Part shown: positions 1-33,696 of the stretch, piece by piece
How the letters are laid out: every line of letters begins with the position of its first letter
Numbering within the stretch: the stretch's first letter is position 1
Assembly: GCF_000720175.1 (NCBI RefSeq)
Contig: NZ_JOIX01000079.1
Span: 1 to 33,696, forward strand
Direction: 5' to 3'
Source of the DNA: Streptomyces sp. NRRL S-337
GTDB lineage: Bacteria > Actinomycetota > Actinomycetes > Streptomycetales > Streptomycetaceae
Length of the DNA: 33,696 nucleotides
The notes under the pieces: model-generated
Database searches by the model: none
What the model saw: the letters and a program-made list of their open reading frames with translations, nothing else
What the model was told of the DNA's origin: nothing
Position numbers and translations under genes: made by a program

Positions 1-314
1 GGAGGGGAGGGGGAAGAGGGGCAGCGCCTGGGCGTGGCGGTTCGTTGGTGTTGCGCCTGGGCGCGGCGGTGCGCCAATTGCGGGTTTGCGGGCGGCATGG
101 CGTGGCCTGGCGGTCGTGGCGTGGCGTTGCCTGGGCGCGGCGACGCGTCGTCGTCCGGGCTCGGGGAGGGGTGCGCCATTGCCAGCGCCTCGGGCGCCTG
201 GCCGTTGCCGGGTGCGGCTGAGACTTACGGGACAGGGGCGATGCGTCGTTGCCCGGGGCGCGGCGGTTGGCCGTTGGTGGGGCGGGGTGGGGACCGTTGG
301 CCGGGGCGGGGTTG
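1..314 (-). repeat. Degenerate repeats downstream of tetR stop
   Basis: No gene is supported here. Read on the minus strand, the stretch contains several decayed copies of the last codons of the adjacent TetR gene (His-Pro-Gly-Asn-Asp-Thr-stop). The clearest copy, at about 241-260 on the plus strand (atgcgtcgttgcccgggg), matches the terminal segment at 317-336 (atgtgtcgttgccggggt). Further copies built on gttgcc plus a G-run lie near 125, 200 and 292. Short open frames cross the region but change frame between repeats and are not coding-like. Confidence 0.55.
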
Positions 315-977
315 TTATGTGTCGTTGCCGGGGTGGGTGAGGGTGCCGTGGAGGAGGACGGCGATGAGTTCCTCGCTGGTGAGGGGGGTGTCGGCCTCTG
401 AGACGGGGGTGGGGAGGCGGGTGAAGAGGAGGCCCAGGAAGGCACCGGCGACCTTCTCGGGGGCCAGTCGGAAGGCGTCCCGGTCCGGTTCGATCAGCTC
501 GGTGACGGCTTGGCGTAGCGCGGCGGCGGACCGGGCCCGTGGGTCCTCCGGCGGTCCGTCCGGCTTGGTCCCGGCCTCCGGGGCGACGGTTCCGGGCTCG
601 CGGCCGCGGCCGCGGAGGTGACCGGAGGCGTGCAGGGCGCCGACGACCGTACCGATCCGCTCCATATGGGCGCGCAGCGCCTCGGCCGCTTCCGTCAGCC
701 GGGCGGCGAGCGGCTCGTCCAGGGAGACCGAGGCCAGTTCGCGCAGGACGTGGTCCGTGCTGACCGCCTCGCGGACGCAGGCGTCCAGCACCTCGTCCTT
801 GTCCTTGAAGGCCCGGAAGATCGTGGCCTCGCCGATGCCCGCCGCGCGGGCGATCTGGCTGGTGGTGACGGCCGCGCCGTACTCCGCCACCAGCGGCAGC
901 GCGGCGGCCACGATCATGGCCCGGCGCTGTTCCACACTCATGCCGGGTGCGCGCCGGCGTGCAGGTTGTGGGGTCAT
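315..977 (-). CDS. TetR/AcrR-family transcriptional regulator
   Basis: A 220-aa TetR-type repressor: an N-terminal helix-turn-helix (about residues 36-60, ending in the typical GEATIFRAFKDKDEVL segment) binds DNA, and the variable C-terminal domain would bind an unknown ligand. The start at 977 is chosen because a consensus promoter (-35 TTGACG at 1008-1013, 18-bp spacer, -10 TACTCT at 984-989) ends 6 nt before this ATG, which implies a leaderless mRNA. The spacer is filled by a dyad operator, so autorepression is likely. A later Met13 is possible but lacks a ribosome site. The target gene is not obvious; the divergent VOC gene is 250 bp away. The fold is certain, the ligand unknown. Confidence 0.93.
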   Translation of the reverse strand: MTPQPARRRAPGMSVEQRRAMIVAAALPLVAEYGAAVTTSQIARAAGIGEATIFRAFKDKDEVLDACVREAVSTDHVLRELASVSLDEPLAARLTEAAEALRAHMERIGTVVGALHASGHLRGRGREPGTVAPEAGTKPDGPPEDPRARSAAALRQAVTELIEPDRDAFRLAPEKVAGAFLGLLFTRLPTPVSEADTPLTSEELIAVLLHGTLTHPGNDT

Positions 978-983
978 GCCTCC

Positions 984-1013
984 AGAGTACGGAGTGAGTG
1001 CTCACTCCGTCAA
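984..1013 (-). promoter_or_regulatory. TetR-type dyad operator inside tetR promoter
   Basis: The arms ACGGAGTGAG (989-998) and CTCACTCCGT (1001-1010) are perfectly complementary around a 2-bp centre. On the minus strand the dyad sits between -35 TTGACG (1008-1013) and -10 TACTCT (984-989), which are 18 bp apart. A bound TetR dimer would occlude RNA polymerase, so this is very probably the autoregulatory operator of the adjacent gene. Confidence 0.85.
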
Positions 1014-1072
1014 TCATCTGCCGCCCACGGCGGGTTCGCGCGCTGCGCATGGTCGCCGTTCGCTCCTTAGAC

Positions 1073-1096
1073 TTCTTGCAGCGGATTTCTTGCAGC
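1073..1096 (+). repeat. 14-bp-spaced direct repeat in tetR/VOC gap
   Basis: TTCTTGCAGC occurs at 1073-1082 and again at 1087-1096, a direct repeat of period 14. It lies in the 254-bp gap between the divergent TetR and VOC genes. The rest of the gap (1100-1231) is GC-rich, with repeated gtgcc/gggtg words and no clear promoter. A TAGACT hexamer at 1068-1073 could be a -10 for the VOC gene, but no good -35 is visible. Confidence 0.4.
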
Positions 1097-1231
1097 AGGT
1101 CTCGCCGATTGCGGAGTGGGGTGCCGCCGGTGCCGAGTGCCGGGGTGTCCCGGGTGTCCCGGGGTGGGTGCTCTGGCGCGGGTGCTTCGGCGCTGGTGCT
1201 CTTGCCGTCGTCGTGTGGAAGGCGGCGTCTC

Positions 1232-1645
1232 ATGGACTGGAAGCTCGAACTGGTGCCGGTTCCGGTGGCCGATGTGGAGCGGGCCAAGCGCTTCTACAGC
1301 GAGCAGCTGGGCTTCGCCGTCGACCATGACGTCTCGGTCGGTGACCAGGCGCGCATCGTGCAGCTAACGCCGCCTGGGTCCGAGTGCTCGATCGTCATCG
1401 GTGCGGGTACGGGGGTTACCGACGCGCAGCCCGGTTCCGTGCAGGGCCTCCAGCTGGTGGTGTCCGATGTTGCCGCGGCCCGGGCGCAGTTGGTCGAGCG
1501 GGGCGTGACCGTGAGCCCTGTGCAGCACGTCGAGGACGGCGGGCTGGCCGATGGGCCCGGTGGGACGTGGAACTCGTTCGTCTACTTCGTCGACCCCGAC
1601 GGCAACGGCTGGTCGTTGCAGGAGGGGCCCACCGGCGACGGGTAA
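1232..1645 (+). CDS. VOC-family (glyoxalase-fold) protein
   Basis: A 137-aa single-domain protein of the vicinal oxygen chelate superfamily, with two paired beta-alpha-beta-beta-beta modules. Signs are the N-terminal PVPVADVERAKRFYSEQLGF segment and the C-terminal FVYFVDPDGNGWSLQE segment, where Glu is the usual metal ligand. Members range from glyoxalases and dioxygenases to antibiotic-binding proteins, so the substrate cannot be named. The start at 1232 follows a GGAAGG-like ribosome site and removes an unrelated Arg-rich extension. The last codons (Gly-Pro-Thr-Gly-Asp-Gly-stop) are the first unit of the tandem repeat array that follows. It stands alone, divergent from tetR. Confidence 0.88.
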   Translation: MDWKLELVPVPVADVERAKRFYSEQLGFAVDHDVSVGDQARIVQLTPPGSECSIVIGAGTGVTDAQPGSVQGLQLVVSDVAAARAQLVERGVTVSPVQHVEDGGLADGPGGTWNSFVYFVDPDGNGWSLQEGPTGDG

Positions 1646-1844
1646 GGGCTCATCGGCGGAAGGGCGGGGCTCACCGGCGTCCGGGAGGGGGTCGGTGGTG
1701 GTGGGGCGGGCTCACCGGCGACTGGGAGGGTCCGTCGGGGTGGGGAGGGCTCGCCGGCGACCGGGAGGGGCCCGTCGGGCCGGGACGGGCTCACCGGCGT
1801 CCGGGAGGCTCAGCGGCGTGCGGGAGGGCCCAGGCGACGGGTAG
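1625..1844 (+). repeat. About 20-bp degenerate tandem array anchored on a stop codon
   Basis: About eleven units of 18-21 bp. The first (1625-1645) is the coding end of the VOC gene including its TAA. Units beginning gggctcaccggcg follow at 1646, 1667, 1708, 1747 and 1787, with more decayed units at 1688, 1729, 1768, 1808 and 1827. Most units lost the stop; the last reads gggtag. A run of ggcaggc words follows at 1853-1883. No gene is supported in the repeat region. Confidence 0.8.
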
Positions 1845-1938
1845 GGCGACCTGGCAGGCGGCAGGCGGCAGGCGGCTGGCAGATGACGGCTGGGCGGGTT
1901 CGGCCCCTCCCAACTCCGCGGCGGCGCCCGGGTTTCGC

Positions 1939-2010
1939 ACCGCCCTTCGCCCGCCCTTCGCGTCGCCCTCCCTTCGTACCGCCCTCCCTTCGCGCCGCCC
2001 TTCGGCCCGC
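1939..2010. repeat. Low-complexity cgcccttcg repeats
   Basis: Five or six variants of ccgcccttcg(c) occur in a row just before the methyltransferase promoter. No palindrome is evident, and the stretch looks like expanded simple sequence rather than an operator. Confidence 0.6.
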
Positions 2011-2044
2011 CTCCCCCAGCCGAAGTCGTATCTACGATCGGGGG

Positions 2045-2908
2045 ATGGCGACGGTTCGGGAGCAGGAAGCGTTTTTGCGGGCGTTTCACGCAGCGCACCC
2101 CGCGGTGACTGTGCGGACGATGGCGCATGGACGGGCCGAGGACGGGCGGTCGAGTTACGAGATCCTCCGTGATCGGGTGGCGGCCTGCGACAGGGTGCTG
2201 GATCTCGGGTGTGGTGACGGTCTCTTGCTCGAACTCCTCGCCGAGCGGGGACGGCGGGCCGACCGGTCGCTGGCCGACCGGGAGCCGGCCGATCGGGAGC
2301 TTGCCGGACTCGACCTTTCTGCCGAGGAGTTGGCGCTGGCCCGTCGCCGCCCCGGCGTCGCCCGCGCCGACCTGAGGGCCGGGCGGGCGCAGCAACTCCC
2401 CTTCGAGGACGGCCGGTTCGACGGCTGTGTGTCCCATATGGCGCTGATGCTGATGGGTGACGCCGAACAGGTCGCGGCCGAGGTGGCACGGGTGCTCGCG
2501 CCCGGTGGCACGCTGGCGGTCGCCCTGGGGGGTGGTGCGGCCGGGGACGAGGCGTATGCGGCGTTCCTGCGCGTGGCCGAGCCGCTGTTCGCGGCCGCAC
2601 CCGCCGACCAGCGGATTCCCTCGCTCGGCGACCGGCGGCTGCGGAGTCGTGAGGGGTTCGACGCGGTGTTCGGGCCGGCCGGATTCGGGTCCGGGTGCTG
2701 GGAGACCGTACGGATCGACCTCACCGGACCGCCGGAGCGTGTCTGGGCGACCATGAGCGGCTTCTACGATCTGGGGCCGCTCGCCCCCGCCGCCACCGCG
2801 GAACTACGGGCCCGCTTCGAGAGGGAGGCGGCGATCCTGGCACTGTCGGACGGCCGGATCCCGTGCGCGATGCGGGTGCATATCGTCACGGCGGTGCGGG
2901 GTGCGTAG
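2045..2908 (+). CDS. Class I SAM-dependent methyltransferase
   Basis: A 287-aa protein with a Rossmann-type methyltransferase core. Motif I VLDLGCGDG is at residues 51-59, the acidic SAM-ribose loop GLDLS follows, then the RAQQLPFEDGRFDGCVSHMAL segment and a typical post-core ARVLAPGGTLAVAL strand. It resembles the ubiquinone/menaquinone (UbiE-like) and small-molecule methyltransferases; the substrate is unknown. The start is preceded by TACGAT (2033-2038) at 6 nt, which suggests a leaderless transcript. Odd point: between motif I and the acidic loop, codons 2258-2302 are a perfect-frame 15-bp repeat coding ADRSL-ADREP-ADREL, an insertion not expected in the family. The region after its stop is again a stop-anchored repeat. 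Confidence 0.9.
   Translation: MATVREQEAFLRAFHAAHPAVTVRTMAHGRAEDGRSSYEILRDRVAACDRVLDLGCGDGLLLELLAERGRRADRSLADREPADRELAGLDLSAEELALARRRPGVARADLRAGRAQQLPFEDGRFDGCVSHMALMLMGDAEQVAAEVARVLAPGGTLAVALGGGAAGDEAYAAFLRVAEPLFAAAPADQRIPSLGDRRLRSREGFDAVFGPAGFGSGCWETVRIDLTGPPERVWATMSGFYDLGPLAPAATAELRARFEREAAILALSDGRIPCAMRVHIVTAVRGA
2258..2302 (+). repeat. In-frame 15-bp x3 repeat within methyltransferase
   Basis: Three abutting units, gccgaccggtcgctg, gccgaccgggagccg and gccgatcgggagctt, stay in frame and encode the pentapeptides ADRSL, ADREP and ADREL. They lengthen the loop between the glycine-rich SAM motif and the strand that carries the ribose-binding Asp. Confidence 0.85.
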
Positions 2909-2974
2909 TGACGTGGCAGTGACTGGTGGCGTGGCAGTCCGTAGTGACGTGGCGGTGCGTAGCGGCGTGGGGGT
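2900..2974 (+). repeat. Stop-anchored repeat after methyltransferase
   Basis: ggtgcgtagtgacgtggcagtg (from 2900) spans the terminal Ala codon and TAG of the methyltransferase. It recurs as ccgtagtgacgtggcggtg (from about 2938) and, shortened, as gcgtagcggcgtggg (from about 2957). An intermediate decayed copy ends at about 2938. Nothing else is visible before the converging HxlR stop at 3004. Confidence 0.65.
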
Positions 2975-3003
2975 GCCCCAAGGCCCCAACCGCCGCTACC
3001 TCG

Positions 3004-3357
3004 CTACTCCGGATGCCGTTGACCGTAAGTGGCCTCCAAGTGGGGCATGTGGGCGGTGCCCCAGGCGCCGAGTGGGGCGAGAGCCTCGTTGAGGGAGTGG
3101 CCGGCCTCGGTGAGGGAGTATTCGACCCTCGGTGGCACCTCGGGGAAGGTCTCGCGGTGCACGATGCCGTCGGCCTCCAGCTCGCGCAGTTGCTGGGTCA
3201 GGACCTTCTCGGTGATCTTCGGCAGGCCGCGGCGCAGTTCGCCGAACCGATGGGGGCGCTCGGCCAGCGCCCACAACAGCAACACCTTCCATTTGCCGCC
3301 GATGACGTCCACCGCGGCGTCCAGCCCGCATTCGTACGGCTTGTTGCGTGCGCTCAT
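3004..3357 (-). CDS. HxlR-family winged-helix regulator
   Basis: A 117-aa regulator whose whole length is the HxlR winged helix. It shows Cys10 in YECGLDAAVDVIGGKWKV, the LLLWALAERPHRFGELRR helix, the recognition helix LPKITEKVLTQQLRELEADGIVHR, and the wing PPRVEYSLTEAG. HxlR proteins respond to aldehydes, oxidants or other reactive electrophiles, often through the N-terminal Cys. The start at 3357 matches the family length; the open frame upstream is repeat-derived. The neighbour upstream on the same strand is a VOC protein, a frequent pairing of electrophile sensor and detoxifying enzyme, but a repeat-filled gap of 221 bp separates them. Confidence 0.92.
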   Translation of the reverse strand: MSARNKPYECGLDAAVDVIGGKWKVLLLWALAERPHRFGELRRGLPKITEKVLTQQLRELEADGIVHRETFPEVPPRVEYSLTEAGHSLNEALAPLGAWGTAHMPHLEATYGQRHPE

Positions 3358-3380
3358 GACAGGCCCAGCTCCCCCTGATG

Positions 3381-3511
3381 GCGTTCTGACGAGTTCCGGC
3401 GAGTTCTGTCGCGTCCAGACAGGGTCACACGGACCGCGTCCCGACGGGGCCCGACGGGCCGCGTTCCGACAGGGCCCGACGGGTTCCGACGGCTCCTGAT
3501 GTGTTCTGACG
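3381..3511. repeat. Ten-bp periodic decamer array 5' of hxlR
   Basis: Degenerate units of the type g(t/c)tccgacg repeat with an exact 10-bp step (3392, 3402, 3412, 3422, 3447, 3472, 3482, 3492, 3502). Two 15-bp units (3432-3446 and 3457-3471) contain a 5-bp insertion. The array lies directly upstream of the HxlR start and downstream of the VOC stop. No open frame here looks coding. Confidence 0.7.
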
Positions 3512-3578
3512 CGTTCCTCTCGCCGGAGCAAGTATCCAGGGCCGGGGGGGCGGTTGGTGGGCGACGGTCGGTGCGCGC

Positions 3579-3992
3579 TCACAGGCCCTGGGCGGCCATC
3601 CACTCCGGGTCCGGGGCGATCGTCTGGAGGACCTCGATCAGGGTGCCCTCGGGTGCCCAGACGTTGAAGCGGCGCTGCCCCCAGGGCTCGTCGCGCAGCG
3701 GTACGGCGATCGGCACCCCCTTGTCGCGCAGGGCGGCCTCCTCGGCCGCGGCGTCCTCCACCAGGAAGCCGAGGAGGGCGCCGGCGGTCTTCTGGTGGCG
3801 GAAGTCCGGCGGCATGGCCTCGTGCCCGCGCAGGGTGAAGTCCAGTGCGCAGTCGGGGTGTTGGGGGTGCTGGAGGCTGGCGTACCAGTCGAGTTCGACG
3901 AGGGGCTGGAAGCCGAAGTGGTCGACGTAGAAGCGGGTGCTGGCCGCGACGTCGTCGGTGAGCAGGGCGGTGCCGAACTTGGCGAAGCGCAT
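3579..3992 (-). CDS. VOC-family protein (glyoxalase/dioxygenase-like)
   Basis: A 137-aa VOC protein: N-terminal module with FGTALLTDDVAASTRFYVDHFGF, C-terminal module with LGFLVEDAAAEEAALRDKG and the final strand FNVWAPEGTLIEVLQ, where Glu is the likely metal ligand. It belongs to the short, often resistance- or detoxification-linked VOC proteins; the substrate is unknown. The start has a GAGAGGA ribosome site 5 nt upstream. The gene is divergent from a TetR regulator across a promoter region with a perfect 14-bp palindrome, so that TetR is its probable regulator. HxlR lies downstream on the same strand. Confidence 0.88.
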   Translation of the reverse strand: MRFAKFGTALLTDDVAASTRFYVDHFGFQPLVELDWYASLQHPQHPDCALDFTLRGHEAMPPDFRHQKTAGALLGFLVEDAAAEEAALRDKGVPIAVPLRDEPWGQRRFNVWAPEGTLIEVLQTIAPDPEWMAAQGL

Positions 3993-4078
3993 AAGGATCC
4001 TCTCCGGGCGCGGCCGGGCGGTCCGGCGGCGCGGTGGTGTGCCACCGGATCGGGGCGGTCACCGCTACCACCGGTGCA

Positions 4079-4100
4079 ACAACTGCAGTTGTAGTACTCT
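4079..4100 (+). promoter_or_regulatory. Perfect 14-bp palindrome plus -10, divergent promoter
   Basis: ACAACTGCAGTTGT (4079-4092) is a perfect palindrome. It is followed at once by TACTCT (4095-4100), a good -10 for the rightward TetR gene, with a leader of about 54 nt. The palindrome would fall in the -35/-10 spacer of that promoter and inside the leftward VOC promoter region, so one TetR dimer could repress both genes. Confidence 0.75.
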
Positions 4101-4160
4101 GGGCGTAGTGGTTGCAAGGGGTTTTGGAAAATTCGGTCGGCACGGTGCGAGGTGGGCGAG

Positions 4161-4748
4161 ATGGTGCGTAATCCGGAGCGGCGGGCGGCGTTGGTGGATG
4201 CCGCGATCGAGGTGCTGGCGAGGGACGGTGCGCGCGGGCTCACCTTCCGGGCCGTCGACGCGGCCGCGGGGGTGCCCGGCGGCACCGCGTCCAACTACTT
4301 CACCAGCCGGGACGATCTGCTGGCCCAGGTCACCGGCCAGATCCACCAGCGGATCGCGCCCGACCCGGACGAGGTCGCCGAGGTGATGGCGGCGCCGCGC
4401 AGCCGGGCGCTGGTGGTCGACCTGATGCGGTGGATCAACCGCCGGGTGACCGAGAACCGCACCGGCTATCTGGCGATGCTGGAGCTGCGACTGGAGGCCA
4501 CCCGCCGCCCCGAGCTGCAGGCCGAGCTGACCCGGGTCATGCGGGCGACGCTCGACGACGACATCGGCTTCCACCTGGAGAGCGGGCTGCCGGGCGACCG
4601 GACCGCCGTGCTGCTGACGTATCTCGCCATGACCGGGCTGATGCTGGAGCAGCTCACCCTGCCCGGCGTGGTGCCCACCGAGGAGACCGACGGGCTGATC
4701 GAGGCACTCGTCGACCGCACCATCGGGCCGGAGGGGACGTCCGAATAG
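4161..4748 (+). CDS. TetR/AcrR-family transcriptional regulator
   Basis: A 195-aa TetR-type regulator. The helix-turn-helix is within LTFRAVDAAAGVPGGTASNYFTSRDDLL (about residues 26-54), and the C-terminal ligand domain begins with the VTGQIHQRI helix. The ATG at 4161 is preferred over an upstream GTG at 4152 because a GAGGTGG ribosome site (4149-4155) is 5 nt before it and because MVRNPERR is a natural N-terminus for this type. It probably controls itself and the divergent VOC gene through the palindrome at 4079-4092. The ligand is unknown. Confidence 0.92.
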   Translation: MVRNPERRAALVDAAIEVLARDGARGLTFRAVDAAAGVPGGTASNYFTSRDDLLAQVTGQIHQRIAPDPDEVAEVMAAPRSRALVVDLMRWINRRVTENRTGYLAMLELRLEATRRPELQAELTRVMRATLDDDIGFHLESGLPGDRTAVLLTYLAMTGLMLEQLTLPGVVPTEETDGLIEALVDRTIGPEGTSE

Positions 4749-4825
4749 CCCCGGGTGACGGAGTCCTCCGAGCCCGAATGTGGGGGTCCCAGGCGGAGGC
4801 CCTCAGCCTGCGGACCTCAGCCAGA

Positions 4826-4954
4826 CCTCGGCCCCGTAAGGGTGCGCCCTACCCCCGTAAGGGCGCGCCCTGACTCCCGTAAGGGTGCGCCCCGCACCGT
4901 GACGGTGCGCGCCAACTCCCGTACGGGTGCGGCCTAGCCGCCGTAAGGGCGCGC
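4826..4954 (-). repeat. Stop-anchored 21/22-bp tandem array with palindromic cores
   Basis: Six units of 21 or 22 bp on the minus strand. The first (4934-4954) encodes Ala-Arg-Pro-Tyr-Gly-Gly-stop of the FMN reductase. Units at 4913-4933, 4891-4912, 4869-4890, 4848-4868 and 4826-4847 lie downstream. Most carry a core CCCTTACGGG; unit two has the perfect palindrome CCCGTACGGG. The rest of the gap back to the TetR stop at 4748 shows nothing recognisable. Confidence 0.85.
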
Positions 4955-5500
4955 CGTGCGGGCCTCGCGGAGGGCCAGGGCCCACCACTCCAGCTGGCGG
5001 AGCAGGGCGCCGGCGGCCTTTTCGGCGGGGGCCGGGTCGTGCAGCCGGCCCTCGTCGTCGAAGAGGTTGCCGGCCAGCGCGAAGCTCACCGTTTCGCGCA
5101 CCGTCGTCGCGTGCAACTCGGCGAAGACCAGCCGCAGTTGCTCGACGGCACGGAGGCCGCCGGAGATCCCGCCGTACGAGACGAAGCCCACCGGCTTGGC
5201 CTGCCACTGCATGAACAGCAGGTCGATGGCGTGCTTGAGCGGGGCCGGGAAGGAGTGGTTGTACTCCGGGGTGATCACCACGAACGCGTCCGCCTCCTCC
5301 ACGCGCTTGGCGAAGGACTCGTACTCCTCGCTGCCGTGCCGCAGCTCGTACGGGCGGACCTCGGCCAGATCGATCACGTCGAGCTCGACATGGGCGCGGG
5401 TCTCCGCCTGCCGGGTGAACCAGTTCGCGATGACGGGCGCGAACCGGCCCTCCCGTGTGCTGGCGACGATGACTGCGAGGCGGTACGTGTGCTCGGACAT
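4934..5500 (-). CDS. NADPH-dependent FMN reductase family protein
   Basis: A 188-aa flavodoxin-like reductase (NADPH-dependent FMN/quinone reductase family). The N-terminal strand LAVIVASTREGRFAPVIANWF binds the FMN phosphate. The middle motif FVVITPEYNHSFPAPLKHAIDLL is diagnostic, and GFVSYGGISGGLRAVEQLR follows. Likely role: cytosolic reduction of flavins, quinones or redox-cycling compounds. The start at 5500 follows GGAGGA; a longer frame exists but contains only leader sequence. A SoxR-type promoter lies 68 nt upstream, which suggests induction by redox-active metabolites. S. coelicolor SoxR controls a reductase of this kind. The 3' end is the first unit of a tandem array. Confidence 0.92.
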   Translation of the reverse strand: MSEHTYRLAVIVASTREGRFAPVIANWFTRQAETRAHVELDVIDLAEVRPYELRHGSEEYESFAKRVEEADAFVVITPEYNHSFPAPLKHAIDLLFMQWQAKPVGFVSYGGISGGLRAVEQLRLVFAELHATTVRETVSFALAGNLFDDEGRLHDPAPAEKAAGALLRQLEWWALALREARTARPYGG

Positions 5501-5568
5501 GCGGGTCCTCCGTGGCGGGGTGGCCGGGTGGCCGGGGTGGTGGACGGCGGGCTCGCCGTCGGGACCCG

Positions 5569-5599
5569 ACGCTAAGACCTCAAGCAAAGTTGAGGTCAA
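5569..5599 (-). promoter_or_regulatory. SoxR-type promoter of FMN reductase
   Basis: On the minus strand, -35 TTGACC (5594-5599) and -10 TAGCGT (5569-5574) are separated by exactly 19 bp, the overlong spacer used by MerR-family activators. The spacer is centred on a dyad with arms GACCTCAA (5576-5583) and TTGAGGTC (5590-5597). Its core CCTCAA-N6-TTGAGG matches the SoxR box. No soxR gene lies in the window, so regulation would be in trans. Confidence 0.85.
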
Positions 5600-5682
5600 G
5601 CGCGCCCAGGACCGCCGCCACGGAGGCCGGAGCGATGGAGGTTGGAGCGATGGAGGCCGCCGTCACGGAGAGCCGCCCGACG

Positions 5683-5724
5683 GGTCACTCCATGCCGGTC
5701 ACCCCACGCCGGTCACTCCACGCC
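5683..5724 (-). repeat. Three abutting 14-bp copies of the ankyrin gene terminus
   Basis: Read on the minus strand, GGCGTGGAGTGACC (5711-5724) encodes the last Gly-Val-Glu and the TGA stop of the ankyrin gene. It is repeated directly as GGCGTGGGGTGACC (5697-5710) and GGCATGGAGTGACC (5683-5696). A separate direct repeat, ggagcgatggagg, lies at 5629-5641 and 5644-5656. Confidence 0.9.
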
Positions 5725-6144
5725 GAACAGCTTCAGCAGCTCCGTCTTCTGGAACATCTGCGCCGTCTCGATCGCCGACGGCGCGCCCGCCGACGGGTCG
5801 GCCCCGTGCGCCATCAGCACCTTGACGACCTCGTCGTCGCCCTTGAACACCGCACCGGCCAGCGGCGTCTGGCCGCGGTCGTTGGGGCGGTTGGGGTCGG
5901 CGTCGCGCTGCAGCAGCGCCTCCACCGTCGCCGGGTGGCCGTGGTACGCCGCCAGCATCACGAGCGAGTCGCCCTTGTCGTTCGTCAGGTTGGCGGGCAC
6001 GCCGGCGTCCACGTACGCGGCGACGGTGTCGGTGTCTCCGTGCCGCGCCAGGTCGAACACCTTGGACGCGAGCTGCAGTACCTCGGGGTCATGCGCATGC
6101 TCGATCGACTCGGGCCCCTGCGGCTGGGGATTCGCGTCGCTCAT
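5713..6144 (-). CDS. Ankyrin-repeat protein
   Basis: A 143-aa cytosolic protein made almost wholly of ankyrin repeats. A first degenerate repeat covers about residues 25-50 (FDLARHGDTDTVAAYVDAG). Two clear repeats follow at 58-85 (GDSLVMLAAYHGHPATVEA) and 91-117 (GQTPLAGAVFKGDDEVVKV), then a C-terminal cap. Ankyrins mediate protein binding; similar small proteins occur next to catalase genes in some bacteria, but no catalase is present here. The start at 6144 gives a natural acidic N-terminus. The promoter region upstream is filled by GCAGGTACC words. The stop codon is part of a triplicated 14-mer. Partner unknown. Confidence 0.9.
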   Translation of the reverse strand: MSDANPQPQGPESIEHAHDPEVLQLASKVFDLARHGDTDTVAAYVDAGVPANLTNDKGDSLVMLAAYHGHPATVEALLQRDADPNRPNDRGQTPLAGAVFKGDDEVVKVLMAHGADPSAGAPSAIETAQMFQKTELLKLFGVE

Positions 6145-6168
6145 GGTCGCCGGCCTCCTGCTGTCGTG

Positions 6169-6290
6169 GGTGGTACGTGCATGATCAGTGCGGGACGAGT
6201 GAGCGGTACCTGCATGGCACCTGCGGAGTACCTGCGCGGTACGTCCTTGATACCTGTGCGGTACCTGCGTGCACTTGTTCCTGCACTGTC
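6169..6290. repeat. GCAGGTACC-type degenerate repeats upstream of ankyrin gene
   Basis: Plus-strand words gcggtacctgc, gagtacctgcg, gcggtacgtcc, gatacctgtgc and gcggtacctgcgtgc follow one another at irregular 10-20 bp steps. They occupy the 5' region of the ankyrin gene, so they may overlap its promoter. The stretch 6291-6372 shows no further feature. Confidence 0.55.
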
Positions 6291-6372
6291 CTCGCCACTT
6301 TATGCAGGCCACCGCCCTTCCGGCAGCGCCAGCGCACCCGGCGCCGGCGCCAACCCCAAGAGGAGTCGGCAC

Positions 6373-6455
6373 CAGCCCGTTGCGTGAGAACGCCCCGCGT
6401 CAGCCCGTTACGTGAGAACGCCGCGTCAGCCCGTTGCGTGAGAACAGCCGCGTCA
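6373..6455 (-). repeat. Stop-anchored 26-28-bp x3 repeat after asparaginase
   Basis: On the minus strand the asparaginase stop begins the unit TGACGCGGC-(t)gTTCTCACGCAACGGGC. Units lie at about 6429-6455, 6403-6428 and 6375-6402, and each begins with TGA. The terminal coding word GCGGCGTTC itself resembles the unit interior. No gene lies in this gap. Confidence 0.85.
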
Positions 6456-7448
6456 GAACGCCGCGCGGATCTCGCCCACCCGGACCCCGCCGCCCAGCAG
6501 CGGGACCTCCGCCAGACGGGACAGCACCGGCGCGTCGACGCCCATCAGGCGGAGGGTGCGGGCGAGGACCGGGCCGAGGGCGCGACCGGCACCGTCGTCG
6601 ATCTTGAATGCCAGTGCCCGGCCGTCCGGCAGGGCCAGCGCCTGGACCGCCTCGGCGCCCATCTTCGACAGCGTGCCGGGCAGCTCCTGCATCAGCCAGG
6701 TGTCGGGGCGGCGGGTGCCGGCGACGTACTCCGGGTGGGCGCGCATCGCGTCCGCCACCTGCCGCTCCGGAGTGCCCGGGTCCGCCATGACGAAATGCCG
6801 GAAGGAGCGGGCCAGGCCCGTCAGGGAGAGCGAGAGCAGCGGGGCGCCGCAGCCGTCCGTACCGACGTGCGCGACGTCCTCGCCGCTCGCGCCGCGCACG
6901 GCCTCGGCCACCAGCTGCTGCAGCGGATGCGCCGGATCCAGGTACGAGGCCAGCGGCCAGCCGTTGCGCGCCGAGGCGGCGAGCATCGCGGTGTGCTTGC
7001 CCGAGCAGTTCATGGCCAGCCGGTCGCGGACCTGGCCCGCGGCGAGGTACGACTCCGCCTCCTCCGGGTCCAGCGGCAGGTCGGGCGGCGTCTGGAGCTG
7101 GTCGGCGGTCAGCCCGTGCTCGGCCAGCATGGTCCGGACGAGATCGAGGTGGAAGGACTCGCCGGAGTGGCTCGCGGCGGCCAGCGCCAGCCGCTCGCCG
7201 GACAGCTCAAGGCCCGCCCGCAGTACGGCCGCGGCCTGCATCGGCTTGTTCGTGGAACGCGGGAAGACCGGCGCCGTCACATCGCCCAGCGCCGTCTCGA
7301 CGCTGCCGTCCGCCGCCAGCACCACCAGCGAGCCGCGGTGCCGGCCCTCGACGAAACCGGAGCGCACGACCTCGGCGAGGACGGGGGAGGCCGCCTCCGG
7401 GGAACGCGGGGTCGGTACGGATATCGGGGTGGGCGAGGACGAGGTCAT
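6453..7448 (-). CDS. L-asparaginase, thermolabile (AnsA, R. etli type) family
   Basis: A 331-aa asparaginase of the Rhizobium etli type (distinct from the E. coli type). It would hydrolyse L-asparagine to aspartate and ammonia in the cytosol. Family signatures are VVRSGFVEGRHRGSLVVL near the N-terminus, PVFPRSTNKPMQAAAVL with the catalytic Ser-Thr-Asn-Lys segment, ALAAASHSGE, MNCSGKHTAML with the metal-binding Cys and Lys-His, and GTDGCGAPLLSLSL. The start at 7448 follows a GGAAGG ribosome site. It lies 58 bp downstream of rsiG on the same strand and may be cotranscribed. Its stop codon starts a triplicated repeat. Confidence 0.9.
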   Translation of the reverse strand: MTSSSPTPISVPTPRSPEAASPVLAEVVRSGFVEGRHRGSLVVLAADGSVETALGDVTAPVFPRSTNKPMQAAAVLRAGLELSGERLALAAASHSGESFHLDLVRTMLAEHGLTADQLQTPPDLPLDPEEAESYLAAGQVRDRLAMNCSGKHTAMLAASARNGWPLASYLDPAHPLQQLVAEAVRGASGEDVAHVGTDGCGAPLLSLSLTGLARSFRHFVMADPGTPERQVADAMRAHPEYVAGTRRPDTWLMQELPGTLSKMGAEAVQALALPDGRALAFKIDDGAGRALGPVLARTLRLMGVDAPVLSRLAEVPLLGGGVRVGEIRAAF

Positions 7449-7506
7449 CGGCGGCCTTCCGGACAGGGAACGGGGGCCGACCCGCGTCCGGAAGGTTTGT
7501 GGCCCG

Positions 7507-8322
7507 TCAGGACAGCAGGTCGTCGACTTGTGCTTCGCCTTCACGGTACCTGCGGGCGATTTCCGCACTGCACTCGTCGGTGGTGCGCTGCAGCGCACCA
7601 CGGCGCTGCGACACCTGGCGTTCGTAGCGGATCAGCCGGCCCATCGCCTCGTGCAGCTCCTGGTCGGTCCGCGCGGTCAGGTCGGACAGCTCGACCTCAC
7701 CGAGCATCTCGTCCGCCATCCTTCGGTACTCCTCGCTGTGCGGTGTGCCGAGCGTCACATGCCGGGCCGACGAGCGGTGCCGCGACGGCAGGTCCGTCAG
7801 GATCTCCGGCAGCCGGTCCAGCAGCGGCGAGTGCTGGGCGGTACGGCGGGCGATCTCGGCCCGCAGGATGTCGATCCGGCCCTGCAGCAACCGCCGCAGA
7901 TAGCTCAGATCGGCCTCCTCCTGCTGCGAGTCCCGGCGTACGACCCGCAGCTCGGGCAGCCCCAGCCCGGAGAGATCGGGTGTGGTGGCCGGGCGGCAGC
8001 GGTCGCGCTGCTGCGGGGGGCGGGGGTGCTGCGCCTGGCCTGCCTGGAGCATGGGGCCGTCCTTGGTGCCGGCCGGCTCACCAGGAGCCGCTGCCGTGGT
8101 CGTCGTGGTCGTCGGGGTGGATGGGGTGGATGTGGTGGTGGGGGATGCGGTGGTGGTAGTTGACGCGGTGGGTGCCGCCGGAGCGGCGGGTGCTGTCCGT
8201 CCGGTGCCGGACGCGGTGCTGGCGGCTGGCGCCGGTGGTTCGGTCGGTTTCGTACGGGCGCCCGGTGTCGTACGGGCGCTCGGTACGGGACCGGGTGTCT
8301 GTCCGGCGCCGGCAGTGCTCAT
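7507..8322 (-). CDS. rsiG: RsiG, c-di-GMP-binding anti-sigma factor for WhiG
   Basis: RsiG holds the sporulation sigma factor WhiG inactive when it binds cyclic di-GMP. The diagnostic motif E-x3-S-x2-R-x3-Q-x3-D occurs twice, on the two arms of an antiparallel coiled coil: E136-S140-R143-Q147-D151 and E234-S238-R241-Q245-D249 (271-aa numbering). Both copies are intact, as in the Streptomyces protein. The first 90 residues are low-complexity Pro/Ala/Thr, with an almost pure Thr stretch near 53-76. An internal ATG at 8052 with an AAGGA ribosome site 7 nt upstream would give a 181-aa form that starts just before the conserved part, so the true start is uncertain. dtd is divergent upstream. Confidence 0.93.
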   Translation of the reverse strand: MSTAGAGQTPGPVPSARTTPGARTKPTEPPAPAASTASGTGRTAPAAPAAPTASTTTTASPTTTSTPSTPTTTTTTAAAPGEPAGTKDGPMLQAGQAQHPRPPQQRDRCRPATTPDLSGLGLPELRVVRRDSQQEEADLSYLRRLLQGRIDILRAEIARRTAQHSPLLDRLPEILTDLPSRHRSSARHVTLGTPHSEEYRRMADEMLGEVELSDLTARTDQELHEAMGRLIRYERQVSQRRGALQRTTDECSAEIARRYREGEAQVDDLLS

Positions 8323-8496
8323 GAATGATTCCGTCCCCTCATCCGGGCCGCGTCCAGGGCATGTTGTCCATGAAACGCACCACGTGCACGCATCGTGCCA
8401 CTCTGTGCGGTCCTTCTGCAGGGCCATGGCACCCGAACGGCCCCCGTGGGGGCACGGCTGTCCGAAGCCGTACCGCCGACCGGCATGATGGCGGGT

Positions 8497-8922
8497 ATGC
8501 GAGCCGTGGTGCAGAGAGTTGACGGCGCCCGCGTCGAGGTGGCGGGCGAGACGGTCGGGGAGATCGTCGGGGAGGGGCTGTGCGTGCTGGTGGGCGTCAC
8601 TCACGACGACACCTCGGAGAAGGCGGCACAACTCGCCCGCAAGCTGTGGTCGGTGCGGATGCTGCAGGGCGAGAAGTCCTGCTCGGACACCGGGGCGCCG
8701 CTGCTGGTGATCAGCCAGTTCACTCTCTACGGTGACGCGCGCAAGGGCCGCCGTCCCACCTGGAACGCCGCAGCCCCCGGCCCGGTCGCCGAACCACTGG
8801 TCGACGAGGTCGTCGCCCAGCTGCGAGCGCTGGGCGCCCATGTGGAGACCGGCCGCTTCGGCGCACAGATGAAGGTCTCACTGACCAACGACGGGCCGTT
8901 CACGGTCCTGGTCGAGGTGTGA
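8497..8922 (+). CDS. dtd: D-aminoacyl-tRNA deacylase
   Basis: A 141-aa cytosolic proofreading enzyme that hydrolyses D-aminoacyl-tRNAs (and Gly-tRNAAla), which recycles tRNA and excludes D-amino acids. The family hallmarks are present: N-terminal MRAVVQRV, the SQFTLYGD motif that forms the chiral pocket, [12 protein letters not shown], and the C-terminal [13 protein letters not shown] that supplies the cross-subunit Gly-Pro motif. Length is normal. The start at 8497 gives the canonical N-terminus; CATGAT ends about 7 nt upstream, so the message may be leaderless. The 174-bp gap to divergent rsiG shows no clear operator. The stop lies in a duplicated 14-mer. Confidence 0.96.
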
Positions 8923-8944
8923 GGGTGGGGGCGTGAGGGGGCGG
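8917..8944 (+). repeat. 14-bp duplication at dtd stop codon
   Basis: gtgtgagggtgggg (8917-8930) contains the last Val codon region and TGA of dtd and is followed at once by gcgtgagggggcgg (8931-8944). Confidence 0.6.
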
Positions 8945-8983
8945 GCGAGGCCCGATCGCACCCCGCGGAGGGGCGCTCTCAGC

Positions 8984-9017
8984 GGACGCCCTTAGGGGCT
9001 TCCCTTAGGGGGCGTCC
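8984..9017. terminator. Possible bidirectional terminator between dtd and ygfZ
   Basis: GGACGCCC (8984-8991) and GGGCGTCC (9010-9017) are perfectly complementary across an 18-nt loop, 60 bp after the dtd stop. There is no T-tract, which is common for GC-rich actinobacterial terminators. The convergent ygfZ gene ends 340 bp further on. Confidence 0.5.
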
Positions 9018-9103
9018 TCGGGGGCGTCTAGCGGGGGACTGGTGCCCGTAAGGGGGAGTCGAACGGATTCCCTAGGGGACGCGAGCACCCCCTGCGGGCC
9101 CAC

Positions 9104-9235
9104 AACGTGGCGGCACAGGCGGGTATTCCCGGGCGGTAGGCGGCGAACGTGACGGGGCAGGCGGGGCGTTCCCGGGTCGTACGCAGCGAACGTGGCGGGG
9201 CAGGGGGTCTTCCCGGGTGCCTGGCCGACTCCCCC
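9104..9235. repeat. 42/43-bp tandem repeat, three copies
   Basis: aacgtggcggcacaggcggg starts the first copy at 9104. The second starts at 9146 and the third, truncated, at 9189. All carry aacgtg-cgg-gcagg followed by ttcccggg about 20 nt later. Around it (9018-9103 and 9236-9355) I see only GC-rich sequence with cccttaggg-like words and a ggggccgggt duplication near 9272-9290, and no gene. Confidence 0.8.
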
Positions 9236-9355
9236 TCCGGCAGCACGCGCAACCCCCGCCGGTCCTACGTGGGGCCGGGTGGGGCCGGGTGAGGCGTTCC
9301 ATGGCACCCGACAGCCCCCCAGAAGCCCCCGCAGCCTCGCGGCCCCCCGCTGGGC

Positions 9356-10336
9356 CTACGGCTCCACCACGACCTCCTGGGCCGCCGCTGTGCCGCCCGC
9401 GGTCAGTTGGGCGTCCACGGGGACGTTTCGCTTGACCAGGGCCAGGGCGATGGGGCCGAGTTCGTGGTGGCGGGCCGAGGTGGTGACGAAGCCGAGTTGG
9501 CGGCCCTCCTCGCCGTCGGCGGCGAGCCGGACCGGGGCGCCGTGCGGGGGCAGGTGCACCTCGCTGCCGTCCAGGTGCAGGAAGACCAGCCGGCGCGGCG
9601 GCTTCCCCAGGTTGTGGACCCGGGCGACGGTCTCCTGGCCGCGGTAGCAGCCCTTCTGGAGGTGGACGGCGGTGCCGAGCCAGCCGAGCTCGTGCGGGAT
9701 GGTGCGGTGGTCGGTCTCCAGGCCGAGCCGCGGGCGGTGCGCCTCGACACGCAGCGCCTCCAGGGCCAGCACGCCGATCGCCGGGCCGTGGGTGTCCGCG
9801 AACGCCGACAGCTCCGCGCGCGGCAGGAACAGATCACGGCCGTGCGCGGTCTCCCGGACGACGGTGCCCTCGGGGACCTCGGCGATGGACCCGGCCGGGA
9901 GGTGGACCACCGCGATCTCGTCCGTCCGGTCGGCGATCTCGACCCGGTAGAAGAACTTCATGCTTTCCAGGTAGGCGATCAGCGCCTCCTGGCCACCCGG
10001 CTCGGTGTGCATCCACGTCGTTTCCCCGTCGTCGACGAGGTACAGCGCATGCTCGATGTGGCCGTGCGCGGAGAGGATCAGCGCCTCCGTGGCGTGGCCG
10101 GGCGGGAGTTCGCTGACGTGCTGGGTGAGCAGCAGATGCAGCCAGCTCAGCCGCTCGGGGCCGCTGACGGTGACCACACCGCGGTGCGAGAGGTCCACGA
10201 AGCCGGTGCCGTCGGCGAGCGCGCGCTGCTCCCGGAACAGGTCGCCGTAGTGCGCGGCGACGCCTTCGTCGGGGGCCTCGGCAGGGACAGCGCCGGGCAG
10301 CGACAGCAGCGGGCTGACGGGTGATTGTCGCAGCAT
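9356..10336 (-). CDS. ygfZ: YgfZ/GcvT-family folate-binding protein
   Basis: A 326-aa folate-binding protein of the YgfZ/IBA57 type, which supports maturation or repair of iron-sulfur enzymes in the cytosol and uses a tetrahydrofolate-like cofactor. The signature KGCYRGQE (residues 228-235, with the conserved Cys230) is intact. The GcvT-like N-terminal half shows FVDLSHRGVVTVSGPERLSWLHLLLTQ, and the C-terminal barrel ends normally. It lies 45 bp downstream of nur on the same strand, so readthrough from nur is possible. It converges with dtd across a repeat-filled gap. Confidence 0.93.
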   Translation of the reverse strand: MLRQSPVSPLLSLPGAVPAEAPDEGVAAHYGDLFREQRALADGTGFVDLSHRGVVTVSGPERLSWLHLLLTQHVSELPPGHATEALILSAHGHIEHALYLVDDGETTWMHTEPGGQEALIAYLESMKFFYRVEIADRTDEIAVVHLPAGSIAEVPEGTVVRETAHGRDLFLPRAELSAFADTHGPAIGVLALEALRVEAHRPRLGLETDHRTIPHELGWLGTAVHLQKGCYRGQETVARVHNLGKPPRRLVFLHLDGSEVHLPPHGAPVRLAADGEEGRQLGFVTTSARHHELGPIALALVKRNVPVDAQLTAGGTAAAQEVVVEP

Positions 10337-10381
10337 GGGCCCAGCCTACGACGCGGTCGCGGCTTTCGGCCGGGGGCGGCC

Positions 10382-10819
10382 TCAGCCCTCGTCGCCGGCG
10401 GCCTTGGCGCGGCAGTCCGCGCACCGGCCGAAGATCGCGAAGTGCTTCATATCGGTCTCGAAGCCGAACTGTTCGCGCAGCGTCGCGGTGAACGGCTCGG
10501 CCACCGACAGGTCCGCCTCGATGACCTCGGTGCAGTCCCGGCACACCAGGTGGATGTGGTGGTGGCGGTCGGCGAGGTGGTACGTCGGAGCGCCGTGGCC
10601 GAGGTGGGCGTGGCTGACCAGGCCCAGCTCCTCCAGGAGCTCCAGGGTCCGGTAGACCGTGGAGATGTTCACGCCGCCGGCCGTCTTGCGCACCTCGGTG
10701 AGGATGTCGTCCGGGGTGGCGTGCTCCAGCCTGTCCACGGCCTCCAGGACGAGCTGCCGCTGCGGGGTCAGGCGGTATCCGCGCCTGCGGAGGTCGCTCT
10801 GCCAGTCGGTGGTCACCAC
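10382..10819 (-). CDS. nur: Nur, nickel-responsive Fur-family regulator
   Basis: A 145-aa Fur-family repressor. With nickel bound, Nur represses nickel uptake and the iron superoxide dismutase gene in Streptomyces. It has an N-terminal winged helix (LTPQRQLVLEAVDRL and NISTVYRTLELL) and a C-terminal dimerisation domain. The residues of both metal sites of the S. coelicolor protein are present: H33, H86, H88 and H90 (nickel site) and H70, H72 and H126 (M-site). C93, C96, C133 and C136 form two CxxC pairs. The start is GTG at 10819; TACACT (10826-10831) ends 6 nt before it, so the mRNA is probably leaderless with its own promoter. A cobalamin riboswitch lies 320 bp upstream on the same strand. 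Confidence 0.95.
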   Translation of the reverse strand: MVTTDWQSDLRRRGYRLTPQRQLVLEAVDRLEHATPDDILTEVRKTAGGVNISTVYRTLELLEELGLVSHAHLGHGAPTYHLADRHHHIHLVCRDCTEVIEADLSVAEPFTATLREQFGFETDMKHFAIFGRCADCRAKAAGDEG

Positions 10820-10918
10820 ACCGCCAGTGTAGGAGGGTGGACGGCGACGGGGTACGCACCGCCGTCAGCCACCGCCCACCCGCACTGCCCGGCGGCCAGC
10901 CGCCCGCCGGTAAGCCCC

Positions 10919-11030
10919 TCAGCCGCCCGCCCGTACGCCGCGCAGGTAGCGCGACAGAGCGCCGATCGCGGCCGGGTTGCGGGGGCTCTCGACGAGTTCG
11001 GGCGGGGCGGGCCAAGGGGCGGACCCCTCA
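10919..11030 (-). pseudogene. Possible remnant of a gene's 3' end
   Basis: On the minus strand, one frame ending in TGA at 10919-10921 reads like a protein C-terminus (...ELVESPRNPAAIG, then ALSRYLRGVRAGG). About 90 percent of its third codon positions are G or C from roughly 11030 to the stop. Upstream in the same frame that bias falls away and there is no start codon. I do not recognise the family. It may be what is left of a gene once controlled by the riboswitch just upstream. Confidence 0.35.
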
Positions 11031-11139
11031 CGGCTCGGGCCGCGTCCTACGGAAGGAAGTTCTACGGAAGGAGCGGCGGCGCGGCGCGCTGGTGCCCGGC
11101 GGCGTCCCCTCGCAGTCCACGGCGAGTTGTCGGGAACGT

Positions 11140-11255
11140 GCGCCGCCGCGGGCGATCGGACTTGCGGAAGGGGGCTTCCGCTTACCGTTGCGGGTCAGTG
11201 CCGGACTCTCACCGGACTTCCCCCGCGGGGGCGCGTCACGCCTTTCGTGCGGGCC
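11140..11255 (-). ncRNA. Cobalamin riboswitch
   Basis: On the minus strand the conserved cobalamin core is clear: GGGGAAG-TCCGGTGAGAGTCCGG (11202-11224), then CACTGACCCGCAACGGTAAG (11182-11201), a 7-bp hairpin GCGGAAG-cccc-CTTCCGC (11164-11181), and the 3' element CAAGTCCGATCGCC. The element starts only a few bases after the nitrobindin-like gene's stop and points away from it. Such switches repress B12 synthesis, B12-independent isozymes or cobalt uptake when adenosylcobalamin is bound. Here no intact gene follows within 320 bp; the next one, nur, has its own promoter. Confidence 0.87.
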
Positions 11256-11257
11256 GG

Positions 11258-11845
11258 TCAGCCCTGGTACGGAGTGCCGTCGGGGTTGAAGAAGGAGACC
11301 CCGTCCGGCATGTCGTCGGGCAGGCTCTCGGCCCACTCCTTCAGGTCGGCGACCTTCTTCAGGTGCGCGGACATGTACGGCCGCAGCGGCACGTCCGGGG
11401 TCGACTTCTCGCCGACCCACATCAGGTCGCTGTTGACGTAGCCGTAGAGCCGCTTGCCGCCGCTGTACGGGCCGGCCGAGGCGGTCCGCGCGATGGCGTC
11501 GGTGGCCAGGTCGATCTGCGGCTTCTGGTGGGCCAGCTCGCCGTACCAGACCTCGACGACGCCCTGGTCCCGGATCATCACGACCTCGACCTTGCGGTCC
11601 GCGTCGACGCGCCAGTAGCCGCTCTCGCTCTCCAGCGGGCGGACCTTCTTGCCCTGGGAGTCGAGCACCCAGCTGTGCGAGTGGTACTCCAGGAAGTCAC
11701 GGCCGTCGTGGGAGAAGGTGACCTCCTGCCCGAAGTTGCACTTCTCGGCACCGGGGAAGTCGGCGACGCCGGCGCCCTCCCAGTGGCCGAGGAGGAAGGC
11801 GAGCGGCACCAGGGCCGGGTTCAGGTCGGAGGGGATCTCGATCAT
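11258..11845 (-). CDS. Nitrobindin-like FABP-family protein
   Basis: A 195-aa ten-stranded beta-barrel protein of the FABP/nitrobindin family (DUF1794). The N-terminal GHWEGAG at residues 20-26 is the family's GxWxGxG motif. The C-terminal MSAHLKKV carries His161, which I infer to be the haem-proximal histidine (alignment needed). Family members bind haem b and convert peroxynitrite to nitrate; a fatty-acid role was assumed earlier. Acts in the cytosol, with no signal peptide. The start at 11845 gives the usual length; the ribosome site is weak. A tiny membrane-peptide gene starts 150 bp upstream on the same strand, and a cobalamin riboswitch follows the stop. Confidence 0.85.
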   Translation of the reverse strand: MIEIPSDLNPALVPLAFLLGHWEGAGVADFPGAEKCNFGQEVTFSHDGRDFLEYHSHSWVLDSQGKKVRPLESESGYWRVDADRKVEVVMIRDQGVVEVWYGELAHQKPQIDLATDAIARTASAGPYSGGKRLYGYVNSDLMWVGEKSTPDVPLRPYMSAHLKKVADLKEWAESLPDDMPDGVSFFNPDGTPYQG

Positions 11846-11892
11846 GAGAGCTCAGGCGATCTGTAGAGAGGGGAAAGGGGTGTCCGCGTGCG

Positions 11893-11994
11893 TCAGCGCT
11901 GGCCCTGGTACAGCTTCGCCCAGGTCAGACCGGCGAACGCGATGACGCCGACGGCGACCAGAACCAGCAGGGTGGTGAAGAATGCCTCAAGCAC
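11893..11994 (-). CDS. 33-residue single-helix membrane protein
   Basis: A small ORF of 33 codons with a GTG start at 11994 and a strong AAGGAG ribosome site 7 nt upstream. It encodes LEAFFTTLLVLVAVGVIAF followed by AGLTWAKLYQGQR: one hydrophobic helix of about 20 residues, then a Lys/Arg-bearing tail on the likely cytosolic side. Codon third positions are mostly G or C. A TAGACT hexamer on the minus strand about 40 nt upstream (near 12040) is a candidate -10. It lies upstream of the nitrobindin-like gene (48-bp gap) and divergent from the DsrE-like gene. Function unknown. Confidence 0.75.
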   Translation of the reverse strand: MLEAFFTTLLVLVAVGVIAFAGLTWAKLYQGQR

Positions 11995-12107
11995 GGGCGC
12001 GCTCCTTGGACGGAGTGAGGATGTAACGGACCGCTTGCGAGTCTAGTCGGCGGCATCGGCCACGGCGCTGTGAGGTCTGCCGCCCGCCCGCGCCTACTCT
12101 TGGCCCT

Positions 12108-12473
12108 ATGGCGAAGAAGCTCGTGATCAAGGTGACGGCGGGGGCGGATGCACCCGAGCGGTGCTCGCAGGCGTTCACGGTGGCGGCGGTGGCGGCGGCC
12201 AGCGGCGTCGAGGTGTCGCTGTGGCTGACCGGGGAGTCGGTGTGGTTCGCACTGCCCGGGCGGGCGGCGGAGTTCGAGCTGCCGCACGCGGCTCCGCTGC
12301 CGGAGCTGATCGACGGCATCCGGGCGGGCGGTGGCGCGATCACGGTCTGCACGCAGTGCGCGGCCCGTCGCAACATCGAGCAGAAGGACCTGATCGAGGG
12401 CGCGGGCATCGCCGGGGCCCAGGTGTTCGTCAGCGAGATCATGCCGGACGACGTCCAGGCGCTGGTCTACTGA
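12108..12473 (+). CDS. DsrE-like small protein
   Basis: A 121-aa protein of the DsrE/DsrF-like fold, used elsewhere in sulfur relay. It has an N-terminal strand KKLVIKVTAGADAPERCSQAF, a helix-strand repeat, and a CTQC pair (Cys81, Cys84) near the C-terminal strand, where DsrE proteins carry their reactive cysteine. A role in sulfur trafficking is inferred from the cysteines and from the rhodanese/DUF1416 operon 1 kb away. The ATG follows TACTCT (12095-12100) at 7 nt, so the mRNA is probably leaderless. The stop region is tandemly duplicated. Confidence 0.82.
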   Translation: MAKKLVIKVTAGADAPERCSQAFTVAAVAAASGVEVSLWLTGESVWFALPGRAAEFELPHAAPLPELIDGIRAGGGAITVCTQCAARRNIEQKDLIEGAGIAGAQVFVSEIMPDDVQALVY

Positions 12474-12504
12474 GCACGGTTCTACTGAGCACGGTCTCCT
12501 GACC
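12464..12504 (+). repeat. Three 12-15-bp copies of the DsrE-like gene's stop region
   Basis: ggtctactgagcac (12464-12477) holds the final Tyr codon and TGA. Copies ggttctactgagcac (12478-12492) and ggtctcctgacc (12493-12504) follow directly, each with its own TGA. Confidence 0.88.
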
Positions 12505-12512
12505 GCGGGTGT

Positions 12513-12553
12513 CGCGGTGTCCTGCCCGCGCGGGAGCGGACGGGGACACCGCG
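12513..12553. terminator. Bidirectional terminator between DsrE-like and DUF3099 genes
   Basis: CGCGGTGTCC (12513-12522) and GGACACCGCG (12544-12553) pair perfectly over a 21-nt loop that contains its own cccgcgcggg palindrome. It sits between two convergent genes. The word CACCCGCGG, from the DUF3099 gene's last codons (12563-12574), also recurs on the minus strand at about 12549-12557 and 12501-12509. Confidence 0.7.
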
Positions 12554-12562
12554 GGTGTCCGT

Positions 12563-12850
12563 CTACCGCGGGTGCTTGTCGTCGCCGCGGTCGTCGAGTT
12601 CGCGCCACCAGCGGTCCGATTCCGGGTCGCCGGACTCGTCCCACCAGCGTTCGCCGGGCTCGCGGCGGTTGCCGATGATCGCCGCGACCGGCGGGATGAC
12701 CATGGCGACGACGCACATGCCGACCGCGACCGGCACCGACCACAGCCGGACCACGCCCCAGGCCAGCACGAACAGCACGAGGCACACGCCCATCAGCACG
12801 AAGTACCGGCGATGACGACGCTCTGCGGGCGACCGTTGGTGCGCGTACAC
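12563..12850 (-). CDS. DUF3099-family membrane protein
   Basis: A 95-aa actinobacterial membrane protein: basic N-terminus (RSPAERRHRRY), two adjacent hydrophobic helices (FVLMGVCLVLFVLAWGVV and VAVGMCVVAMVIPPVAAII) and an acidic tryptophan-rich tail (RWWDESGDPESDRWWRELDD). This is the DUF3099 pattern; function unknown. The GTG at 12850 is chosen because it gives the family's short N-terminus; longer starts add an unrelated Arg/Pro/Ala stretch that overlaps a terminator. Its last codons (His-Pro-Arg-stop) are echoed downstream. Confidence 0.82.
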   Translation of the reverse strand: MYAHQRSPAERRHRRYFVLMGVCLVLFVLAWGVVRLWSVPVAVGMCVVAMVIPPVAAIIGNRREPGERWWDESGDPESDRWWRELDDRGDDKHPR

Positions 12851-12923
12851 AACTCCACGGTAAATCCGCGGGGGACCGGAAAGAAGCCGGGGAGCGGCCC
12901 GGTTCCGGGCCGGAGCAGCGCGA

Positions 12924-12970
12924 AGGGCCGCACCCCCGCCAAGGCGTCCAAGCCTCGGGGGTGCGGCCCT
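12924..12970 (-). terminator. Strong terminator of the cysA operon
   Basis: AGGGCCGCACCCCC (12924-12937) and GGGGGTGCGGCCCT (12957-12970) form a perfect 14-bp stem with a 19-nt loop, 36 bp after the DUF1416 stop. It would end the leftward leader-cysA-DUF1416 transcript before DUF3099. Confidence 0.85.
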
Positions 12971-13005
12971 CACGGCCGTACGGAAGGTACGGACAAGGGT
13001 CGCCG

Positions 13006-13293
13006 TCAGACGGCGATGGCGACCTCCGCCAGCCCGCCCTTCTGGGCGACGACGGTACGGTCCGCGGTGGCGCCGGGGACGAGCGCGCGCAGCGTCCAGG
13101 TGCCCTCGGCCGCGTAGAAGCGGAACTGTCCGGTCGCGGAGGTGGGAACCTCGGCGGTGAACTCGCCGGTGCTGTCCAGGAGTCGGACGTAACCGGTGAC
13201 GGGCTGGCCGTCGCGGGTCACGCTGCCCTGGATCGTGGTCTCACCGGGCTTGATGGTCGAGGCGTCCGGGCCGCCGGCCTGTGCTCCACACAT
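13006..13293 (-). CDS. DUF1416 (SseC-like) protein of the sulfurtransferase operon
   Basis: A 95-aa protein that begins MCGAQAGGPDASTIKPGET and folds as a small immunoglobulin/transthyretin-like beta sandwich (QPVTGYVRLLDSTGEFTAEV, GQFRFYAAEGTWTLRALVPG). This DUF1416 family (SseC in mycobacteria) is nearly always encoded beside a CysA/SseA-type rhodanese, and Cys2 at the N-terminus could accept or hold sulfane sulfur (inference). The gene follows cysA by 39 bp with an AAGGAAG ribosome site, so they form one operon. A strong terminator follows. Confidence 0.92.
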   Translation of the reverse strand: MCGAQAGGPDASTIKPGETTIQGSVTRDGQPVTGYVRLLDSTGEFTAEVPTSATGQFRFYAAEGTWTLRALVPGATADRTVVAQKGGLAEVAIAV

Positions 13294-13332
13294 AGGGGTA
13301 CTTCCTTGAGGGGTTCGGGGGAGAAGCCTTGT

Positions 13333-14178
13333 TTACTTGTTGGCGCCGAGCTCGATCGGGACGCCGACCAGCGAGCCGTACTCGGTCCAGGAGCCGTCGT
13401 AGTTCTTGACGTTGGTCTGGCCGAGCAGCTCGTGCAGCACGAACCAGGTCAGCGCGGAGCGCTCACCGATCCGGCAGTAGGCGATGGTGTCCTTCGCCAG
13501 GTCGACGGACTCCTGCTCGTAGAGGGCCTTGAGCTCGTCGTCCGACTTGAAGGTGCCGTCGTCGTTGGCGTTCTTCGACCACGGGATGTTGCGGGCGCTG
13601 GGCACGTGGCCGGGGCGCTGCGACTGCTCCTGCGGCAGGTGCGCGGGAGCGAGCAGCTTGCCGCTGAACTCGTCGGGGGAGCGCACGTCGACCAGGTTCA
13701 GGTTGCCGATCGCGGCGACGACGTCGTCACGGAAGGCACGGATGGAGGTGTCCTGGGCCTTGGCCTTGTAGTCGGTGGCCGGGCGCTGGGGGACCTCGGA
13801 GCCGTCGACCAGGTCGCGGGAGTCCAGCTCCCACTTCTTGCGGCCGCCGTCGAGCAGCTTGACGCTGTCGTGGCCGTAGAGCTTGAAGTACCAGTAGGCG
13901 TAGGAGGCGAACCAGTTGTTGTTGCCGCCGTAGAGGACGACGGTGTCGTCGTTGGCGATGCCCTTGGCGGAGAGCAGCTGCTCGAAGCCCGCCTGGTCGA
14001 CGAAGTCGCGGCGGACCGGGTCCTGGAGGTCCTTCTTCCAGTCGATCCGGACCGCGTTCTTGATGTGGTTCTTGTCGTAGGCCGAGGTGTCCTCGTCGAC
14101 CTCGACGATCACGACCTTCGGGTCGTCGAGGTGGGCCTCGACCCAGTCGGCGTCTACGAGGACGTCGCTACGGCTCAT
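13333..14178 (-). CDS. cysA: Thiosulfate sulfurtransferase (rhodanese) CysA
   Basis: A 281-aa protein of two rhodanese domains that transfers the sulfane sulfur of thiosulfate to an acceptor. The active loop of the second domain is CRIGERS with Cys235. The first domain has LYGGNNNWF where the loop would be and lacks a cysteine, as is normal for two-domain rhodaneses. Other family marks are VDVRSPDEFSGK and GHVPSARNIPWSKN. GGAGGAG precedes the ATG at 14178 by 6 nt. A cysteine-containing leader peptide lies 217 bp upstream, so expression probably follows cysteine supply. DUF1416 is cotranscribed downstream. The symbol is used in the actinobacterial sense, not for the sulfate permease ATPase. 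Confidence 0.95.
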   Translation of the reverse strand: MSRSDVLVDADWVEAHLDDPKVVIVEVDEDTSAYDKNHIKNAVRIDWKKDLQDPVRRDFVDQAGFEQLLSAKGIANDDTVVLYGGNNNWFASYAYWYFKLYGHDSVKLLDGGRKKWELDSRDLVDGSEVPQRPATDYKAKAQDTSIRAFRDDVVAAIGNLNLVDVRSPDEFSGKLLAPAHLPQEQSQRPGHVPSARNIPWSKNANDDGTFKSDDELKALYEQESVDLAKDTIAYCRIGERSALTWFVLHELLGQTNVKNYDGSWTEYGSLVGVPIELGANK

Positions 14179-14395
14179 GTTCTTCTCCTCCGGGGCAGTT
14201 ACGGGGGCGGTTGGGGAAGTGGCACGCGGGTACGCCGGGCGCGCGCCGGAGGCTTCCGGACGGCCCATGACGATCGTCGGGGCGCCGGAGCGGCGCGGTG
14301 CGGGGGACACGCGGGGGATTCGGCCGGAGCGGCCGGCCGGCCGGGCGAGGGGAACACCCCGTGCTCTGACGAGCTTGGGGGAGGGGCGCACCCCG
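14179..14395 (-). promoter_or_regulatory. Leader region between cysteine leader peptide and cysA
   Basis: This 217-bp transcribed spacer holds no gene. After the leader-peptide stop it contains self-complementary GC stretches (cggggtgcgcccc near 14383-14395, repeated ggccgg near 14333-14344) that could form alternative hairpins. It ends in the cysA ribosome site GGAGGAG. A position between a cysteine-bearing ORF and the first enzyme gene fits an attenuator, but the exact pairing is not determined. Confidence 0.5.
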
Positions 14396-14503
14396 TCAGA
14401 CAGGGCGACAGAGCATGGCGGCGACGCGGCACAGGTCCACTGCCCGCCGCTTCGTGAGGACCGCCAGTCCCCGCGGACGGGAACGGCTCAATGCGCTCTG
14501 CAT
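14396..14503 (-). CDS. Cysteine-containing leader peptide of the cysA operon
   Basis: A 35-codon ORF starting MQSALSRSRPRGLAVLTKRR and ending AVDLCRVAAMLCRPV. The closing DLCRVAxxLCR pattern matches the short 'putative leader peptides' found before sulfur-assimilation genes in Streptomyces. The -10 TACGAT (14511-14516 on the minus strand) ends 7 nt before the ATG, so the ORF starts the mRNA. Mycobacterial cysteine-rich leaderless uORFs attenuate downstream operons according to cysteinyl-tRNA supply; the same logic is inferred here with two spaced Cys codons near the end. Confidence 0.88.
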   Translation of the reverse strand: MQSALSRSRPRGLAVLTKRRAVDLCRVAAMLCRPV

Positions 14504-14540
14504 GGCACCGATCGTAGGGACGCGGAGCCGGGCATGTCAC
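14504..14540 (-). promoter_or_regulatory. Promoter of leader peptide-cysA-DUF1416 operon
   Basis: On the minus strand, -35 GTGACA (14535-14540) and -10 TACGAT (14511-14516) are 18 bp apart, followed by 7 nt and the leader-peptide ATG. Confidence 0.7.
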
Positions 14541-14599
14541 CGGCGTGTCGAATGGCGAGACGCGTCTGTCCGTGATGTGGGACGCAGAGCGGGAACGGG

Positions 14600-14626
14600 C
14601 GGCCTCCGGCCGGGCGCCGGAGGCCG
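14600..14626 (-). terminator. Perfect 11-bp hairpin downstream of DUF2993 gene
   Basis: CGGCCTCCGGC (14600-14610) and GCCGGAGGCCG (14616-14626) form a perfect stem with a 5-nt loop between the DUF2993 stop (14751) and the cysA promoter. It has no T-tract. The stretch 14627-14750 holds nothing else I can identify. Confidence 0.75.
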
Positions 14627-14750
14627 TTCGGTGGTGGGGGGTCTGGGGTGCGGACCCGGCTGTCTCAGGAAATGGACGGCCGGGTGGTCGGGCCGGGGAT
14701 CGGGCCGTACGGCGGGCCGGTGGGGCGGCCCGCGGCGGGCGCCGGCGGGG

Positions 14751-15452
14751 TCAGCCGGGAAGCTTGACGTCCGTGCCGGAGGCGGAGATCGACAGCCCGT
14801 CGGCCAGCGTCGCCACCTTGTCCAGCTTCAGGTTGCCCGGCAGCTGGTCCAGCTTCCAGTCGTGGTCGGTCTGCGCCCGCACCTTCGACTCACAGCCCGG
14901 CAGCACCCGGCACATCCCGGGCAGCCCGTCGGCCCGCAGCCGCACGGTGTTGCCGTGGACGATGCTGATCGAGCCGGTCACGTCCAGCGAGCTGAGGAGC
15001 GGCAGGTTCGGCGAGATCTTGACCTGGCTGCGGCCGTTCTTCTCCCCGGCGTAGGTGATCTTGACGCCGCCGCCCGCGGCCCTGGTGAGGTCCGCGTAGC
15101 TGATCCGGGCGTTGCCGGTGGCCGTGGCCGCGCTCTCGATGGACATGTAGTCGCTGGTCAGCGCCACGTCGTGGAACTGCGCCGACAGCTTGTCGATGCG
15201 CAGCGCGTGGCCGTCCGCCCGGGCCTCGATCCCGCCGAGCTCGGCGTCCACCTCCTGCAGGTCACGCCCGAGGACCTGGGTCAGGAACGGGAAGCCCTTG
15301 ATGGTGACGTCAGGGGTCTTGTCGAGTCCCTGGCTGCTGCGGATCTTCTCCGCGGCCTTGTCCTCGACGAGATTCACCGCCACCCGGTCGGCGGCCACGA
15401 AGAGCCCGCCGAATATGACGACGAGGACCAACAGCACCCGTAGTGCACGCAT
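14751..15452 (-). CDS. DUF2993 (LmeA-like) exported lipid-binding protein
   Basis: A 233-aa protein with an N-terminal hydrophobic segment (ALRVLLVLVVIFGGLFVA) that acts as signal peptide or anchor, then a DUF2993 domain outside the membrane. The motif VTIKGFPFLTQVL is the family mark. In mycobacteria, LmeA of this family binds phospholipids and aids lipoglycan assembly; the exact role in Streptomyces is unknown. Two cysteines (GMCRVLPGCESK) could form a disulfide outside the cell. The start at 15452 removes an unsupported eleven-residue extension. A longer paralogue with the same GFPFLTQVL motif lies at 30462-31850. Confidence 0.88.
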   Translation of the reverse strand: MRALRVLLVLVVIFGGLFVAADRVAVNLVEDKAAEKIRSSQGLDKTPDVTIKGFPFLTQVLGRDLQEVDAELGGIEARADGHALRIDKLSAQFHDVALTSDYMSIESAATATGNARISYADLTRAAGGGVKITYAGEKNGRSQVKISPNLPLLSSLDVTGSISIVHGNTVRLRADGLPGMCRVLPGCESKVRAQTDHDWKLDQLPGNLKLDKVATLADGLSISASGTDVKLPG

Positions 15453-15591
15453 CGAACCACTACCCCCACACTGGGCCGGCACTGCCCGGCCGGCCCGTCG
15501 CTTGGCGTGCAGGCCCCCTGCCCGCGCCGGACGCCTACCCAGGGCCTGTCCGGTGGATCAGACCCTAAACGACGCCCTCCGCAAAGGGGAG

Positions 15592-15636
15592 CGGCGGCCG
15601 CCGGCGGGCGCGAGAAGCGCTCACCGGCGGCCGCCG
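15592..15636 (-). terminator. Terminator after PYG-repeat membrane protein gene
   Basis: CGGCGGCCGCCGG (15592-15604) and CCGGCGGCCGCCG (15624-15636) pair perfectly over 19 nt, starting 27 bp after the stop at 15663. The gap 15453-15591, upstream of the DUF2993 gene, shows a TAGGGT hexamer on the minus strand (15566-15571) that could be a -10, with no clear -35. Confidence 0.8.
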
Positions 15637-15662
15637 CCGGGTGTCGGTGCGGGCCCGTCGGG

Positions 15663-16835
15663 CTAGCCCAGGGCCCGCCCCAGGACGTAGACCGCGGGGG
15701 CGGCGAGGGCCAGGGGGAGGGCCACGCCGGCCGTCATGTGGACGAAGCGCGACGGGTAGTCGTAGCTGGCCACCCGCAGGCCGATCAGGGCGCAGCCGCC
15801 GGCGGCCAGGCCCAGCACGGCGCCGGACGTGCCCAGGCCGGTCAGCTGGCCGGCCGCGATGCCGGCACCGGCCGCCGCCACCAGGGAGATCCCGACCGAG
15901 ACGAACGAGGGCAGCGGCAGCGCCCGGGCGAGCGTGGCCACCCCGACCGCGGCGGCGCCGACGACCACGGCGTGCGGGTTGCCGGCCAGGTGGCCGGCCG
16001 CGAGCACCGCCAGCGCGGTCGAGGTCAGGCCCGCGGTCAGCGCGTACATCCGCTCGTCCGCGCTGCTGCGGTTGCGCAGCTGGAGGATCAGGAGCAGCAG
16101 GCACCACACACCGAGCGTGCCGATGCAGACCAGGGGCGCGCTCGCGCGGTCCGTGGCCAGCAGCGCGGCGTCGGTGGCCAGCCCGGCCAGGAACGCCAGC
16201 GCGATGCCCTGGCGGGCCGGCCACATGCCGTTCAGCCGGAACCAGCCGGCGGCGGTGACCGCCTGGAGGAGCGCCACCGGCACCGCGAGCACCGGCCGGG
16301 CCAGCGGCGCGGTCAGGGCCAGCAGCAGCGCGAGGACGGCGGTCAGTGCGGCCGGCTGGATGCCCGGCGGGATGATCGGCGAGCGGCCCTCCAGGCGGGC
16401 GCGCTGGTTGGGCGCCAGCGGCGCGGCGGGCAGCGAGGGCGGGGCGGTCGCCAGGGTGGCGGTCGCGGCCGGCTGCCGGTCGGGCAGCGGCGCGGCGGGC
16501 CCGGGCTGCTCCGGTCCGGACCGGTCGTGGCCGTGTCCGTACCCGGGCTGCCCGTACGGGTCGCCGTAGGCGGCCTGGGGGTCGTGCGGCGCGGTGGCCG
16601 GCTGGTGCGCCGGCTGCCCGTAGGGGTCGGGGACGCCGTACTGCTGCTCCTGGTAGGGCGCGGGCTGCCCGTACTCGGGCTGTCGGTACTCGGGCTGTCC
16701 GTACGGGGCCGGCCGGCCGTAGGCGTCATGCGGGGCGTAGGGCCCGGACTGTCCGGACTGCCCGTACGGGTCCTGCGGGGCGTAGGGGTCGTGCGGCTGG
16801 TACGGGTGGTGGCCCTGCGGCTGGTGGTCGCTCAT
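15663..16835 (-). CDS. Polytopic membrane protein with PYG-rich N-terminus
   Basis: A 390-aa protein. Residues 1-120 are cytosolic-looking low complexity, with many DPYG/APYGQP/YGQPEY repeats rich in Pro, Gln, Gly, Tyr and His. From about 155 to the end there are eight or nine hydrophobic helices (e.g. PAALTAVLALLLALTAPLA and LVCIGTLGVWCLLLLIL). I do not recognise a functional family; such proteins are common hypothetical membrane proteins in Streptomyces. The ATG at 16835 is 10 bp after the stop of the MoaD-like gene, and its GGGAGGG ribosome site lies inside the end of that gene, so translation is probably coupled. Confidence 0.85.
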   Translation of the reverse strand: MSDHQPQGHHPYQPHDPYAPQDPYGQSGQSGPYAPHDAYGRPAPYGQPEYRQPEYGQPAPYQEQQYGVPDPYGQPAHQPATAPHDPQAAYGDPYGQPGYGHGHDRSGPEQPGPAAPLPDRQPAATATLATAPPSLPAAPLAPNQRARLEGRSPIIPPGIQPAALTAVLALLLALTAPLARPVLAVPVALLQAVTAAGWFRLNGMWPARQGIALAFLAGLATDAALLATDRASAPLVCIGTLGVWCLLLLILQLRNRSSADERMYALTAGLTSTALAVLAAGHLAGNPHAVVVGAAAVGVATLARALPLPSFVSVGISLVAAAGAGIAAGQLTGLGTSGAVLGLAAGGCALIGLRVASYDYPSRFVHMTAGVALPLALAAPAVYVLGRALG

Positions 16836-16845
16836 GATCGGCTGC

Positions 16846-17109
16846 TCACCCTCCCGCGAACGGCGGCAGGACCTCGACGGTGCCGCCCTCGGCCAGCGGC
16901 ACCCGGGCGTGGTCGCGGGTGCCCACCGGATCGCCGTCCACCAGGAACGAGCAGCGCATCAGCACGCGCGCGAACTCGGGGTTCGCGGCGTGCGCGGCGC
17001 GCGCCGCGTCGAGCGCCTCGGCGAGCGTCGCCGCCGAATAGGGCTCCTCTGCCGTGCCCGCGGCGGCCTTGGCCGCGGCCCAGTAGCGCACGGTGCCAGT
17101 TGTTGTCAC
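16846..17109 (-). CDS. MoaD/ThiS-family sulfur-carrier-like protein
   Basis: An 87-aa beta-grasp protein with a GTG start at 17109 and AGAGG 5 nt upstream. It shows VRYWAAAKAAAGTAEE at the start, FLVDGDPVGTRDHARVPLAEGG before the last strand, and ends EVLPPFAGG. The C-terminal Gly-Gly is the site that is adenylated and thiocarboxylated in MoaD/ThiS proteins. It could serve molybdopterin synthase or another sulfur-transfer pathway; no moaE is next to it. It is cotranscribed with the downstream membrane protein and divergent from the ABC exporter. Confidence 0.88.
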   Translation of the reverse strand: MTTTGTVRYWAAAKAAAGTAEEPYSAATLAEALDAARAAHAANPEFARVLMRCSFLVDGDPVGTRDHARVPLAEGGTVEVLPPFAGG

Positions 17110-17265
17110 GGCGGCCTCTTCGTCGTGTCGGTCGGGGGACCGCCCTCGATGGCGGCGGCCCCGTCGTTGCCGCCTCCATGATGGCGTACGCGGCGGCCGG
17201 GGCCGCCCGGGACAAGTTCCGGTAACGGCTTCGGTCCCGTTCCTGGCGGCCTTTCGGAAATTCGA

Positions 17266-17299
17266 TTGCCGAAGGCAAGTGTTCACTTAGGCTCATTGT
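17266..17299 (+). promoter_or_regulatory. Promoter and operator of the ABC exporter operon
   Basis: TTGCCG (17266-17271) and TAGGCT (17288-17293) are plausible -35 and -10 elements 16 bp apart; the -10 ends 6 nt before the GTG start, so the mRNA is probably leaderless. Two dyads cover this promoter: TTGCC-gaa-GGCAA (17266-17278) and AAGTG-tt-CACTT (17277-17288). The second is a likely operator for a small dimeric repressor (MarR, PadR or TetR type) encoded elsewhere. The rest of the gap back to the MoaD-like start (17110-17265) shows no further feature. Confidence 0.65.
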
Positions 17300-19033
17300 G
17301 TGTTGGTACGACTCGCGCGGGCGCATTTGCGGCCCCACAGGCGCTCGATGACCCTGATCGTGCTGCTCCAGCTGATCCAGACCCTGGCCACCCTCTACCT
17401 CCCCACCCTCAACGCCGACATCATTGACAACGGTGTCGTGCCGGGCGACACGGGCTACATCCTCCGCACCGGCGGATTCATGATCGCCGTCACCCTGCTG
17501 CAGATCGTCTGTGCGATCGGTGCCGTCTACTTCGGCGCCCGCACGGCCATGGCCCTCGGCCGGGACGTCCGCGCCGCGGTCTTCGACCGGATCCAGTCCT
17601 TCTCCGCCCGCGAGGTCGGCACCTTCGGCGCCCCGTCGCTGATCACCCGTACCACCAATGACGTCCAGCAGGTCCAGATGCTGGTGCTGATGACGTTCAC
17701 GATGATGGTCTCCGCGCCGATCATGTGCGTCGGCGGCGTCGTCATGGCGCTCAACCAGGACGTGCCGCTGTCCGGCCTCCTGCTGGTCATCGTCCCGGTC
17801 CTCGGGATCCTCGTCTCACTGATCGTGCGCCGGATGCGGCCGCTCTTCCGCGGCGTGCAGGAGCGCATCGACACCGTCAACCGCGTGCTGCGCGAGCAGA
17901 TCACCGGCATCCGCGTGATCCGCGCCTTCGTCCGCGACAGCTACGAGCGCGAGCGGTTCGCCGGGTCCAACACCGGCCTCTACGACGTCTCGCTCCGCGC
18001 CGGCCGGCTGATGTCGATGATGTTCCCGCTGGTCATGCTGATCGTGAACCTCTCCAGCGTGGCCGTCGTCTGGTTCGGCGGGCTGCGCATCGACAGCGGC
18101 GGGATGCAGATCGGCGCGCTGACGGCCTTCCTCAGCTATCTGATGTACATCCTCATGTCGATCATGATGGCGACGTTCATGGTCATGATGCTGCCGCGCG
18201 CCGAGGTCTGCGCCGAGCGCATCCAGGAGGTGCTGGCCACGGACTCCAGCGTCGTCCCGCCGCAGAACCCGGTCACCGCACTGCGCCGGCGCGGCGAACT
18301 GGAGCTCCGCAACGTCGAGTTCCGCTTCCCCGGCGCCGAGCAGCCGGTCCTCAAGGACGTCTCGCTGACCGCCCGCCCCGGTGAGACCACCGCCGTCATC
18401 GGCTCCACCGGAAGCGGCAAGTCCACCCTCCTCGGGCTCGTGCCCCGGCTCTTCGACGCCACCGGCGGCACGGTCCTCGTCGACGGCGAGGACGTCCGCG
18501 GCCTCGACCCCGAGACGCTGGCCGGCGCCATCGGCCTGGTCCCGCAGAAGCCGTACCTCTTCTCCGGGACGGTGGCGAGCAACCTCCGCTACGGCAATCC
18601 GGACGCCACCGACGACGAGCTGTGGCACGCCCTGGAGATCGCCCAGGCCCGCGACTTCGTCGAGCGGATGGAAGGCGGGCTGGACGCGCCCGTCGCGCAG
18701 GGCGGCTCCAACGTCTCCGGCGGCCAGCGGCAGCGGCTGGCGATCGCCCGCGCGCTGGTCCGCCGGCCCGAGATCTACCTCTTCGACGACTCGTTCTCCG
18801 CGCTGGACTACGCCACGGACGCCGCACTGCGCGCCGCGCTCTCCCGCGAGACGGACCGGGCGACGGTGGTGATCGTGGCCCAGCGGGTCGCCACGATCCG
18901 CGGCGCCGACCGGATCGTCGTGCTGGACGAGGGCCGCATCGTGGGCACCGGCACCCATACCGAGCTGATGGCCGACAACGAGACCTACCGGGAGATCGTG
19001 CTCTCCCAGCTCACCGAGCAGGAGGCGGCGTGA
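17300..19033 (+). CDS. ABC exporter subunit A (degenerate ATPase site)
   Basis: A 577-aa half-transporter with six transmembrane helices (about residues 18-300) fused to an ATPase domain (about 335-577). Walker [10 protein letters not shown] is at 368-376, the Q-loop at Gln416 and the signature NVSGGQ at 471-476. Walker B ends in FDD: the catalytic Glu is replaced by Asp497. The switch histidine is replaced by Gln528 (VAQRV). These changes mark the inactive-site subunit of heterodimeric multidrug-type exporters such as TM287/288, BmrCD and LmrCD. The GTG at 17300 fits a leaderless start. The stop overlaps the start of the partner by 4 nt. Substrate unknown; drugs or peptides are typical. Confidence 0.94.
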
Positions 19034-21048
19034 CCACCGCGGACAAGGGGACGGCCACCCGCGCCGACGCCCCGGCGGCCACCGAGGGGACCCCCACGGC
19101 GGCCCCGAGACGAGGGCCGGCCCCGGCGGCCGGCCCGGCCCGCTTCATGGGCGGGCAACCCACCGAGAAATCCATGGACTTCAAGGGCTCCGGCACACGC
19201 CTGCTGGCCCAGATGCGGCCCGAGCGCGGCATCATGTCCGTGGCCCTGCTGCTGGGCGTGGCGAGCGTGGCGCTGACCGTCGTCGGCCCCAAGGTCCTCG
19301 GCCACGCCACCGACCTGATCATGTCCGGCATCGTGGGCCGCCGGCTGCCCGGGGGCATCACCAAGGCCCAGGCGGTGGCCCAGCTGCGGGCGCACGGCCA
19401 GGACGGGCTGGCCGACATGCTGGGCGCCATGCCGTTCGTGCCCGGTCACGGCATCGACTTCGGCGCGGTCGGCGTGGTCCTGCTGTGGGCCGCTCTGATC
19501 TACGCCGGGGCCTCGCTCTTCGGGTTCGTCCAGGCCCGGATCGCCACCAAGGTCGTCCAGCGGACCGTCTTCCGGCTGCGCGAGCAGGTCGAGGAGAAGC
19601 TCGGCCGGCTGCCGCTGAGCTACTTCGACAAGCAGCAGCGCGGTGAGGTCCTCTCCCGGGCCACCAACGACATCGACAACGTCCAGCAGACGCTCCAGCA
19701 GACCCTCAGCCAGATCGTGAACTCGCTGCTGACCATCGTCGGCGTGCTCGCCATGATGTTCTGGATCTCCTGGCTGCTGGCCCTGGTCGCGCTGGTCACG
19801 GTCCCGGTCTCGGTGATCGTCGCCACCAAGATCGGCAAGCGGGCCCAGCCGCAGTTCGTCCAGCAGTGGAAGACCACCGGCAAGCTCAACGCCCACATCG
19901 AGGAGATGTACACCGGCCACAGCCTGGTGAAGGTCTTCGGCCGGCAGAAGGAGTCCGCCGAGCTCTTCCGCGAGCAGAACGAGGCGCTCTACGAGGCCGG
20001 CTTCCGGGCCCAGTTCATCTCCGGCATCATCCAGCCCGCGATGATGTTCATCGGCAACCTGAACTACGTGCTGGTCGCGGTGGTCGGCGGGCTGCGCGTC
20101 GCCTCCGGGGCGCTGTCCATCGGTGACGTCCAGGCGTTCATCCAGTACTCCCGCCAGTTCAGCCAGCCGCTGACCCAGGTCGCCTCGATGGCCAACCTCG
20201 TCCAGTCCGGCGTCGCCTCCGCCGAGCGGGTCTTCGAACTCCTCGACGCCCGGGAACAGGACCCCGACCCCGAGCGGCCGGCCCGCCCCGCACACGTCCG
20301 CGGCCATGTCGGGTTCGAGTCCGTCTCGTTCTCCTACGCCGAGGACAAGCCGCTGATCGAGGACCTGTCGCTGGCCGTCCACCCCGGCCAGACGGTCGCC
20401 ATCGTCGGCCCGACCGGCGCCGGCAAGACCACCCTGGTCAACCTCCTGATGCGGTTCTACGAGGTGCGCGGCGGCCGGATCACCCTGGACGGCGTGGACA
20501 TCGCCGCGATGTCCCGCGAGGAGCTGCGCGCCAACATCGGCATGGTCCTCCAGGACACCTGGCTCTTCGGCGGCACGATCGCGGAGAACATCGCCTACGG
20601 GGCGCCGGCCGGCACCTCGATGGACAAGATCGTGGCGGCCGCGAAGGCCACCCACGTCGACCGCTTCGTGCGCACCCTCCCCGACGGGTACGACACCGTC
20701 CTCGACGACGAGGGCAACAACGTCTCGGTCGGCGAGAAGCAGCTGATCACCATCGCCCGGGCTTTCCTCGCCGAGCCCGCCATCCTCGTCCTCGACGAGG
20801 CCACCAGCTCGGTCGACACCCGCACCGAGGTCCTCATCCAGCACGCGATGGCCCAACTGCGGTCCGGACGCACCAGTTTCGTGATCGCGCACCGCCTCTC
20901 CACGATCCGGGACGCCGACACCATCCTCGTCATGGAGAACGGCGCCATCGTCGAACAGGGCAGCCATGACGCCCTGTTGGCGGCCGACGGGGCCTATGCC
21001 CGGCTGTACGCGGCCCAGTTCGCCGAGGCGGTGGTGGAGGCCGACTGA
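19030..21048 (+). CDS. ABC exporter subunit B (canonical ATPase)
   Basis: A 672-aa half-transporter starting at the GTG in the GTGA overlap with subunit A. A Pro/Ala-rich N-terminus of about 50 residues precedes six transmembrane helices (about 68-365), with a 40-residue insertion between the first two ([20 protein letters not shown]). The ATPase domain has Walker [10 protein letters not shown] (460-468), Q508, Walker B ILVLDE with Glu590, and the switch His621. Its signature is NVSVGEKQ (564-571) instead of LSGGQ. In the heterodimer this weak signature faces the degenerate Walker site of subunit A, while A's good signature faces this intact site. Membrane exporter; substrate unknown. Confidence 0.94.
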
Positions 21049-21083
21049 CCCGGACGCGCGCCGACCGCGCCCTTTACCGCACC

Positions 21084-21158
21084 CGCGCCCGTATGACCTG
21101 CGAGTAAACCCAACTCCCCCTGGGGATTGCGGATTTATGTGTAGGTCGTACGGGCGCG
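21084..21158. repeat. 16-bp inverted repeat (15/16) after the ABC operon
   Basis: CGCGCCCGTATGACCT (21084-21099) pairs with AGGTCGTACGGGCGCG (21143-21158) with one mismatch. The 43-nt loop contains a small tcccc-ct-gggga hairpin. It could terminate the exporter transcript or be a regulatory structure. The gap continues to 21195 with a TATGGT hexamer at 21163-21168 as a possible -10 for what follows. Confidence 0.6.
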
Positions 21159-21195
21159 CCGCTATGGTGTGGTCAACACGTCACGCACGGCGACG

Positions 21196-21291
21196 ATGTG
21201 TGCACGGGGTCCGGGAATGATCCTGGACGCCTTCGCCCGCAAGGGAGTTCCCGTAGGGGATCCGGCGGGCGACGGCTGCTGCTTGGGGTGA
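21196..21291 (+). CDS. Candidate small ORF ending in Cys-Cys-Leu-Gly
   Basis: A 31-codon ORF (ATG 21196), or 24 codons from the second ATG at 21217, ending VPVGDPAGDGCCLG-stop. From the second Met, about 83 percent of third positions are G or C, which is coding-like. No good ribosome site is visible, and TATGGT lies 28 nt upstream of the first ATG. A small hairpin GCCTC-ccat-GAGGC (about 21298-21311) follows the stop. It could be a cysteine-dependent leader for the DUF3800 module or chance. Low confidence. From 21312 to 21454 I see nothing but GC-rich sequence. Confidence 0.3.
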   Translation: MCARGPGMILDAFARKGVPVGDPAGDGCCLG

Positions 21292-21454
21292 GTGGTGCCT
21301 CCCATGAGGCCTGATCCGCCGCAGAGCGCGTACCCGGCCGCCGCCGCCGCGCTGCGCGTGCGCGTGGTGAGAGGGAACGCTCCACGCCAAGAGGGTGCGG
21401 ACGATGGCGTGCGCACGACGCCTCAATGCGGCCCGGTACGGGAGACGGCTGTTC

Positions 21455-22153
21455 ATGGCCACCAAGGAGTCCGCCGCGCCCTTGCGGATCATCTACGGCG
21501 ACGACGCCGGCGACGCCCGCACGATCACGGCGTTCGCCTCGTTGTCCGTCCATCTGGACGACCTCGCGGCCGCCAAACAGGAGCTGCTGCGTTTCCGCGC
21601 CTCCCTGGAGGAGGACCCCGCCCTGCGCCTGCCGATCCACGCCTCGCTGCACGCCCAGGACCTCGCCGCGGGCCGCGGCCGCCACCTCTACCGCCCCGGA
21701 CTGACCGGCGCCGGCCGCGAGGCCCACCTGGCCGCCTGCCGCGGGGTGATCCGCCGCGGCCTGGAAACCCTCGCCGCTGTTCCGCGGGCGCGGGTGACCG
21801 CCGTGTACCGCGAGACGGACGACTACGGACGCGACCGCCCGGCCCTCCAGCGCGCCTGGCTGGCCCGGATCAACGCCGAACTCGCCGCCGCGGACGAGTA
21901 CGGCGTGGTGATCGTCGACGGCGACGGGACCGACACCTGCCTGGTCGACGCCTACCACGCGCTGCCCGGGCGCGACCGCCGGATCGTGGGTGTCCCGCTC
22001 TTCGAGTCGGCCCGGATCAACTACTTCCTGCAGGCCGCCGACCTGCTCGCGTACGCCGCCTACCAGAGCGTCGCCAAGCGCCCGGAGCGGGAGTTCATGT
22101 GGGACTGGTTCGGCGCCGCCCTGCCGTGGGCCGACGGCCCCACCGCGCGGTGA
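21455..22153 (+). CDS. DUF3800 family protein
   Basis: A 232-aa protein with the DUF3800 pattern: an N-terminal strand with acidic residues (LRIIYGDDAGDARTITAFASLSV, where most members have YxDExG), LPIHASLHAQDLAAG with His in the place of the family's second motif, VTAVYRETDDYGRD, a central VVIVDGDGTDTCLVDAYH, and the closing INYFLQAADLLAYAAYQ (the L-Q-x-A-D-x-x-A motif). DUF3800 proteins are thought to be nucleases of RNase H-like fold and often sit in mobile or defence contexts (family-level knowledge, not tested here). The ATG at 21455 is preferred for its natural N-terminus; an in-frame ATG at 21395 adds a basic stretch. The next gene starts 45 bp later. Confidence 0.83.
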   Translation: MATKESAAPLRIIYGDDAGDARTITAFASLSVHLDDLAAAKQELLRFRASLEEDPALRLPIHASLHAQDLAAGRGRHLYRPGLTGAGREAHLAACRGVIRRGLETLAAVPRARVTAVYRETDDYGRDRPALQRAWLARINAELAAADEYGVVIVDGDGTDTCLVDAYHALPGRDRRIVGVPLFESARINYFLQAADLLAYAAYQSVAKRPEREFMWDWFGAALPWADGPTAR

Positions 22154-22198
22154 CCCGTGCCGACCGGTCCGCAACCAGCGAAGAACGACGGAGGGTTC

Positions 22199-24469
22199 AT
22201 GTCGAAGTCCGAGGCGCAGACGCCGATCACGGTGGAGTGGGGCAAGGAACAGGTCGTGGTGTCCGACGTCGCGCGGGAGCTGCCGAGCGCCTCGCACGTC
22301 GACGACCGGATGAAGCTGGTGAAGGCCGGACAGGACAGCGCGCTGGCCTCGCTCCCCGAGGACGCCTGGCACGCGCTCGCGCGGGCGTCGGTCGCCCCGG
22401 GACTCGTCGCCGTGCAATTGCGGCAGCCGGGCGGCTCGGACGGCAGCCTGCTCCTGGAGGAGCACGTCGACGGTGCCACCCTCCGCTCGGTGCACACGAG
22501 GGTGTGGCTGACCGAGCTGTTCCCGGGCATCCAGCCGCGTACCGGCCAGGAGGTGCTCGACGTCGATGATCCCCAGGTCACCGGCATGGACGCGGACGGG
22601 CGGCCGCAGGCGATCCTGCGCTACGAGTACCGGGACCTCGCCCATCTCCGGCAGCACATCTGGCAGACCATCCACGCCACGCTGCACATCAACTCCTACG
22701 AGGAGTCGATCCTGGCCCGCCGGGTGACCCGGGCGCTGATCGTGCACCCGGTCGTCATCGCATTCAGCGACGGCACCGAGCCGGTGCACGCGCTGGTGGC
22801 CAGGGACGGCATCACCCGGCTGGCCAGCGCCTGGAAGGTGATGGCCGGCTCGGGAGCCACGAAGGAAGCAGCGGCCGACGCGGCGACCGAGGCGCTGCTC
22901 GCTGAGCGCAAGCAGCCGGCCAACGAACCGCTGAAGTCGCGGACCCAGCGGTGGGCGCTGGGCCGGGAACTGCGGCGTGAGCTGCTGCGGGAGGAATTCG
23001 GCAAGGAGTCGGCCGGTGAGGTGCCCTCGCTGCGGGCCATCCAGATCGCCCAGACGTATGTGGTGCCGGCCCACATCGTCGTGGGAACCCAGGCGCACGA
23101 GGGCGGCATGCTCCCGGCCGCCGATGTCTTCGACGACGCCCTGCGCTCGATCCTCGCGTCGGTGCATGTGGAGTTCAAACCGTGGGACGCGGCGGCCCAG
23201 AACCTGGAGGTCGCCACCCGCGCGCTCAAGCTCGTCGTCCAGACCCGGGCGCGCGAGTGGGGCAACGAGGAGCAGCTGGGCGAGGTGTACGCGCTCGCGG
23301 TGGGCCGCCGCCCGGCCGCCGACACCCCGGCCATCTTCCGCGACCCGGGCATCCCCGGTACGCCGCTTTGGCGCGCCGTCTACCTCCTCCACGTGCTGAC
23401 CCGGGCGGAGCTCTACGCCGAGCTGCGCGGGCGGGCCAAGGAGATCAAGAACGAGCGGCGGATGACCGCCAAGGGCTATGCGGGGCTCCTGGGCCCGGTG
23501 GTGGACGAGCCGTGGCGCGCGGAGAAGAAGGCGGCCGTCAAGCAGGCCCGGAAGGCCTGGAGCAACGGCGGTGTGCTGTGCAAGGCCGTGCTGTCCGGCG
23601 GCTGGATCCCGGTGCCGACGGACGACTTCACCAGCCTGGTGGCGCCCGCCTTGAAGGGCGACGTCAACGCCCGCTGCACCCTCGCCCTGGCCGGCGGTAC
23701 CGCCCTGATCGCGGACAAGCTGATCACCAGCAACGTCGGGTCGGCCCTGGGCACCCGCCGGGAGCCGGGGAAGGTGCCCTTCCGCGCCGACGCCCATCTC
23801 GTCGTCGGTGGGCTGGCCGCCGAGGGCAATGAACTCGGCCTGTGGACCCTGGCGCTGGCGGCGCAGCGGTTCGAAGCGGGCCGGCTGCCGCGCAATGCCG
23901 GTTCCCGGCAGGAGTTCGGGCTGCCCGAGGAGGCGGGGGACGGGGGCTACCAGCACGTCGCGGTGGACCTGGCGGCGCCGGACCGGATCCGCCGGCAGGA
24001 CGGGGACGAGGTGCCGCTGCTGCCGTGGGACGTCGTCTACGCGTCGGACGAGGCCAGGGCGCGCAAGACGATCGCGGACTCGATGCCGTCCGCGCCCTGG
24101 CCGGCCGGTCCCGCCGGAGCGCGGTCCGGGGCGCGGGCGGACGAGGGGGAGCCGGCGGCCGAGCTCGCGGCCGCGCCCGCGGCGGGGCAGGATGCCGAGG
24201 CCTCGGAGGACCGTCCCGTCGGGGCGCGGATCGCCGATCAGCGCAGGGCGCTGGGACTCGCGCTGAGCGGCGCGGAGCACGCGCTCGCCAAGCTGCGTGA
24301 GCTGGGCCAGGGCCGGACCTATCCGCCGCTGTTCACCGACGCCGACGAATGGAACGAGCTGCGCGAGGCCGCGATCCGGGTCCACCACCAGATCGACGAC
24401 CACCGGCCGCCCTCGGAAGAGTCGGAAGAGGAGGAGCCGGTCGACGACGGCAGCGGGACCGACGACTGA
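22199..24469 (+). CDS. Unrecognised 756-aa protein with ParB-like segment
   Basis: I do not recognise this protein as a whole. The ATG at 22199 has GGAGGG 4 nt upstream. The N-terminal third looks like a ParB-type fold: an opening strand ITVEWGKEQVVVSDVA, then around residues 180-215 RRVTRALIVHPVVIAF followed by VHALVARDGITRLASAW, which resembles the ParB box 'P-hydrophobic strand ... Y-x-L-V-x-G-x-R-R'. The middle (about 220-620) is helical with no motif I can name. Residues about 625-690 are an Ala/Glu/Gly linker, and a C-terminal helical piece ends in a very acidic tail (SEESEEEEPVDD). No membrane segment or signal peptide. It forms a two-gene unit with the DUF3800 gene; a DNA- or RNA-directed system is inferred only. 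Confidence 0.8.
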   Translation: MSKSEAQTPITVEWGKEQVVVSDVARELPSASHVDDRMKLVKAGQDSALASLPEDAWHALARASVAPGLVAVQLRQPGGSDGSLLLEEHVDGATLRSVHTRVWLTELFPGIQPRTGQEVLDVDDPQVTGMDADGRPQAILRYEYRDLAHLRQHIWQTIHATLHINSYEESILARRVTRALIVHPVVIAFSDGTEPVHALVARDGITRLASAWKVMAGSGATKEAAADAATEALLAERKQPANEPLKSRTQRWALGRELRRELLREEFGKESAGEVPSLRAIQIAQTYVVPAHIVVGTQAHEGGMLPAADVFDDALRSILASVHVEFKPWDAAAQNLEVATRALKLVVQTRAREWGNEEQLGEVYALAVGRRPAADTPAIFRDPGIPGTPLWRAVYLLHVLTRAELYAELRGRAKEIKNERRMTAKGYAGLLGPVVDEPWRAEKKAAVKQARKAWSNGGVLCKAVLSGGWIPVPTDDFTSLVAPALKGDVNARCTLALAGGTALIADKLITSNVGSALGTRREPGKVPFRADAHLVVGGLAAEGNELGLWTLALAAQRFEAGRLPRNAGSRQEFGLPEEAGDGGYQHVAVDLAAPDRIRRQDGDEVPLLPWDVVYASDEARARKTIADSMPSAPWPAGPAGARSGARADEGEPAAELAAAPAAGQDAEASEDRPVGARIADQRRALGLALSGAEHALAKLRELGQGRTYPPLFTDADEWNELREAAIRVHHQIDDHRPPSEESEEEEPVDDGSGTDD

Positions 24470-24822
24470 GGCGCGGGAGATGTGCCGGTGCGCGCACCCG
24501 TGCGCTCCCCGTGCGCTCCCCGCCCCGGGAACGGCCGCCCGGCACCGCCCGCCCGCCGGCCGTCGGGCACGCCGCGTCCCGCTGCGCGGACAGATCACGT
24601 CCGTATGCCGGGACGCCGCCGCGGTCGGTCCGAGGCGGTGCGGGGCCCGGCCAAGCGCTGGTCGAAGGCCGTGGGCGGGGTGGCGGCGGGGGCCTTCGGA
24701 GGTTGCCAACTCGCCCTCGCGTGGGGCCGTTCAGGGGATTCGGGAGACCGTGGTCCGAGCCCCGGAGGCCGTCAACGGGGACACGCGATGACCACTCGAA
24801 GTGATCGACGGAACACAAGAAC
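24470..24822. other. 353-bp gap without a gene
   Basis: Between the 756-aa gene and the glnR leader I see no coding frame with consistent codon bias. There is a small duplication of ccgtgcgctcccc near 24506-24530. The rest is ordinary GC-rich sequence. Confidence 0.5.
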
Positions 24823-24859
24823 GTGCAAAATCGGCCTCGGGTCCGGTACCCATCTGAGC

Positions 24860-24909
24860 TATTCTGCTGGGCAAGAAGGATCCGGGCAGCGTTGCCCCCG
24901 GGTCCTTTT
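24860..24909 (+). promoter_or_regulatory. Promoter -10 followed directly by an intrinsic terminator
   Basis: TATTCT (24860-24865) is a good -10. Only about 10 nt later an 11-bp stem forms from AAGGATCCGGG (24876-24886) and CCCGGGTCCTT (24897-24907, one G-U pair), with a 10-nt loop and a TTTT run (24906-24909). It is the only T-rich hairpin terminator I found in the window. It may end readthrough from the left, release a tiny RNA, or act as an attenuator in the glnR leader, which begins 190 bp downstream. Confidence 0.65.
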
Positions 24910-25023
24910 GTGCTTTCAGCCACGTTCCGCGCGGCTGCGAGGACCGTACGAAGCAGAGCCGCAGACACCCGGCAGGGCCGGGAGATGCCCCCCGTCGCAG
25001 GGACCGAGGAGGAACCAGACGTC

Positions 25024-25101
25024 ATGGGCGAGCGAAGCAGGCAGGACCGCGAGCAGAAGAGGATGCAACACCCCGAGAACCGGGTAGGTGGTCGCAGGTG
25101 A
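25024..25101 (+). CDS. Small upstream ORF overlapping the glnR start
   Basis: A 25-codon ORF beginning [20 protein letters not shown] and ending VGGRR-stop, very basic and hydrophilic. A strong GGAGGA ribosome site lies 10 nt before its ATG. Its TGA (25099-25101) overlaps the glnR GTG (25098-25100) in a GTGA arrangement, which normally means that ribosomes finishing the first ORF start the second. It may be a coupled leader peptide that sets glnR translation; the peptide itself need not have a function. Confidence 0.55.
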
Positions 25102-25952
25102 GTTCCCTCCTGCTGCTGACCAATGCACTCCAGCCGTCGACGGAGGTGCTCCCGGCGCTCGGTCTGCTGCTGCACAGCGTGCGGGTGGCCCCGGCCGAGG
25201 GCCCGGCGCTCATCGACACCCCCGGCGCCGACGTCATACTGATCGACGGCCGGCGTGACCTTCCCCACGTGCGCTCGCTGTGCCAGCTGCTGCGGTCCAC
25301 CGGCCCCGGCTGCCCGCTGATCCTGGTCGTCACCGAGGGCGGCCTGGCCGCCGTCACCGCCGACTGGGGCGTCGACGACGTCATGCTGGACACCGCAGGC
25401 CCCGCCGAGGTCGAGGCACGGCTGCGGCTGGCGACGGGCCGCCAGCAGATCACCACCGACGACGGGCCGATGGAGATCCGCAACGGCGACCTCTCGGTGG
25501 ACGAGGCCACCTACAGCGCCAAGCTGAAGGGCCGGGTGCTGGACCTGACCTTCAAGGAGTTCGAGCTGCTGAAGTACCTCGCGCAGCACCCGGGCCGGGT
25601 CTTCACCCGCGCCCAGCTCCTACAGGAGGTCTGGGGCTACGACTACTTCGGTGGCACCCGGACGGTCGACGTCCACGTCCGCCGGCTGCGCGCCAAGCTC
25701 GGCCCCGAGCACGAGTCCCTCATCGGCACGGTCCGCAACGTCGGCTACCGCTTCGTCACCCCCGAGAAGCCCGAGCGCTCCGCGGAGAGCGGCGGCAAGG
25801 CCAAGGACGACGGGGCGAACGGGACGAAGCGCGCGGAATCCGACCGTAACGCCGGCGCTGCGCAGGGTCGCACCACAGCCGATGGCTCCGGCCCGGACCC
25901 GGCGGCCGCCGCGACCGCCGATTCCGCAGGCCCACGGCCTGCCCGCAGGTAG
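25098..25952 (+). CDS. glnR: GlnR, global nitrogen regulator (OmpR-type)
   Basis: A 284-aa orphan response-regulator-like protein that controls nitrogen assimilation genes (glnA, amtB, nirB and others) in actinobacteria. The N-terminus [21 protein letters not shown] and the segment [28 protein letters not shown] are typical of Streptomyces GlnR. Asp50 is present, but Asn9 stands where normal receivers have an acidic pair, in line with phosphorylation-independent dimerisation. The winged helix covers about residues 130-220 ([44 protein letters not shown]). A non-conserved hydrophilic tail follows from about 225. No cognate kinase is adjacent. Confidence 0.97.
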
Positions 25953-25976
25953 GGCCACCCGCGTAGACTGCCGCGC

Positions 25977-27002
25977 GTGGCCAAGGTGACGCGGGATGAT
26001 GTGGCAAGACTGGCGGGGACGTCCACCGCCGTTGTCAGTTACGTCATCAACAACGGACCCCGGCCGGTTGCCCCGGCCACGCGCGAGCGGGTGCTCGCCG
26101 CGATCAAGGAGCTCGGGTACCGGCCGGACCGGGTCGCGCAAGCGATGGCGTCCCGCCGGACCGACCTCATAGGCCTGATCGTGCCGGACACCCGGCAGCC
26201 GTTCTTCGCGGAGATGGCGCACGCCGTCGAACAGGCCGCCGCCGAGCGCGGCAAGATGGTGCTGGTCGGCAACGCCAACTACCTCGACGAGCGCGAGGTG
26301 CACTACCTCCGGGCGTTCCTCGGCATGCGGGTGGCCGGGCTGATCCTGATCAGCCAGGGCCCCAGTGAGCACGCCGCCGCCGAGATCGACGCCTGGGACG
26401 CCCGGGTGGTGCTGCTGCACCGCCGGCCGGACGCCATCGACGACGTCGCCGTGATGACCGACGACATCTGGGGCGCCCAGCTGGCGACCCGGCACCTGCT
26501 GGAGCACGGGCACTCCTACGTCGCCTTCCTCGGCGGCACGGAGGAGACCCCGAAGTCCGGCGACCCCGTCACCGACCACGTCGAGGGCTGGCGGCGCGCC
26601 ATGCTGGAGTCCGGCCGCTCCCCGGACGGCCACTACCACCAGGCCGCCTACAACCGCTACGACGCCTACCAGGTCGCGCTGAAGCTGCTGGCCGGGCCCG
26701 AGCGGCCGCCGGCCATCATGTGCGCGACCGACGACCAGGCCATCGGCGTGCTGCGGGCCGCCCGCGAGCTGCGCATCGACGTGCCCGGCGAACTGGCGGT
26801 GGCCGGCTTCGACGACGTCAAGGAGGCCGGGCTCACCGACCCGCCGCTGACCACCGTCGCCTCGGACCGCCAGGCGATGGCCCGGGCCGCGGTCGACCTG
26901 GTCCTGGACGACGGGCTGCGGGTGGTCGGCTCCCGCCGCGAGCGGCTGCGGCAGTTCCCGTCGCGGTTGGTCGTCCGGCGGTCGTGCGGCTGCGGCGGCT
27001 GA
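25977..27002 (+). CDS. LacI/GalR-family transcriptional regulator
   Basis: A 341-aa regulator with the LacI helix-turn-helix at the N-terminus ([20 protein letters not shown]), the hinge region near residues 48-58 ([13 protein letters not shown]), and a periplasmic-binding-protein-like ligand domain ([17 protein letters not shown], then [14 protein letters not shown] and VAGFDDV). Such regulators bind a sugar or sugar-like effector; it is unknown here. The GTG start at 25977 follows TAGACT (25964-25969) at 7 nt, so the transcript is probably leaderless and independent of glnR, whose stop is only 24 bp upstream. The C-terminal [10 protein letters not shown] has three Cys residues, which is unusual. 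Confidence 0.94.
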
Positions 27003-27058
27003 CCGCGCGCGGCGCCGCACCGCGCCTCTTCATGCCGGGCATATCTACTTCTGTCGGG

Positions 27059-27087
27059 TCTCTCACGGCGTTCTCAGACGGTTCTCA
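27059..27087 (+). promoter_or_regulatory. Triple GTTCTCA operator of the HtrA-type protease
   Basis: The heptamer GTTCTCA occurs three times without change at 27059-27065, 27070-27076 and 27081-27087, an exact 11-bp step. That is the layout of OmpR/PhoB-type response regulator sites, in which tandem monomers bind one face of the helix. It lies 25 bp before the protease start, at the usual -35 position, so the regulator would act as an activator. The response regulator encoded two genes on is the obvious candidate. Confidence 0.8.
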
Positions 27088-27111
27088 TGCACCGGCCGCA
27101 CAGTCATCACC

Positions 27112-28143
27112 ATGACCGACAGCTACCGCCGAAGCGGCGATGAGACGCACCAGCAGGGGTTCGCCCAGGGGTTCGCGCACGGGTCCGGCCAGGCTTTCCC
27201 GCCGCCGCCCCCGTACGCACCGGGGCCGGACGAGGCGGCCGGTCCGCCGCGGCGGGCCCGTAAGCCGGTCGCGCTGATCGCCGCGGTCGCGCTCGCCTCC
27301 GGTCTCATCGGGGGCGGCAGCGCGGCGCTGATCGCCGGCGCGACCACGCACGCCACGCAGAACAGCGTCGGCACCCCGCTGGTCAACGCGGGCAAGAACA
27401 GCGGCAGCGGCGTCTCGGCGGTGGCCAAGGCGGTCAGCCCGTCGATCGTGGAGATCAAGGCGCGCACCACCGAAGGGGAGTCCACCGGCTCCGGCGTCGT
27501 ACTCACCCGCGGCGGCGAGGTCATCACCAACAACCACGTGGTCGCCGGCGCCGACACGGTCCGGGTGACCTTCAGCGACGGCAGCCGGAAGACCGCCAAG
27601 GTCGTCGGGACCGACCCGGACAAGGACCTGGCGCTGATCAAGGTCCAGGGGGCCAAGGGGCTCACGCCGGCCTCGCTCGGCGACTCCGACAAGATCACGG
27701 TCGGGGACGGCGTGGTGGCGATCGGCTCGCCGGAGGGCCTGACCGGCTCGGTGACCAGCGGCATCGTCTCCGCCCTCAACCGCGACGTGACCGTCCCCAA
27801 GCAGGACGGCGGCCGGGGGAGGCAGGGCGCACCGGACGACGGCGGCGGCTGGCCGTTCGAGTTCGGCGGCAACCAGTACAACGGCGACACCGGCTCCTCG
27901 AAGACCTCGTACAAGGCGATACAGACCGACGCCTCGCTCAACCCCGGTAACTCCGGCGGCGCCCTGATCAACCTCCAGGGCCAGATCATCGGCATCAACT
28001 CCGCGATGTACTCGCCGAGTTCGGCCAGCAGCAGCACCGCGGGCAGCGTCGGCCTGGGCTTCGCCATCCCGATCAACACCGTCAAGGCCGACCTCGACTC
28101 GCTGCGCGGCGGCGGCAGCGGCGGAAGCAACAGCGGCGTCTGA
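27112..28143 (+). CDS. Membrane-anchored HtrA-type serine protease without PDZ domain
   Basis: A 343-aa trypsin-like protease. The N-terminal 50 residues are a cytosolic Gln/Pro-rich stretch, one transmembrane helix follows (about 52-76), and the protease domain lies outside the membrane. The catalytic triad is visible: His142 in TNNHVV, Asp172 in DPDKDLALIKV, Ser281 in NPGNSGGAL. The domain ends at about residue 330 with a Gly/Ser tail, so the C-terminal PDZ domain of classical HtrA is absent. Misfolded exported proteins are the probable substrates. Arrangement with a downstream response regulator and kinase parallels mycobacterial pepD-mprAB. Confidence 0.93.
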   Translation: MTDSYRRSGDETHQQGFAQGFAHGSGQAFPPPPPYAPGPDEAAGPPRRARKPVALIAAVALASGLIGGGSAALIAGATTHATQNSVGTPLVNAGKNSGSGVSAVAKAVSPSIVEIKARTTEGESTGSGVVLTRGGEVITNNHVVAGADTVRVTFSDGSRKTAKVVGTDPDKDLALIKVQGAKGLTPASLGDSDKITVGDGVVAIGSPEGLTGSVTSGIVSALNRDVTVPKQDGGRGRQGAPDDGGGWPFEFGGNQYNGDTGSSKTSYKAIQTDASLNPGNSGGALINLQGQIIGINSAMYSPSSASSSTAGSVGLGFAIPINTVKADLDSLRGGGSGGSNSGV

Positions 28144-28221
28144 CAGGCCGGCCGGCCACCTGCCGTGCCAGGCTGAAGACCAGCCGTCCGTTTTCGTATC
28201 CCAGCCGAGGTAACCACGCAC

Positions 28222-28959
28222 ATGAGCCCCGCCGAGCACGGTGACCACCCCGCCCGCATCCTCATCGTCGACGACGAGCCCGCGGTCCGCGAGGCGCTGC
28301 GGCGCTCGCTCGTCTTCGAGGGGTACGGGACCGAGGAGGCGGTCGACGGTCTGGACGCGGTCGACAAGGTCGCCGGCTACGACCCCGAACTGATCGTGCT
28401 GGACGTCCTGATGCCCCGCATGGACGGGCTGACCGCCGCCCGCCGGCTGCGGGCGAGCGGGGTGACCGTGCCGATCCTCATGCTCACCGCCCGCGACACC
28501 GTCGGCGACCGGGTCACCGGCCTCGACGCCGGTGCCGACGACTACCTCGTCAAGCCCTTCGAGCTCGACGAACTGCTCGCCCGGATCCGCGCCCTGCTGC
28601 GCCGCAGCTCCTACGCGGCGGGGGCCGGCGCGCAGCCCGCGGAGGACGAGACGCTGGGCTTCGCCGACCTGCGGATGAACCTGTCCACCCGCGAGGTGAC
28701 CCGCGGCGGCCGGCCGGTCGAGCTGACCCGCACGGAGTTCACCCTGCTGGAGATGTTCCTCGCGCACCCGCGGCAGGTCCTCACCCGCGAGCAGATCCTC
28801 AAGGCCGTCTGGGGCTTCGACTTCGAACCCACCTCCAACTCCCTCGACGTGTACGTGATGTACCTGCGCCGCAAGACGGAGGCGGGCGGCGAACCGCGCC
28901 TGGTGCACACGGTGCGGGGGGTCGGCTACGTCCTGCGGGGGGAGGGCGGGGCGGAATGA
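28222..28959 (+). CDS. OmpR/PhoB-family response regulator
   Basis: A 245-aa two-component response regulator, close in type to MprA/TcrA regulators. The receiver domain shows the acidic pair Asp17-Asp18, phospho-acceptor Asp61 ([13 protein letters not shown]), Thr89 and Lys111 (DDYLVKPF). The winged-helix domain begins with [20 protein letters not shown] and ends [11 protein letters not shown]. The ATG at 28222 is preceded by GAGG about 11 nt upstream. Its TGA overlaps the kinase ATG by 4 nt. Probable target: the GTTCTCA array in front of the protease gene (inference from distance and site class). Confidence 0.95.
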
Positions 28960-30443
28960 GCACCGGCCGTCCGGGCCCGCTGGCCCGGTTCCACCGGCTG
29001 CCGCTGCGCTCGCGGCTGGCGATGCTCACGGCGGTGGCGGTGGCCTTCGCGGTGGCCCTCTCGGCCGCGGCCTGCTGGCTGATCACGCGGGACCGGCTGA
29101 CCGAGCAGCTCGACACCCAGCTCAGCAGCGTCGAGGTGGGCGACGGCTACGTCCGGGCGCTCAGCGCGTACTGCAACAGCCCGGACGGGGTGCACTTCCA
29201 GCCCACCCCGTACACCATCCAGCTGGTGTCGGCCGGCGGCTACGTCTGCACCTCGCCGGACAAGTCGCCGATCCCGCCGCAGCGTGCGGACACCGCGGTG
29301 GCCGCGGGGCGGCTGGCGACGACGGAGCACACCACCCGGGCCCAGGACGGGGCCGAGATGCGGGTGTCGACCAAGCCCTACGAAGGGCCGCTCACCGACG
29401 CCGCGGGTAACCGGCTGGCGATCTCCGTCGCGGTGCCGATGAAGCAGGTCACCGACCCGCTCAACCAGCTCGCGCTGGTGCTGCTGGTGGTCGCCGGAGT
29501 GGGCGTGCTGGGCGCCGCCACCGCCGGTCTCTGGGTCGCCCGGGCGGGCCTCAAGCCCGTCGACCGGCTCACCGCCGCCGTCGAGCACGTCGCCCGTACG
29601 CAGGACCTGGCCATCCGCATCCCGGTCGACGGGGAGGACGAGATCGCCCGCCTCTCCCGTTCCTTCAACTCCATGACCTCCGCGCTGGCCGCCTCCCGCG
29701 ACCTCCAGCAGCAGCTGATCGCGGACGCCGGCCACGAGCTGCGGACCCCGCTGACCTCGCTCCGTACCAACATCGACCTGCTGGTGCGCAGCGAGCAGTC
29801 CGGCCGCCCGATCCCGCCCGCCGACAAGGCGGCCCTGCTGGCGTCGGTGAAGGCGCAGATGGGGGAGCTGGCGGCGCTGATCGGGGATCTTCAGGAGCTG
29901 TCCCGGCCGCCCGAGCCCGGCCAGAGCGCGGTCGGCGTGGTGGCGCTGCACGAGATCGTCGGCTCGGCCCTGGAACGGGCCCGGTTGCGCGGCCCGTCGC
30001 TGACCCTCACCGCGGACGTCGCGCCCTGGTACGTACGCGCCGAGGCGGCCGCGCTGGAGCGCGCGGTGGTCAACCTGCTCGACAACGCGGTGAAGTTCAG
30101 CCCGCCGGGCGGAACGGTCGAGGTCCGGCTGGCCGGCGGTGAGCTGACCGTGCGCGACCACGGCCCGGGCATCCCGAAGGACGAACTGCCGCACGTCTTC
30201 GAGCGGTTCTGGCGCTCGCCGTCCGCCCGCAGCCTGCCCGGCAGCGGGCTGGGCCTGTCGATCGTGGCGCGTACGGCGGAGCAGGCGGGCGGCGCGGTAC
30301 GGCTGCGCTCCGCCGACCTCGGCGGCACCGAGGCGGTCCTCACCCTGCCGGGCGCACCGACCCCGCCGCCCGCGGGGCCGGCCCCGCGGCCGGGGAGCCC
30401 GGCCCCGCCGCCCGGCCCGCCGGAGCCGCCCGCGGCGGGCTGA
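28956..30443 (+). CDS. Sensor histidine kinase
   Basis: A 495-aa membrane kinase, partner of the overlapping response regulator. Two transmembrane helices (about 19-43 and 171-195) flank an extracytoplasmic domain of about 125 residues with two cysteines (C73, C98). A HAMP linker follows ([19 protein letters not shown]). The H-box is [15 protein letters not shown] with phospho-acceptor His260, the N-box NLLDNAVKF with Asn377, then G1 DHGPGI and G2 GSGLGLSIV. The C-terminal 45 residues are almost pure Pro/Ala/Gly and probably disordered. The signal is unknown; cell-envelope stress is inferred from the neighbouring HtrA-type protease. Confidence 0.95.
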
Positions 30444-30461
30444 CCGGTCCGCCGCCCTACG

Positions 30462-31850
30462 TCACTTCTTCTTCGCCGCGTCCCCGAACGCCAGGTCCGT
30501 GCCCGAGAGTTCGGCGCGGATACCGTCCCGTTCGACGGAGATGTTGCGCAGCCGCACGTCACCGGGGGTCTTGGGGAGCTGGAAGGAGAGCGACAGCCGG
30601 TCCGCGAGCTGCGGCTTGGTCAGACCGCTCAGCGCCCCGAGGATCTTCGGGTCGATGCCGACCTTCTGCAGCAGCCAGGGGTGGTCCACCACCACGTCGA
30701 CGAGGTTGACCTTCATCAGCTGGTGGACGAAGCGCGGCGACCCGGTCAGCTGGTGCAGCTTGTCGTCGCTGCGCAGCGCTTCGTCGAGGTACTGCTTCGG
30801 GATGCCGATCCGCTCGGCGATCGCCGGGATGCTCAGCATCGCCTTGGCCTTGGCGGCCTGCCGGCTGAGTTCGGCGGCGGCCTTGCGGGTCAGCCGCAGG
30901 CCGTCCGCCTTGCCTGTGCCCGGCCGGTACACGGCGACGTCGCCGATGTCCAGCCGCATCCGGCTGATGTCGGTGGACACCCCACGGTCGCCGGCCCGCC
31001 GGATGCGCGCCTCGGCCCGGACGCGCAGTTCGTGGCCGGCGATCGGCAGCCGGCCCACCGCGCGGACCGAATCGTGCCCCAGCTCGCTGAACTTCACCTG
31101 TGAGGCGCCGAGTTCACGGTTCATGTCGTCGAAGGCGAGCAGCACGTCTCCGTGCATGGAGCCGATCGTGGCGCCCTTGATGGAGCTGGGCAGATCGCCG
31201 TCGAGGCGGACGTCGTGCGCGGTCGCCTCGAACTTCGCCAGCGAGACCCGGTCGGCGGCCAGGTCGGGGATGGTGACCTTCACCTGGTCGACGCGCTTGT
31301 CGAGGACCTGGGTGAGGAACGGGAAGCCCTGGATGTCGACTTCGGGCGTGGCGTTCAGATGCAGCGCGGACTTGAGCTTCTCCGCGGTCTTGTTCTGCGC
31401 GTACAGCACCGCGAACCGGTCGAAGAGAGTGAGGAACGCGGTGCCCACCAGCACCGCGACCAGCAGCTTCAGGGTGATCGGGACGGCGGCGAAGCGGCTG
31501 ATCCCGCGCTTGGCCCGGCGGTGGTTGGGCGGCGACCAGGCTTCGTCCTCGTCCTCGTCGTGGCGCAGCCCGAGGCCCAGCGGATCGTCGCTGCCGTCCC
31601 GCTCGTTGAGGTACGTGCGGCGGCGCGGGCCGCCGGCGTACGCCGCGGGATCGTTCTCCGGTCCGGTCTCCGCGGCGGGGTCCGGCTCGGGGTCGGCGAG
31701 GGCGGCCAGATCGGCGTACGGGTTGATGGGGGAGAGCCTTCTGGTGTCGCCGGCGGGTTCGTCCGGGGCGCCGCTCGTGACAGGGGTGTGGGGGTGGTGC
31801 GAGGCGGCGGGTTCGGGCGAGGGTGAAGGTATGCGTGTGGGGGTTCGCAT
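30462..31850 (-). CDS. DUF2993 (LmeA-like) membrane-anchored protein, long form
   Basis: A 462-aa protein. The first 118 residues are a cytosolic, Pro- and acid-rich tail, a single transmembrane helix follows (about 125-146, VPITLKLLVAVLVGTAFLTLF), and the rest is a DUF2993 domain outside the membrane. The motif VDIQGFPFLTQVLDKR matches that of the shorter DUF2993 protein at 14751-15452. The C-terminal part contains several amphipathic helices and a Lys-Lys-Lys end. Lipid binding or transport in the cell envelope is inferred from mycobacterial LmeA. It converges with the kinase gene with only 18 bp between stops. Confidence 0.87.
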   Translation of the reverse strand: MRTPTRIPSPSPEPAASHHPHTPVTSGAPDEPAGDTRRLSPINPYADLAALADPEPDPAAETGPENDPAAYAGGPRRRTYLNERDGSDDPLGLGLRHDEDEDEAWSPPNHRRAKRGISRFAAVPITLKLLVAVLVGTAFLTLFDRFAVLYAQNKTAEKLKSALHLNATPEVDIQGFPFLTQVLDKRVDQVKVTIPDLAADRVSLAKFEATAHDVRLDGDLPSSIKGATIGSMHGDVLLAFDDMNRELGASQVKFSELGHDSVRAVGRLPIAGHELRVRAEARIRRAGDRGVSTDISRMRLDIGDVAVYRPGTGKADGLRLTRKAAAELSRQAAKAKAMLSIPAIAERIGIPKQYLDEALRSDDKLHQLTGSPRFVHQLMKVNLVDVVVDHPWLLQKVGIDPKILGALSGLTKPQLADRLSLSFQLPKTPGDVRLRNISVERDGIRAELSGTDLAFGDAAKKK

Positions 31851-32054
31851 CCGTACATCCCACCACGATCGGGGTCCTCGAACGCAAGTCTTACCGAAGG
31901 TATGTCGGATACGCGAAGCTTGTCGTAGCGATCTTGAGGAAATTTTTCCGCGACACCGGCTGTTGCTGAATTACCGTCAGCACTCTTCCGGGTGCGTACG
32001 TCGTCCGTACTTCCCCGCACCTCGTGCTCTTACCGATCTCCCGAAGGTGGCCCC
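31851..32054. promoter_or_regulatory. Divergent promoter region, DUF2993 / NmrA
   Basis: This 204-bp gap is notably less GC-rich than its surroundings. It contains TAAGAC on the minus strand (near 31893-31898) as a possible -10 for the DUF2993 gene, an AT-rich dyad GGAAA-tt-TTTCC (31938-31949) and GTACG-tcgtc-CGTAC (near 31996-32010). No -35/-10 pair for the NmrA-type gene stands out. Confidence 0.4.
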
Positions 32055-32915
32055 ATGATCGTGGTAACCGGCGCAACCGGCAACATCGGCCGCAGCCTCG
32101 TCGACCGGCTCCTCGCGGACGGCGCCGCCGTACGCGCCCTGACCCGCGACCCGGCACGCGCCCAGCTGCCCGCCGGGGCGGAGGTGGTACGCGCCGATCT
32201 CACCGGCAGCGCCGCCGACTTCGGGCCCCTCCTCGACGGCGCCGACGCCCTCTTCCTCAACCTGGCGGCCGGCGGCGACCGGGCCGCGCTCGCCCTCGTC
32301 GAGGCCGCGGCCAAGGCCGGCGTCCGCCGGATCGTCCTCAACTCCTCGATGGCGGTGACCGACACCCCCGCCGACGAGACCAACTTCATCGCCCGGATGC
32401 ACGCCACACTGGAGCGCGCGGTGCGCGACTCCGGCCTGGAGTGGACCTTCGTCCGCGGTGGCAACTACGCCACCAACGCCCTGGCCTGGGGCCCGGCGAT
32501 CCGCGACTCCGGAGTGGTCCGCGACGCCCACCCGGACGCCCAGGGCGTGCCGGTCCACGAGGCGGACCTCGCGGACGTCGCCGCCGTCGCCCTCCTGGAC
32601 CGCACCGGAACCCACACCGGCCAGGCGTACCTCGTCACCGGCCCCGAGCCGCTGACCGTCGCCGACCAGGTCGCCGAGATCGGCCGGGCGATCGGCCGCG
32701 AGACCCGGGTCGAGCAGATCACCGAGGAAGCCGCCGCCGAGGCGATGTCCGGCCCCCACCTGCCGAAGGAGGCGGCCCTGCAACTGGTCCGCATGTTCGG
32801 CAGCACGGTCGACGCCCCGGCCTTCCCCGTCTCCGACGCGGTCGAACGGGTCACGGGCCACCCGGCCCGCACCTTCGCGCAGTGGGCACGGGATCACGTG
32901 GCCGACTTCTCCTGA
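32055..32915 (+). CDS. NmrA-type NAD(P)-binding protein
   Basis: A 286-aa atypical short-chain dehydrogenase/reductase of the NmrA/HSCARG group. The N-terminal dinucleotide motif TGATGNIG is at residues 5-12, RALTRDPARAQLPAGAEVVRADL follows, and the substrate strand is RIVLNSSMAVTD, without the Tyr-x-x-x-Lys pair of active dehydrogenases nearby. Members act as NAD(P)H-quinone reductases or as redox sensors. GAAGGTGG lies 4 nt before the ATG. The 3' end overlaps the convergent membrane gene by 22 bp. Such genes are often controlled by HxlR regulators; the one in this window is 29 kb away. Confidence 0.88.
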   Translation: MIVVTGATGNIGRSLVDRLLADGAAVRALTRDPARAQLPAGAEVVRADLTGSAADFGPLLDGADALFLNLAAGGDRAALALVEAAAKAGVRRIVLNSSMAVTDTPADETNFIARMHATLERAVRDSGLEWTFVRGGNYATNALAWGPAIRDSGVVRDAHPDAQGVPVHEADLADVAAVALLDRTGTHTGQAYLVTGPEPLTVADQVAEIGRAIGRETRVEQITEEAAAEAMSGPHLPKEAALQLVRMFGSTVDAPAFPVSDAVERVTGHPARTFAQWARDHVADFS

Positions 32916-33463
32916 CCCCCACGTACGCGGCCGTCCCGCCGCGGGGCCCGCTCGCCGTCGCGCGCACCCCGCTGGTGGAGCACGGCCAGGGGCAGCATCA
33001 CCACCGCCCCCACGAAGAAGTACGTGTTGATCGCCATCTCCGTCCAGAACTCCCCGGAGGCCGGATCGGCGGGGCGCTCCGCCAGCCCCAGCAGGCCGTA
33101 CGGGGTGAGCCCGGCCGCCGTCGTGAGGTTCTCGACCAGGCCCGGCACACCCCGTACGACCAGAAGCACGGCGCCGCACCACAGCGGCACCGTCACCAGC
33201 CACCCGGGGAGTCGCCGCCCCCACGGCCGCACCGTCGCCAGACTCACCACCGCGCCGCCCGCCGACATCGCCACGATCAGCCCGTCATAGGCGAGGAACA
33301 CCCACACCGGCACGGCGTCCTCCGCGCCCATCGCCGCCCGGTAGTCCACGCCCATCCACACATGCCACCCGAACGACGCCACGAGCCACCCGAACGACCC
33401 GTAGGCCCAAAAGGCCTTCCTGGCCCGCCCCTTGGCCCTCTCCTCACCTCGCACAGCAGTCAT
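32894..33463 (-). CDS. Four-helix membrane protein of unknown function
   Basis: A 189-aa protein with four hydrophobic helices (about residues 18-37, 52-76, 87-108 and 140-162) and short charged loops. I do not recognise the family. The ATG at 33463 follows TAGCGT (minus strand, 33471-33476) at 7 nt, so a leaderless mRNA is likely. The C-terminal tail from about residue 165 (RGARDGERAPRRDGRV) is encoded by a GC-rich word that is repeated 640 bp upstream at the other side of the gene, so this tail probably came from a dispersed repeat. It overlaps the NmrA-type gene tail to tail. Confidence 0.78.
   Translation of the reverse strand: MTAVRGEERAKGRARKAFWAYGSFGWLVASFGWHVWMGVDYRAAMGAEDAVPVWVFLAYDGLIVAMSAGGAVVSLATVRPWGRRLPGWLVTVPLWCGAVLLVVRGVPGLVENLTTAAGLTPYGLLGLAERPADPASGEFWTEMAINTYFFVGAVVMLPLAVLHQRGARDGERAPRRDGRVRGGQEKSAT
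32918..32965. repeat. Dispersed repeat copy A
   Basis: The segment with cgtcccgccgcggggc followed by ccgctcgccgtcgcgc matches copy B at about 33562-33609 (tgtcccgccgcggggct then cgctcgccgttgcgc), in the same orientation. Both copies are preceded by a cacgta word. Copy A codes for the tail of the four-helix membrane protein. Confidence 0.7.
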
Positions 33464-33523
33464 ACCCGCCACGCTAGGAGCGGCCCACCACGGGGACGTC
33501 CTCCTGGGGGCGGGGGCCCTCCA

Positions 33524-33620
33524 CCGTGTGGGGGAGCCTCGCCGTTGCGCTTTGCGGCGCCCCCGCACGTAGCTGTCTGTCCCGCCGCGGGGCTCGCTCG
33601 CCGTTGCGCCTGCGGCGGGC
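33524..33620. repeat. Dispersed repeat copy B with partial copy
   Basis: Copy B (about 33562-33609) repeats copy A. A shorter related piece (cctcgccgttgcgc, 33537-33550) precedes it, so gccgttgcgc occurs twice about 60 bp apart. It lies upstream of the membrane-protein promoter and looks like a REP-type intergenic element. No gene is supported from 33477 to the window end. Confidence 0.65.
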
Positions 33621-33658
33621 TGGGTGGGTGTTGGGTGCGGTGACGGGCCTGCGGGGCC

Positions 33659-33696
33659 GGTGTTTGGGACTGCTGTCGCTTTACGTCCCAAACACC
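33659..33696. repeat. Perfect 12-bp inverted repeat at the right edge
   Basis: GGTGTTTGGGAC (33659-33670) and GTCCCAAACACC (33685-33696) are exact reverse complements with a 14-nt loop (tgctgtcgctttac). The repeat ends on the last base of the window, so its true extent and neighbours are unknown. It may be a terminator for a gene to the right. Confidence 0.8.

Follow-up and report, generated by a model that had tools for sequence, protein, structure and literature searches.

Short tandem duplications that run from the last codons of a gene through its stop codon into the following spacer are real, occur in all four sampled actinomycete genomes and are lineage-specific. A detectable local duplication crosses the stop at 49 of 937 gene ends (16-mer comparison, four genomes), compared with 7/937 sites in coding sequence and 6/1202 starts, and on these counts the stop-spanning copies exceed chance and are 3′-sided. 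The sequence-only reading had taken the gene terminus to be the target. Since the spacer beyond the stop is copied about as often, there is no evidence for such targeting, and the 3′ side looks permissive rather than targeted. The pattern is very probably explained by general tandem duplication (slippage) combined with purifying selection in genes and at starts, and a new mechanism is not required.

Sequence data and methods

The window (the whole stretch of DNA analysed, 33 696 nucleotides, 72% GC) is one entire contig (C79) of a 9.06 Mb genome in 227 contigs, whose size, GC and gene content point to Streptomyces. The sample from this genome was a non-random draw of 1.23 Mb (including the window) of the 9.06 Mb; the four-genome set added to this sample 0.4 Mb from each of three further genomes, two of them congeners and the third from another family. 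Contigs C1 and C3 of the same genome were left out of the synteny work because the matches of one 6 kb piece of each against five congeners were mostly scattered. Genes were called with a purpose-written script, which designated 79% of the own-genome sample as coding, so that missed genes are counted as spacer; in an Escherichia coli control the same script called 184 genes in 250 kb, below the annotated number.

Two copy tests were used. The 20-mer test compared the last 20 nt of a gene, including the stop, with the next 8–60 nt against 500 shuffles (n = 34 called stops in the window). The 16-mer test accepted a copy at at least 14/16 matches, and its pooled counts take stops whose following spacer is 110 nt or longer (n = 937, four genomes). 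The units searched were about 8–45 nt. The folding test, which used plain shuffles, covered 59 spanned ends, 100 of 116 ends with a hit in the spacer and 250 of 900 unhit ends.

Gene ends in the window

Nine gene ends had been described as repeated downstream in units of 12–28 bp. Seven of the nine pass one of the two tests, those at 315 and 8922 pass neither, and the periods are actually 14 to about 42 nt. Pfam matches above the cut-off identify the TetR, glyoxalase, methyltransferase, FMN reductase, ankyrin, asparaginase II, D-Tyr deacylase and DsrE genes, while the DUF3099 match is weak and below its cut-off.

On the forward strand, a degenerate array with periods of 21 and 39–40 nt (1621–1828) overlaps the 3′ end and stop (1645) of the glyoxalase/VOC gene, with TRF scores of 122 (1621–1828, period 21) and 174–187 (1625–1808, period 39–40) and a 15/20 match at a lag of 42 in the 20-mer test (0/500 shuffles). 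An 18 nt array of 3.9 copies (2901–2970) starts with the final 8 nt of the methyltransferase gene (stop 2908; TRF 84, lag-scan score 30, 15/16 in the 16-mer test); its 20-mer test is not significant (P = 0.83). Two perfect 15 nt copies (12466–12495) run across the DsrE-like stop codon (12473; TRF 60, 100%; 20-mer P = 0.018; 16-mer 15/16). The reverse strand carries a 22 nt array with partly palindromic units (4832–4955) over the FMN reductase 3′ end (stop 4934; TRF 115–151; 20-mer P = 0.01), a 14 nt array of 3.1 copies (5683–5725) over that of the ankyrin-repeat gene (stop 5713; TRF 72; 20-mer 0/500 shuffles; 16-mer 15/16) and a 26 nt array of 3.1 copies (6373–6456) that extends to the asparaginase II stop (6453; TRF 134; 20-mer P = 0.014; 16-mer 14/16 at a lag of 40). 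Where the DUF3099-like gene ends (stop 12563), a weak copy at a 17 nt lag (12546–12582, reverse) is marginal (13/20, P = 0.04), and no TRF array is listed there.

The two ends that fail both tests are the stop of dtd (8922, forward), which carries a weak 14 nt repeat (8919–8947) with a TRF score of only 44 and a 20-mer P of 0.21, and that of tetR (315, reverse), which is adjoined by a 24 nt array (247–312, TRF 76) that ends 2 nt short of it (20-mer P = 0.65); both 20-mer values are within chance. By eye only, a degenerate copy is seen about 71 nt from the tetR stop.

Among the 34 stops of the window, six have P < 0.05 in the 20-mer test, with about 1.7 expected by chance. The nine claimed ends are nine of the 17 stops called up to 12574; none of the other eight reaches P < 0.05, the nearest being 10382 (P = 0.066). 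That the stop sits in the first unit is a near-tautology, since a reading frame closes at its first in-frame stop.

The window is one of the repeat-rich regions of the genome, which is probably why nine ends were striking at first reading: 4/20 of its stops are spanned compared with 26/585 in the remaining sample (Fisher P = 0.014). Spacer repeats cluster by 20 kb block (chi-square P = 1.3 × 10−7) and their rates correlate with the spanning rates per block (rho = 0.60); for the stop-spanning repeats alone, clustering in 20 kb blocks is not significant (P = 0.11).

Excess over chance

The suggested genome-wide check of gene ends finds stop-end copies outside the window too, above shuffles and starts in the four genomes. 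The coding count given above refers to sites at −45 to −35, and sites at −70 to −60 give 10/937 (summed by hand); intragenic and 5′ segments, which had been proposed as the refuting comparison, thus do not match the rate at stops. Local copying on both strands and on the 3′ side is borne out. In the 1.23 Mb own-genome sample the 20-mer comparison (at least 15/20, lag 8–60) gives 14/562 stops, 2/718 starts, 1/562 shuffles and 5/453 and 4/453 intragenic sites, while interior spacer anchors (105/2956, 62/2371 and 32/1152) have the same or higher rates than stops. In the 80 nt that follow stops, 11–12% of bases lie in TRF arrays with a score of at least 40, compared with about 2% of those in the 20 nt before starts; in the own genome such arrays cross 40/581 stops and 8/731 starts. 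Fifty-two arrays are listed at −30 to +12 of stops, some of them exact duplications that include the stop. The genome of another family in the same order (G014) shows the same pattern in smaller numbers (4/114 stops spanned), and the E. coli control has 0/87 spanned stops and 1/87 spacer hits.

The lag between copies is divisible by three in 38/39 cases in coding sequence, a count to which codon structure may add chance in-frame matches, compared with 65/166 in spacers; tandem duplications are therefore frame-restricted in genes and free in spacers. Stop-spanning lags depend on frame weakly (29/65), with 17/30 in the own genome, above one third, and 12/35 in the other three. An origin of the arrays from coding repeats was rejected because the lags are mostly out of frame (18/52 multiples of three by eye, and the 29/65 above).

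Stops and the rest of the spacer

There is no clear hotspot at the stop. In successive 10 nt bins from 0–10 to 40–50 nt into the spacer, 67, 70, 62, 50 and 51 of 937 positions are copied (16-mer, four genomes), so that the rate at stops is not above that in the rest of the same spacers. When all spacers of 160 nt or longer are taken together (686 stops), the spanning rate exceeds the deep-spacer rate by 0.6 points (CI −1.3 to 2.5) and the near-gene rate exceeds it by 2.0 points (CI 0.4–3.5). The latter difference is 2.7 points (CI 0.8–4.7) in co-directional spacers (425 stops), where the rate falls towards the next gene, and 0.9 points (CI −1.8 to 3.6) in convergent spacers (261 stops), where the profile stays flat over the first 100 nt after the stop. 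The near-gene excess probably reflects constraint by promoters deep in the co-directional spacers.

The edges of arrays point the opposite way to the rates. In the own genome (480 stops) 24 edges fall 0–10 nt past the stop compared with 3–11 in other 10 nt bins, and the two bins adjacent to the stop hold 16 and 20 TRF array edges compared with 2–11 elsewhere. This pile-up is read here as arrays meeting the wall of the coding sequence, though it might be a true excess. At 13/16 matches the own genome gives 29/476 spanned stops against 37–52/476 per spacer bin, and the ratio of stop to spacer rates is therefore threshold-dependent.

Comparison with relatives

Ten congeners keep the gene order around much of the first 13.5 kb of the window, with aligned stretches about 75–94% identical, and most spacers in this part do not align with them. 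None of the window's own arrays was seen by eye in the ten congeners. Some of these have duplications of their own, built from different units, at corresponding gene ends: G301 at dsrE, G072 at DUF3099, G145 at the methyltransferase and G373 at asparaginase. Of the 169 conserved neighbour pairs compared between G145 and G301, none carries an event in both species and 17 carry one in a single species; in 12 of these 17 the event-bearing species has the longer spacer, which is not significant. Arrays are thus present or absent between species, as judged from one genome per species. In the closest pair (G355 and G397, 94% identical), 11 indels of 6–200 nt are listed and none is a clean tandem duplication. 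A comparison of the sequence after the last and the first copy with the spacers of relatives involved eight spanned ends among 176, with poor orthology skipped and the spacers highly diverged.

Proposed explanation

Replication slippage or similar local copying would make short tandem duplications throughout this high-GC genome and those of its kin, and they would persist wherever they are harmless, with selection purging those in coding sequence and at starts. Detected duplications are rare in genes, where nearly all lags are multiples of three, almost absent at starts and common in 3′ spacers. Where the left edge of a duplication lies in the last codons and the right edge in the spacer, the original stop stays in the first copy; translation stops within that unit and the protein is not altered, so that such a copy should be as neutral as one wholly within the spacer. 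The window arrays would form the left margin of a duplication process that affects spacers in general.

A neutral simulation with the same detector and two hand-set event rates gave 0.28 and 0.4% in coding sequence, 2.3 and 4.0% spanning and 2.7–3.3 and 5.4–6.7% in spacer, compared with observed values of 0.75%, 5.2% and 5.3–7.5%. Also in favour of the account are the pooled rates and the shuffled spacers, the flat convergent profile, the frame pattern of the lags, the lack of events common to G145 and G301, the block-wise correlation and the E. coli control. Several results count against this neutral account: the spanning rate divided by the spacer mean is higher in the data (about 0.82) than in the simulations (about 0.66 and 0.73; all computed by hand), the own-genome spanning lags lean towards multiples of three, the lengthening of event-bearing spacers falls short of significance, the indels of the closest pair include no clean tandem duplication, and array edges and near-gene rates are raised beside the stop.

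Alternative explanations

A process linked to gene ends, such as transcription termination, R-loops or repair at transcript ends, could boost duplication at 3′ ends, and the edge pile-up, the near-gene excess over all spacers and a higher share at convergent than at co-directional ends (35/500 versus 30/672, P = 0.07) would fit it. However, convergent spacers are flat, the difference between spanning and deep rates is small with an interval that includes zero, and folding is no stronger at spanned ends. The mean fold z is −0.28 for spanned, −0.54 for spacer-hit and −0.73 for unhit ends (P = 0.27 for spanned versus unhit), which lends no support to the earlier suggestion of slippage at terminator structures; nor is folding stronger in the unduplicated orthologues of spanned ends (17 versus 152, P = 0.62). 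We consider a gene-end process unlikely. The narrower proposition that, in addition to neutral slippage, some process coupled to transcription or translation ending duplicates the 30 nt around 3′ ends of these actinomycetes somewhat more often than deeper spacer is similarly unlikely; if it were true, new spacer DNA would repeatedly be templated by gene ends.

The remaining alternatives are less probable still. Selection might retain extra stop codons to catch readthrough, as had been proposed, and TGA or TAG is frequent in the units (by eye) and the in-frame lags of the own genome would suit this role. Copied stop bases match in 178/195 cases and other copied bases in 781/845, so the stops are not specially preserved; the in-frame share is only 12/35 in the other three genomes and the spacer past the stop is copied at a similar rate, which makes this selection very improbable. 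Chance similarity in 72% GC sequence, which would account for the ends at 315 and 8922, is just as improbable for the pattern as a whole, shuffled spacers giving 0/937 spanned stops against the 49/937 observed. Least likely of all, and barely credible, is the insertion of a mobile or dispersed repeat family at gene ends. Several arrays do lie near each other on one contig, but the units differ between loci by eye, and a genome-wide search for the 4934 unit gave four exact matches, all in the window, and two with one mismatch elsewhere (six matches for the reversed control pattern). The window has no Rfam match at gathering scores, and a plasmid search with one stretch of it as query gave no match. 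The earlier statement that the units are unrelated between genes agrees with these results, from the search for the 4934 unit and by eye for the others.

Implications and comparison with known systems

About 5% of the long-spacer gene ends in the samples carry a detectable duplication through the stop. Given this share, and with no event common to the two congeners among the 17 found, local copying seems to renew the intergenic DNA of these genomes, to which gene 3′ ends contribute. This calls for caution in reading spacers, where false 'elements' and false terminators may arise, and provides a neutral baseline for any functional claim about 3′ repeats. Among the titles and abstracts of the matches listed in a search of openly licensed literature, stop-spanning duplications as a general actinomycete pattern were not found.

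MIRU elements of mycobacteria overlap stop and start codons and, as here, are intergenic units at gene junctions. They form a dispersed family of related units, whereas none was noticed here: one unit at several loci was not found, by search for the 4934 unit and by eye for the rest. Marine Beggiatoaceae carry TAACTGA direct repeats, and forward repeats, which have stops in all frames, are described as confined to the ends of open reading frames for that reason (PMC4679880). These belong to a single dispersed 7 nt family, in contrast to the locus-specific units of 14 to about 42 nt found here. The rnc–fpg1 spacer of the Mycobacterium tuberculosis complex is described as containing 279–358 bp of direct repeats that vary between isolates, and among the entries listed it is 54 bp or less in other mycobacteria (PMC2734929); according to the same source the array starts 40 bp past the rnc stop and not across it, unlike the arrays here. 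Slippage duplications and bacterial VNTR or minisatellite loci share with the present arrays tandem locus-specific units, a position in spacers and lineage specificity; the window has the adjacent direct copies with locus-specific units that define such loci, the specificity being judged by search for the 4934 unit and by eye for the others.

Tandem repeats in the spacers between genes of the Streptomyces sp. NRRL S-337 genome cluster strongly by region when the sampled part is examined in 20-kb blocks. Four repeat-rich blocks, on contigs C78 (sampled stretch L036), C79 (the window), C80 (L037) and C14 (L041), each contain six to seven local tandem duplications per 10–17 called gene ends. Two further blocks, on contigs C11 (L038) and C12 (L039), together show a duplication at 0 of 29 gene ends.

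The units of the 22-nt array that lies over the 3' end of the FMN reductase gene (4832–4955, minus strand) are partly palindromic, one of them containing a perfect 10-nt palindrome on inspection of the sequence by eye, and the array could thus fold as a row of hairpins in the spacer. A genome-wide pattern search found the exact pattern at this locus only. Elsewhere in the window, a GT-rich repeat with a 9-nt lag (8095–8193) is located at the gene with its stop at 7507, either inside the N-terminal part or a short distance upstream of that part.

Spacer duplications are nearly absent from the sampled stretches of Escherichia coli K-12 (L178–L182), where the same detector scored 1 of 87 gene ends. 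The high rate may therefore be a property of high-GC actinomycetes, as judged against this single species from outside the order.
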